From Eurosta solidaginis (taxonomy: Eukaryota > Arthropoda > Insecta > Diptera > Tephritidae), in the NCBI RefSeq assembly GCF_040869045.1, contig NC_090321.1:92052603-92116602 (forward strand): 64,000 nucleotides of DNA, given 5' to 3'. The position numbers and the translations under genes were made by a program. Numbering within the stretch: the stretch's first letter is position 1; each line of letters starts with the position of its first letter. The notes below the pieces were generated by a model. It was not told where the DNA came from. It ran no database searches and saw nothing but the letters and a program-made list of their open reading frames with translations. Shown piece by piece: positions 1-64,000 of the stretch.

Positions 1-700
1 CAATAGGTGGACGCCTTTTCGAGATATTGCCATAAAGGTGGACCAGGGGTGACTCTAGAATGTGTTTGTACAATATGGCTATCAAACGAAAGGTGTTAAT
101 GAGTATATTAAAAGGACGTGGGGCTTAGTTCTATAGGTGGACGCCTTTTCGAGATATCGCCATAAAGGTGGACCAGGGGTGACTCTAGAATGTGTTTGTA
201 CGACATGGGTATCAAATTAAAAGTATTAATGAGGGTTTTAAAAGGGAGTGGTGGTAGTTGTATAGGTGGTCGCCTTTTCGAGATATCGGCATAACGGTTG
301 ACCAGGGGTGACTCTAGAATGCGCTTGTACAATATGGGTATCAAACGAAAGGTATTAATGAGTATTTTAAAAGGGGGTGGGCCTTAGTTCTATAGGTGGA
401 CGCCTTCTCGAGATATAGCCATAAAGGTGGACCAGGGGTGACTCTAGAATATATTTGTACGATATGGGTATCAAATGAAAGGTGTTAATTAGTATTTTAA
501 AAGGGCGCGGGGCTTAGTTCTATAGATGGACGCCTTTTCGAGATATCGCCATAAAGGTGGACCAGGGGTGACTCTAGAATGTGTTTGTACGATATGGGTA
601 TCAAATTAAAGGTATTAATGAGGCTTTTAAAAGGGAGTGGTGGTAGTTGTATATGTGAAGGCGTTTTCCAAATATCGAGAAAAATGTGGACCAGGGTGAC
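1..700. repeat. 130-bp tandem repeat array, about 5 units
   Basis: The phrase GACCAGGGGTGACTCTAGAA recurs near positions 41, 171, 301, 431 and 562, a period of about 130 bp. The linker pieces TATCAAATGAAAGGTGTTAA and GGTGGACGCCTTTTCGAGAT recur with it. It is the left part of the tandem-repeat element. Confidence 0.9.
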
Positions 701-1984
701 CCAGAACATCGTCTGTTGGATACCGGTAATTTATTTATATATATAATACCACGAACAGTTTTCGTGCCAAGATTTCAAGGGTTTTTTATTTCGACTTGCA
801 GACCTTTTTCATTTTCTTCTACTTAATATGGTAGGTGTCACACCCTTTTTACAAAGTTTTTTTCTAAAGTTATATTTTGCGTCAACAGACCAATACAATT
901 ACCATGTTTCATCTCTTTTTTCGTATTTGGTATAGAATTATTGCATTTTTTTCGTTTTTCGTAATCGAAAAAGTGGGCGTGGTCATAGTCCGATTTCGGC
1001 CATTTTTGATACCAAAGATATATCGATGTTTGCTCAAGTTATTGTGTTAACGGCCGAGCGGAACGACAGACGATAGACTGTGTATAAAAACTGGGTGTGG
1101 CTTCAACCGATTTCGCCCTTTTTCACAGAAATAAGTTATCGTCCCAGAATCTAAGCCTCTACCAAATTTCACAAGGATTGGTAAATTTTTGTTCGACTTA
1201 TGGCATTAAAAATATCCTAGACAAATTAAATGAAAAAGGGCGGAGCCACGCCCATTTTGAAATTTTCTTTTATTTTTGCATTTTGTTGCACCATATCATT
1301 ACTGGAGTTGAATGTTGACATAATTTACTTATATGCTGTAAAGATATTAAATTTTTTGTTAAAATTTGGCTTTAAAAAAAATTGTTTCAAAGTGGGCGTG
1401 GTCGTTCTCCGATTTTGCTAATGTTTATTAAGCATACATATAGTAATAGGAGTAACGTTCCTGCCAAATTTCATCACGATATCTCCAACGACTGCGAAAT
1501 TACAGCTTGCAAACTTTTAAATTACCTTCTTTTAAAAGTGGGCGGTGCCACGCCCATTGTCAAAAATTTTACAAATTTTCTATTCTGCGTCATAAGTTCA
1601 ACTCACCTACCAAGTTTCATCGCTTTATTCGTCTTTGGTAATGAATTATCGCACTTTTTAGGTTTTTCGAAATTTTCGATATCGAAAAAGTGGGCGTGTT
1701 TATAGTCCGATATTGTTCATTTTAAATAGCGATCTGAGATGAGTGTCCAGGAACCTACATACCAAATTTCATCAAGATACCTCAAAATTTACTCAAGTTA
1801 TCGTGTTAACGGACAGACGGACGGACGGACGGACGGACATGGCTCAATCAAATTTTTTTTCGATCCTGATGATTTTGATATATGGAAGTCTATATCTATC
1901 TCGATTCTTTTATACCTGTACAACCAACCGTTATCCAATCAAAGTTAATATGCTCTGTGAGCTCTGCTCAACTGAGTAGAAAAA
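1..1984 (+). mobile_element. Non-autonomous tandem-repeat element, copy 1 (left end cut by window)
   Basis: The order is about five 130-bp tandem repeats (1-700), then a unique AT-rich body with repeated GTGGGCGTGG / GCCACGCCC motifs (960-1700), a GGAC microsatellite (about 1811-1839), and a terminal block ending CTCAACTGAGTA at about 1979. The same order and very similar sequence recur at 10364-13903, so both are copies of one dispersed family. I see no transposase. The short open frames on the minus strand fall inside the 130-bp repeats and change frame from unit to unit, so they are not genes. The family cannot be named from sequence alone; the matching short inverted ends of the second copy suggest a DNA element. 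Confidence 0.75.
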
Positions 1985-2230
1985 GTTTTTTTAAGCGGGG
2001 TCACCCCTCGGCAGTGACTTGGCAAACACTCCGAGTGTATGTCTGCCATGAAAAGCTTCTTTAGTGATATCTCTTCTGCCTTGCAAATACCGTTCGGAGT
2101 CAATATAAAACATTCAAGTCCCGTCCCGCCAATTTGTAGAAAAAATTAAAAGGAGCACCACGCAAATTGAAAGAGAAGTTCGGCCTAGACTCTCTTCAGA
2201 GGTATATCGTTCCTTGCATTTATTTATTTA
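1985..2230 (+). mobile_element. tRNA-derived SINE, copy A (5' truncated)
   Basis: It matches the body of the SINE seen complete at 8387-8743: AAGCGGGGTCACCCCTCGGC, the AACACTCCGAGTGTAT block, CCGCCAATTTGTAGAAAAA, then a (TTTA)n tail. The tRNA-like head is missing. It begins exactly where the tandem-repeat element ends. Confidence 0.8.
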
Positions 2231-3282
2231 CTTGCAAGTGCATACTTTCATGGTTTTGTTTCATCCCTAAATCTAACTGATGGGAAGTACGCAAATGCAT
2301 TAAAGTTTTATCGATGTTGGTGTTTCTTTGTCGGTTATTGATCCGTAACGTTCCGTCAAAAGTAAGTAACCCGACCATCGCGTGCACGATTTGATATGAC
2401 TACATTGAACCTTCTAGGTCATATAACCCCCTCCTTACGTGAGGAATTTGTGGTTGCCAGAACCTTGCCTGCTAAATAAACGGCATTCGCCACAGGCAGT
2501 GAAGTGGAGGTGGAACATTTGTTTAGGAAATCGTCGAAAATCGTCAGTTGATTCTCGTTTCATCAAAATATGAAAAAATGCCATTGTTCCCTTCCACAGC
2601 TTAGACTTACAAGGTAGTCCGAGTTGTAGATATAAAATGTAAAACGAGTGGAAGAAAAAGTTTGAGCCTGGGGGGGAAGGGGGGGAGGGCTGGCTAGTAC
2701 ATTGTACCACCAGTACTATTGTGTTGTACAGCATTTGTATCAGCAGTGCTCAGACGGTAGAAGAGAGACCCTGCTGATACATAAATGTAACAATATGAAA
2801 TACTACTGCTACATATAAGCACAAGCTCATTGAAACTCCACAATCTTAAGCAAATCCATATTAATGTTTCACTAAATATGTATATTTATGCTTGTAAATA
2901 TAATAAATATCTTCAATTTAAAAAATTGTTTGGCACTAGTTAGTTATTAAATTCTAAAGGGAAGGTCTAATACAAAGTCAAAGAATTGTTCGCAAAATTG
3001 TGTATACCTACACTGAAATGAGTTTAGTTTTGCTGTATAATGTGTTAATTTTTCAAGGGCAGAATATGTGTACTATGTGTACATAAAATAGATACAAGCA
3101 AATAAAAAATAATAATTATGTATGTACAAATTTGCATTTACAAGTAGTTCATATGTAGGAAAATAAAAATTATCGCCATTATAAAAACTGCTGTTACACA
3201 CCAAAAAGTTGAACCTTAAAAATTACCAAAAGTCTAATGACATCAGACCTTAATTTAATAAGGAATATTAGTTAAATGGCGT
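2231..3282. other. AT-rich DNA, no feature recognised
   Basis: There is no convincing coding region. A short G-rich tract lies near 2669-2691. The rest is AT-rich, with many ATGTATAT-type runs. Confidence 0.5.
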
Positions 3283-3510
3283 ATTCCTGATAATTCGATG
3301 GTAGCGTGCTCGCCTAGCACACCGAGGATCCTGGGTTTAAATCCCGGCAACACCGAAATCTTATTATTTTTTTTTGGCAAACACTCTGAGTGTATTTCTG
3401 CAAGAAAGGTTACTCAGTGAAAATTCATCTGACTTTAAAGGTCGCGCGGAGGTGGCAATGGAATTGGAAGAGAACCTCGCCCTAAATCTCCACCAAGATA
3501 TATCGCCAAG
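3283..3510 (+). mobile_element. tRNA-derived SINE, copy B (diverged, with tRNA-like head)
   Basis: The head carries an A-box-like GATGGTAGCGTGCTCG and a B-box-like GGGTTTAAATCCC (3336-3348), followed by diverged SINE body (GGCAAACACTCTGAGTGTAT, GTGAAAATTCATCTG). Part of the body is deleted or degraded, and the 3' end is unclear. Confidence 0.7.
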
Positions 3511-4928
3511 TATTTCTTTTCATTATCACGCTTACACGTCTAAACTTTTTGTTTAAATCTTAAATTTTTTGGTCTACATATATGACTAAAACAAATCTAA
3601 AATAAACGAGGTCATATGAATGGTATTGAGTTCAAAGAATTTGGTTTAAATTTTAGTCCAAGATTTCCATTTTTCAAACCCAGAAACACTTATGTTAAAA
3701 CGTTTCGGCTTAGATTTAAACCCTTATGTTTAAATGAGAAACTGCAAAATACTAGAATTAAAACATTTCTGTTTGCTTTTTTAACCCTTGAGTTTATATT
3801 TTAACATTTCATAAGGTAGAATTGAAACATTGCAGTTTAAGTTTTAAACCAAAAATGGTCCATATTAAAAACCACAGAATCTGCTTAAAATTTCTCAGAT
3901 TGAATTTATATGTACACTTTTCGATTTATGTTTAAAAAATAATACATTTACTAATTTCCTATTGAACAAAATATTTTAATTTAGAATAATAGTTATTACC
4001 CCGATCTAAATTCTTTTCATAAAACGCCAAAATACTCACTGCTAATTTGGACGCTTTGATCGCCTTGTCTTTTTATAGGAGTCCGTTCTTCAAAATAAGG
4101 AACATCCAGCAGGAGAAAGTGCAGCCGATAAATTGAAAAATTAAATTTGCAATGTTTTCTTTTGCAATATTGCTGCCACGCTCGGTGCGAAATGCTATTC
4201 CTTCACCTTAAGCGTAGTGAATATGCAGAAAGCCTGTTTCTAGAACTTTCAGCTATCTCGGGAACCAGAATTCTGACACCGGATTCAGATATAAATATAT
4301 ATTCGCTTTTGAGGCTTAAATTTGTCTGCCTGTGTTATACGTGGGAACCTATTTATTTGTACAGTTACTTTGATACACACAGCATCGATTGATCATAGTG
4401 CACGTGAACACAGAACGTCCAGCGTTTCCTCCTGAAGCCCTCACATCCTTCATTTGCTGTTAGTGGCGGGGTTATTTTATTATGAATTTACAATGTTCGA
4501 AATAGAATATGCATGCAGAACATAATTTTGAAACAACTTCGTTCAATTGTTGAATATTTTTTATAAAATTTGCGCTGAATGTCGCTATCGACACTTTGTT
4601 AATGAAGTTTATTTCGCGACAATGCACCAGCGGTTCAATTACATTCACAATAAACTACTAAATCACAGATAATCAAGTCACAAAAGAACGCCTGGCTCAG
4701 CGAAGACAGTCACTCGAAATTAATTATCCAATCATCCATTACAAATTCTAGTAAACGTAGATGACGCACCACCAGTGCTGGCCACTTTGAAGCTTTACGA
4801 GATCCAAATAAGAAACATCTAAAAAAATTTTAAGAATAAACGAGTTATAGGAAGTGGTGATAATCGTTTAAAATAATTTTACAATATAAAAATACATTTA
4901 TCCATTACAATTTACTCGTTCACTAAAC
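3511..4928. other. AT-rich DNA, no feature recognised
   Basis: Short open frames only, with no family resemblance. Nothing in this stretch supports a gene. Confidence 0.45.
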
Positions 4929-5292
4929 AAATAAATAATAAAAAATAAATGTAAGGCGCGATAACCTCCGAAGAGATCTAAGGCCGAGCTTCTCTTCCAA
5001 TTTGCGTCGTGCTCCTCTTGATTTTCCCTACAAATTGGCCGAACGGGACCTACATGATTTTATGCCGACTCCGAACGACATCTGCAAGGCAGATGAGTTT
5101 TCACTTTTCATGGCAGAAATACACCCGGAGCGCTTGCCAGACACTGCCGAGGGGCGACCCGCTTAGAAAAATTTTCTTCTAATTCAAAAACCTTATTTCT
5201 AAAATTTTTGATGTTGCCTTGCCCGGGGTTTGAACTCAGGGCATCCGGTGTGGTAGGCGGAGCACGCTACCATCACACTACGGTGGCCGCCA
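4929..5292 (-). mobile_element. tRNA-derived SINE, copy C (near complete)
   Basis: On the minus strand it starts GGCGGCCACCGTAGTGTGAT with an A box (GATGGTAGCGTGCTCC) and a B box (GAGTTCAAACCCC). The conserved body follows, including AACACTCCGAGTGTAT-like and AAATTGGAAGAGAAGC blocks, and it ends CGCCTTACATTTATT plus an AT tail. It is close in length and sequence to copy D. Confidence 0.85.
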
Positions 5293-6103
5293 AATACTCT
5301 TTTAAAATTCAAGTTGAATTATAAAACAAGGCTTTAAATTTTATGCTAAAACTTAAATTTCCCGATTTTACTGCCCTTTTTCTATGGACGGCAGTATATG
5401 TACATATGTAGGTCATCTGGTAACCCTATCCGCGGTAGGCTTTGATTGGTCTATCGAGCCTGTCTTTAATTAAAGCCGACGTCGGCATACTGTATATTTA
5501 TGGATTTCCTCTGAAAATCTTGTTTTTCAACCAATACTGAGGATATGCTTTTCTAGTTTTAGTGCCATGCGTCCCAAATCCACCTTGATCTAGACAATCT
5601 AATCCCTTATTGAAGCACATAAATGACTCCGAAGAGTCATATACGAAGAAAATTATGAGCGGTTTATGAGCCTATTAGGAGTCATATCGGACTGTTATTT
5701 ATCTAATGTATGAAATTAAGCTCATATTGGTCGACCATCGGGAAGAAGGGAAATACTCATAAATGGGCTCATAATGCGCGTAAAGTATCCGAATTAGGAC
5801 TCCTTCTTAACTATTTTTTTACTCCGAATGTTTGCTGTGTAGGTACTATATACAATTTTGTACATGTATTGTGATTTGCCCTTCAATATGCAAAAAATTG
5901 AGCAGCACTGATTATTACAAATGTAATAGATAGACAAATAATATTTTACTTTCTTGTTAAATTCGTTTTAATTAACTTGAATTCTGTATCCTTTAATCAT
6001 AATATGTTATTTTTATGTTAGATATGTGTTGTTAATTAATAAAAACAAAAAACTTTTGTTTGGAAATGCAATGAAATAAATCAAATGTAAGAAATGTGAA
6101 ATT
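5293..6103. other. AT-rich DNA, no feature recognised
   Basis: A stretch at 5620-5840 repeats words such as AGTCATA and GGCTCATAA in a loose way and may be an old repeat. I cannot assign it. Confidence 0.4.
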
Positions 6104-6828
6104 GGGGATTTTGAGTTTGGGGATTTTGAATTTGGGGATTTTGAATTTGGGGATTTTGATTTGGGGATATTGATTTTGGGGATAACGTGGTAGACCCCTT
6201 GGACCGTCCACATTTCAAAACAACACATTTTTTGTCGATCGTTTTTATTTTTGTTAAAGAAACACTTTTAAACAATTCGAGTACGCGCACAATGTAAATT
6301 CACTTTAGAATAATCGAATTCCATATAACTGGACAATTCGTTCTAATTTTTTGCTATTCTGGCGCACTTTTCACTTGTCATTATGAGTGGGAGCAGTGGG
6401 CGAAATGCTGATTTAGACAGTTCAATCAGTACAATTTGTATATATTGGGGTAGGTCTAGTTGGGAAAGTCTATTTGGAATAATTTAGATGAATACAAAGT
6501 ATTGCACACTCATAAATATATGTATTTATTGATTTCTTTAAGCACATACTATCCATACATAATATGTACAATGAATTTGTTAGATTTTAATTAGATTTTA
6601 GAAATTTAGTTTTCTTAACACTTTATCTTGGGATCATTTGAATACACAATGCATTTTTATAGGGTCTAGCACGTTATCCCCAAAATCAAAATCCCCAAAA
6701 CCAAATCCCCAACACAAAATCCCAAAATCAAAATCCCCAAAATCAAAATCCCCAATATCAAAATCCCCAAAATCAAAATCCCCAAAATCAAAATCCCCAA
6801 ACTCATAATCCCTAACACAAAATCCCCA
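6104..6828. mobile_element. Foldback-like element with GGGGATTTTG tandem arrays as inverted ends
   Basis: The left arm (6104-6198) is a run of about 13-bp GGGGATTTTGAATTT units closing with GGGGATAACGTGGTAGACCC. The right arm (6662-6828) is the reverse complement of that plan: GGGTCTAGCACGTTATCCCC followed by CAAAATCCCC units. About 460 bp of unrecognised sequence lies between the arms. Tandem repeats inside long inverted ends are the hallmark of foldback elements. No transposase is visible and no clear target-site duplication was found. Confidence 0.55.
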
Positions 6829-6889
6829 TTTTATGTGTGAAATAAATTCAAATTAGGTTTAAAATCGCCGCGACCAAAAAAGGCTAATA

Positions 6890-7030
6890 ATCCACACCAA
6901 CTTTCTGCATAGGCGGCCTTCGGCCGCGCTTATATAAAACAACCCTGGGCTACGCCATGCCAAGTCCAGGTGTGTGGTATAACCGTGGCTACCGCCACGG
7001 TGGTGTCCTTCTGCGTAGTACACGCTTCTG
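6890..7030. repeat. GC-rich island with several hairpins
   Basis: In otherwise AT-rich DNA this block holds GGCGGCCTTCGGCCGCGC and ACCGTGGCTACCGCCACGGT, both able to fold as tight hairpins. It is probably part of a dispersed repeat. No coding content is visible. Confidence 0.45.
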
Positions 7031-7167
7031 TTAGCTTGTTCGAACTATGTATATATGGATAAGTAAAAATATGTATTGCCAAAACGTGAATATATAGTTA
7101 TACATACATAAATATGAATGAAAGAGGAAAGAGATATGCTATTTTTCACACGGTCATGATGTTTATC

Positions 7168-7289
7168 ATACCACTGGGATTTTGTGTTTGGGGATTTTGA
7201 ATTTGGGGATTATGTGTTTGGGTATTTTTTTTTTCTTTGGGGATTTTGTGTTTGGGTATTTTTCTTTTGGGGATTTCGTGGCACTCCCA
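7168..7289 (+). repeat. Third GGGGATTTTG array
   Basis: Units of GGGGATTTTG / TGTGTTTGGG(T)ATTTT repeat and close with GGGGATTTCGTGGCACTCCC, which resembles the inner closing motif of the left arm at 6178-6198. The orientation is that of the left arm. It is probably a further arm or a diverged second element of the same family. Confidence 0.6.
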
Positions 7290-8374
7290 TTTTTATACCA
7301 TATCACATTCTCGCTTTGTCACATTTTTACCATTTTGGACATTTTTATTTCTGCTATCACGTTTAAATTTTTTTTGACAATTTTCTATTCATTTTAAAAA
7401 CTTTTATTTAAATGAACGGCCCCAAAACCGTTGCCATTTCAACGCTTTCATATGTAAGGATAGATATACATACATACATTTATGCAATTACCATCGTAGC
7501 CCTATTTTTAACTTTTATAAAATGTTTCTACACATATTTGCATTTGCACTATCACCACTTACACTTAACATTTTGCTATTTTACCATTTTAATATTTTTT
7601 ATTTAATTAGAAGCACAGTTATTTTCTATTGGATAACCAAAACAAACTATGTAAATGAAAAAATAAACAAACAAAGGTGACAAAAATGGTCGCGCACCAC
7701 GAACAAAGCAAGAAAGAAATGAAAATGACAGACCAGAAAATTACGCATAGAGAACTCCTATTCTTGATTTTCTAGAGGAACTTCAGCCTGTTTCAGCGCC
7801 ATATTGCAACTCTACAGTGCGCCCTCTTGTATATCTATTCTCTTTGCTAATATGTATATGAGAGCACACAGCTAGGTATAGAATGTTTGATTTCGCCAGA
7901 AGTTGTTTTAAACTATGTCTATTTATTAAATGTTTTATTATCGAGTGCTAAGTGACCGAAATTGTATAACTGCACACATTTGCCTAAAACGCGGAGAACA
8001 GGTCCCAAAAATTCCATTTAATGAGTAAAGGCCCAAACACATTCAAATTTTGCGTTGTGATGGCGCTTACATTGCTTCAACAGCTGACTTTGATACCGCA
8101 AGTTGTCAATGCCTTTTCTAATCGACAGACAACACAATGCTAGCATACTCCCATGCAGTGTGATCCCTAAAAAAGCTGTGAAAAAAGTCTCCGAATTTCG
8201 CTGAAATTTTATATTTACCCTGTTTTGCGCAGGGAGTGGGACATTTAAATATTTCATTGACTTATAACTATTGTCTCTATGTTATATACAAAAAGGCTAC
8301 TAATTTATTTCGTCATTTTTAGCGAAAACTGCAATAAATATATATATTTTAAAACAAATACGTCAAAAACGGAA
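7290..8374. other. AT-rich DNA, no feature recognised
   Basis: No coding region or named repeat recognised. Confidence 0.4.
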
Positions 8375-8386
8375 ATACTATACATA

Positions 8387-8743
8387 AAAATAAATAAATT
8401 TAAGGCGCGATAAACTCTGACGAGATTTTAGGCCGAGATTCTCTTCCAATTTGCGTCATGCTCCTTTTAATTTTTTCTACAAATTGGCGGGACGAACCTA
8501 CTTGTTTTATACCGATTCCGACGGCATCTGCAAGGCATATGAGTTTTCACTGAGAGCTTTTCATGGCCGAAATACACTCGGAGTGCTTGCCAAATACCGC
8601 AGAGGGGCGACCTCGCTTAAAAATATTTTCTTCTAATTGAAAAACTTGTTTCTAAAATTTTTTATGTTGCTTTTCCCGGGGCGTGAACCCATTATCTTCG
8701 GTGTGGTAGGCGGAGCGCGTTACCATCACACCACGGCGTCCGC
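8387..8743 (-). mobile_element. tRNA-derived SINE, copy D, complete with 12-bp target-site duplication
   Basis: The minus-strand 5' end is GCGGACGCCGTGGTGTGATG, with A box GATGGTAACGCGCTCC and a degraded B box. The body and an (ATTT)n tail follow. The direct repeat ATACTATACATA flanks it at 8375-8386 and 8744-8755, which fixes both ends and gives a unit of 357 bp. This is the reference copy for the other SINEs in the window. Confidence 0.9.
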
Positions 8744-8972
8744 ATACTATACATAGCTCCTCAAATATTTCAAACACAAAAAATTTAAAACTTAATATTA
8801 AAACAAGTTCCCTTTTTGTAAGTAACTTTTCAATTGATAATTTTTTCTGCTGGGTTCATCTACTGTTTTTTTACCTCCTAAATAAATGTGATCATACCAT
8901 TATTAAAAACCTATTCATTCAGTACAACGACACTGAGTGTTGTGCATATTAACAAAGTTAATCTGTATTGTT

Positions 8973-9004
8973 TATACTCTGCTGAGCAAAGCTCCCAGAG
9001 TATA
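8973..9004. repeat. Hairpin TATACTCTG...CAGAGTATA
   Basis: A 9-bp outer stem (TATACTCTG / CAGAGTATA) encloses an inner GAGC-AAA-GCTC stem. Its reverse complement resembles the terminal block of the tandem-repeat element (TACTCTGTGAGCTCTGCTCA at 13864-13883), so this is probably the end of a related, otherwise different element. Confidence 0.5.
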
Positions 9005-9207
9005 TTAACTTTTTAGTAGGCATTGTTTTTTGCTATGGAACAGTGCATAAAGCTTTGGTCATACATAGCTGTACAATTTGATAATAAACGTAAGTATATA
9101 CATATGTATACATATCCAACGATCCACAATTCTCTTTGACTACTAGATGGACCATGCGAACTCTTTTGTCACTATTTTCAATAATTAGGACAGTTTAAAC
9201 AAATAAA

Positions 9208-9472
9208 ATAAATACTTGGCGTGATTTACCTCCGAAGTGATTTAGGCGGAGCGGCTCCTCCAATTTAAATCGCGCTCCTTTTCACTTTTCCATACAAATC
9301 GGGGGAGGAACCCACATGTTCTATGCCGACCTCGAAAGTCATCCGCAAGTTCTTGCAAACTCATTTATTTCAATTTTTTCCTGTACATAACCCAACCACG
9401 TCTCACCGATATTCGAACCACGGATAAATCTGCTAAAACTGCAGTCGCCTAACAACTAAGCTTTGCTAGCTA
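9208..9472 (-). mobile_element. tRNA-derived SINE, copy E (old, diverged)
   Basis: Reading the minus strand, degraded versions of the SINE landmarks appear in order, down to CTTCGGAGGTAAATCACGCC and an AT tail. Many substitutions and small deletions suggest an old insertion. Confidence 0.55.
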
Positions 9473-9479
9473 CTTGTAT

Positions 9480-10147
9480 TTTTCCTTCCTTAATTGCTTA
9501 AAGAAAGAACTAAATGCAGTAGAATCTCTAAAAAAAGTTTGAAAAAATACAGGAATAAAAATTCTAAACTCACGGGTTAAAAAATTTGTAGAACAGCTGG
9601 GCTTAAAAAGCTGCGAGTACATTTTTTAGGGCGGTACGAGGACGTTCAAATTCCGCTTTTGTAGAACTTTAAAACCCACTCTTAACTGGTTCAGTTGTAG
9701 GTGGTTCTCAGATAGTGGGAGCATTTGATTAATTCATTTAAATACAGGCGCTGTTGGTACAGAAGTGGTTACCAACTCTTCCGCTCATCCAATTTGCATC
9801 AGCTCAGATGTAGTCATAAAAATATAGTGAGGAACTGTCACTTTGCGCTTTGCGTAAGTATCTCTTATATTTTCTCTCGGGCAGTATCCATACTTGTGGA
9901 TAACCAAGCCATGGATTTCCATTTTAAAATAACGTAATAACGCAATTAGTGCAATTATATGAATATTTATGATTGGTATATTACGTTCTTAGTCACAATG
10001 AATGAAACAAAAGTGCATAAAGAAAATGACTGATTACTTATATTCGTATATACCGTCATTAATTAATTTATCTCCTCCATTTAGTGTGCTGTGAAAAAAT
10101 GTTTATATTTAACAAATTCATCACGTGATTCAAATTTCCCCACACGG
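9480..10147. other. AT-rich DNA, no feature recognised
   Basis: No support for a gene or a recognised repeat in this stretch. Confidence 0.4.
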
Positions 10148-10363
10148 TTAACCCTTCGATGAGTGACAGTTCTGAACTTCACGGCCGTGTGAAAAGATCC
10201 CTACGGACCTTTGTTTGTAAATCATGTTTTTTTCATATACACAATTTTTTTTTGATTTTTTTTTTTGTTTTTATTGTTTATAACTAAATTATACATACAA
10301 AAATAATTTTTTCAATTAAAAATTTTTTTTTTGCTTGAATTTTCTTAAGACTATTATAAAGAA

Positions 10364-13300
10364 GTAAGGAAGGTTAAGTTCGGGTGTAACCGAACATTAC
10401 ATACTCAGTTGAGAGCTATGGTGAGAACATAAGGGAAAATAACCATGTAGGAAAATGAACCGAGGGAAACCCTGGAATGTGTTTGTATGAAATGTGTATC
10501 AAATGAAAGGCATTAAAGAGTATTTTATGAGGGAGTGGGCCATAGTTCTATAGGTGGACGCAATTTAGGGATATAGCCATAAAGGTGGATCAGGGTTGAC
10601 TCTAGAATGCGTTTGTACGATATGGGTTTTAAAAGGGAGTGGTGGTTGTGGTATAGGTGGTCGCCTTTTCGAGATATCGCCATAAAGGTGGACCAGGGGT
10701 GACTCTAGAATGCGTTTCTACGATATGGGTATCAAATGAAAGGTGTTAATGAGTATTTTAAAAGGGAGTAATCCTTAGTTCCACAGGTGGACACCGTTTC
10801 GAGATATCGCTATAAAGGTGGACCAGGGGTGACCCTAGAATTTGTTTGTACAATATGGGTATCAAAAGAAAGGTGTTAATGAGTATTTTAAAAGGGAGTG
10901 GGCCTTAGTTCTATAGGTGGACGCCGTTTCGAAATATCGCCATAAAGGTGGACCAGGGGTGACTCTAGAATGTGTTTGTACGATATGGGTATCAAATTAA
11001 TGATATTAATGAGGGTTTTAAAAGGGGGTGGTGGTTGTTGTATAGGTGGTCGCATTTTCGAGATATCGCCATAAAGGTGGACCGGGGGTGACCCTAGAAT
11101 TTGTTTGTACAATATGGGCATCAAACGAAAGGTGTTAATGAGTATTTTAAAAGGGAGTGGGCCTTAGTTCTATAGGTGGACGCCGTTTCGAAATATCGCC
11201 ATAAAGGTGGACCAGGGGTGACTCTAGAATGTGTTTGTACGATATGGGTATCAAATTAATGGTATTAGTGAGGGTTTTAAAAGGGAGTAATCCTTAGTTC
11301 CATAGGTGGACGCCGTTTCGAGATATCGCCATAAAGGTGGACCAGGGGTGACCCTAGAATTTGTTTGTACAATACGGGCATCAAACGAAAGGTGTTAATG
11401 AGTATTTTAAAAGGGAGTGGGTCTTAGTTCTATAGGTGGACGCCGTTTCGAAATATCGCTATAAAGGTGGACCATGGGTGACTCTAGAATGTGTTTGTAC
11501 GATATGGGTTTTAAAAGGGAGTGGTGGTTGTGGTATAGGTGGTCGCCTTTTCGAGATATCGCCATAAAGGTGGACCAGGGGTGACTCTAGAATGCGTTTG
11601 TACGATATGGGTATCAAATGAAAGGTGTTAATGAGTATTTTAAAAGGGAGTAATCCTTAGTTCCGTAGGTGGACGCCGTTTCGATATATCGCCATAAAGG
11701 TGGACGAGGGGTGACCCTAGAATTTGTTTGTACAATACGGGCATCAAACGAAAGGTGTTAACGAGTATTTTAAAAGGGAGTGGGCCTTAGTTCTATATGT
11801 GGACGCCGTTTCGAAATATCGCCATAAAGGTGGACCAGGGGTGACTCTAGAATGTGTTTGTACGATATGGGTATCAAATTAATGATATTAATGAGGGTTT
11901 TAAAAGGGGGTGGTGGTTGTTGTATAGGTGGTCGCATTTTCGAGATATCGCCATAAAGGTGGACCAGGGGTGACCCTAGAATTTGTTTGTACAATATGGG
12001 TATCAAAAGAAAGGTGTTAATGAGTATTTTAAAAGGGAATAATCCTTAGTTCCATAGGCGGACGCCGTTTCGAGATATCGCCGTAACGGTGGAGCAGGGG
12101 TGACCCTAGAATTTGTTTGTACAATATGGGTATGAAAAGAAAGGTGTTAATGAGTATTTTAAAAGGGAGTAATCCTTAGTTCCATAGGTGGACGCCGTTT
12201 CGAGATATCGCCATAAATTAAAGGTGTTAATGAGTATTTTTAAAAGGGAGTGCGCCTTCGTTCTCTAGGTGCTCGCCTTTTCGAGATATCGCCATAAAGG
12301 TGGACCAGGGGTGACTTTAGAATATGTTTGTACGATATGAGTATCAAATGAAAGGTGTTAATGAGTATTTTAAAAGGGCGTGTGGCTTAGTTCTATAGGT
12401 GGACGCCTTTTCGAGATATCGCCATAAAGGTGGACCAGGGGTGACTCTAGAATGAGTTTGCACGATATTGGTCTCAAATTAAAGGTATTAATGGGAGTTT
12501 TAAAAGGGAGTGGTGGTAGTTGTATATGTGAAGGCGTTTTCCAGATATCGACCAAACTGTGGACCAGGGTGACCCAGAACATCATCTCTTGGATATCGCT
12601 AATTTATTTATATATGTAGTACCTGCCAAGATTTTAAGGGTTTTTTATTTCGCCCTGCAGAACTTTTTCATTTTCTTCTACTTAATATGGTAGGTGTCAC
12701 AACCATTTTATAAAGTTTTTTCTAAAGTTATATTTCGCGTCAATAAAACAATCCAATTACCTTACCATGTTTCGTCCCGTTTTTCGTATTTGGTATAGAA
12801 TTATGGCATTTTTTTCATTTTTCGTAATTTTCGATATCGAAAAAGTGGGCGTGGTCATAGTCGGATTTGGTTCATTTTTCATACCAAGATAAAGTGAGTT
12901 CAAGTAAGCACGTGAACTAAGTTCATTAAAGATATGTCGATTTTTGCTCAAGTTATCGTGTTAACGGCCATGCGGAAGGACAGACGGACGACTGTGTATA
13001 AAAACTGGGCGTGGCATCAACCGATTTCGCTCATTTTCACAGAAAACAGTTAGCGTCATAAAATCTATGCCCCTACCAAATTTCAAAAGGATTGGTTAAT
13101 TTTTGTTCGACTTATGGCGTTAAAAGTATCCTAGACAAATTAAATGAAAAAGGGCGGAGCCACGCCCATTTTGAAATTTTCTTTTATTTTTGTATTTTTT
13201 TGCACCATATCATTACTGCAGTTGAATGTTGACATAATTTACTTATATACTGTAAAGATATTAAATTTTTTGTTAAAATTTTACTTAAAAAAATTTTTTT

Positions 13301-13903
13301 TTTAAAAGTGGGCGTGGTCCTTCTCCGATTTTGCTAATTTTTATTAAGCGTACATATAGTAATAGCAGTAACGTTCGTGCAAAATTTCATCATGATATCT
13401 TCAACGACTGCCAAATTACAGCTTGCAAAAATTTTAAATTACCTTCTTTTAAAAGTGGGCGGTGCCACGCCCATTGTCCAAAATTTTACTAGTTTTCTAT
13501 TCTGCGTCATAAAATCAACTCACCTACCAAGTTTCGTCGCTTTATCTGTCTTTTCTAATGAATTATGGCACTTTTTCGGTTTTTCGAAATTTTGGATATC
13601 AAAAAAGTGGGCGTGGTTATAGTCCGATATCGTTCATTTTAAACAGCGATCTGAGATAAGTGCTCAGGAACCTACATGCCAAATTTCATCAAGATACCTC
13701 AAAATTTACTCAAGTTATCGTGTTAACGGACGGACGGACGGACGGACGGACATGGCTCAATAAAATTTTTTTTCGATCCTGATTATTTTGATATATGGAA
13801 GTCTATATCTATCTCGATTCCTTTATATATGTACAACCAACCGTTATCCAATCAAACTTAATATACTCTGTGAGCTCTGCTCAACTGAGTATAAAAAGTT
13901 TTA
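10364..13903 (+). mobile_element. Non-autonomous tandem-repeat element, copy 2 (complete, about 3.5 kb)
   Basis: It starts AAGGAAGGTTAAGTTCGGGT, with a hairpin GTTCGGGTGTAACCGAAC, then ATACTCAGTTGAGAGCT. It ends ...GAGCTCTGCTCAACTGAGTA. The shared ATACTCAGTTGAG in inverted orientation gives short imperfect terminal repeats. The order inside is about sixteen 130-bp repeats (10540-12590), GTGGGCGTGG-rich unique sequence (12600-13640), a GGAC microsatellite (13728-13751) and the terminal block. It encodes nothing convincing. It sits inside the piggyBac-like element. Confidence 0.75.
10540..12590. repeat. 130-bp tandem repeat array, about 16 units
   Basis: GTGGACCAGGGGTGACTCTA (or CCCTA) recurs about every 130 bp from 10580 to 12565, with a few shortened units (for example near 11515 and 12215). 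Two alternating unit subtypes are visible: one with GTGGTGGTTGTTGTATAGGT and one with GGGAGTGGGCCTTAGTTC. This suggests amplification of a dimer or trimer. Confidence 0.9.
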
Positions 13904-13966
13904 AAATTATTTTTGTTGAGCGTGTACTTCTTGTCCCCCGCCCTGTGCGCAAGTGTTGCAGCGATG

Positions 13967-14130
13967 TTAAAGTGTGCTATGTTCTCCGCAAACAGCGATG
14001 CCGCAGCCGAAGCAGTATGCCCGCGTTTTCCGCTGCCGCCCGTACTCAGAACGGCAAAGGCGACATGACGCTCTACTTGACCTAGCCGCAAACGACGGTG
14101 CATTGCCTTCCATCGGTCTTGGTAATACCT
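13967..14130 (-). pseudogene. piggyBac-type transposase C-terminal zinc-finger remnant
   Basis: The minus strand encodes a cysteine-rich tail with the spacing C-x2-C-x12-C-x2-C-x4-C-x2-H and the words RKTRAYCFGC and CGEH, then a stop. This is the layout of the C-terminal cysteine-rich DNA-binding domain of piggyBac transposases, lacking the final C-x2-C pair. Upstream (higher coordinates) the frame is preceded by TTTTCATTTCAG, a plausible splice acceptor ending at about 14130, and then by the 1.1-kb palindrome. No DDE catalytic core remains, so it cannot be functional. Family assignment rests on the cysteine pattern and on the TTAA-bounded context. Confidence 0.6.
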
Positions 14131-14138
14131 GAAATGAA

Positions 14139-15280
14139 AAGAAAAATAAAAAAACATATAAATATGGGGTATTCCGTCCCATTTCGACCAATTTTGAACC
14201 CGACCCCTTTAGAATTGGCCGAAAGTTTTTTCTTTTTCTAGCTTACGAAAGAGGTTTTTCAGAATTTTTTCAAATTTTTTCATCCAACTCAAAAAAAGTT
14301 ATGAATTTTTAAAAAAACACCGTTTTTTGTTTTCAAAATGCTATAACTTTTTCAAAAATTGACCGTTTGGGATCTTTTTTTTTTACATTTGTTTTTAAAT
14401 GTACTTTTCGGAAAAAATGCAAACAAATTTTTAAATTTTTTTTTTTTAATTTTTCAGTTTTTCGAAATTTTTTGAATTTCGCCATTTTTTTTCTCATAAA
14501 AAACTTCAATAAATTCTACAAACATCCCCACTAATCCCGGAGTGAGCCGATTTTTTTTTATATTTTTTTCTATTTTTATTTTTGAAAATTTTTTTTTCAA
14601 TTTTATTTATATAGCAAAAAAATGTAGGAAAATGATTTTTAAGTATTCTTTTCTTTATATATTATGGTAATCTACTATTAAAATAACCAGGATTAATGAC
14701 TGACACAGTAAACATGTAAGTTTAATCGTAGATTACCATAATATATAAAGAAAAAATACTTAAAAATCAGTTTTTTACATTTTCTTGTTATATAAAAAAA
14801 ATTGATAAAAAAAAATTTAATTCTGAAAATTTTTTTTTCAATTAAATAAAAAAAAATATAAAAAAAATCGGTCCCATCCGGGATTAGTGGGAATGATTGC
14901 AGCACTGATTGAAGTTTTTATGAGAAAAAAAAATGGCGAAATTCGAAAAATCTCGAAAAACTGAAAAATTAAAAAAAAAAACTTTAAAAATGTTTTTGTA
15001 TTTTTTTCAAAAAGTACAGTTAAAAACAAGTTTAAAAAAAACAATATCCCAAACGGTCAATTTTTGAAAAAGTTATAGCATTTTGAAAACAAAAACGGTG
15101 TTTTTTAAAAATTCATAACTTTTTTTGAGTTGGATGAAAAAATTTAAAAAAATTCTGAAAAACGTCTTTCGTAAGCTAGAAAAAGAAGAAAAACTTTCAG
15201 CCAATTATAAAGGGGTCGGGTTCAAAATTGGTCGAAATGGGATGGAATACCCCATATTTATTTGTTTTTTTATTTTTCTT
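14139..15280. mobile_element. 1.1-kb near-palindromic MITE-like repeat
   Basis: The arms 14139-14690 and 14720-15280 are inverted copies. The outer ends read AGAAAAATAAAAAAACATAT and, from the right, AGAAAAATAAAAAAACAAAT. Matching inner words are ATGGGGTATTCC, CCGTTTGGGAT and GTAATCTAC. The centre (about 14680-14740) is itself an ATTATGGTAATCTAC hairpin. There is no coding capacity. It lies inside the piggyBac-like remnant. Confidence 0.85.
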
Positions 15281-15359
15281 GTAGTGGCCGAAGTGGGAGT
15301 AATTTCAGTTTGAAAAGGCAAAAAGGTCCCTAGGACCTTCTCACTCATCGGAGAGTTAA

Positions 15360-16141
15360 GCATACCTACCGTTTAATTTAGGTTAATTGTTTCCCAATAA
15401 TAACTTACCATCAAATCACTTTTCACTTGCCTCCGAAATTATGCAATTCATTGCTGACAAAAAGTTCAAAATCATTTCCGAAAAATTCAGTAATTGAAAC
15501 TACGAAAATCACACCCCAGAACTTTCATTTAAAACAGGGTAGATGTGGCGTCACCGCCCTATAGGGAAAATCTCTAGTTCCAAACTGGTGCGCTTCTACT
15601 ACAATCAGAGCCACTAATCAGTTTTATGTACACTTTTTCGAATAGCTCCCAACTAGCTTAAAAATCATTAGTATAAATTTATTCCTTTCAATGGTAGCAT
15701 TCCTATAATTCCGAACTCGAATAAAAACTTACAATTTAGATGGATTAATTATTTTGATGGTTTTAATTCAAATTCAACATGCTGCTGCCAATACAATTTC
15801 ATCGCCTTTTCGATAGCTCCAAAATACTTCATAAATATCTGCATATCAACTTCCATCCTAAGATAGTTCTTACTCAGAAGAAAATTTCAAATATTTAACC
15901 CTTAAACAGACACAAATTATATTCAAAACCCATTTCGAATTTCGGATTTCTCGAAATTGCTCTCTGAATGAGTTAGCTATGTTCAATATGAATTGCACCA
16001 AATATAAGTTGCTTGGATTTGCTTAATGTACTATGTTGAACTATAACGAAATTACCTTGGTGGAACCCTTTTCCTGCTAATTTGCTTACCCATGTGCTAT
16101 AAAGTTGGTTTTGAAGAGTGAGCAGAATTACTAGTTACTGA
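15360..16141. other. Unique-looking AT-rich DNA upstream of the sphingomyelinase gene
   Basis: No repeat or coding region recognised. It could hold regulatory sequence for the gene starting at 16934, but I see no specific site I can defend. Confidence 0.35.
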
Positions 16142-16145
16142 TGCC

Positions 16146-16395
16146 GGCCGCCGTGGTACGGTAGTAGCGAGCTCCGCCTACGACATCGAAGGTCCTGGGC
16201 TCCATTCCCGTGCAAAGAAACATCGAAAATTTACAACAACATTTTTTCAATTAGCTTCTCAGTGAAAATTCATCTGCTTCTTCATAAAACATGTAGGTCC
16301 CATCCCGCCAATTTGTAGAAAAAAATGAAAGGAGCACGACATCGGAAGAGAAGGCCGGCCTTAAATCTTTTCAGAGGCTATTTGTTATTGATTTC
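16146..16395 (+). mobile_element. tRNA-derived SINE, copy F (internal deletion)
   Basis: The head GGCCGCCGTGGTACGGTAGT is followed by a B-box-like GGGCTCCATTCCC and then an abbreviated body: CAGTGAAAATTCATCTGC, ATGTAGGTCCCATCCCGCC, GAGCACGACATCGGAAGAGA. About 100 bp of the usual body is missing between head and body. It lies about 540 bp upstream of the first coding exon of the sphingomyelinase gene. Confidence 0.75.
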
Positions 16396-16933
16396 TCTAC
16401 AGGGCGTCTATCGGATGTTTAGGTTCTTGTCCTGTCACTTAATTTTTCTTACCTGCAGACATTGATGACGGAGCATAAAATAGATGAACCAACACTTTTA
16501 AATAGTTCATGCAATGCTGCAAGTGAAAAGGAAAGGTGGTGTGAAAAGAGCTTAGTTACTTGAGTAATCACTGCAATTGATTTAAGTGGAATGGTGGCAT
16601 TCAACGCCCATTGGGCTCTTGATTAGTTTTATTGATTTGGTTTTCTTATTTTTGTTTTAGCAAGATTCTTATGAACTTTAATTTCGTTTCGCTTTGCGTT
16701 TTCAATTAAACTTTTGTAATTGCACTGAACGAATAAAATCGTTGAAATTGCGCTTTGTTTTAATGTTGTCAATTTTACAAATATATAAATTATTTCTGTT
16801 TAATAAAATTAACTTTTCCCTGTTAAAGGTCACCCATACATACATGCGTACACGGGATAGCATTGGCTTCGCTGTAACACATTTATTTCAAAACCAGGTA
16901 GAGGTAAGTTGAAAACGGCTTGGTACCCTCATT

Positions 16934-17021
16934 ATGGCAGCTCTTTGGTGTTTCCTTCGATGTCGAGTCGTCTACATAACCGTTGCATTACTTGGCGTAA
17001 GTTTGGCGCCCGCGATACAAG
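16934..17021 (+). CDS. Asm: Asm exon 1: start codon and signal peptide
   Basis: ATG at 16934 opens 29 codons and one base before GGTAAAAA. The peptide has a short basic start and a hydrophobic stretch ([14 protein letters not shown]), a good signal peptide. The phase-1 end (a lone G) completes the GGT glycine codon at the start of exon 2, which supports the join across a 5.6-kb intron. Any 5' untranslated exon further upstream cannot be seen. Confidence 0.75.
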
Positions 17022-20000
17022 GTAAAAATTAATTCTTGATTTATTAGTTTGTTTTATAGTAAAAATCGTAAAGAAAAATCACTAAATTTGCACATGCCGA
17101 TGGCTACTAGTAAATGTTTTTGAATATCAATTCTTCATCAATTAGCTTTCGGGTACAATATTTTGAACACGACATCACCTACATTCATACTGGTTTAAGG
17201 GCATATGCCTCTATCCACACAGCCATTTGAATGCCCAGCCGCTGTGGCGTTGTTATCGGATTCTGAAGTATTATCCTAGTTTTAATATCTAGCTTTAAGG
17301 GAAGTTGCTCAAAAATCGGTTACAAGACATGTTCTAAACAAGCTTTCTAATTATCTCGGTCCCTCTCGCATCTAGAAAACTCTTTTATCCAAAATGGTAC
17401 CACCTAACCGAGTCCGAGCTTTGTTCAAAGTTCCAGGTCTCTGAGTTATCGGGAAGTTCCTAAAAAATCGAAAGAAACACGTAGATTCCAATCGTCGTGC
17501 GTGACACCGCTGTCTCCATATAAATACTCTGGACATCGGTTACATGGACGCCGTTTCCGCTCTTGCAGAAGTTTGCTCTGCTATGGAATATTAACATACG
17601 ATCACGGATCGAAAACGGGTTTCACACAAGTGATAAAAATAAGACTATCCAATTATTTAATAAAATAAAAATATATTATGGATTTTGTGAGTACGCGTTG
17701 TCCCTAGTTCACATTTTTTATTAATCCAATTCACCATTTCGGAGCTATAGCAATTTAAAAACGGCATTCGATCACGGATCGTATGTAATGATTCGGTCCC
17801 TGGACTTAAAACATTCCTTCTGTCGCCGAATTCTGTGGTCAAATTTCGAAGCATTATTCTTGATTGCTAGCAGTTGAAATTCTTCGCAGTCATACCTTTT
17901 TGCCCTTACTTTTTTCTTACTCTAAAGGCATCCCGCTTCCCTTTTCAACTTACGGTACGGTTATACACACTCTTCCTGTTAGGTTCACTTTTACTGTCGC
18001 TCTGTAGGCAGCGGCTTCTTTTCGGTTGTCACGATCCATTCTTCATAGTACCAGTCGTTTTTTCATGTTTGCCGGTAACCAATTTTTTCCTCGTCACTGC
18101 TCCTGTATTCCGTCGGTTTGACTTGTGCTGTCTGATGGCAGGTGGAGCAGGTGTGAGAGTCGAAGTGGGCAGTCATTGGCAATCGTTGCGATTGCAACCT
18201 TTCGATGTCTAACTTTCGCTGTGTTTTTTGTATCATGCAGTCGATGTTAGTTCTTCGAATCGAGCACACATCTAAAGCACTGGAGGCATGCTGTCCCGTC
18301 TCTTGAATGGCGCTGATCTGCTTGAACAGCATGCCAAAGAATCGCTCTGGCCATTCCCTGATTTTTGTCGGTCAGAATCTTTCCCCGCTTGAGTGGACTT
18401 CTACACACGGCTTCCATTCGGTTGTGGAGATATTGAATTTTTCTCACCCACCCGCTCTGTTATCGTATATGAAAATAAGCTAACAAATTTTAAGGTGGTT
18501 TTCATCGAAGAATAGAAATAACCAGATTGAAAAACAACAAGGCCGTGGGCGCTGATGCATTGCCTGCGGAGCTATTCAAGTACGGTGGCGAGGAGTTGGT
18601 AAGGCGCATGCAGCAGCTTCTTAGCAAAATATGGGCGGACGAGTGCATGCCCGACGGTTGGAATCTAAGTGTTCTTTGCCCAGTCCACAAGAAGGGTGAT
18701 ACTGCAAAATGCACCAACTATCGTGGAATCAGCCTTCTTAATATCGCATATAAGGTCTTTTCAAGTGTATTGTGCGAAAGATTGAAGTCCACCGTGAACC
18801 GGCTGATTGGACCTTATCAGTGCGGCTTCAGACCTGGTAAATCTACCATCGACCAGATTTTCACAATGCGCAAAATCTTGGAAAAAACCCGTGAAAAGAG
18901 AATCGACACCCATTACCTCTTCGTCGACTTTAAAGCCGCCTTCGACAGCACGAAAAGGAGCTGCCTATATGCCGCTATGTCTGAATTTGGTTTCCCCGCA
19001 AAACTTATACGGCTGTGCAAAATGACGTTGAGCAACACCATCAGCTCAGTCAGAATTGGGAAGGACCTCTCCGAGCCGTTCGAAACTAAACGAGGTTTCA
19101 GACAGGGTGACCCCCTATCGTGCGATTTCTTTAATTTGATGCTGGAGAAAATTATACTAGCTGCAGAACTTAACCGCACTGGAACAATATACTATAAAAG
19201 CGTGCAATTACTGGCATATGCTGATGACATTGATATCATCGGCCTAAACACCCACGCTGTTAGTTCTGCTTACTCCAAGCTGGAAAAAGAAGCGGTAAAG
19301 ATGGGTTTGATGGTGAATGAGGACAAAACGAAGTACCTGCTGTCATCGAGCAAAGAGTCAGCGCATATGCGCCTTGGCAACCACGCTACTGTTGGCAGCC
19401 ATAATTTCGAAATAGTAAAAGACTTCGTTTATTTGGGAACCAGCATCAACACTAGCAACAACATCAGCACTGAAATCCAGCGAAGAATCAATCTTACCAA
19501 TAAATGCTACTTTGGACTAGGTAGGCAATTGAAAAGTCCTCTCTCGGCGAACGAAAATCATACTCTACAAGTCACTTATCGTACCCGTCCTGCTATATTG
19601 GGCAGAAGCATGGACCATGACAACAGCAGATGAAGCGGCTTTGGGAGTGTTCGAGAGGAAAGTTCTTTGAAAGATTCATGGACCTCTACGCGTTGGCGAT
19701 GGCGAGTACCGAAGAAGATTTAATGATGAGCTGTAAGAGCTATACGCAGACATCAACATAGTCTAGCGAATTAAACCGCAGCGGCTGCGCTGGCTAGGCC
19801 ATGTTATGCGAATGAATGATGATGCTCCGGCCAAGAAAGTGTTTCTATCGGAACCCGCCTATGGAATCAGAGGTAGAGGGCGACCCCCACTCCGTTGGAA
19901 GGACCAGGTGGAAAACGATTTAAACTCCCTTGGTGTGACCAATTGGCCTTGTTGGACGGCCATAACCGTTTAGACGGTTAAGCGCCAATTAAGTAAGTAA

Positions 20001-23000
20001 TTAATTAATTAATTTACCAGGTCTGAAGCCGCACTGATAAAGTCCAATCAGCCGGTTCACCGTGGGCTTCAATCTTTCGCACAATACACTTGAAAGGACC
20101 TTATATGCGATATTAAGAAGGCTGATTCCACGATAGTTGGTGCATTTTGCAGTATCCCCCCTCCTGTGGACTGGGAAAAGAACACTTAGATTCCAACCGT
20201 CGGTCATGCACTCTTCCGCCCATATTTGCTAAGAAGCTGCAGCATGCGCCTTACCAACTCCTCGCCGCCGTACTTGAATAGCTCCGCAGGCAATCCATCA
20301 GCGCCCACGGCCTTGTTGTTTTTCAATCTGGTTATTGCTATTCTAACTTCGTCATAATCAGGCGGGGGACATATATTCCATCATCATCGTTTGCGGTATC
20401 GGGTTCTTCATCTCTGCCACGTGAATCGCTACCTCCATTTAGGAGAGCAGAGAAGTGTTCCCTCCATAATCTAAGCACTCTCTGGACATCAGTTACAAGG
20501 TCGCCGTTTTCGTTCCTACAGGAGTTTGCCCCGGTCTTAAAACCCTTCCGTCTGTCGCCGTATTTTTTGGTAAAATTTTCGGGCTTTATTCCTGGTGGCT
20601 AGTAGCTCAAGCTCCTCGCACTCACGCCTTTCTGCTTCTGCTTTTTTTTTCCTGAAAAGGCGTCTCGCTTCCCTTTTCAACTCACGATAGCGTTCACACG
20701 CTCCTCTTGTTGCGCTCGCTTTTAACGTTGCCCTGTAGGCAGCGTCTTTTCTTTCGTGGCCGCCGGTAACCAATTTTTTCCTCGGCGGCAGTACGAAGTG
20801 CTTGGAGATATGCTCCCACTGCTCCTGTATTCCTTCAGGTGGAGTTGTGCTCTCAGAGAGCAGGCGTGAGAGTCGAGTTGCGAAATCATTGGCAGTCTGT
20901 TGTGATTGAAGCTTTTCGACGTCTAGCTTTCCCTGTGTTTTTTGTTCCTTGATTTTAGCCGCGCTGAGGCGGGTGCGTATTTTGGCTGCAACGAGATAAT
21001 GGTCCGAGTCGATGTTAGGCCCTCGGATCGTGCGCAAATCTAAAACACTGGAGGCATGCCGCCCGTCTATCACAATGTGATCGATCTGATTGCGAGTATT
21101 TCGGTCAGGTGACAGCCATGTAGCTTGATGTACTTTTTTTGCATGAACCTCATGCTGGATATGACCATGTTTCGAGCACCGGCAAAATCAATCAGCCTCA
21201 GTCCGTTAGGAGAAGTTTCATTGCGTAGGCTGAACTTTCCGACTGTGGGGCCAAAAACACCTTCTTTGCCCACCCTGGAATTAAAGTCGCCAAGCACGAC
21301 TTTTATATCATGACGGGGGCAGCGCTTGTATGTGCGTTCTAATTGTTCATAAAAAGTGTCTTTCAACTCATCGTCTTTCTCCTCTGTCGGCGCTGGGCGC
21401 AGATGAATGATATATTAAAAAATTTGCCTTTATTCGGATAGCGGCGAGACGCTCGTCCACAGGCGTGAACGCCAGAACTTGGCGACGAAGTCTCTCTCCC
21501 ACCACGAATCCGACGCCGAAACTGCGCTTATTCGTATGGCCACTCCAGTAGATGTCACAATTTTTGATCTTCTTTCTTCCTTTCTTCGTCCAACGCATTT
21601 CTTGGGAGGCGGTGATGTCAGATTTTGCTTTGACGAGCACATCAACCAGCCGAGCATCTGCACCAATCCCATTCAGGGAGCGGACGTTCCAGGTGCATGC
21701 CCTCAATTCATTGTCCTTCAAACGTTTGCCATGGTCGTCATCAATAGAGAGTGTATTTATCCGAGGCTTGTTGGTATATTTCATTGGAGTATGGTTTTAC
21801 GTGGCGGGACCCAAGCCCAGCGCACAACCCGCTCAGCGGGGGTGAAAATATTACTTGCGAGCCGCTTGCTTCAAGACAGACGCCCGCTTGCAGCCGCACC
21901 TAGAGGTTTACAGTGCCGATGAGATCTCCCCGGCTAGCCCTTAAACCGATTATGTCAGAGTGGCCTAGCCAGGTTGTCGCCTTCTCACATTAGCTCACCG
22001 CTAAACACCCAGAGAATACTTAGCGACCGGCAGTAGTGAGCTGCTTGAACCGCATGCAAAAGAATCGCTCTGGCCATTCCCAGGTGAATGGCGGTTAGAA
22101 GCTTTCCCCACTTTCGTGGACTTCTACACACGGCTCCAACCTCCGTTTTCTTTTGAATTTTATGTACGTATACGTTAGATCTCATGCATAGGCTCAAAAA
22201 GCATGAATTCTACTTATTCCCGATGATTAGTATTGCCGGAATGCGCTTCTGTGGCTTTTCCTAACGTTCACATGTTGTTGAAAATTTTGTGTACGCTTCC
22301 AGTAACAACGGCAACGAACGAGAGTTATTTTTCAACTCTTAGGCTGATTAAAAACTATTTGAGAAACGCGATGAGAGAAAATCGATTGAATGGCTGTGCA
22401 TCACTAAGCATCCACGGTGATCAAATTGTTACCGTGGATGAAGTTTTAGATGAAATGACAAAGAAAAGCCGACGCATGCGCTTAAGTTTTTAATGTAACC
22501 TATTTCATATCATATTCTAAATACACGTACTTTAATGTTAAAGCTAAAGACAACATTTTTTTATTTCTTTGACTGAAAAAAAAAAAATTTTTTTTTGAAG
22601 TGGTTTGACTCAATTGTATTTTTTCTTGTGTATATTGAAAAAGATTCTAATTTTATCCCATTTACAGGTCTCCCATTTATATTTAATACAAACCGCAAGC
22701 TCATTAACTGGACAATTCCCGATGATAATTGGGAAATACAAGCAGCTCCGAGAAGCATTACACCACTTCTAGAGCTGAGAAAATTCCCGAATCACACAAA
22801 TCCTGAACCTGGTCAAAGTGATGAAGCATTTCTCGAACGTTTGCGCCAGATGAAACGGAATAATACGATGGCCCGAATGCTTTGGTATGACACTACCCCC
22901 GATGGCCTTATTTATCCACCTTTCGTGGATAAGGCGCTTAAACTATTTAATCTGAAACAGGTGGCATTCGAGATCGAAAACAGCGTCATGTCCAAAGTGT

Positions 23001-26000
23001 CTTGTACAGCTTGCAAAGCCGGCGCTGGACTACTACAGCACTACATTCGTGCTGGCAAAACAAAAGCGGAGATAATCAAACTCATTTATGAATTCTGCGT
23101 AAATTTGAATATTCAAAGTCCACGCGTTTGTGAGGGCGTGTCCACACTATTTGGTAGTGAAGTTATTTACGTGTTGCAACGCGTAAACCTTGGACCAGAC
23201 GAGATTTGTAGCTTCGTAATAGGTGATGCATGTGGTGATGTGTATAATCCCTATCACGAGTGGGAAGTGATATTCCCTCCGGTACCAAAGCCACCTGTTG
23301 CAGAGTTAAGTATACCAAAAGAGGCGGCACCATTTTTCAAAGTCCTTCATATCTCAGATACTCATTACGATCCGCATTATGTAGAAGGTTCTAATGCGAA
23401 TTGCAATGAACCATTATGCTGTCGTCTTAGTAGCGGACGGCCCTCCAATCCAAATGAAGCCGCTGGTAAGTGGGGAGACTACCGCAAATGTGATACGCCT
23501 AAGCGTACCGTGGACAATATGTTGGAGCACATAGCCGATACACATAAGGATATTGATTATATATTATGGACGGGAGATTTGCCACCTCACGATGTTTGGA
23601 ATCAGACAAAGGCAGAGAATTTGGAGATCATAAAGGAAACAGTGCGTCAAATGACTGAAAAGTTTCCAGGTGTACCTATATTCCCAGCTTTAGGAAATCA
23701 CGAAAGCGCACCTGTGAATAGTTTTCCACCACCCTATGTGAATCAGGTAGACATTTCGATATCATGGCTATACGATGAGTTGGATGTGCAATGGCGTCGT
23801 TGGTTGCCACAAAGTGTTTCACATACTGTGCGACGTGGTGCCTTCTATTCGGTATTGGTGCGGCCAGGCTTTCGTATCATTTCTCTAAATATGAATTACT
23901 GTAATAACAAGAATTGGTAAGTGCTATTGCGATGCAGAGAAATCTTTTAAATTGAGTTTTATAATTCTTTGTCCTACAGGTGGCTTCTTCTAAACTCCAC
24001 AGACCCTGCAACAGAACTTCAATGGTTCATTTATGAATTACAAAGTGCTGAATTTTCCAATGAAAAAGTACACGTGATAGGTCATATACCACCAGGCCAT
24101 CCAGATTGTTTGAAGGTTTGGTCACGTAATTTCTACCGCATTATATCACGCTATGAGGGCACCATAAGTGCACAATTTTACGGTCACACGCATTTTGATG
24201 AGTTCGAGATGTTTTATGATCCACATGATTTAGGTGAGTAGGATAACTGCTCTCTTCAGGTTTTCTGATAATTACTTACAACTTAATTGTTTCCCTTACA
24301 GGCCACCCTACAAGCATTGCGTATATTGGTCCATCAGTTTCTCCTTATTATGACCTGAATCCGGGCTATCGAATTTATTATGTAGATGGTGATCACGACA
24401 CTACCACACGCCTTGTTGTGGATCATGAGTCTTGGATTATGAATTTGAAAGAGGCCAACCTATACGACTATCCGATTTGGTACAAGTTATATACCACACG
24501 TACAGCATATAACATGAAAGCACTGCGACCGACGGATTGGAATAATTTGATCGATGAGATGGCCAATAACCAGGAGTTGTTTGATTTATATTATAAGTAA
24601 GTTTTTGCAACGCAGATGCGAATAATCGTAAGCTAACTCTGAACCATGTTTAAAGGAAACTTTTTGTATTAAAATTTTTCAAGGCTGTGAGCCATTAAAA
24701 AGATTCAGGTAAATGCATTTTTGTTGAAAGCTTTTCGTGATGGTATTGGAGAGATACACTCGTTTGTCTTGCCAAACTCGAGGTGCGAACTTGTTAGGAA
24801 CAAATTTTCTGAAGTATATTTGATGAGACTTGTCCAAAGGCTTGAACCTGGGACCTGGCATGGTACCTAATTTAAATGGTGCAAATATATTAACGAGCAA
24901 CGGCTTACCCTGAGTCGAATTGTATTTTATTGTTATGCAAATCAGCATGAAGACACTTGTTCTATGAGCTGAGCAACTCACGAATACGGCAGCTAAACAT
25001 AAGCCTTATTTGGGTACATAGTCGCAGGAACATTGAGGGCAATAAGGAACCAGTCAAAAATGCAAGGGCAGGGGCTCTACTGAATTCTGTGGAGGCGGTC
25101 GAGAGGCATCATCAACTCAATCCACAGAAACATACATTCCATTCTCTGCTCTTACACAAACTCAACCGGTTAGGCTTTCCTCCTTTATTTCTCTCTTGGT
25201 TTTCTTCTTATTTGAATAAACGTAAACAAACAGTTATTTTTAACAACTGTTGGTTCAAATTTATCAATGTATCTTCTGGTGTTCCACAAGGTAGCCATCT
25301 TGGGCCAGTGTTATTCCTACTATTCATTAACGACCTACCAAGTGTTTTGAAGCACTGTAAGCCGTTGATGTATGCGGATGAAATGAGACTTATTATGCCT
25401 ATCCGCTATCCTCTGGTGAGCACTTCTTCAGTTGGATCTAAACAGCCTAGTTGTATGGTGTAATGCTAACCTCATGTCACTAAACCTTCCGAAGTGTAAG
25501 TTCATAGGTTTCACACCGAAAACCTTTAATTCCCATGAGTATATGATTGGAGATTATTTTATTATGCAAGTTACCAACTTCACTGACCTAGGTGTTACAA
25601 TGAACCCTAAGCTTGACTTTAGGTTACATATAGAAACTTTCGTTAATAGGGCTAAAGGTACTTTGGCGTTCGTGAAAAGGTGGTCTAAGTAATTTAATGA
25701 TCCGTACGTTACTAAAACTCTGTTTACATCATTGGTGAGGCCAATATTCGAATATGCTTCGATAATCTGGAGCCCACGTTATCAAATTCACTGCGATAAA
25801 CTGGAATCCGTCCAAAAACAGTTTTTACTTTTTGCTTTGAAACACTTTCCATGGGACACGTCAAGGAATCTTCCCCCGTACTGCAGTGCAGCCGGTTAAA
25901 ACTATTACAGTTGCCTACATTACAGGGCCGTAGGGAGATGCTTAATGTCTTATTTATGGTAAAACTCTTAAGAGGGATGATAGCTAGCCCATTTCTGCTT

Positions 26001-29000
26001 GGCGAAATTAAGTTCAACTGTGCCAGTCAGACCGTCTAGATATTTTCAACAACTGCATATAAATAATTACATGCAGATCGAACTTCAAAATGCATGACCC
26101 ACTTCGTGGCATTTGTCATGATTTCAATAATCACTGCAAAAACTTAGATACATGCGATTCATTTTAAATGAAACTTTTTTCATTTTAAATCAAATTTTTT
26201 TCATTTTAAATGAAACCTTTTTATTTCAAATGAAACTTTTTTCAAGTCAAATGAAACCATACTACTAAGGTAATTGTCAATATATTTATATCGTACTTTA
26301 TAACGCTAAGTGTTTATCAGAATAGTTTAAAGGAAACTTAATCTCCGAAAATTTTTTAGTAGGTCATGAAAAAACCCTTAAAAATCAAAGTAAAAAAAAA
26401 ACCTGAAATTTCGCAGGCTCGAAAATTATTTGTTTGGGTATGCGTAGTAAAATTTTTTTTCCTGACCCCAAATCCTGTCGAAAAATCGATGGCGCGATAT
26501 CGGTTAATAAATCGACCCATTCCAACATATATATTCTAAGTATTACATTTGAATATAATATACAATGAAAAATAATGGAATAAAATCAAATATATACGTT
26601 TTCAAAGGCCCAAACGAGTGAAGTGCAATGTAACTGCGCCATAGAGTAGAAAAGATCACTTTTTACGGTTATGTTTTTCAGCATAGTTAAAAAAGATCTC
26701 TCCACAGTCCACATGCTCTACTATATAGTTGATAAAAGTAATGTTTCTCTCAATACCTTGCTATCGTTCTATGTTGTTTGGTAAGACGGCGGTCAAAGAG
26801 AAAAGCATAATACAGAGGATTCAACCAATGTGTTAGTTGGTGTCAGACAGTGAATAGGAAATACTCTCACATCATGCCCTTTGGTTCCTTCTATTTGTTC
26901 TCTACGTTGCTTTATTCCTACGTTATTAACGAAGTACATGTAGATGAAGAATATGCTTTATATATAAGAGTAGATACAAGTAAAAAATATAGGTGCCTAT
27001 TTTAAGTGGGTAGTTAAACTGTAGTATATAAGTTGCCTAGCGTATAACCCTGCTACTTTATCTATTAAAAATTGAAACGATCAAAAGGCAAGGATAAACT
27101 AAGCCGACCTTAACTGCAGCTTAAATTCACAAAGAAAATTTAACAAAAATTTTGCCTTCAATGTGGCTAATAAGAAATAGTTGTCTTAAAGAAAAATTTG
27201 ATAAATACTTAGTGTTATAAAGTACGATATAAATATATTGACAATTACCTTAGTACTATGGTTTCATTTGACTTAAAAAAAGTTTCATTTGACCTGAAAA
27301 TGCTATATAAAAAAAGCTGTGGAAGTTCGTCCCTAAATTTGAAGGTTATGTTTAAAGAGTTTCTAAAAGATTTTTTTATTTATATTGTTGATCGTTTAAA
27401 ATATAGCGGAATTGTTTTTTTATTGTAACGTGGTTTTTTATTGTAACTGGATTAACTGATTTAATCATGTAAAAACATCTCCCCAGCTCGAAAGGGAATT
27501 AAAAATAAATTTGCAGTTTTTCAATTCCACGAGCACCGACCTGTGATGGGGGTTTTCCTGATTTCGTCCGTAAGTTATCTGAGTTTTTATGGCGTTTAGT
27601 GCGGTGGTAGTGCTATGCACTTTGCGGAAGCTATGTTGATGGGTGGCTAGGCGAATATTCGCCGTGAAATGAGGAAGCAGGAAGGTTTCCAATGTCTTCC
27701 CTACTGGCAAAAGGAGTGATATCGGTCGATATGACTCGTTAGATGGTTTCTCAGGCTTTAGTAGTAGAATTATCCTTGCAATTTTCTATTGTTCGAGTTT
27801 AATACCTCGATTTTTTTTTAGCATTGGCATGGCTATTCCCTCTGGGCCTATTGATTCAGAGGCTTGGCCTTTTGGATGGTTCTTCAACCTTTGTGGGGCT
27901 GATGGTAATGGGTGACACGTAGTGTTTATGATAATGTGTCCGTCTGTTTGCACGACGTCTGACCTTGTCTACTGAAAGATGCACTGTATAAATTGTCGGC
28001 AAAATGCGCTCGCGTGTTTCTTCGGATCCGATAAAGTTATATCTCTGAAAGCGATGGATACTTTATCATTGTGTTTTGTTGGATTGGACAAGGATTTGAT
28101 GGTTGACCACAACTTACTAACACCCGCAGACAGGTTGCACTTCTTTAGATGCTCCGCCCATCTGGCACGTTTGTGTTCATTTACCAGTCGCATAACATCC
28201 AATTTGAGATTTCTAAAATGCGGATCTCTAGGGTCGAGCTGTCTCGCCAGGGCACATTATATTGTCAAGTTTCAGCCGGGAAATGCGATAATATTTCTGG
28301 TATTCTACCCGCCAGAATAAAGCGTACATAAGCTGAAACGATGACCTTGCGGAATACACGCTCGCTTTGCCGGACATCAGTCGGAAAGGAGAGAACAGTA
28401 CAATATCGATTTGTGAAGGTTGTGTAGCCTTCCCAATTAGCTTTTTTGAAATTACTAAAAGTTCGCTTTTCAGAGGCGCTGAAATTAACAGGTCGCTGGG
28501 TAGGTCAGATGCTAAAGTAAGCATCGCCTGCAATTCGACGCAGTTTATGAGCCCTGCGCTGACGACGGAAATGTTTGGCGAACTGTGACAGTTACCTGCA
28601 ATTTGAGTGGGGGCATCGCCGTTTATCGTGCAGAATATTGTCTATTTGCTCTGCAAGCTTGCTGCCTCTGGTGTCGACTGGAATGCCAGATGTCGTCGTG
28701 AGCATTGAAATCGGCAAGAATAGCACGGTTTCGCCATTGAGTAGTTAGCTGATATCAGGTCGATAGCCACTTGGACAGCTGGTGGGAAGAGGGATATATA
28801 TGTTAATTATTTGTAGGTCAACATCACCTGACCGGATGATTGACTTTCTAAGATTTTGTCCCTGGGGCTGATGTTGGGTTGAAGTATACTATATTGCACG
28901 GTGTGATGAGTGATAAAGGTAGGGCCACCACCATTGCCCCCTGTGCGATCTTTCCTGTGGATATTGTAGCCATCGCAAGTTCGGAGGTCCGATCTGGCCG

Positions 29001-31526
29001 TTAGCTTTGTTTCTTGAATTGCGGCTATACGGATATTATTTTTATTCATGTAGTCAACTATCTCCGCGATCTTTTGGGTTAACCCGTTCAATTCGGAAAG
29101 CAAGGGGGGACAGTCGGTACTCTGGAGTTAGAGATGGGTGGGAACGCCTTATAGGATATAGACGTCATCGAGTGGGCTGCCCGACTGCTGCAGGAGTACC
29201 TGGCGTGAATCCGCCGGTTGCCATTTATAAGCCCAGAGCAGCGGCCAAGGCATGAACTGCATTGGACGCGATCATAAATATTTTTAGCTGCCATACGGAT
29301 CACATGGTGTAGGGTTTTGTCTCCTTCTTAAGCGAGTGCGGTGGGAGGGAGGAGGGGTGGGACGGGGGTAAAGGCTGGTGCTCGGTATTCCTTCTGTGAT
29401 TCCGTGATTCTGAGATTGTAGTGTTGGGTTGGAGCGGTCGTGTTAGCTGGAGGCGTTTGGCGCGAGCAACAGCGGACAGTTGACGTGGCATTCTGGGCAG
29501 CGTTGCTGCTAGAAGGTGGTGGTGGTACGCATGAGAGTCAACCGCGGGACGTCCTTAGACGCGAACAGCAGGGAGCCACAAAAGTTTTGTAGAAATTTCG
29601 GTGATGATGAACGTTGGCTTCTAATCCAGAAAAACCTGAACGGTGCAACCATCTTTCACACGTGACACACTGGCAAGAGTATGAATAAGGTCTGAGGTAG
29701 ATCCTTTTCCGGTATATGCAGCAGAACCATAGGCTGAGACCGGAGAAGGAGGGTATGGAGCAGTCCAGCCGCATGGAGCTGCTCCTAGGATGACAATTTG
29801 AGAGAGGGAAGTAACAAATTAAATGGGGTTACACTTAAATGATAGTTAATCCTTGGTTGGGAAATAAAATTTCGATTCGCTCGGGTACATAGAACCGGCT
29901 GCCGTGGAAAGCATTGGGTAAAGCTCGTAAAGCTCATCATTAAATTTTCTCGATACTCGCCGTCGCCAATGCGTAGAGATCCGTAAAATGTTCGAAGAAC
30001 TTTTCTCCTGCTCTTTCAGGCCGGGGCGATAAGAGACTTATTGAGCATGATTTTCGCGTTGCGACAGAGGATTTTGCTTTCATTTGCCTACTTTGTCCAA
30101 AGTAGTATTTATTGGCAACAGTGATTCTTAGCTAGATTCCAAGGCTGGCGTTGTTTTTGTGTTAATGCTGGTTCCCAAATAAACGAAATATTTTACTATT
30201 TCGTTATGTGATACCTCTTTGCTTGATACAGCAGGTACTTCGCTTTGTTCTCATTTGCTATCAAACGCATTTTTTCGCTTCTTTACCAATTTGGAGTAAG
30301 CAAAACTTAAAGTGCGGCTGTTCAGGCCGATGATGTCAATATCGTCAGCATACAGAATATTGTTCCAGAACGGTTGAGTATTACAGCTGGTATAATTCTC
30401 TTTAATGGCTTTTGATTTACGGCTTTCGCCACGCTCATTTTTCAAAATTTCTATTTTTGTCATGAAGTCAACCCACATGTCAGGTTTCATACATATCTTT
30501 ATCGTCCGTTGGTATTCAATTTATCATTTTTAAAATTTTTCGTAATTTTCGATATGGAAAAGTGGCCTTGCTTATTGTTCGATTTCGCTATTTTCAATAC
30601 TAATCTATTCTGGGTCAAGATAATCTAGTATACCAAATTACGTGAAGATATTTGAATTTTTACTTTTGTTATCGGACGGGAACTGCTCAATCAAAATTTT
30701 GCTCGATGCTGATAATTTTGATATAAGAAAGTCTAAGTGTTTCTATCTCGATTGCTTTATGCATTTTAATATCCAATTCAATTGCCCCATTTTTACTGAA
30801 ATTACTTTCTACTTCGTTTTTACGGATATGTTTAAAGGTTAAGTTCAACAGCTTCTATGGGCAAAACAAAAATGGAGCAGTCCAGCAGAAAGGATCTGCT
30901 CCGAGGATGTAAATTTGTGACTGGGGTGCAAACAATTAAATGGGGTTACACTGAAATGGTAGCCCTTGGTCGGGAAAAATCCCGAATCGATCCTGTACAT
31001 ACGACCGGCTGGATAAGGTTATCAAGAACAAATTCATCCATATTATCATTTCTTGTACACGCGTTAGTTGTTTTTGACTTCATTCTCCCATTTTTCTCTT
31101 TTTCCTTTCCATCTCCCATCCTCGCGCCATATAACTTGGCTACGCTATACCCTGGCGCACATTTCGGTACGTAATTATCCGCTAGAGCCGTTGTAAAAAA
31201 TTCGAAAGGTAGTTCTTGGGTCTAACACGGCCATAGCAGGTGTAATGGAACTTATGTTTTTTTAATAGGCATAGATTAATCGGCTTTACTTCATGAACCT
31301 TTTTTTCATCTATTGCAGGAATTACTGGAAGAATTCACCTGTTCGGCCTGTGTGCGATGCGGAATGCCGAAAGCGAATGTTGTGCGATTGCAAAAGCGGG
31401 CGTTCGCATGACAGACGACATTTCTGTCAAGACGTAGAATCGAAGGTGGACGACGGTTCATCGAAGTCATGGAAATCGTGGCTATATCGTGGTTTAACAA
31501 GCTCGTACGTACATATATTAGATTGA
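16934..31526 (+). CDS. Asm: Acid sphingomyelinase (sphingomyelin phosphodiesterase), five coding exons, 697 codons
   Basis: Exons 16934-17021, 22668-23916, 23980-24233, 24302-24596 and 31319-31526 join in phase at GT-AG junctions to 2094 nt including the stop. The enzyme hydrolyses sphingomyelin to ceramide and phosphocholine in lysosomes or after secretion. Exon 1 encodes a signal peptide ([11 protein letters not shown], then a hydrophobic run). A saposin-B domain (about residues 140-222) has its cysteines. The metallophosphatase domain holds all expected metal ligands: D260 and H262 (SDTHYD), D333 (TGDLPPHD), N373 (GNHES), H481 (GHIPPGH), H515 and H517 (GHTHFDEF). The tail ends with the cysteine-rich [20 protein letters not shown] block of acid sphingomyelinases. 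Length fits the family (human SMPD1 is about 630 residues). No stop or frameshift is seen. Which insect paralogue this is cannot be decided here. Confidence 0.9.
17490..18470 (-). mobile_element. RTE-like LINE fragment (old, minus strand), intron 1
   Basis: Minus-strand sequence matches the endonuclease-to-RT linker and 5' region of the element at 20000-22190. Shared words include CTCTGGACATCGGTTAC (17529-17545, compare 20481) and the region around 18160-18330 (compare 20890-21060). The reading frames are broken and parts are deleted. Confidence 0.65.
18507..19998 (+). pseudogene. RTE-like LINE reverse transcriptase fragment, intron 1
   Basis: An open frame at 18527-19633 (368 codons) carries reverse transcriptase motifs in order: [56 protein letters not shown] and the catalytic [13 protein letters not shown] frameshift near 19590 breaks the frame, after which another frame continues into the [12 protein letters not shown]-terminal block typical of RTE-like elements, ending near 19980. 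The 3' tail is (TAAG)/(TTAA)-rich at 19985-20010. The endonuclease half is missing, so this is a 5'-truncated copy. It is co-oriented with the host gene, within its intron. Confidence 0.85.
19999..22190 (-). pseudogene. RTE-like LINE 5' half (endonuclease to start of RT), intron 1
   Basis: On the minus strand, an AP-type endonuclease begins near 21784 with [12 protein letters not shown] and a QEMRWT motif. It continues in a shifted frame over 21366-21070 ([14 protein letters not shown]) and then 21073-20537 (basic linker). The RT start at 20207-20001 is cut off at CGFRPGK, exactly where the neighbouring plus-strand tail begins. At least three frame breaks make it dead. About 400 bp upstream of the endonuclease (21785-22190) is GC-richer and looks like 5' UTR. 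Confidence 0.85.
22217..22493 (+). pseudogene. hAT transposase C-terminal dimerisation-domain remnant
   Basis: An 86-codon frame encodes [20 protein letters not shown] followed by [20 protein letters not shown]. This is the conserved dimerisation segment of hAT transposases and their domesticated ZMYM1-like relatives. No upstream DDE or zinc-finger part is present, so it is a remnant. It ends 175 bp before exon 2 of the sphingomyelinase gene. Confidence 0.8.
22668..23916 (+). CDS. Asm: Asm exon 2: saposin-B domain and first half of the catalytic domain
   Basis: The acceptor is TTTACAG at 22661-22667 and the donor is G|GTAAGT after 23916, leaving phase 2. The exon encodes residues 30-445. It includes [12 protein letters not shown] (saposin start), [35 protein letters not shown] and [14 protein letters not shown]. 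Confidence 0.92.
23980..24233 (+). CDS. Asm: Asm exon 3: metal-binding histidines
   Basis: The acceptor is TCCTACAG at 23972-23979 and the donor is GTGAGT at 24234. It encodes [16 protein letters not shown], then [15 protein letters not shown] and [16 protein letters not shown], which supply three metal-binding histidines. The intron before it is only 63 bp, a typical small insect intron. Confidence 0.92.
24302..24596 (+). CDS. Asm: Asm exon 4: C-terminal part of the catalytic domain
   Basis: The acceptor is CTTACAG at 24295-24301 and the donor is AA|GTAAGT at 24597. It encodes the [20 protein letters not shown] block and the family's conserved C-terminal helices ([10 protein letters not shown]). 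Phase 2 at the end joins the G that starts exon 5. Confidence 0.9.
24975..25085 (+). pseudogene. LINE RNase H fragment, intron 4
   Basis: A short frame reads [20 protein letters not shown] then ARAGALL, which resembles the WVPGHxxIEGNExADELARxGA segment of LINE-encoded RNase H. Only about 35 codons remain. Confidence 0.5.
25120..26040 (+). pseudogene. Jockey-like LINE reverse transcriptase fragment, intron 4
   Basis: Successive frames encode [40 protein letters not shown], a damaged YADE (for YADD), [15 protein letters not shown], and the thumb/C-terminal blocks [11 protein letters not shown] and [15 protein letters not shown]. These are Jockey-group RT landmarks. Frame changes near 25430, 25690 and 25880 and the lost catalytic aspartate show it is dead. 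Confidence 0.8.
26160..27300. mobile_element. Inverted-repeat (MITE-like) element with ATTTNAAATGAAA-type ends, intron 4
   Basis: Left 26219-26314 and right 27205-27292 are inverted copies sharing GGTAATTGTCAATATATTTA and AAGTCAAATGAAACCAT. The outer left end is extended by several CATTTTAAATGAAACTTTTT units. No coding capacity is visible in the roughly 890 bp between the arms. Confidence 0.7.
27450..29810 (-). pseudogene. LOA/Jockey-like LINE, degraded, intron 4
   Basis: Minus-strand frames, 5' to 3': a zinc-finger-like [20 protein letters not shown] (about 29640-29700), a proline-rich piece (29491-29300), an endonuclease start [20 protein letters not shown] ... [14 protein letters not shown] (29103-28807), fragments at 28533-28228, a linker [20 protein letters not shown] (28202-27969) and an RT start [20 protein letters not shown] (27710-27465). 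The order is that of a LOA/Jockey-type pol. Multiple stops and frameshifts break it, and the RT is truncated before its catalytic motif. Confidence 0.8.
29895..30480 (-). pseudogene. RTE-like LINE 3' fragment, intron 4
   Basis: The minus strand encodes a degraded [20 protein letters not shown] block (about 30366-30290), and the RTE C-terminal region appears at 29900-30010 (GCATTGGCGACGGCGAGTAT). It is the same family as the copies in intron 1. Heavily frameshifted. Confidence 0.65.
30490..30840 (+). mobile_element. 3' fragment of the GTGGGCGTGG tandem-repeat element family
   Basis: It aligns in order with 1590-1930: CATGAAGTCAACCCACATGT, TTTTCGTAATTTTCGATAT, CAATCAAAATTTTGCTCGAT, and the GATAATTTTGATATAAGAAA and CTATCTCGATTGCTTTAT blocks. 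It is more diverged than the two long copies and the GGAC microsatellite has decayed. Confidence 0.65.
30857..31020 (+). mobile_element. Second copy of the repeat adjoining the LOA-like LINE 5' end
   Basis: GGAGCAGTCCAGCAGAAAGG, CTGCTCC(G)AGGATG and ATTAAATGGGGTTACACT recur at 29750-29890 in the same orientation, with extra length differences. One copy lies on each side of the RTE fragment. Confidence 0.5.
31319..31526 (+). CDS. Asm: Asm exon 5: cysteine-rich C-terminus
   Basis: The acceptor is TATTGCAG ending at 31318. AA from exon 4 plus G gives lysine, followed by [16 protein letters not shown] and the [14 protein letters not shown] block, then TGA at 31524. This block is characteristic of acid sphingomyelinase tails, so the join over 6.7 kb of transposon-filled intron is well supported. 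Confidence 0.85.
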
Positions 31527-31539
31527 ATGTATAATTCGT

Positions 31540-31980
31540 AGTTATTTTGAAAGTATTTCGTCTGCTATTTTTTTTTAAACCTAAGAATTGGCTCTTAATG
31601 ATATGTGGTTTTCTTTAGATTGTGTATATTGACATAGAAATTTAATGTTACTCAAATACTCTAACAGTTCATAATAGGACGCATGCACATAAAGGGTGGT
31701 CCATAGAGTGGTCTCTTTTTTTAACTTAAAAAACTTAGGGAAACTTTTTTCCATTATTAATGGGATACGTTTCATAGAACGCTATTTCAAAACACATCGT
31801 ATACCTGTAATACCATTCTGAACAACTTTGCATGAAACACTTTGGTACTAAAACCGATTTCAATCACGCGATTTTTGAGGGAAAGTTTACTCACTATTTT
31901 TGATAAAATGTCACTTTAAAAAAACCATATCAGTACACAAAGGGCTAAAGTTGAGATATATTTTGTTTCCTTATACCCAA
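31540..31980. other. Downstream flank of Asm, no feature recognised
   Basis: This presumably includes the 3' UTR, but I see no AATAAA in the first 300 bp after the stop. AT-rich; no repeat family identified. Confidence 0.35.
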
Positions 31981-31994
31981 AATCCACAATATTC

Positions 31995-32830
31995 TGTGGA
32001 AGGGGTTGTTGTTGTTGTAGCAGTGCTTCGCCCCATCCAATAGGTGCGGCCAATCACAAATTGTCATGAAAGTCCTCTAACGGGAGTCCAAGGAAACTTG
32101 CTGTTTCAACAACGGTGGATCATAATGAGAGGGGTGTAAGAGGTGTTGATTCCACAATACAGTTAAAGAGATGGCTGGTGTCATGTGGGGACACATTACA
32201 AGCAGGATATACTTTGTATGTCGGGTTTGATTCTGGATAGGTACCTGTTACAGTATCCAGATCGAAGTTGAGCTAAAGCGACGCGCATTTCTCTAGGGAG
32301 AGTGCGTTCCTCTTCTGCAAGTTCTGGGTATTTTTCTTTAAGATTCGCCGGGCAATTCCTGACATAGTGTGACCACGCTCATTGTGGTTGGAAAGGCGGT
32401 TGGTGGCGGCGATGGTTGACGGGGTTGATTATGGATAAGTAAGAGTTCAACCTGTTACAGTACCCAGATCGAAGTTGAGCTAGAATAACGCGCGTTTCCC
32501 TAGGGAGAGTGCGTTCCTCCTCTTCTAGTACTGGGTTATTTTTGTTAGTATAGGATTTGCCGGGCAATTCCTGGCATAGAGGTCCGACGCCTGTTTGTGG
32601 ATAACACTGAGGACCTGCTTGTCCTTTTTTGCTTCATACGGCTGTGTTCTAAGGTGCCGTATTTCCTCATAATGCTTACGGAGATGGCCCCTTAAGCCCC
32701 TGGGCGGTATAGCCTCATCAATCAGGTGTCTGTTGGGATGTTTAGTGGTAGCACTAGGAAAAATTTGCCTTGATTGTACCAATTTCAATCAATTCGGGTG
32801 AGCCGTTTTAACCAAGGAAAAAAGGAAAGT
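31995..32830 (-). pseudogene. LINE pol C-terminal fragment (LOA/Jockey-like)
   Basis: The minus strand encodes IDEAIPPRGLRGHLRKHYEE ... RTQPYEAKKDKQVL (32720-32620), then EEERTLPRETRVILAQLRSG YCNRLNSYLS in the next frame (32530-32420), the C-terminal region of dipteran LINE pol proteins. A second partial copy of the LPRE...LRSGY block lies at 32240-32330, a tandem duplication of about 220 bp. The 3' end is GTTGTTGTTGTTG-rich near 32005. Confidence 0.7.
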
Positions 32831-32834
32831 TTTT

Positions 32835-33850
32835 TCTAGGATAATTTTTAATTGAAATATAGTTAGTAAAAGAATACGATTATCTGACTGTATGTATGGA
32901 CTATACTATGTTCCCTTAAACCAATAACAAAAGTGGATCTTCCTAGGCTAGTCTGAACTAGGACTCCTTGTTCAACACGCCTTAACACCACCTCCAGAGG
33001 GGGTTAAAACCCCCTTGGTTGACGTTCTATCAGGATCTACATTTTGGAGAGCATGCAGCTGCAGTTGTACCGAAAATCCAGAGCCGTAATAAAATCCTCA
33101 GATCTCTTGCCGGCAGCACTTGGGGTAAAGATAAAGAAACTCGAAAAATATCAATAATTTTTGTTTAATAATTTATAACAAACGAATGTTCGTTCTAGAA
33201 ATTGGTAAGAACCCAAATCGATGTCTTTATTATTTTTTGAGTTTGATGCGAAAACTAGCGCACACGACCCACTATCAATGACATTGGACTTTTTCTCACC
33301 GGGAGTCACTTATATGGACCGCCTTTTAATTACTCAAAATTTTTGTGCTTTTGTTCAAGGGTGTGGCACTAATCAATGCTTGTTTTTCTCGCACTATATA
33401 TAATATGTCATATTGGAAATATTTTATCTTTGCTTATTTAGGGTTTCCACTGTCACCTCCACATTAGAAGAAGCGGCACCAAAGTTAATAATCTAAACGT
33501 AAACATATCCTTTTATTTTTATTTTATACTTCAGAATGTATCTACTTTTACATTTTCTTAAATCTCCACAGCAGTGTTTATGTATGTACATAAAATAATC
33601 ATGTAGAAAATTGGTAGTTGTTACAATGTAAAATAGACATTTAATTATTACAAAAGTTCGGTGTAAAAGTCTTAAGAAGAGGCCTGGCCAACTTGTCATA
33701 TCCATATCCATATGAGACAGCTGATTCAACCAACCTTTTTCAAATCTGTGTAAGTTGTCAATGGTGCTATACCATAACGCCCTAGCCATAACCACATCAT
33801 AGTCAACCAATTGGTTTTTGGTTGTTCGCCACATCCATCACCTATAAATA
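32835..33850. other. No gene recognised
   Basis: A 113-codon minus-strand frame (33834-33493) shows no known motif. A CCTCCAGAGGGGGTTAAAAC CCCC hairpin lies near 32990. Nothing else stands out. Confidence 0.4.
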
Positions 33851-33851
33851 T

Positions 33852-34135
33852 TAGATTTGGTGAATTTACTATCTTTTTGGGTATTTAATTTTTTGTTTTG
33901 GATATTTTTTGACTAAATGACTTATTAATTGTGCAATTTGTTATTTATTGTTTGCATTTTCTTCTTTTTTATGAAATTATTACATTTTTAGGTTAACGCA
34001 TCAATAACCAATGCCAACAGATATGGTTAAAAAAATGTTTATGACAAAGACAGTATGGCTATGTAAACTTTGCCAGGGTCCTAAACATTGAACCGCTTGA
34101 AAAAATACCCAAAAAAATTAATTCGCCAAATTTTT
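33852..34135. mobile_element. Short inverted-repeat element (MITE-like), about 285 bp
   Basis: ATTTGGTGAATTTACTATCT with TTTTGGGTATTT at the left is matched in inverted orientation at the right (AAAATACCCAAAAAAATTAA then TTCGCCAAAT). The arms are about 32 bp and imperfect. Confidence 0.5.
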
Positions 34136-34415
34136 GTACACAGCACACATTACGCAAGAATTTCATAAATTGACATTTTCTACTGAAAAACAATGTAGGT
34201 TAGGTTAGGTTAGATTCACGTGGCTGCCGTCCGCATCGGAGCGACCACTTCGTTGAGTTTGTGAAGCTAGCTAATACACGACGTATTGACCTCAGCTATA
34301 TGAGTCAGGTCTACAAGAAACATCTTGCCTATGAAATGTTTTCTTTTTCTCCCGAGCGCTGGACATTCGCAAAGTAGATGCCTTACAGTTTCAGGCTCTT
34401 CTTTGTTGCTGCAGC

Positions 34416-35071
34416 TTATAGAATAATCATGAAATGTTCCGCATGCGATCCAATACAGATGTGACCAGTGAGAAGACTCACAACTAAGGAAAGATCCCTC
34501 TTACGGAGGGTGAGAAGCTCACACGATCTCTTCTTATTCCATTCCGGCCATGTGGGTTTTGCCATGTGGCATCCATCATGATGCTTCCACCTAGCTCCCA
34601 CTTCCATCAATAGAGCATCCTTTATCTTGAGCTTGCAGGTGGAGAGCGGCATGCCCAGCCTCTTCCAGGATGGTGAAAGTGGAAGGGAGGTACCCTTTCT
34701 TGCAAGCTCATTCGCCATCTCATTACCTGGTATGGCCTATGCCCCGGAACCCATACCATATGCAGAGTAAGCTGTTCAGCCATCACGTCAAGTGATCTGC
34801 GACACCCTACTACAGTTTCAAAAATAGTTGTGTCAGAGTCATGGACTTTCAGCACTGCTTGACTGTCCTCTGGGAGACTACCTTCTGCCTTAGGCAGTCC
34901 ACAGCGTCTTGTATGGCTACAAGCTCGTCTTGAAATACGTTGCAGTGATCCGGAAGGCGAAATGGTCTTTGTATGTCCAATCGTTCCGAATAGACACCCC
35001 TCCGACCCTGTTTTCCAGTTTATATCCATCTGTGTAGATCTGAATTCTGTCAGTGGGCCAATATGTGTCAT
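34416..35071 (-). pseudogene. LINE RNase H domain and C-terminus, frameshifted
   Basis: Fragments include MVWVPGHRPYQ, then in the next frame MANELARKGTSLPLSPSWKR, matching the WVPGHxxxxGNExANELARKG end of LINE RNase H. KKRSCELLTLRKRDLSLVVS and LLTGHICIG complete the element's C-terminus. Confidence 0.75.
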
Positions 35072-35467
35072 TCACCCACTGTTCGCTCTCAGGGATTAAT
35101 ATCTCGTATCCCTTGTTAAAGTTGGTATGTGTTTTGCAGAAATCTGTCCATTCTCGTAAGCAGAATCTATCTCAAATCTCAGTATGGTTACAGTGAGACC
35201 ATGTGACCAGTTTCCTCAGCCTAATAGCTGCACATGCTGCAAGCCTACTATATCTATGGGTAGCAGGTTCAGTATTACATTCATAGCCCCCGTGTGAGTT
35301 GTGCGGATGGCTCCGCTTATGCACAATAGTGCAGATCTTTGCACCTTTTGAAGAGCAAGAACCGTAGAGCATTTATTCAGGACGGGTCACCTTACCGCCA
35401 CACCGTATAGCAATATTAGCCTAACTATGGTCATGTATATCCAACGTACTATCATAGGGGACATACC

Positions 35468-36655
35468 CTATTTCCGTCCAATTGGCCCTTTACATGTGCA
35501 GAGGTCAACCGTGGCCTTACGGACATGCTCCGTGGTGTTTTGTGTCCAGTTCAGTTTCTTATAAAGTGTGAGCCCTAGATAGTTGGCAGACTCACTCATC
35601 TTTAGCACTGTGTTCGCAAGCACCGGAGTTGAGAGAGTTGGTATCATATACCTCCTCGTAAAAAGCACCAGTTCCGTTTTATTTGGGTTTACGATCAGAC
35701 CATTATCAACGGCCCATACTTCTATCCTTCTTAGTTCCACCTGCATCATATCGCAGATTGTTTGTGGAAACTTCCCACTTATCACCAAGGCAAGGTCATC
35801 AGCATACGCTATAGCTTTACAGACCCTCCCCTCCTCCATGTCCTTAAGCAGCTGATTCACCGCCAAGACCCACAGTAGAGGGAATAGGACTCCACATTAG
35901 GGAGTTCCCCTACTGACGAACCTGCTCACCGATACCCCTGCAAGGTCTGCCTGTACTACCCTGCATATCAGCAATTGGTGCACAAGCTCCACCAGCTGAG
36001 ATTCGATGGCCAGATCAGTCAGTACCTTAGTGATTGAGTCAGGTTTGATGTTATTTAATGCTCCTTCTATGTCTCGGAAGGCTGCCAGGCAGTATTCCTC
36101 GAAGGAGAACGATCTCTCTATGCACTATGTAATTTCGTGCAATGCCGTTTCCGTTGATTTACCCTTCATATAGGCATGTTGTGCTTCGGAGAGTTGGTCA
36201 TTCACTGCCTCTCTGATATATGTTTCCATCAGCCCCTCCATCACCTTTAGTTGAAACGAAGATAGGCTGATGGGTCTGAAGTCCTTACGTTTCGCGTGGC
36301 ACGTTTTGCCTGCCTTGGAAATAAATACCACTTCAGATCTTTTCCGTATACGTGGGATATGGTTCAGTGCCACAATACCTCCTATTATAGCGTATAGCCA
36401 GTTAGTGCTGCATTCCAGTGATTGCTGCAGTTGTATAGGTGTAACTCCGTCTGGCCCTGGAGTTTTGAATGGTTCAAAAGATTGGATGACCCAAGGTATC
36501 TTATCTCTTGTAATTAGGTTATGCAGTATAGGTTGCGCTGTTACTTGTTTCGAGCCTGGTTCGTTCCTACTTGCACCTGGAAAATGTGTATTCAGCAGTA
36601 GGTAGAGGGTTTCACCCTCCCCTGTTTCGGTCCACGAACCATCAGGCCTTTGCAA
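35468..36655 (-). pseudogene. LINE reverse transcriptase domain, frameshifted
   Basis: It carries FKTPGPDGVTPIQLQQSLEC, KDFRPISLSSFQLKVMEGLM, QHAYMKGKSTETALHEIT, a short gap with a frame break at 36125-35866, then AIAYADDLALVISGKFPQTI with the catalytic YADD intact, and VNPNKTELVLFTRRY. RT motif order is complete. Confidence 0.85.
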
Positions 36656-36816
36656 GCATCCTGGGGCCGTGTTAGCCGATCTGGAGAGTACTTTCCTGAG
36701 TTCACCCTTCAGACACTGTTTTCATGCTGTTACAGAAATCTCGCCAGGAGGATCTTTTGGCTTTCCTTAGCTGAAACATATTTCTAAGAGGTTGTTTGTA
36801 TACTTCCCAATGCTGT

Positions 36817-37754
36817 TCATCGCCAGAGACTGTAGCTGCATTGACAGCCTGTTTCGATTTGTGAATTCCACCATGGTGGCTTCTTTTTACCCCTTTGAAT
36901 TTTCTTGTTTTTAATATTTCTGGTGGCAGCGCTCTGCTTTTTCATCAAGTCTAGGTCGGATTGGATGTAACGATGGTCAGAGAATGAGTGGTCCCTAAAG
37001 ACCCTCCAGTTTCTGACCAACTCCTTCGCATCTTCCGAGACTAGAGTGACATCGAGAACTTCCTTTCTTGTTCTTGTAATAAAGGTTGGTTCAGTTCCCC
37101 TAGTGCTTATGATTAGTTAGAGTTAAGAATGAAATCAAATAGTGTCTCACCCCTTCCGTGTTCATCATTACTTCCCCAGGTAGAGTGATGGCATTTACAT
37201 CTCCTCCCAGTAACAATGCTCCTGACGTAGCTTCCACCAGCTTCCTGACGGTCGATGTAGGCACCATCTTTTCATGGGCCAGATAAATAGATGATAGCCT
37301 GATTTGACTCGTACTCAAGCTCAGTCTGATTGTTATAGTGTCGTCATCGCTAAATTGAGGAAAAAACAAAACATTCAGTTTGGTACTAGCAAGTATACAC
37401 GATCTAGGTTTTCCCGAGGTGACACAACTTACCAATATGTAGCTGTTATGTACCGAGTGAAAAGCACAGAAGTGTTGTTTGTTCATGACTTCACTTTATT
37501 GACTAACTGTGTGCTTATTCTAGACTCGCCATGAGATGTGAATAATAACTAAGGTAATTCTTAAGGTGAGTATATATAATTGGAGGTGAGTTATGTTTAG
37601 TTTGTAATTCACAATGACGATACCTAACAGTAGCCGGTGGACCTGAGTCCAGCAGTGCAGCGGAGGCTGCTTTACTGTGGTGCAGGTTTATCTGGAGGAC
37701 CCGCACCAACATCGCACACTTTCGTTCCATCCTTGAGCGTGGAGTTAGCCACAT
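36817..37754 (-). pseudogene. LINE AP endonuclease domain, frameshifted
   Basis: It begins MLVRVLQINLHHSKAASAAL, the typical first strand of R1/LOA-like endonucleases, followed in other frames by LLLGGDVNAIT (catalytic D-x-N motif) and the HSFSDHRYI motif at about 36985-36960. Several stops and frameshifts break it. Confidence 0.75.
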
Positions 37755-38989
37755 CCTTCATCATCAGCTCTCCCTCCGTGTAATGTAGGTGTAACCCACC
37801 TATTCCCCTGGATGAGGTAGACAAGGCGTAGCCGTCCAGCATATCCGGCTCACCCCCATCTGCCTTCGTAACTACGTCCTCGTCGCTCCCTTCTTCTTCT
37901 GGCTCCACCTCGGCTGCCAAATTCCTTGCGGCATTGACGTCGTTACTGTAGGCCCTTATAGTCACAGTGTCTAAACCATAATTGATCTCGCTCCCATTTT
38001 TCCTCAATACTGTCAACGATTCCTCATTCACTGGGAGGACAGCCTGGCGTGTGGCTCTGTCTCCTTTCTCCACGCTGATAAGTCTCCAATTGGCGGCTGG
38101 CAGCGTCGGGTTGAGGATCCTTATCATGCTGAGTATCCTCTCTGGTTCAACTGGTTTTGCCGTTAGCCACACCCTAGCTCATGGCCGTGATGGTATATCT
38201 CTAAAATCTACCGCCCTGTGCTTTGCTCCAGGGTGGAATTCACCTACAGATCTATCGCCTTTTTGTATATGGCTGCGGACCTCTCGTCTCCGCATGCCAC
38301 GACTTTGATGTTGTCCTGGAACCACCCGGCGTCCTTGCATACCGGTGGCGGTCCAGAATTGCGCATAAGCACGTCCAGGGTGATATTCGACAGCTCGCTC
38401 TTCACACATTTCCATTTCTCTTTCTTTATTGCGCCGTCTTCCTGATTGTCGTCCAGGGTAATATTCGACAGCTCGCTCTTCACCCATTTCAATTTCTCTT
38501 TCTTTATTGCGCCGTTTTCCTGATTGTCATCAAGGACTCTAGCAGGATTTTGTCCTTGACCACTTCTGCAAAAGAGCGCCCATGCACCTTTGGCCTCTTT
38601 GCTTTGGTAGGCACTACTTCCGGCAACCTTGCCCTTTTGGTTGCCACTTGTGGCCTCCTTCTGCCAGACGAAAATCCAGCGAGGTGATACTTTCGCCCAT
38701 TTAATCTCCGCCAGTATTTCTCCCACGTTGTCGCTTTCCCCTCTACTCTCGAGTTCTGGCAGCCGCTCTCCTGTGATTGTATCCAACTTGGCCGCTCACT
38801 AGGCTTCGTGAAGGTCGTGGGTGTCGGGGGTGGACCACGCGGGGCCTGCGCACCAGCTTCAACAGAGGCTGCATTCTGCATACCTGCTGCGTCTCTGCTA
38901 GTACCAGGAGTATCCCGGAGAACACCCCTTTGCCCTGGCTCACTGCGGAAAGTTTTATTAAGGAGAGGGTTCTGACCCGGCATCGCCAC
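37672..38989 (-). pseudogene. LINE ORF1 (gag-like), frameshifted
   Basis: Frames 38989-38504, 38786-38244 and 38172-37672 tile one degraded ORF1. It is basic and proline-rich at the start and has repeated KWVKSELSNITLDDNQ-type blocks in the middle (a small internal duplication). It ends with a region containing NWRLISVEKGDRATRQAVLP and INYGLDTVTIRAY. I see no intact zinc knuckles. It is the RNA-binding ORF1 of the LINE by position. Confidence 0.6.
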
Positions 38990-39519
38990 TGGTCCTGAAC
39001 CATCCCCTTTTTAGCCATTGTTTGGCGGTTAGAATGACCCTGCATCGCACTGGTCACCATTGTGATGGGCAGAAGCCCTTCCGGCCTTTGAATATCGTCG
39101 GTCTCTTTTTGTTTTGTTGTGTTCTTTTTATTATTATTGTTCATATTCCCACGAGTGGCGGAGAAAAGGAACGCCCACCAGGGCAGAGATCTGCAATACC
39201 CGGGTAAGGTCTTCGTACAGCATACACAACGGAAATGCATAACACCTTGATCCAGCCCCGAGAAGGAAAGGAAACAGAAAGAAAGAAAGAGTAAGAAAAA
39301 GTAAAAGAGAGAGAGAAAGATACCCCAGAAACCATGGTCAAGAATCATTTCCCTACATATAACCAGGCTATTAATGAGTCAGGCACACAGCCTTAATTCC
39401 TGATCTTAGCTGGAAACCGTCCTGACATCGCACAGGCCCAATACTGTGGTGTCCGCTTCCAGTCGGCACCCTCGTTTAGGGTTCAGCTGGGGATTTGTGC
39501 CAACCAAAAACAATGTAGA

Positions 39520-41185
39520 AGATAATTCAAATTTTGTCAAGAAATGCATGTTTGCCTCATAAGTACTTATTGAAAAACATAGGTATAGATAAAAGAAATA
39601 AAAAATTGTATTTAAACGTTTTCTTGGGACCTTTAAACTAATCTAATAAATTATTACACTTTACTTAATAACAAAAATTGCTTTGATATTTCAAAAAAAA
39701 TGGTGTATGGAACCGCAACATGTACAATAACATCACGAAATAAAATATGGAAATGCTGTTATATAATGGTTTTTTTGCAACGAAAATGCACTAACAAAAA
39801 AATGCACACAAAACACTATTGCAGTGAGGAAAATGCAGGAGACACCTCAACCGAAAAATGGAAAGTACCAGACGCACTTTACATATATACTCCCTAAAAG
39901 AGGTGTGGCATAAAAGATATATCTACACACGGACATTTTTTAATTTGCTTTTTTATTTAATTTGGAGGATTTATTGCATTACAAAATGGTTCGTGGTCGC
40001 TGGAAATACAAAACAAACAAAAGTTTGTAAACAAAATCTACACACACAATAATAATAAATATTTGGACTTTAAACAAATAAATGAAATTAAAAATAAGTT
40101 TTTATTAATTTTCTTGCAATTATTCATATTTAGTTATAGTTTGATTTCATCAATCACGTACCTGCCCAAGTACCTATTGGGCTTCGGATGAAGAGCAATT
40201 CGGGCCAATGAAAATGCAACACTTCCATATCCAATGTAAAAAATATATTCCAAAACGAACGATAATGAGCTTTGCAGAAACAATTTATTCCCGGTTTGAA
40301 ATTATTTATTTAGTTTTAGTTATGGACTTTATGTGTGTATGTATATACATAAGTATGTGTAAATGTAATATGTATGTATTTTCATTAATTTGTGATTATT
40401 AGAAATTTAAAGCTTACTTTTAAGTAGGAAAGAATAGGCCACACTAATTAATTTAAAACTCAACACAATTTTATTTACATATATAATTTATTATTGTTTT
40501 TTTTTTTTTCAAATTGCTTTTTTCTTAAATAATTTAATTTATTTTATTCAAAGTTTCAATGTTTTTACTTTACTATTGTTCCATTTTATTTCTAACATTT
40601 TCTTATAACATTTCACTGCTTAACTAATTTGTAAAACGGGCAATATAACATTAATCGCCAAAAACTTTCTTCAAAAGTTCGAATCATAAGAAAACATGCA
40701 ATGCTTTTTTGACTGCGATATATAGGGTATGGGAAAATGGAATAGGAAAGATAGAAAAGAAGGAGAAGATAATAAGAAAGGGAGGAAGAACCATTTTCAA
40801 AATGTAGGTAAGCCTACTTTCGATGAGGACAAGGGTATACTAGGTCTTAATATAAAAATCTTAGCCTGAGCTAATATATGTCACGCAAAAGCATATACAT
40901 CCCCTGAAGCTTTAATGTTAGGGTGACAGAAAGTCCTGATCTTACGATAATTTTTAATTGTAGTCAATCGCAATGGGATAAGTTATTAGAAAGGGCTGGA
41001 CTTTCGAAACAAAATTCTTACTCGGATCAGACTTTATAAGGTTGATTTACACCTGGATCGTTGATCTATTAATACATTATTTCGCAATTCACAAGTGCCT
41101 CGTATGCGTTGTAAAATCTTATCTTATAAGTTGTTTCCATGCTTTCCATATAAAATTTCATTTATGCTTAGCACATACGACGGTC
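39520..41185. other. AT-rich DNA, no feature recognised
   Basis: Short open frames only. A purine-rich stretch (40736-40795) and many ATGTATGTAT runs occur, without a recognisable gene or element. Confidence 0.4.
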
Positions 41186-41189
41186 ACGG

Positions 41190-41520
41190 GATCAGTGATT
41201 TAAAAATGCTGTATTAATCTGTATTATAGCGAAGGCCTTGGGGAGTGTTATCGAGTTGATGGTCCTTTGGCGGATGCAGATCCGGTACCAAGCCCGACCA
41301 TCTCGGGAACGATTTGTTATGACCACATGAGACCTCGCCAGAGCCTCGGCTATTAATGGAACAGGATTCGCCACGGATATGTGATGTTGACAATTGGGTT
41401 TAGAGAAGCTATGTATTGCGCTGGCAACCTGAAAGGGCTGCGCTACACAAACCCCTTGAATCCGGTATTTTCGTCGCCTCTACCACAGGCCTACCCGTTG
41501 GGTAGCTTTTCAGTCCTCGT
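41190..41520 (-). repeat. GC-richer dispersed-repeat fragment
   Basis: This 330-bp block differs in composition from its surroundings and contains CCGACCATCTCGGGAACGAT, GGCTATTAATGGAACAGGAT and TGCGCTGGCAACCTGAAAGG. I associate these with the 5' region of a dipteran LINE, but that is from memory and cannot be shown here. Confidence 0.35.
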
Positions 41521-41529
41521 TTATTTCTA

Positions 41530-42708
41530 TTAATTGATTTGTTGTCACATCAACTCTACCACGTCCATTGTCCCCACATTGCGCTACAGTTAATACAATC
41601 TTATAGATACCGTGAGAAAAGATGTGAGCAGAACGTGGTAATACTACATTTTATAAATTAGATTTTGTTTCTTTCAATTTTATTAATTTTGCTCATCAAA
41701 TACTAGTATCTTTTTTCTTTCACATTTTTTTGAATATTTAAATTTTTTTTTATTTTTATTTATGTAAATTCAATTTTTTTATATATTCATAAACTTTTTT
41801 TTTTTTTTATGAATTTTGTGGTTAGTTTTTAAGTAAATTTCTGTAGCAACAAGTAATAATTACCAACGTAGGATTCCTATAAAACCAAATATTTCGTACA
41901 ATTTGCTATCTTAAAACAACAGTTAAAGTAGGATTAAAGTTTAAAACCAAAATTTAGCACAAAAAATCCCATCTGTTTATTTTGCGCTAAATGAATTGTT
42001 GCATATCAAGGTCACCTGAGTACGTTGTAAGCAAATATTGGGATATTAGAGCTATTTGTTTTCTTACTGTCCTATTCACTGTAAAGATATCAAGTTGCAT
42101 CTAATTTGAAGCACGTTGCAAAAATAATACAATGAAAAATGAAATTGTTTTTGCAATAAAACAGTTTTTACGTTGGACTTAGGCGTTCTTGAAAATTGTC
42201 ATATGGGAACCATAAGCCCGTAGTTGCGTTGTACCAATTACCAACGGTTTCTGCATTTGCTGTCGAAAGTCGCACGTTTCGACTTTTGAAGTTCCAACAA
42301 ATTTGTTACAATCCGCTTCATTGGACTTAAGCAATTTTGACCTACAAATATGAAGGACTTAGTCAAATTAAAACAAATAGCAAAGATTAAATTCGCTTTT
42401 TTTAATCTTATTAGCACAATTTAGGCTCTTTCTGCGAAGTGCAAAATGCATCAAAAATCAAAAACTTAAAAAATTTCACCTGTGTGAACTTAAGCTATTA
42501 TAATATGTAGGGACTCATAATAATTCATGGTAATGAACGAACGATGGGTTGATAAAAAATGGCATCAAAAACTGACACCGCTGCTTCATTTGGGGTCTTA
42601 TCCTAGCTATAAATCGCCTTAAATGTAAAACCTGAAAAATGTACACTCATTGAAAACTCATTTGCACACACAATTTACACTTTAAATTTTCATGCGATTC
42701 TGTAAATT
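41530..42708. other. AT-rich left flank of the inverted array
   Basis: No gene recognised. CATCAAAAACTGACACCGCT at 42563, continuing to 42600, has a diverged direct copy at 48942-48979 on the other side of the array. Confidence 0.4.
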
Positions 42709-42720
42709 ATTGTGTACATT
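42709..42720 (+). repeat. 12-bp direct repeat ATTGTGTACATT, left edge of the array
   Basis: The same 12 bases occur at 48611-48622, immediately outside the right edge of the inverted array. The last TT may also belong to the first repeat unit. It behaves as a target-site duplication of the whole 5.9-kb structure. Confidence 0.7.
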
Positions 42721-45700
42721 TGTATGATTTTTAATAATCGGGGATTGCCCATATTGCTTTTTTTAAATGTATGAAAACATTTATTTGAAGCAATTTTTTT
42801 AATTTTATAATTTATTTAATAATTTGGGAAAAATTTAAACAACGTGACATCAGGACGGACAAGGCGACAGCTGTTTCGATTATACCTTGTAAATCTCTTC
42901 AAAGCCTTTTCTCCCGGGAGTGGGAGTCGAACTCGCACCCCTACGATAGTTGAAATGGTTGTAAACGCATTCAGCTACGTCATGCCTGTTGTGAAGTCTT
43001 TCCCAATTGCCTTCTTTTTGCATATTTTAATCTTTTACACATTGCATACTTCGTATGCAATTATGTGTTAAAGCTATGCTTGGTACGGCGGTTTTCAAAG
43101 AAACTTTGGTTTTGTTGTTGTTTTCGTTCTATTTATAGAACTACAACGAATTAACCAATTTTGTCTGTTTGTATGATTTTTAATAATCGGGGATTGCCCA
43201 TATTGCTTTTTTTAAATGTATGAAAACATTTATTTGAAGCAATTTTTTTAATTTTATAATTTATTTAATAATTTGGGAAAAATTTAAACAACGTGACATC
43301 AGGACGGACAAGGCGACAGCTGTTTCGATTATACCTTGTAAATCTCTTCAAAGCCTTTTCTCCCGGGAGTGCGAGTCGAACTCGCACCCCTACGATAGTT
43401 GAAATGGTTGTAAACGCATTCAGCTACGTCATGCCTGTTGTGAAGTCTTTCCCAATTGCCTTCTTTTTGCATATTTTAATCTTTTACACATTGCATACTT
43501 CGTATGCAATTATGTGTTAAAGCTATGCTTGGTACGGCGGTTTTCAAAGAAACTTTGGTTTTGTTGTTGTTTTCGTTCTATTTATAGAACTACAACGAAT
43601 TAACCAATTTTGTCTGTTTGTATGATTTTTAATAATCGGGGATTGCCCATATTGCTTTTTTTAAATGTATGAAAACATTTATTTGAAGCAATTTTTTTAA
43701 TTTTATAATTTATTTAATAATTTGGGAAAAATTTAAACAACGTGACATCAGGACGGACAAGGCGACAGCTGTTTCGATTATACCTTGTAAATCTCTTCAA
43801 AGCCTTTTCTCCCGGGAGTGGGAGTCGAACTCGCACCCCTACGATAGTTGAAATGGTTGTAAACGCATTCAGCTACGTCATGCCTGTTGTGAAGTCTTTC
43901 CCAATTGCCTTCTTTTTGCATATTTTAATCTTTTACACATTGCATACTTCGTATGCAATTATGTGTTAAAGCTATGCTTGGTACGGCGGTTTTCAAAGAA
44001 ACTTTGGTTTTGTTGTTGTTTTCGTTCTATTTATAGAACTACAACGAATTAACCAATTTTGTCTGTTTGTATGATTTTTAATAATCGGGGATTGCCCATA
44101 TTGCTTTTTTTAAATGTATGAAAACATTTATTTGAAGCAATTTTTTTAATTTTATAATTTATTTAATAATTTGGGAAAAATTTAAACAACGTGACATCAG
44201 GACGGACAAGGCGACAGCTGTTTCGATTATACCTTGTAAATCTCTTCAAAGCCTTTTCTCCCGGGAGTGGGAGTCGAACTCGCACCCCTACGATAGTTGA
44301 AATGGTTGTAAACGCATTCAGCTACGTCATGCCTGTTGTGAAGTCTTTCCCAATTGCCTTCTTTTTGCATATTTTAATCTTTTACACATTGCATACTTCG
44401 TATGCAATTATGTGTTAAAGCTATGCTTGGTACGGCGGTTTTCAAAGAAACTTTGGTTTTGTTGTTGTTTTCGTTCTATTTATAGAACTACAACGAATTA
44501 ACCAATTTTGTCTGTTTGTATGATTTTTAATAATCGGGGATTGCCCATATTGCTTTTTTTAAATGTATGAAAACATTTATTTGAAGCAATTTTTTTTAAT
44601 TTTATAATTTATTTAATAATTTGGGAAAAATTTAAACAACGTGACATCAGGACGGACAAGGCGACAGCTGTTTCGATTATACCTTGTAAATCTCTTCAAA
44701 GCCTTTTCTCCCGGGAGTGGGAGTCGAACTCGCACCCCTACGATAGTTGAAATGGTTGTAAACGCATTCAGCTACGTTATGCCTGTTGTGAAGTCTTTCC
44801 CAATTGCCTTCTTTTTGCATATTTTAATCTTTTACACATTGCATACTTCGTATGCAATTATGTGTTAAAGCTATGCTTGGTACGGCGGTTTTCAAAGAAA
44901 CTTTGGTTTTGTTGTTGTTTTCGTTCTATTTATAGAACTACAACGAATTAACCAATTTTGTCTGTTTGTATGATTTTTAATAATCGGGGATTGCCCATAT
45001 TGCTTTTTTTAAATGTATGAAAACATTTATTTGAAGCAATTTTTTTAATTTTATAATTTATTTAATAATTTGGGAAAAATTTAAACAACGTGACATCAGG
45101 ACGGACAAGGCGACAGCTGTTTCGATTATACCTTGTAAATCTCTTCAAAGCCTTTTCTCCCGGGAGTGGGAGTCGAACTCGCACCCCTACGATAGTTGAA
45201 ATGGTTGTAAACGCATTCAGCTACGTCATGCCTGTTGTGAAGTCTTTCCCAATTGCCTTCTTTTTGCATATTTTAATCTTTTACACATTGCATACTTCGT
45301 ATGCAATTATGTGTTAAAGCTATGCTTGGTACGGCGGTTTTCAAAGAAACTTTGGTTTTGTTGTTGTTTTCGTTCTATTTATAGAACTACAACGAATTAA
45401 CCAATTTTGTCTGTTTGTATGATTTTTAATAATCGGGGATTGCCCATATTGCTTTTTTTAAATGTATGAAAACATTTATTTGAAGCAATTTTTTTAATTT
45501 TATAATTTATTTAATAATTTGGGAAAAATTTAAACAACGTGACATCAGGACGGACAAGGCGACAGCTGTTTCGATTATACCTTGTAAATCTCTTCAAAGC
45601 CTTTTCTCCCGGGAGTGGGAGTCGAACTCGCACCCCTACGATAGTTGAAATGGTTGTAAACGCATTCAGCTACGTCATGCCTGTTGTGAAGTCTTTCCCA

Positions 45701-45796
45701 ATTGCCTTCTTTTTGCATATTTTAATCTTTTACACATTGCATACTTCGTATGCAATTATGTGTTAAAGCTATGCTTGGTACGGCGGTTTTCAAAGA
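42721..45796 (+). repeat. Left arm of inverted array: about 6.9 tandem copies of a 449-bp unit
   Basis: The unit starts TGTATGATTTTTAATAATCG at 42721, 43170 and so on, with a period of 449 bp (one copy is 450 by an extra T in a poly-T run near 44590). Copies are almost identical; visible differences are a G-to-C near 43372 and a C-to-T near 44778. Each unit holds an AT-rich part, a tRNA-like segment on the minus strand, a hairpin ATTGCATAC-TTC-GTATGCAAT, a TTGTTGTTGTT run and a hairpin GTTCTATTTATAGAAC. The 75-codon open frame in every unit is just the repeat read in one frame. Confidence 0.95.
42914..42986 (-). promoter_or_regulatory. tRNA-like Pol III promoter (A and B boxes), first left-arm unit
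   Basis: On the minus strand the A-box-like TAGCTGAATGCG (42977-42966) is followed 43 bases later by B-box GAGTTCGACTC (42934-42924), matching the GWTCRANNC core. The spacing equals that of a real tRNA. The segment recurs every 449 bp in the left arm. A cloverleaf does not form: the acceptor ends do not pair and only 3 of 5 T-stem pairs hold. It is best read as a tRNA-derived promoter, not a tRNA gene. Predicted transcription is leftward, away from the array centre. Confidence 0.65.
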
Positions 45797-45800
45797 CTCC
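45621..45800. other. Centre of the inverted array, asymmetric switch point
   Basis: The left arm runs to ...GGTTTTCAAAGA and switches at 45795-45796 to the right arm, which begins GACTCCCACTCCCGGG. The shared GA is the only microhomology. The right arm starts at a different unit position from where the left arm ends, so a folded hairpin would have a loop of roughly 175-190 bases. Confidence 0.8.
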
Positions 45801-48610
45801 CACTCCCGGGAGAAAAGGCTTTGAAGAGATTTACAAGGTATAATCGAAACAGCTGTCGCCTTGTCCGTCCTGATGTCACGTTGTTTAAATTTTTCCCAAA
45901 TTATTAAATAAATTATAAAATTAAAAAAATTGCTTCAAATAAATGTTTTCATACATTTAAAAAAAGCAATATGGGCAATCCCCGATTATTAAAAATCATA
46001 CAAACAGACAAAATTGGTTAATTCGTTGTAGTTCTATAAATAGAACGAAAACAACAACAAAACCAAAGTTTCTTTGAAAACCGCCGTACCAAGCATAGCT
46101 TTAACACATAATTGCATACGAAGTATGCAATGTGTAAAAGATTAAAATATGCAAAAAGAAGGCAATTGGGAAAGACTTCACAACAGGCATGACGTAGCTG
46201 AATGCGTTTACAACCATTTCAACTATCGTAGGGGTGCGAGTTCGACTCCCACTCCCGGGAGAAAAGGCTTTGAAGAGATTTACAAGGTATAATCGAAACA
46301 GCTGTCGCCTTGTCCGTCCTGATGTCACGTTGTTTAAATTTTTCCCAAATTATTAAATAAATTATAAAATTAAAAAAATTGCTTCAAATAAATGTTTTCA
46401 TACATTTAAAAAAAGCAATATGGGCAATCCCCGATTATTAAAAATCATACAAACAGACAAAATTGGTTAATTCGTTGTAGTTCTATAAATAGAACGAAAA
46501 CAACAACAAAACCAAAGTTTCTTTGAAAACCGCCGTACCAAGCATAGCTTTAACACATAATTGCATACGAAGTATGCAATGTGTAAAAGATTAAAATATG
46601 CAAAAAGAAGGCAATTGGGAAAGACTTCACAACAGGCATGACGTAGCTGAATGCGTTTACAACCATTTCAACTATCGTAGGGGTGCGAGTTCGACTCCCA
46701 CTCCCGGGAGAAAAGGCTTTGAAGAGATTTACAAGGTATAATCGAAACAGCTGTCGCCTTGTCCGTCCTGATGTCACGTTGTTTAAATTTTTCCCAAATT
46801 ATTAAATAAATTATAAAATTAAAAAAATTGCTTCAAATAAATGTTTTCATACATTTAAAAAAAGCAATATGGGCAATCCCCGATTATTAAAAATCATACA
46901 AACAGACAAAATTGGTTAATTCGTTGTAGTTCTATAAATAGAACGAAAACAACAACAAAACCAAAGTTTCTTTGAAAACCGCCGTACCAAGCATAGCTTT
47001 AACACATAATTGCATACGAAGTATGCAATGTGTAAAAGATTAAAATATGCAAAAAGAAGGCAATTGGGAAAGACTTCACAACAGGCATGACGTAGCTGAA
47101 TGCGTTTACAACCATTTCAACTATCGTAGGGGTGCGAGTTCGACTCCCACTCCCGGGAGAAAAGGCTTTGAAGAGATTTACAAGGTATAATCGAAACAGC
47201 TGTCGCCTTGTCCGTCCTGATGTCACGTTGTTTAAATTTTTCCCAAATTATTAAATAAATTATAAAATTAAAAAAATTGCTTCAAATAAATGTTTTCATA
47301 CATTTAAAAAAAGCAATATGGGCAATCCCCGATTATTAAAAATCATACAAACAGACAAAATTGGTTAATTCGTTGTAGTTCTATAAATAGAACGAAAACA
47401 ACAACAAAACCAAAGTTTCTTTGAAAACCGCCGTACCAAGCATAGCTTTAACACATAATTGCATACGAAGTATGCAATGTGTAAAAGATTAAAATATGCA
47501 AAAAGAAGGCAATTGGGAAAGACTTCACAACAGGCATGACGTAGCTGAATGCGTTTACAACCATTTCAACTATCGTAGGGGTGCGAGTTCGACTCCCACT
47601 CCCGGGAGAAAAGGCTTTGAAGAGATTTACAAGGTATAATCGAAACAGCTGTCGCCTTGTCCGTCCTGATGTCACGTTGTTTAAATTTTTCCCAAATTAT
47701 TAAATAAATTATAAAATTAAAAAAATTGCTTCAAATAAATGTTTTCATACATTTAAAAAAAGCAATATGGGCAATCCCCGATTATTAAAAATCATACAAA
47801 CAGACAAAATTGGTTAATTCGTTGTAGTTCTATAAATAGAACGAAAACAACAACAAAACCAAAGTTTCTTTGAAAACCGCCGTACCAAGCATAGCTTTAA
47901 CACATAATTGCATACGAAGTATGCAATGTGTAAAAGATTAAAATATGCAAAAAGAAGGCAATTGGGAAAGACTTCACAACAGGCATGACGTAGCTGAATG
48001 CGTTTACAACCATTTCAACTATCGTAGGGGTGCGAGTTCGACTCCCACTCCCGGGAGAAAAGGCTTTGAAGAGATTTACAAGGTATAATCGAAACAGCTG
48101 TCGCCTTGTCCGTCCTGATGTCACGTTGTTTAAATTTTTCCCAAATTATTAAATAAATTATAAAATTAAAAAAATTGCTTCAAATAAATGTTTTCATACA
48201 TTTAAAAAAAGCAATATGGGCAATCCCCGATTATTAAAAATCATACAAACAGACAAAATTGGTTAATTCGTTGTAGTTCTATAAATAGAACGAAAACAAC
48301 AACAAAACCAAAGTTTCTTTGAAAACCGCCGTACCAAGCATAGCTTTAACACATAATTGCATACGAAGTATGCAATGTGTAAAAGATTAAAATATGCAAA
48401 AAGAAGGCAATTGGGAAAGACTTCACAACAGGCATGACGTAGCTGAATGCGTTTACAACCATTTCAACTATCGTAGGGGTGCGAGTTCGACTCCCACTCC
48501 CGGGAGAAAAGGCTTTGAAGAGATTTACAAGGTATAATCGAAACAGCTGTCGCCTTGTCCGTCCTGATGTCACGTTGTTTAAATTTTTCCCAAATTATTA
48601 AATAAATTAT
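45797..48610 (-). repeat. Right arm of inverted array: about 6.3 copies of the same 449-bp unit, opposite orientation
   Basis: Six complete reverse-complement units follow a partial one that starts in mid-unit at CTCCCACTCCCGGGAG. Units repeat every 449 bp (for example GCATACGAAGTATGC at about 46111, 46560, 47009, 47458, 47907 and 48356). The arm ends within a unit at AAATTAT, directly against the right-hand 12-bp repeat. Identity to the left arm appears nearly perfect. Confidence 0.95.
46183..46343 (+). ncRNA. Predicted Pol III transcript of a right-arm unit (about 160 nt)
   Basis: A box TAGCTGAATGCG at 46195-46206, B box GAGTTCGACTC at 46238-46248, and a first run of five T (46339-46343) that could terminate Pol III. 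Transcription would start about 12 bases upstream of the A box and run rightward, away from the centre. The same set repeats in all complete right-arm units. Prediction only; no expression evidence is available. Confidence 0.4.
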
Positions 48611-48622
48611 ATTGTGTACATT
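48611..48622 (+). repeat. 12-bp direct repeat ATTGTGTACATT, right edge of the array
   Basis: Identical to 42709-42720. It lies directly after the end of the right arm. Confidence 0.7.
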
Positions 48623-49787
48623 GTTTTGCTGAATGAGCGCTGAATGTAAAAGTCTTATGTCAGTGAGAAAATATTCATCAAACGCCATGAAAACAAAAAA
48701 GTCATTCTGCAACAGTGCGTATGAGTTTTGAATGTACACTGGCTGCAAAGAAAACTCACGAAGTTTTTATCAGTAAGTTTTTTTGTTCACAGTTTTGCTT
48801 TACAGAATCAGAATTTCAAAGTTTACACAATCTCTTGTGTACATTTTAAAACTCACAGTTAGCGAATAGGGCCCCTGATATGCACATTTTCTTACGGACA
48901 ATGCTTAGTGCACATAACGGATCGATCGTTTACAAAAACTTCATCAAAAACTGAAAATACCACTTCATTTGGGGTTTTAACTTTATACAAAATTTGTTCG
49001 AATTGTAATTCTAGCTGCTGCTTCCAAGAAATTGCCTATTCGTGCACATATTACTTGGATATGAAGTTTTAATCCATTTGGGCACAAATTTAGTTACGTT
49101 TTACTTGAAATTTCAATATAATTTTTAAGTTTTTACTATCAAAAATTAACTACTTTAGATGTGCATACGGTCCAATATGCCTACAATCATACAGATATTT
49201 ATTCACACTCATATACATTTTTGTTTACGCGTAGTGAAATATAAATATCAGAGCTGGGAAAAATGCATACATTTTTGAAATAATATGCATTTTAATGCTA
49301 ATGTAAAAAAGCATGCTCAAAATTTAATGCTCGTGGTCAGGAGATGGACAATGTAATATTTCAGCATAATACCTTTATGAATATGAAAGTTATTACACAA
49401 ACGTGAGATATGCCAACATCAATGATTTAAAATTTAATTAAATCAAACAAAAAAATGCATCGAAATTTTCCATGAACATTAAATTTCAAAAAAGCAATGC
49501 ATTAAGCATTTACGTTACTTCAATTCTTCAATGGAACATTGATGAAAAAAAAAAAATTAATGCAATTTTCCCAGCTCTCATACATATATGTGTACTCAAA
49601 TATTTATAAAAACCCTAGTCCGAAAACCTAAAGGTCCGTCAAGAAAAACTCTAATGATCGACGGTATTTTATTCAGATCTTCGCTCCTAAAGATATGTTT
49701 TAACAACTTTGTTTGGTTGTAAGCTTTTAAAATAGGCTACGGAATTTTATTCCCAACACGCTTGAAACCTATTGCCAGCTTTTCAAA
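48623..49787. other. AT-rich right flank of the inverted array, no gene recognised
   Basis: It contains the diverged direct copy (48942-48979) of the left-flank block at 42563-42600, and CTTGTGTACATTTTAAAACT at 48834, reminiscent of the 12-bp duplication. Otherwise nothing is recognisable. Confidence 0.4.
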
Positions 49788-49960
49788 TCTTAATATATAA
49801 AAAAACACGTGTCAAAAGTTTGAGGCCAATGGACTCCTAAACTGCTGAACCGATTTTGAATTTGTTTTGCATTCCGTGTGTAGTTTGATCTAACTTAAAA
49901 TATAGGATAGTTATATCTCAGTTTATAGTCGCAATATTATTTCATTGCAATTTTTTTTAT
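49788..49960 (+). mobile_element. Helitron/Helentron-type 5' end fragment
   Basis: TCTTAATATATAAAAAAACA followed by CGTGTCA...GCCAATGGACTCCTAAACTG and CTGAACCGATTTTG resembles 5' ends of insect Helitron-like families, which begin with TC plus a TATATA-rich stretch. No 3' end was found, so the extent is uncertain. Confidence 0.45.
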
Positions 49961-50298
49961 TTGTTTATACGTAATATTAAAATGTTACGTATACACAGTG
50001 GCACTCATATTTTCAGGTGGTGCGGATATACTTCCGTGTAATTGCTTGGTGTTTAATTAAACAACCTGCTTATCAATAAAAAATATTATAGCGAATCATA
50101 TCAAGTATAGCACATCAACAGGTCCGTCGAGAGGGGGGGGGGGGGTTCTGAGGGGGCCCGCGATTTAGAGGTACTATGACATTTTTTTAATACAGGAGAG
50201 TCTTTAGTTGTTCCATGTGCAATTTTTAAGCCGAATTTCAAAAGCAACGAAAATCTGCATTTCGTTTTAAGATTATAGTGAAGTGTGAAAAATAAAAA

Positions 50299-50895
50299 TC
50301 TATATATATAAAAAGAAAGGCTAAAATGTGTGTTAGTTGGTCACCGGTGTTTGAAGAGATGCGTCGGTCGATTTTGTTCAAACTTTCACACAAGTTGCGT
50401 AAACCTCACGCGGTGGTTACTACAGGTACAGGGTCTCGAGATATAGGCCAAAACGTGGGCCAGTGAATGCTTACACAGTGTTTATACAATATGGATGTCA
50501 AATGAAAGCTGTTGATGAATGCTTTGGTACAGAGTGATATATTATCCAGAGACGGATTGGCAATGGGATTAGGACAAGGACTGGGACTGAGACTCGGAGT
50601 GGGACTGGGATTGGAATAAAATACATACCACCCTCTGGGACAGGCAATAAGGGATGCAGAAGAATGAGAAGGAATTGAGAGAAGAGAAAAGAGAGAAGGA
50701 GCAGGAGAAGGAGATTGAGAAAGAGTGAGACAAAGATGGAGATAGATGAAGCGAAAGGGACGGAGGGAGGAGTGAATAAAAGGATTAGGAAAAAGTGAAG
50801 AGGGGGAGGAGGGCAGAGTCAGTCGGAAAAAGCTTATTAAAATGTATGCAGATAGGCCAAATTTAGGGCAGGACAACGTCTGCCGGGTCTTCTAG
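50299..50895 (+). mobile_element. Non-autonomous Helitron, both ends present
   Basis: The 5' end is TCTATATATATAAAAAGAAA preceded by A. The 3' end is GGCAGGACAACGTCTGCC, a hairpin with a GGCAG/CTGCC stem (50867-50884), then GGGTCTTCTAG followed by T. The TC start, hairpin about 7 bases before CTAG, and insertion between A and T are Helitron rules. At about 597 bp it has no Rep/helicase. Its purine-rich body (50640-50830) makes a long serine/proline-rich frame on the other strand that is not a gene. Confidence 0.85.
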
Positions 50896-50899
50896 TTTT

Positions 50900-51570
50900 A
50901 AATAAATTTAAATTATTTAATGCAACAAAGATTTAAAATGCTTGTTCATTTGTAGAACTATTTACGGCAAAGTAAAGCCTAAGGTTTTGTCTCTTGGAGC
51001 ATGTCATATAAGGTAAAAACTAATGTGGGGTGTAGCCTAGAAAATCTATGAAATAGGGATCTATCAAAGTAGGCTTTGAACATTGGTGCGGAGATAATTT
51101 TTCTTATAAAACTGGGTTAAGTGTGGAAACAAATATTGTAAAAACCTTCAGTCAACCAAAAAATATTAAATTTAAGCTTTAGTAGCCTTTTCATTACCAT
51201 TTTTCCTTCTACAGTAAAGAGCTGACTTAATAATTTTTATTAGTTTGAAATTGCTTGTTTGGAAAAAGGTATCAAACGATTTGTGATTAATCACTCGAGT
51301 GATTAATAAAGAAAATAATTACCGTAACTCGTCTTATGTTAATAATTATATACGCCGTATATTCTTATTATTCGATTGATCGAACAGTGTAAGCTTTGTC
51401 CCACCCGTGACAAAAAGGTGCAATTTGTTCTTTTATCATATACTTGCTATACAGTGTTAGAAATTCGTTTTAAACATATCCAATAATTCTCTTTTGACTT
51501 TGCAGTTTGCAGAAATCAATCAACAATGAAGTATGTCCGATCCGAGACAAGTACGCAGAAACAGTTGTTA
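50900..51570. other. AT-rich DNA with one GTCCCACCCGTGACA motif
   Basis: No gene recognised. TTTGTCCCACCCGTGACAAA lies at 51395-51414; near-copies are at 52285 and 54311. Confidence 0.4.
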
Positions 51571-51571
51571 T

Positions 51572-52005
51572 AGGGTACGCTTACACATACACCGATAAAC
51601 CGAAAAATTGCAATCAGCTGATGAAATCGGCCGGGCTGGTGTTGAAATTGCAAGCGATTATCGGCAGGCAGCATTTTTTGTTACATTTTACTTTTTCGAA
51701 AAAATACGCTTGCGTTTATGCTTTTATGTGCTTATCCCATAAAGGGCGGCTGTTTTGCAGACAATTAATCAATTTCTCAGTCCATCGCACAAATAATTAA
51801 TTTTTCACAGTAAATGCACCCAATTTATCGGACCATAAAATTGAACACGCGCGAATTTATCGGCAGTGAAAAACGACAACGGCCGACAACAATTCGGTGA
51901 TCGGTTGAAATGTAAACACGCTCATCTAAATAAATGTCTTTATTTTTATCGGCCGATTACGACCGACATCAGGCGATCCAAATCGGTGGCTGTGTAAGCG
52001 TACTC
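51572..52005. mobile_element. MITE with GGTACGCTTACACA ends, about 430 bp
   Basis: Left end GGGTACGCTTACACATACAC then CGAT (51572-51595); the right end in inverted orientation is GAGTACGCTTACACAGCCAC then CGAT. Inside are several ATCGGCC/GGCCGAT words. No coding capacity and no certain target-site duplication. Confidence 0.65.
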
Positions 52006-52328
52006 ATAGACATTAGTTGAAGGCATTGCTTATATGCCTCATAATCGTAAAAAAAGATATCAGCTAATGATGTCCAGTAGAAATTTTAATTAAAATACGA
52101 CATCTAAAATGGATTCTTTCATTGAATCTGAGTCAAAGCCGTAGAAAGTACACATTTTTAGAATTTTCTGTTACTCGTATTTATTTAGGCCACTAAATGA
52201 TTCCAGGACGTGAACCATATTTGGAACCTTTGGAATACTTTAATTACTATTAACAAGTTCACTAGATGCTTTTAATTCGAATATGCCCCACCCGTGACAA
52301 ATGCTGTCTTACCTGTGTTATTTATATT

Positions 52329-52728
52329 AGCCGTGTTTTTTAACACGCGTATATCCGTTTCCGCTTAAACTTTATATTGACTGCTAGTCGACAAACTATA
52401 AATACACCTCTGAAATTGCTGCGCATAAATGTTGTCCTACTACACGCATTATACTCAGATGTAACTGAAATATGTGTCTTTGTTTCACCCTCTACACTAA
52501 TTCTATGTATTCTATGTGTGTCCACAATTCATCGCAACTGATTCAGCTATATGTTATACCCTATGGCCATCAGAGCGTTGCGTCTCCGCTTTTCGGTACA
52601 CCCTGTTGCTGTAGCTAGTTGTTTAACCACAGCCGCTAGATGGGTCTCCTAAGCATTATCTAAGCGAAGATAGGCGTTTTTTAACACGCGCAAACGAAAC
52701 GTATACGCGCATGTTAAAAAACACGGCT
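52329..52728. mobile_element. MITE with AGCCGTGTTTTTTAACA ends, 400 bp
   Basis: Left end AGCCGTGTTTTTTAACACGC; inverted right end AGCCGTGTTTTTTAACATGC. The flanks TATATT and ATTATA allow a 3-bp (ATT) or smaller duplication. A 5'-truncated relative lies at 56315-56688. Confidence 0.8.
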
Positions 52729-53032
52729 ATTATAGCAATAAAATCATTTAAGAAAAATTAATAATTTTTACGCCATTTAATTTCTTAAATGTTTGTACAT
52801 CTAAAAGTATTTAAACTAAACCATCTACTTCCATATGTTCGCAGAATTTTAATTCTATGGCCGTTTCCGCAGAAGTGTCAGCACAGAGCAAAAAAAGTAA
52901 ACGCTTGTTCAGGAAAATGTCAATCGAAAAACGCATATGTTGTCCTCTACGACACAAAATACTGATTACATTATTTGACTAATATAGAAGATTTTTTTAT
53001 AAACTTCAACAAATTGTTCATGATATAGATAT

Positions 53033-53531
53033 TGTGACGAATATTAGCAACGCTAAGGGATACTATCATCTCTAAACCAATACTAAGCAGTGACTTGTAT
53101 GCACATCAACAAATGGATCCTTGTGTATATACATGTGTCCATACAAAGCAGCGGAGAGCACAAACACATGCACATATCTGAGATACTCCCAAAAGTAGGC
53201 TATCATCGGTGGAAGTATCACTCACATATACACGCGCATATGAGAAGCTATAACGTGCATCTGTAGTTATGTTATATCTGGTAAATAAGTAGCAAATTTT
53301 AGAAATAGAAACGCCTAGAAATATGTCAACGAGGAAACCAAAAAGTATAAAAGCAGCACACAGCTGAGGCACGACGAATCAGTTTGATTTAAGCACGCTA
53401 TCTGTTGAGCAGTAGAGGTGTTATTGTGAAGTACTTTAATAAAGGCCATTTTGCGTTTTGAATGGTGGAGTTATTTGTTCAACAGTTTAGTGATTCGAAT
53501 GTTAGTAGAAGGTTGCACTAAATTCGTTAAA
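53033..53531 (+). mobile_element. Solo LTR of a gypsy-type element, 4-bp target-site duplication
   Basis: It starts TGTGACGAATATTAGCAACG and ends GCACTAAATTCGTTAAA, with ATAT directly before (53029-53032) and after (53532-53535). Inside are a TATA-like AAGTATAAAAGC (53343), an initiator-like TCAGTTTGATT (53379) and a polyadenylation signal AATAAAGG (53440). The 3' half is clearly related to the LTR at 59272-59894 on the other strand (shared GAAGTACTTTAATAAAGGCC). No internal sequence is attached, so it is a solo LTR. Confidence 0.8.
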
Positions 53532-53539
53532 ATATGAAC

Positions 53540-55345
53540 GTAGCAAAATAATGAAATGATCCGTATATAAGCAAATAACTTGAGATGTTTTCAAAGTAAG
53601 TGACTTTCTGCAAGCGTTCGGACGCATTTTATATTTTAAGTTTTAAAAAATAAGTCATGGCGATGATTTTATGCGAGAAAATGTTAACACTAAATGGAAT
53701 TTTTAGGTAACTGTATGGTCTCATCATTTTGTTTTTCAAAACGCATTAACAGTCAAGGTTGTAAGGATGTCAAAAACTGGAACGTCCGAGTGCTTATAGA
53801 AAATTTTCTCTTATATCCTTGTAAATTCATTTGAAACAGACTTTCTCATATCTAGGTAGTGAAGTCGAAAACCTAATTTTTCAAGATTTAGTGCGATTTT
53901 TGGAATAACTTTGCACATTTATAATAAAATATGAACATGCCATTTGTTACTTGCATTTAAAGTTCAGGGCTTATTACGAAAAAAAAGTGGACCGTCCGAA
54001 CAGGTTCCGTTCGATTTTTGACCAACCAAAGATATCACTGTACAGATAAAATGTATGTGCCTTTATTTACCATACAGCATTTTCGGGGAGCATAAACCAT
54101 TAGCAAAATTTTAAGAAAATATTATGATACCTTAAATATGAGGTACGTAAAGGAATTGGATAAGGGTCTACGAATGTCCTTTATAACAAAAAAAAAAATT
54201 CTGATCTAATACCTACTATAGTTTTTATACCCAAAAAAATGTGCCAGGATGGAACGTCCGTATCGCTGGAAACACCCATATATAATCTCACTAATGGATT
54301 GCATTTGTTTTTTGTCCCACCCGTGACAACTATAATACTTATTATAATTTACATATATACTCCTGTAGTAAAACATATGTATGTGTATGTGACTTGGAAT
54401 CATCAAACAACCTTATTGTACGAAAACAAGTTTTCGAGAAAAACGCGTTTAGGGATTTGAATTATCGTGAAGCTTGTACTTTAAATGCGATTTGTGAAAC
54501 CGGTTTGATCCATTGGAAAGAGCGTTAAATTTCCTATATCAATCACTCAAAAAGTGAAAAACGGTATTTTCGCACAATAGGGTCGTTTGATAATTCCAGG
54601 TCACATATTAATATAGGGGGCATATGCATCGAAACTTGCCTTGGGCCTGCATGCCTCAGTTATACTTATATGCACGAAGAAGCAGACATTTTTTTTTAAA
54701 TAGGAACAGCTGGGATCAAAATTCAAAGTAATTTTTTATAAGTGTAAACCCAAAAGAGGTGGCGTTTTCAATTTTTCATGGAATTTTGGTAAACGATCGA
54801 TCCTTTAAGTGTAATAAGTATTGAACGTACATATGTATAAAACTGTCAAAAAATGCATATTTTCCAAACAGGATCAGCTAAGATTTTCATTCAAATAGTT
54901 TTGTAATCGGGAAAAATCCCCCGACCCATCATACGTTCAGGACCACTGTCTGCTCAAAATACTTATCTATACAAATATAGTTCAAATTACTATTTACGTT
55001 AATCGATTTAAACTTTAAAAGTGCTATCTTGAAAATTTATAGGAGCTAACTTTCTTTGTTGCTACTTGTTGCCAAATTGTTAAATGTATAAAAAATCGTG
55101 TTGAAAATATAAACACATATGTACATAGTCATAAAATAAGCATTGCGATCCATGTTGAACACATACGTACGCACACCTGCAAATACACTCATACTATTAG
55201 CTCGATTTAAGTGAAATGTTAACAAACAAATAACTAAGTGCTTAATAAAATTTTATTTTTATAAACAAATATATCACAACTTGTATTTACATTTAACGAT
55301 TGCAGGCAGCCATACGCATTAGCGTTATTTTATAAAATTTTGTGT
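53540..55345. other. AT-rich DNA with scattered GGAACGTCCG and GTCCCACCCGTGACA motifs
   Basis: GGAACGTCCG at 53780 and 54249, a variant GGACCGTCCG at 53989, and TTTGTCCCACCCGTGACAA at 54311. No gene is recognised. It may be an old repeat with internal duplication. Confidence 0.4.
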
Positions 55346-55351
55346 TCGTAG

Positions 55352-55594
55352 ATGTTGTTGGTGAAAGTTTGGATACCCCAGTTTGAGCAGTTTGATTTTT
55401 TGGTTTTGCAGAGGAATAACAGAATTCTGTGTTTGGCAGAGAAATTTAACGATTTGCACAATTTGTCAGTGCCATTAAAACAGCATCAAATTCGCGATCA
55501 CAGTTGGGGGACCACTGTACAGTTTGAATACAATATGTTTATCAAAGACGCGATCCACAAATACGGTAGCACCTGGGTCCATTTAAAGTCCTAA
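55352..55594 (+). CDS. Unrecognised 80-codon open frame
   Basis: An ATG-started frame of 80 codons with mixed composition (MLLVKVWIPQFEQFDFLVLQ, later VPLKQHQIRDHSWGTTVQFE). I do not recognise a family, and there is no signal peptide or membrane segment. It lies among short tandem AATAACAGAATTCT repeats, one of which falls inside it, so it could be chance or a fragment of a repeat-borne ORF. Confidence 0.2.
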   Translation: MLLVKVWIPQFEQFDFLVLQRNNRILCLAEKFNDLHNLSVPLKQHQIRDHSWGTTVQFEYNMFIKDAIHKYGSTWVHLKS

Positions 55595-55720
55595 TTGATT
55601 AGCCACCACTATCTTTGCAGAGTTATAACAGAATTTTTGTGTTTTGCAGAAGAATAACGGAATTCTTGTGTTTTGGCAGAGGAATAACAGAATTCTTGTG
55701 CTTGGCAGAGGAATAATCAT
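55408..55720 (+). repeat. Dispersed short repeats around GAGGAATAACAGAATTCTTG
   Basis: Units of about 33-35 bp, (G)CAGAGGAATAACAGAATTC followed by TTGTGTTTTGG, occur once near 55408 and three to four times in tandem at 55612-55715. Another piece is at 56008-56035. Units differ by a few bases. Confidence 0.75.
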
Positions 55721-55751
55721 CATCCCCATCACAATCATCATGACTTCAAAC

Positions 55752-55971
55752 CAGGCATGCTTAACGAACGAAACGATATCATTTCGTTACGATAATCAAC
55801 GCTAATAAACGAAACGAAGTCACTTCGTTTCGTTTATTAACGTTAAGATCGTCAAATTAACGTTAATTTGTCGTTCTTAACGTTAATAAACGAAACGAAA
55901 TGACTTCGTTTCGTTTATTAACGTTGATTATCGTAACGAAATGATATCGTTTCGTTCGTTAAGCATGCCTG
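55752..55971. mobile_element. hAT-type palindromic MITE with 8-bp target-site duplication, 220 bp
   Basis: It begins CAGGCATGCTTAACGAACGA and ends as its reverse complement. CTTCAAAC flanks it perfectly at 55744-55751 and 55972-55979. An 8-bp duplication and CAG...CTG ends fit hAT elements. Almost the whole element is palindromic, and the motif CGAAACGAAGTNACTTCGTTTCG recurs inside each arm. Confidence 0.9.
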
Positions 55972-56057
55972 CTTCAAACATATTGTAGCAATGCAACAAT
56001 GTAAGTAATAACAGAATTCTTGTGCTGTGCTTTGCAGCGTAAGAGAGTAAAGTAGTA

Positions 56058-56152
56058 CCAAATATTATCGAAAATAAAGATGTTGCAGGGACGAAAAATC
56101 GTGTGAAGCAAGCTTCACAAAACCAAATATTATCGAAAATAAAGATGTTGCA
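56058..56152 (+). repeat. Perfect 30-bp direct repeat, 65 bp apart
   Basis: CCAAATATTATCGAAAATAA plus AGATGTTGCA occurs at 56058-56087 and 56123-56152. Between them is a hairpin GTGAAGCAAGCTTCAC. Confidence 0.85.
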
Positions 56153-56314
56153 TGCGCGAACTTCAGTGGAAAGCAGCGGAGTGTAACAAAATTTTAGTAG
56201 GTCACTTCCACCACACCAAAAACTTTAACACAAATTTTAACATAATCTAAGCACAGAAATACACTGATTGTAGTTTTAGAGTGAAAAATGTAAATTCTGA
56301 ACACATTAGCTGAA

Positions 56315-56688
56315 TCTTAAACTTTATATGGGATGCTAAGCGACAAACTTTAAATACACCTCTGAAATTGCTGCGCATAAAATTTGTCCCACTAAATTTC
56401 AATACGCATTATACTCAGATGTAACTGAAATATGTGTCTATGTTTCACCCTCTACACTAATTCTATGTATTCTATGCGTGTCCACAATTCATCGCAACTG
56501 ATTCAGCTATATGTTATACCCTATGGCCATCAGAGGGTTGTGTCTCCGCTTTTCGGTACACCCTGTGCTGTAGCTAGTTATTTAACCACTGCCGCTAGAT
56601 GGGTCTCCTAAGCATTATCTAAGCGAGGATAAGCGTTTTTTTTTACGCGCAAACGTAAACGTATACGCGGTGAAAAAAAAACACGGCT
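56315..56688. mobile_element. Second copy of the AGCCGTG MITE, left end missing
   Basis: It is highly similar to 52364-52728 over its whole length (AATACACCTCTGAAATTGCT, CCTATGGCCATCAGAG, GCCGCTAGATGGGTCTCCTA). It ends ACACGGCT at 56688 but lacks the left AGCCGTG end, about 35 bp. It abuts the 3' remnant of the minus-strand gypsy element. Confidence 0.85.
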
Positions 56689-56823
56689 TTAGACTAGGGA
56701 ACTCCCACCCTACCATTCCGCACCCACTGAAGAATTTTAGTTATTGTCCAAAAAGAAAGCAAATTATTTTTCCGAGGATACCGCTATTCATCCAAGGATA
56801 CCGCCCTCTAAATCATAAGCAGT

Positions 56824-57696
56824 CTATGTGGATATCATTGCGTAACTCATGGGTGAAAATCCCGTACTCCTTGGATCATCTACTGGCAGTTCTTTGTACG
56901 GGCCTTCGCAACTGCACCAAATGGATGGAACAACTTTCCGCCGGTGAGGGTTGCATAACAGCACAAAATTTCCCTCCAAGAAACCTTCCGAATTATTGTT
57001 CTTGTCGTACCTGTGTTTCATCCTACTACTCATTATCCTGGACCGTTCACCCACACTCTGTTGTTTGGCCAATGAACTACTTCGCAGAGCTTGATCTTGA
57101 CGGTTCACCACAGTAGTGCGCCCTGGCTTGAAACCAGCCTTGCATTCTTTCTGCGAAATTCTCTCCTTCATTTTAGTTCGTCTATTTCGGTTTGTCAATG
57201 CAAGTTTTCTTCCCGCAGGTACCTTCGCTATTGATTTGTGTGTTCCGTTCGTTTCACTAATCTTTGCCCGGCCTTCTGGCTTTGACTTTCGTGGTCTTTG
57301 TCGAGTCTCCTCCACCAGCACTCGCTTACTGCTGAACCCTTGTTTAAAACTGAAGTAAAGTGGCACATCCATGTTCTTATACTGCATAATCCTTCTCTGC
57401 ATATCGATCCTGATGTCATAGTCAACTAAGAAATCCACTCCTAATATGACTTCATCAACGATCTCTGCCACAACGAATTTGTGTAGATCCATGACCTTCC
57501 CAATTACGACTTCACTTACCACTTCTCCCTGGACTTGGTTATATTCGCCAGTAACCGTACGCAATCTTGCTCCAGGTAATAGCTTTACTCTCCTGTTGAC
57601 CACATCAGGTCGTATTAAAGAATGAGATGCGCCCGTATTTACAGTCAGTACACGCTCGATTTTCTTCCCATTTGCGAGATAGAGATTATGGCGCAT
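56824..57696 (-). pseudogene. gypsy-type pol remnant: protease fused to integrase C-terminus
   Basis: A 290-codon open frame begins with a retropepsin-like domain (VNTGASHSLIRPDVVNRRVK, with NTGA in place of DTGA/S, and the second motif VILGVDFL). It continues through a basic linker and ends with the integrase C-terminal GPY/F-type segment (SSRMKHRYDKNNNSEGFLEG, NFVLLCNPHRRK, CEGPYK). Reverse transcriptase, RNase H and the integrase catalytic core, normally in between, are absent, yet the frame stays open. It is an internal deletion of an LTR element, not a working pol. The Asp-to-Asn change in the protease active-site triplet is a further sign of inactivity. Confidence 0.8.
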
Positions 57697-57779
57697 TCAA
57701 TTGAGGGAGTCAGTCGTCGCCCCTTACGGCTGACTCGCTTTAGTTTAATGATTGAGTGGACTTGGAGATTTGCTCATCT

Positions 57780-59047
57780 CCTTCAGCTCTGTGTTTATGG
57801 CCACCCACATTGTTCGAACTTTTGGGACCGGTGCTGCAATGACGTTCAATCTGACCTGGGTTGCCGCACTTTAAACATTTCATAACTCCGGCATTTTTCT
57901 GTTGTGATTCCTTCAGTGCTTACACGATGAGCTTTGTATGCTGGTTTAGTGAGGCAGTTTCCTGAGTCAATGCATGTGATACAGTTTCTGCGAATGTTAG
58001 CTTTCGGTTTGCGTATGTGGCTCGCTTCGTTTCGACGTCCCTTATGCCATTCATAAAGCTCTGAATTTTTACCCTTTCGGTGTATTCCACGAGTGGGTCG
58101 GCATTCGCCAAATGTGCAAGCCTTTCGACATCTGACGCAAACTCCTGCAAAGTCTCATTAGCTTTTTGGTAGCGGTTTGGCAACTCTATTTGGTATGTCT
58201 GCTTCCTGTGTTCGCTTCCGTATCGCCTCTCTAGAGCACCCATCAAAGATTCTTTCAATGCCACGAATAGTGCAGCAACTTTATCTTCAGCATTCCAGGT
58301 GTTCACTGTTGCGGTCTTATCAAACTGGAGCTTAAACACCTGGAAAGGAACAGAGCCGTAAAAGATGGAGTGTTTACCTTCGTATTGCTTGCTGAAACAA
58401 TTGGGCGATTTAGTTGCAGCTCCTGTATACGACCTTTTAAAACATCTACCTCAGCTTCGATTTTGTTCTCAAACTGCATTATTTTTTCGTCCATACGGGC
58501 TTCTAATTGTGCAGAGATATGCGATGGTACCTGTGCCGAAATTTGTCCCGACATTTCGGATATACATGCCTCTTGTGCTTCAATCCTGGATGCTATTTGT
58601 GACTACATTTCTGATATACGTGTCTCCTGTGATTCCATCATGGATGCTAAACGTGTCTCTTGCGATTCCAGCGGGATGCCATATATGCCTTCAGTTCTTC
58701 CAGTTGAGTTTCCATCTTGGATGTAATCTGTGTCGACATTTCTGAAACGCGTGCCTCCTGTGCTTCTATCTTGGATGTTATACTTTCTCTTATACGTGAT
58801 TCCTGGGTTTCCATTTTTGTCGATATCTGTGATAACTCGGACTTCCGTTCTTCTCTTCCAATTTTGTTAATGCCGCGTCCGCATCAAGATGAAAGACATA
58901 CTCGTCCACATTAATTCCTTGCGACTCCATTACCTCTCGTAGCCATGCTTGAAGTTCGATCTTATTGCCGGTTGTATTCAATCCACGGTTCTTCAACTCC
59001 TTTTTCAGTTGCTGGATCTTTAATTCACTCAACTTTGCCATGTCCAA
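57780..59047 (-). pseudogene. gypsy-type gag with SAP-like N-terminus, frameshifted
   Basis: The minus strand begins MDMAKLSELKIQQLKKELKN then GLNTTGNKIELQAWL, a SAP-like helix-extended-helix motif (59047 downward). A coiled-coil-like repeat stretch follows at 58790-58560, then frames 58554-58303 and 58339-57920, the latter with the gag capsid-like ESLMGALERRYG and LQEFASDVERLAHLA. A degraded zinc knuckle CLKCGNPGQIERHC lies at 57832-57880, with Gln where the His is expected. At least two frame breaks make it non-functional. Confidence 0.75.
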
Positions 59048-59101
59048 GTTGTATTCAAAATCTTCGGAATTTATTCAACAATTCCTCTTCTGACACAAAA
59101 T

Positions 59102-59271
59102 TGTAACGAATTTAGGGAAATTCTATGAAACGCCGATGGATGATTTACGTCAGGCATCGGCAAATTGGAAATGCAGATGTGTTAGTGAGAGCGAGATAAT
59201 CGCTCTTGATGCATCGGGGTTTGCGTAGTTCATTCGCTTATGCAACAAGACAAGATCGTTTGTTATTATAT
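59102..59271 (-). other. Segment between two TGTAACGAAT boundaries
   Basis: Both 59102 and 59272 begin TGTAACGAATTT. The 170 bp between is either leader sequence or the end of a second LTR subtype joined to the first. I cannot decide which. Confidence 0.4.
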
Positions 59272-59894
59272 TGTAACGAATTTGCTTGCAAATCCTCTTA
59301 TTTGCAATCCTCTGCTAAGTTCGAATCACTAAACTGTTGAATAAATAACTCCAATTTGTAATAATGCAAAATGGCCTTTATTAAAGTACTTCACAATACA
59401 CTCAAACTGTGCAACGAATAGCTTGCTTAATAACCACACTGATTGATAGCTAAATGAAACTCTACTATTCAAAATAATACTGCTATTGCTCGCTAGATAT
59501 CGTCTTAATCGCAACTGCTTGACAACTCAAATCAAACTGAATTCTTCTTACTCGCTTGTGCCGCTTTTATAGTTTACGCTGCATACATCTAGGCTCTTCT
59601 ATTTCCAGAACTTACCAACTATATTCCTGTGTGTATAGTTCTCATATAGTTTCTACTTGTTTACAATTGTCTACTTTTTAGCGCTTCTCAGCTGTACATA
59701 TGTGAGTTTGTAGTTTACAGTCTCCCGCACACACATAAGCGTATAAGTAAATTCATCTGTGTGTGACATCTCATCTCTCGCTGCCTTGTATGTAAATGTT
59801 GCTCGTCGGAATGTGTACATATGTGTAGACGCAATTATTGATTCGTTTATGTAGATACATGTTAACATGGCATATGTTAACAATTGCTACAACA
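59272..59894 (-). mobile_element. LTR of the minus-strand gypsy-type element (about 620 bp)
   Basis: On the minus strand it runs TGTTGTAGCAATTG ... GCAAATTCGTTACA. It contains a TATA-like ACTATAAAAGC with a TCAGTTTGATTTGAG initiator region (59575-59520) and AATAAAGGCC (about 59380), all shared with the solo LTR at 53033. The left boundary, TGTAACGAAT at 59272, is fairly firm. The right boundary is approximate because the next LTR element begins close by. Confidence 0.6.
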
Positions 59895-60294
59895 ATAAAT
59901 GATTAATAAGCAATAATAAATACAGGTAAAGCGGATATGCAACTCTCGTTGCACAATATTTCACAAAAAGCTCAAGAAGCAATGTCAGCAAAATTAGCTT
60001 GAATTTATTTAGAGCGGAAGTTCAATACTTTCCCACAAAATTGCCAGACGCGAAGTCAGCAAATTAAAGCTCCAATTCATTTAAACAGGAAGCCCAACAT
60101 GCGCAACTAAAGTTGGCTAATTCGCGGAATAGCAAAACGCAGCAGCAACGCCAGCGGAGTCGGCCAATTAATTAAGCTTAGTTATAAGTTAATGATTTTT
60201 GTAAAGTTAGTTATACTTTTGATGTGACTCAATAAAGGTCGTAAAGACCCTAAAAATATATTTTTTTGGATTTCTCAACAAAAGAATCCTTAAC
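59876..60294 (+). mobile_element. 5' LTR of a plus-strand gypsy-type element (left boundary approximate)
   Basis: It ends ...AGAATCCTTAAC directly before the primer-binding site. It contains a CAATAAAGGTCGTAAAGACC block near the end, with AATAAA and a small GGTC/GACC hairpin. GTTAAC at 59876 mirrors the TTAAC end and is my best guess for the start. Confidence 0.5.
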
Positions 60295-60312
60295 TGGCGC
60301 CCAACGTGGGGC
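60295..60312 (+). promoter_or_regulatory. Primer-binding site of the LTR element
   Basis: TGGCGCCCAACGTGGGGC follows the LTR end directly. The TGG start pairs with a tRNA CCA 3' end, as in LTR element primer-binding sites. The primer tRNA is not identified. Confidence 0.7.
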
Positions 60313-61117
60313 CTACGGTTGTTCGCGGGTTGTAAAAGTAGTGATTAAATCCTTTAGATTCCGTTCAAAAAAACACTAAACAAAAAACCGTGTAAAATCG
60401 CGCGAATAATAAAGCGTGCAATATTCGAGTGGAATACGTTAAGAAAAGGAAAAACGAAAAAGCAACGAAAGCAGCAACCGAGGCCAGAGGATAGAAGCAG
60501 CGTATATCGGCCCCCCAGTAGACCGACCAAGGACAAAAAGGAGACGCCCAGTCGTCAGCCGGTACGCGAAGGACCTTCCCCAAAAAAATGGAGAAGCTAG
60601 CAATGTAAGTTAAGTTTAGAAATAAGTAAGTGAAAAAATTTGTGAAATAAAAATTTTTAAGTAAATGAATAGTAGATTACTAAGGAAATCGTTTGAAAAG
60701 TGTAGTTGAAAAAAAATCTTATTTTGAAGTTAAAAGTAAAACGAAAAATTAATTAGAGAAATTTTATTGGATAAACGAAAAATTGCAAAGCAAAATCTGC
60801 GAAAAAAGTATTCGCCTTAGAATTAAAATTTTAGGAATAGTAACAAGCCTCTATTGAGAGCTAGATTGATAAAAAGTAAAATAAAAAGAGTGTAGAATTA
60901 ACCCTTTGTGAATAATTAGTGACAACACCGAGAAAATTTTATGATAAAAGTAAATCAATTACCAAAATTTAAATAAGAAGAAGAAAGAAGTGATAAATTT
61001 ATTCTTGTGAAAAACTTAAAGAAAGGTTTTATACTTTAGATTTTCAATTGGTTCGGTTCATTGAATTTCACTATTAATAAAAGAAATTAATTATATCAAA
61101 TAAATTTAGCAGTTGAA
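60313..61117 (+). other. A-rich untranslated leader of the LTR element
   Basis: About 800 bp of A-rich sequence separate the primer-binding site from gag. Minus-strand open frames here are shadows. It presumably holds packaging and splice-donor signals, but none can be singled out. Confidence 0.5.
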
Positions 61118-62494
61118 ATGAATCCAAACAACCTCGTTCGTCCACCAATCTTGAACGCACCCCAAGCTCCAGCTGCACCTTCTGGTCAGCAAGCTCCTCG
61201 TAACCCCAATGCGTTTTCAATGGAAGAACTTACAAATATTGTCTCAGGACTTGTCACCAACATCCTGAAAACCGAAGGGCGTAACCTAGTTCAAGCCGCC
61301 CTAAATCCTAACGCGAATTTTTCGAACTTTACGGACATTACAATCGATACAAATTTAACCGGTAATGTTTCCGAACTTGACAAAATTCCGGATGTCGTAA
61401 GATGTCTTCGGGAATTCTCTGGAAAACCAGGAGAATTCACATCTTGGAGGAAAAGTGTGGACAGAATCCTCCAAATATACGAGCCTCAAAGAGGAACTCC
61501 CAAATACTATGGCATACTTAATGTCATACGAAATAAAATTGTGGGCAACGCCGATGTCGCCCTGGAGTCGTACAACACTCCATTAGACTGGCAGGCCATA
61601 TCAAAATGCCTGACACTACATTACGCGGACAAGCGCGACCTTGGTACCCTCGAGTACCAAATGACTTCACTCGTACAGGGTAACCTTACGATCCAAGAGT
61701 TTTACCAACGGGTATACTCTCATTTGTCCTTAATATTAAATAAACTAGGCTGCATGGAAGTCGGCACAGAAGCTATGCACCTACTAACCCGCACTTATAG
61801 GGATAAAGCCCTAGACACTTTTGTCCGTGGCCTCAAAGGAGATCTCCCCAGACTCCTAGGAATGAGAGAACCGGCGGACCTCCCTCAGGCACTCCACCTG
61901 TGCCTTAAACTAGAAAATCAGAATTTCAGGTCACATTATGCTCTAAGCAATAATGGCCAAGGTAGAAAGCCGCAGGAATTTCGACCACCTTTGCCTCCTA
62001 GAAGGCTAAATAATGAATTCTACCCAGAATTGGCATACATGCCCCAACCCAGGTTGTACGCAACCAACCCATACCAACCACCACAGGTAAGTGATCAAGG
62101 CCAACGTCCACAACCAGCTAATCATTATGGTCAGCAACCAAACTATCCACCACCGAGGCCCTTTCAGAAGCCTCAGCCCCGTCCAGAACCCATGGACATA
62201 GACCAGTCACCAAGAACGCGCAACATAAATTATATGAATAGGCCGCGTCCTAATGACCCAACTAACAAAAGACCCCCTATCGGAAACCCTCCAGCACCAG
62301 TTCCCCCAAACAAAATCCAAAGGAACTTCCATATAGATGCCGACCAACCTGAGGAATATTCCCCTACCATGACTAACGACGACCAGACAAATGCAGATTA
62401 TTACAACAACGAATCTGATACCACTCCTGACAACTGCGACGAACAACACAAGGACAATTACCTAGACACAACAGACCTACATTTTTTAGGATGA
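61118..62494 (+). CDS. Gag of a gypsy-type LTR element, intact, 458 codons
   Basis: The first part has a capsid-like helical region (LREFSGKPGEFTSWRKSVDR, residues about 95-115; LTIQEFYQRVYSHLSLILNK, about 190-210; VRGLKGDLPRLLGMREP). The second part, from about residue 300, is long and proline/asparagine-rich with EPMDIDQSPRTRNINYMN. No zinc knuckle is present. This plan resembles gags of the 17.6/297/ZAM branch of gypsy elements. It forms the particle shell and packages element RNA. The frame is undamaged, and its stop overlaps the pol start as ATGA (62491-62494), implying reinitiation or stop-start coupling, or a frameshift. Confidence 0.85.
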   Translation: MNPNNLVRPPILNAPQAPAAPSGQQAPRNPNAFSMEELTNIVSGLVTNILKTEGRNLVQAALNPNANFSNFTDITIDTNLTGNVSELDKIPDVVRCLREFSGKPGEFTSWRKSVDRILQIYEPQRGTPKYYGILNVIRNKIVGNADVALESYNTPLDWQAISKCLTLHYADKRDLGTLEYQMTSLVQGNLTIQEFYQRVYSHLSLILNKLGCMEVGTEAMHLLTRTYRDKALDTFVRGLKGDLPRLLGMREPADLPQALHLCLKLENQNFRSHYALSNNGQGRKPQEFRPPLPPRRLNNEFYPELAYMPQPRLYATNPYQPPQVSDQGQRPQPANHYGQQPNYPPPRPFQKPQPRPEPMDIDQSPRTRNINYMNRPRPNDPTNKRPPIGNPPAPVPPNKIQRNFHIDADQPEEYSPTMTNDDQTNADYYNNESDTTPDNCDEQHKDNYLDTTDLHFLG

Positions 62495-64000
62495 ACCACT
62501 CTTCGCTGCCTTACTTCCAGTGCAAACTGAAGAGTGGAGAAACTGTAAAATTTTTAATAGATACAGGATCTACAAAAAACTATATACAGCCCTCCATTGT
62601 TCCCAATCCAATCAGAAACGACAAAATTTTTTTTGCAAAATCAATAGCGGGAGACATCGAAATCAAAGAACACACCTATCTCAATCTTTTTAACGCCGAT
62701 AACAAATTGAAATTTTACCTCCTCCCCACATTAAAATCCTTCCATGGTATCCTCGGAAACGACAGCCTCAAGGAACTCGAAGCTGTGATCCACGTCAAGG
62801 ATGACTTTATGGAAATAAAAGGAAACACAAGAATTAGGATAAAACAGTTAGCTTCGGGATCAATTAACAAAATTGACCTTAAGGAGGACAACATGTCACC
62901 AAGTCAGAAAAGTAAAATCAATAATCTAGTAGAAAAATTTTCTAGTCTCTTCGCGGAACCCAACGATAAACTTACATACACCACTAAAGTCGTAGGCGAA
63001 ATCAGAACCAATAAAGATACTCCTGTTTATACACGATACTATCCCTACCCCATGTCGCTTAAAAGCGAAGTTGAATCCCAAATAAACAAAATGCTAGACG
63101 ACGGCATTATTCGACCATCAAGGTCACCTTACAACTCACCCGTTTGGGTGGTAGCGAAAAAGCCTGACTCCCAAGGCAACAAGCAGTATCGAGTCGTTAT
63201 CGACTATCGCAAGCTTAACGCGATTACTGTAGCAGACCGCTACCCAATACCTCAGATAAATGAAGTATTGTCTCAGCTCGGGAAAAATAAATTTTTTTCC
63301 GTGTTAGACCTAAAAAGCGGATTTCATCAAATCCCGCTCAAGGAATCCGATATTGAGAAAACGGCTTTCTCAATCAATAATGGAAAGTACGAGTTCACGA
63401 GATTGCCATTCGGACTCAAAAATGCCCCGTCAATATTCCAGCGAACCCTAGATGACATTCTTCGTCATCACATCGGCAAACTATGCTACGTCTATATCGA
63501 TGACATAGTCGTCTTCAGCAACTCTGAAGAAGAGCACGCTCTCCACTTACAGCAAATTTTTAAAACTCTAGAAGACTCTAACATGAAGATCCAACTCGAT
63601 AAATGCCATTTTTTCAAGGACTCTGTAGAGTTCCTAGGATTCATTATTTCCTCAAGAGGAATTACAAAGAACCCCGCAAAGGTTGAAGCAATATCAAAAA
63701 TACCTTACCCAAAAACCATTAAGCAACTTCGCTCATTCTTAGGCCTTTCCGGCTACTACCGCCGCTTCATTAAAGATTACGCCATGTTGGCTAAACCCCT
63801 AACGATACTCTTAAGAGGGGAAGAAGGGCGTATATCCAAAAACAAATCAGCTAAAATAAATATCGAACTAAATGAAGAAGGAAAAGATGCTTTCAATAAA
63901 ATAAAAAAATCTCTTATGTCTGACGATGTCATACTTGCATACCCTGACTTCAGCAAAGATTTCCATTTAACAACCGATGCCTCTAATTATGCAATTGGTG
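62491..64000 (+). CDS. Pol of a gypsy-type LTR element (protease, reverse transcriptase), runs off the window
   Basis: It is open for 503 codons to the window edge. A protease active-site FLIDTGSTKNYI lies at about residues 22-33 (DTG at 24-26). RT motifs follow in order: YRVVIDYRKLNAIT, FSVLDLKSGFHQIPL, FTRLPFGLKNAPSIFQ, and the catalytic YIDD at residues 335-338 (63493-63504), then FLGFIISSRGI and LRSFLGLSGYYRRFI. The last residues (FHLTTDASNYAIG) begin RNase H. Integrase and any env lie beyond the window. With intact gag this is the youngest-looking element here. Whether it is complete cannot be told. Confidence 0.92.
   Translation, partial: MNHSSLPYFQCKLKSGETVKFLIDTGSTKNYIQPSIVPNPIRNDKIFFAKSIAGDIEIKEHTYLNLFNADNKLKFYLLPTLKSFHGILGNDSLKELEAVIHVKDDFMEIKGNTRIRIKQLASGSINKIDLKEDNMSPSQKSKINNLVEKFSSLFAEPNDKLTYTTKVVGEIRTNKDTPVYTRYYPYPMSLKSEVESQINKMLDDGIIRPSRSPYNSPVWVVAKKPDSQGNKQYRVVIDYRKLNAITVADRYPIPQINEVLSQLGKNKFFSVLDLKSGFHQIPLKESDIEKTAFSINNGKYEFTRLPFGLKNAPSIFQRTLDDILRHHIGKLCYVYIDDIVVFSNSEEEHALHLQQIFKTLEDSNMKIQLDKCHFFKDSVEFLGFIISSRGITKNPAKVEAISKIPYPKTIKQLRSFLGLSGYYRRFIKDYAMLAKPLTILLRGEEGRISKNKSAKINIELNEEGKDAFNKIKKSLMSDDVILAYPDFSKDFHLTTDASNYAIG

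Follow-up and report, generated by a model that had tools for sequence, protein, structure and literature searches.

The window analyzed here, a 64,000-nt stretch of contig NC_090321.1 of Eurosta solidaginis, contains at positions 42709–48622 an array of a 449-bp unit built in two arms that point away from each other. With a period of 449, TRF reported two abutting arrays, 42719–45796 (6.9 copies) and 45795–48611 (6.3 copies), and together with anchor positions these resolve into a left arm of 6.85 units on the minus strand (42719–45796), whose tRNA sense strand reads leftward and whose outer end falls at unit site A, and a right arm of 6.3 units on the plus strand (45795–48610), whose sense strand reads rightward and whose outer end falls at unit site B. 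Seven unit anchors, starting between 42719 and 45414, have one orientation and six others (45980 to 48225) have the opposite one, and the full units are 99.3–100% identical to the reference unit (sense 1–449, plus strand, 46005–46453), confirming the opposed, near-identical arms reported in a preliminary description of this DNA. The arms meet head to head at 45795–45796 with a 2-bp overlap, the left arm ending at sense position 67 and the right arm at sense position 240, in the B box/T-arm. No ORF of at least 150 aa was found in the array, which thus lacks the ORF with reverse transcriptase (RT) and GIY-YIG domains that marks an autonomous Penelope-like element. The inversion is very unlikely to be an assembly artefact, and was rejected as such, because the same two-armed architecture recurs at 22 of the 26 loci studied, with differing flanks.

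The sequence ATTGTGTACATT occurs without mismatch in the window solely at 42709–42720 and 48611–48622, that is, exactly at both outer edges as previously described; extended by one base, the direct repeat is 13 bp long (TATTGTGTACATT). When the flanks were joined around one repeat copy, all 40 genome places scored, out of 1547 candidates, matched across the joint at 96–99% identity. These copies of the host repeat continue uninterrupted over the joint, so the repeated 12–13 bp represent a target-site duplication with paralogous empty sites, and the array is a real insertion into a host repeat. Exact duplications of 11–21 bp were found at 21/24 tested elements, compared with duplications of at least 11 bp in 4/552 mismatched flank pairs. 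No duplication was detected at C6, L021, L026 or L031, that of L025 measures only ~9 bp, and those of L023 and L028 are of low complexity. The preliminary description had proposed looking for 12-bp duplications and empty sites; duplications are present at other copies with a length that varies, and the empty sites are those of the present array.

The unit belongs to a large family. At least 220 genome matches to the unit were recorded (40/143 candidate places scored), and a core 31-mer occurs 10,984 times genome-wide with at most one mismatch, against 0 occurrences of the reversed control. Among the first 100 core matches listed (all exact, C1 1.4–36.3 Mb), single core copies make up 43 of 65 clusters, and all 14 mixed clusters point outward and none inward; among the first 100 site-A matches listed, the mixed clusters around site A are likewise outward (7/7). 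The duplications, empty sites and core copies support the earlier suggestion of a mobile element with a SINE-like monomer as its building unit, and monomers elsewhere are not confined to plain satellite arrays, since single copies and insertion flanks are both present. Every two-armed element points outward, and at four loci (L021, L022, L025, L031) all units face the same way. L026 consists of two adjacent elements, and the orientation change between them is therefore inward. Variants specific to a locus are present in both of its arms in L020, in L015/16 and in the second of the L026 elements; one arm is only ~40 nt long in L024 and L030, and L009 combines mixed unit classes with one end at neither A nor B. 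Three miniature two-armed copies with less than one unit per arm (L048, L049 and L050) have duplications of 12, 12 and 13 bp.

Within the reference unit, a tRNA-like segment (46186–46260, plus strand) contains an A-box-like (46195–46206) and a B-box-like (46239–46249) element. Of the tRNA-derived Pol III promoter previously attributed to the unit, the two box-like sequences match the Pol III box consensus by eye, but ARAGORN calls no tRNA. The sense strand carries T5 and T4 runs at which Pol III should terminate short of both start sites, B and A, a point against the reading favoured below. Downstream of the tRNA-like segment lies a hammerhead-like motif (46264–46311, plus strand) with stem I AAGGC/GCCTT, core T-TTGAAGA and stem II GATT/AATC, together with GAAA, a palindromic CAGCTG and TC; the core is deviant and the canonical core is absent. 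A descriptor composed after the motif had been seen was matched in 0/1000 shuffles at equal tolerance. Rfam returned no match for the whole array; a 201-nt piece of a unit gave three weak hits, all to unrelated families and none to a hammerhead.

The outer ends of the elements fall at two defined positions of the unit. In 19/20 classifiable elements one end maps to site A and its partner to site B (p 2e-5), with ends placed by hand and L026 left out; the count is 20/21 when L026 is included as A/B and 17/18 when B is narrowed to 80–96. Site B (46349–46366, plus strand) comprises a ATTATTAAA-N7 module and a putative reverse-transcription start at sense ~361, and site A (46434–46453, plus strand) a second such module and a putative start at sense ~444–449 that resembles the start of Penelope family 2. 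The two modules, which directly precede the sites, were noticed post hoc; 0.008 occurrences of the 9-mer would be expected in 449 nt. Clean A and B ends were seen in only one of the miniatures, L050; the ends lie at 449 and 339 in L048 and at 433 and 368 in L049. The nick context on both strands showed an excess of T at +2 to +4 (79/120 vs. 0.348), at positions chosen post hoc and with nick boundaries blurred through shared bases. This context is compatible with the 5′-ATT-3′ cut preference described for the Penelope protein PAc (PMC11167929, 2024); in vitro, the purified enzyme cuts and extends both strands and initiates internally at two sites, one on either side of an optional tail. The outer ends look like two Penelope-type reverse-transcription start sites.

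Penelope-like elements of the same genome were examined alongside the unit. Six family-1 loci were fetched, and at all four with both ends readable the copies run head to head and outward, with duplications of 13, 15, 13 and 11 bp and with one end tailed and the other untailed. The family-2 locus L042 has a 16-bp duplication and one tailed end; overall, a short tail at one end only was observed at 5/5 Penelope loci with both ends readable, with duplications of 11–16 bp. L043 contained Penelope copies in one orientation only within the fetched stretch. An ORF encoding RT and GIY-YIG is present in L038 and L042. In a separate Rfam search of L038, the better matches fell on the palindromic junction. 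The anatomy of the unit matches that of these host elements in its outward head-to-head arms, its duplications and its single tailed end. There was no overall sequence homology between the unit and Penelope, the score of the whole unit against family 1 being equalled by 670/1000 shuffles. Site A agreed with the untailed family-2 start at 26/33 positions, the best of 449 offsets (next best 19/33) in a window taken from the same alignment, and the alignment score alone, reached by 176/2000 and 233/2000 shuffles, is not significant.

We therefore consider it probable that the array represents a single insertion, that of a non-coding and non-autonomous retroelement copied into AT-rich DNA by a Penelope-type RT/GIY-YIG endonuclease. 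The unit is best read as a SINE/retrozyme-like passenger of a candidate Penelope-type helper, with a putative tandem or circular RNA as the template. Transcription, either started at the tRNA-like promoter or reading through from outside, would yield a multi-unit RNA, linear or circular. Both target strands would then be cut, typically 11–18 bp apart, as the duplications and empty sites imply, and each nicked strand would use its 3′ end to prime RNA copying, one at A and the other at B, as the end positions suggest; both cDNAs would therefore run toward the 5′ end of the RNA. Copying across several units, or round a circle, may generate the tandem arms, and these join head to head at variable places, as the junctions show, so that the arms point outward and the two ends differ. 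Unequal exchange may lengthen long arms afterwards, as on C6. A dsRNA-producing locus had also been suggested; double-stranded RNA production would follow from the array structure, not cause it. More tentatively, and with somewhat less than even confidence, a SINE-class element with a tRNA-type promoter may here parasitize Penelope and not LINEs, with a dimeric enzyme gripping one unit RNA at its two start sites and priming both nicked strands together, with circular RNA giving rise to the tandem arms, and with arms often halting in the tRNA T-arm, perhaps at a tRNA-type base modification.

The alternative that survives best, although we regard it as unlikely, is that a LINE with an APE-type endonuclease moves the unit as an ordinary SINE and that the inversions reflect L1-style twin priming. 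The duplication lengths fit LINEs, both ends have A-rich sites, the unit has a tRNA-like head, a non-Penelope RT ORF is present in the window, and the nicks of Penelope family 1 do not clearly carry the T-rich motif (11/24, p 0.18), which also weighs against the Penelope reading. However, L1 inversions are a minority of copies, whereas inversion is the rule here; APE-type cuts have A after the nick, whereas the post-nick bases in this family are mostly T on both strands; and the insertion anatomy is common to the Penelope copies in the same genome.

The centre junctions bear on a different route, in which a single target-primed cDNA folds back and primes the second arm. Arms meet head to head at variable unit positions (21 junctions), and their alignments overlap in 13/21, by 1–9 bases in 12 and by 21 bases in L032. 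Arm ends crowd at sense 225–250, within the near-palindromic tRNA T-arm (14/48 vs. 2.8 expected in a window picked post hoc; 8/42 without the three miniature copies); when the unit was tested along its full length, a uniform spread of arm ends was not rejected. This crowding would suit self-priming, as would L009, in which both arms, read out from the centre, begin with the same units (X Y (Y) Z), and self-priming was proposed for rotifer Penelope in a 2013 study (PMC3846280). Against it, the outer ends are the start sites A and B, and the model does not predict a start site at the second end. In addition, paired arms have centre positions 5 to 221 nt apart around the unit, with no enrichment of small differences, and hairpin self-priming was rejected as the main route since these positions are not close; we judge it distinctly improbable.

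Plain satellite DNA, spread via extrachromosomal circles or unequal exchange and with chance flanks, would account for the C6 array of ~28 one-directional units with a ~10-unit higher-order period. Duplications and the empty site, the single core copies and the outward geometry of mixed clusters among the matches listed all speak against it, and pure satellite spread, rejected on the empty sites and dispersed short copies, is very improbable; satellite-type growth as a later enlargement of some arrays is likely. The Drosophila foldback (FB) and Galileo elements have inverted tandem-repeat arms between direct repeats, with transposase-type identical ends and duplications of fixed length (9 or 7 bp). 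The overall look of the array had suggested such a transposase-moved DNA transposon with terminal inverted repeats, but A at one end and B at the other mean that the ends are not terminal inverted repeats, the duplications vary over 11–21 bp in 21 elements, and arm lengths and junction positions vary freely, so that a foldback transposon was rejected and has scarcely any probability left.

The Penelope-type passenger reading makes the family a direct test of how Penelope elements insert, by two-strand priming or by self-priming, and the pairing of an A end with a B end favours the former. The near-exact core copies, including short ones with readable ends and duplications, could yield very many insertion events, each with its paired start sites, nick sites and centre junction. 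If this is confirmed, SINE-like parasites are not confined to LINE helpers. Among the titles and abstract openings listed from open-licence literature, none reported inverted SINE-like arrays inserted by Penelope.

Compared with known systems, the family shares head-to-head copies, duplications, an optional tail at one end and AT-rich targets with Penelope/Poseidon-type elements, as described in PMC3846280 and PMC11167929, but its unit is only 449 bp long and has no RT or endonuclease ORF. Metazoan retrozymes (PMC7229834) are short, tandemly repeated units that contain type I hammerhead ribozymes; circular RNA is proposed as their template and Penelope as a candidate helper. They too are non-coding tandem units of a few hundred bp with duplications of >4 bp (PMC7229834); unlike them, the present unit has arms inverted head to head, a tRNA-like promoter and a putative, deviant hammerhead-like motif. 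The word “inverted” is absent from the main text of the retrozyme paper (PMC7229834). With tRNA-derived SINEs the family shares an A/B-box-like promoter, high copy number and dispersal with duplications, but its insertion anatomy is Penelope-like and not LINE-like, and its copies are inverted and often tandem. The SINE-like Sm-alpha/W repeats of Schistosoma combine a canonical hammerhead with a Pol III promoter. The unit resembles them in being SINE-like with a candidate Pol III promoter and a putative hammerhead-like motif, and differs in its deviant core. An outward inverted insertion geometry, as in the unit, is not described for Sm-alpha/W in the relevant passages of PMC8490949. An old unit copy in L012 has changes inside the hammerhead-like motif.

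Two abutting arrays of the 449-bp unit in opposite orientation, at 42719-45796 and 45795-48611, are bounded on both sides by the direct repeat ATTGTGTACATT (42709-42720 and 48611-48622), confirming the inverted array of the preliminary description at its place in the window (C3:92052603-92116602 of the 1.91-Gb genome). The array flanks are part of a high-copy repeat. When they were joined with a single copy of the direct repeat, all 40 scored places (among 1547 candidates; query positions 18-234 covered in most) were continuous across the joint at 96-99% identity. These 40 places are paralogous empty sites; the direct repeat, previously called only target-site-like, is therefore a target-site duplication and the array an insertion.

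The unit gave 220 matches in the genome (40 of 143 candidate places scored), and 27 regions around listed matches were examined, corresponding to 25 loci, or 26 with the window. Two arms were present at 22 of the 26, the sense (tRNA-like) strand of the left arm reading left and that of the right arm reading right; four loci (L021, L022, L025, L031) had a single orientation only. One arm was merely about 40 nt in L024 and L030, and L026 consisted of two adjoining two-armed elements of different subfamilies, hence an inward change between them. As a less selected sample, the first 100 listed hits of a unit-derived core 31-mer (5235 + 5749 occurrences in the genome with at most one mismatch), all exact and on contig C1, were clustered at 3 kb, yielding 65 clusters: 43 single, 8 same-direction and 14 mixed, with orientation changing outward in 14/14 of the mixed ones. 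Mixed clusters of a 30-mer from site A, one of two unit positions where outer element ends lie (884 + 1011 occurrences), were outward in 7/7 among the first 100 hits. At the same tolerance the 31-base core had 10,984 copies versus 1,895 for the site-A 30-mer, so the core may be common to other subfamilies or constrained.

Some elements were unusual in size or continuity. The element on contig C6 (L034, L036, L037; C6:171434000-171448500) has arms of about 28 and 3 units with a higher-order period of roughly 10 units, indicating that arms can grow after insertion. A 46-kb block interrupts the single element L015/L016 (C5:75147600-75193700) in the manner of a nested insertion, and the unit positions on its two sides overlap by 8 bp. 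The left arm of L017/L018 (C1:280785235-280786774) holds a 1.5-kb insert with unit positions overlapping by 5 bp.

With element ends set by hand and a common-substring rule, an exact repeat of at least 11 bp (13 most often) was found in 21/24 elements, compared to 4/552 control pairs in which the same rule was applied to mismatched flanks. The duplications of L023 and L028 are of low complexity. No repeat of at least 11 bp was found by this rule in L025, L026 and L031 among the 24 elements, the L025 duplication being about 9 bp by eye; outside this test, no duplication was found for the C6 element or L021. When 20 duplications were compared one base at a time, positions +2 to +4 past the nick showed an excess of T on both strands (79/120 versus 0.348 in nearby flanks).

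The outer ends fall at two places, which we infer to be starts of reverse transcription: site A, at 1-12 of the unit numbered antisense (about 444-449 in sense), and site B, at 80-120 and mostly within 80-96 (about 361 in sense). One A end was paired with one B end in 19 of 20 classifiable elements (21 elements, p 2e-5) with L026 excluded because its outer ends belong to two elements; with L026 the count is 20/21, and with B restricted to 80-96 it is 17/18. Both ends of L013 are B, and one end of L009 is neither. Such pairing is not expected under independent choices of ends or under terminal inverted repeats. The centre junctions were spread across the unit, uniformity not being rejected, and the circular difference between the centre positions of the two arms ranged from 5 to 221 nt with no preference for small values. 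Arm ends crowd in the T-arm of the tRNA-like segment (sense 225-250, an interval picked post hoc), in 8/42 cases or, with miniature copies, 14/48.

The two arms of a locus carry common variants, including an insertion at unit 79-84 in full units of L020, a variant block in the second L026 element, and variant 9+T in both L015/L016 arms, also present in L033. The nearest neighbour, ties included, came from the same locus for 148/168 units, and units diverged on average by 0.0037 inside one arm, by 0.0030 when the two arms of a locus were compared, and by 0.0056 when different loci were. L009 is an exception, with two to four unit classes whose order from the centre is nearly mirrored. This unity makes a single template per insertion likely, which may be circular or a linear RNA of several units. 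Within the unit, a tRNA-like segment (sense 182-256) is followed by a hammerhead-like motif (sense 260-307) with stems I, II and III, GAAA and a TC cleavage context, its core being deviant and including one extra T. A descriptor of that tolerance, written post hoc, matched 0/1000 shuffles, or 2/1000 with one further mismatch; an Rfam search of the unit sequence found no hammerhead, and the motif is altered in an old copy at locus L012. Two ATTATTAAA-N7 modules stand in sense orientation directly before sites B and A. Since sense-strand runs of T5 (335) and T4 (391) precede these sites, Pol III alone would probably not be the maker of the template.

As a yardstick we used Penelope-like elements of the same genome, where a GIY-YIG search gave 37 matches and seven places were examined. 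In family 1, L038 carries an open frame of 844 codons that encodes RT and GIY-YIG domains. Of six family-1 loci, the four in which both ends could be read (L038, L040, L041, L044) all had outward-facing copies joined head to head. Their duplications measured 13, 15, 13 and 11 bp, and in each of them one end stopped at CACAG(ATA) whereas a tail of about 30 nt extended the other. The copies of L039 also meet head to head, the examined stretch ending within the element, and L043 shows one orientation within the examined part. In family 2 (L042; ends of L045 and L047) the open frame spans 731 codons and encodes both domains; an inverted terminal copy is present, the duplication measures 16 bp, and one end carries a tail. 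A CTGANGA...GAAA hammerhead-type core occurs in the examined sequences of both families. The family-1 T count at the same nick positions was 11/24 in four elements, which is not significant, so the nick motif is compatible with Penelope but no proof of it. Unit site A aligned ungapped with the untailed family-2 start at 26/33, more than at any other of the 449 offsets (runner-up 19), the start points coinciding, and with the L045 copy at 81% over 32. As the match is not significant by alignment score and the 33-nt window was drawn from that alignment, this likeness may lend support only through its position.

Purified Poseidon protein (PAc) cleaves the target on both strands and extends each of them, with a preference for 5'-ATT-3'; its internal starts lie at two sites bounding an optional tail (PMC11167929). 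The geometry of the 449-bp family, the pairing of its ends and the length of its duplications agree with this scheme, and its nick context is compatible with it. The main rival is LINE twin priming; we consider it probable that the family travels as a non-autonomous passenger of Penelope-type machinery. Earlier work had described retrozymes for which Penelope was proposed as a helper (PMC7229834) and Penelope copies lying head to head (PMC3846280). A search of open-licence papers found no tRNA-promoter, SINE-like unit with such a two-ended insertion, which would be the new feature here.

Three of ten close minus/plus pairs from a genomic-order hit list (L048, L049, L050) are head-to-head elements with less than one unit per arm and duplications of 12, 12 and 13 bp, indicating that the inverted form is probably the basic product and the arrays its long version. 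The outer ends of L050 are B and A; those of L048 (A and 339) and L049 (433 and 368) lie only near the sites. Three older single hits (L051-L053) showed no clear duplication. In the old, diverged L012 copy (8092-8370), a short antisense piece is joined head to head to one in sense orientation, and the core is better conserved than the tRNA-like head.

Elsewhere in the window, two arrays (3-700 and 10627-12573) are built from a related tandem repeat of 130 bp and its multiples. Retroelement remnants lie at 18527-19633 (+), 36125-36655 (-) and 56824-57696 (-); two of them match RT, one of these below threshold, and the third gave a match to gag-asp protease that was likewise sub-threshold. An ORF at 22595-23920 (+) has a Metallophos match and a sub-threshold SapB match, and is presumably part of an acid sphingomyelinase-type gene.
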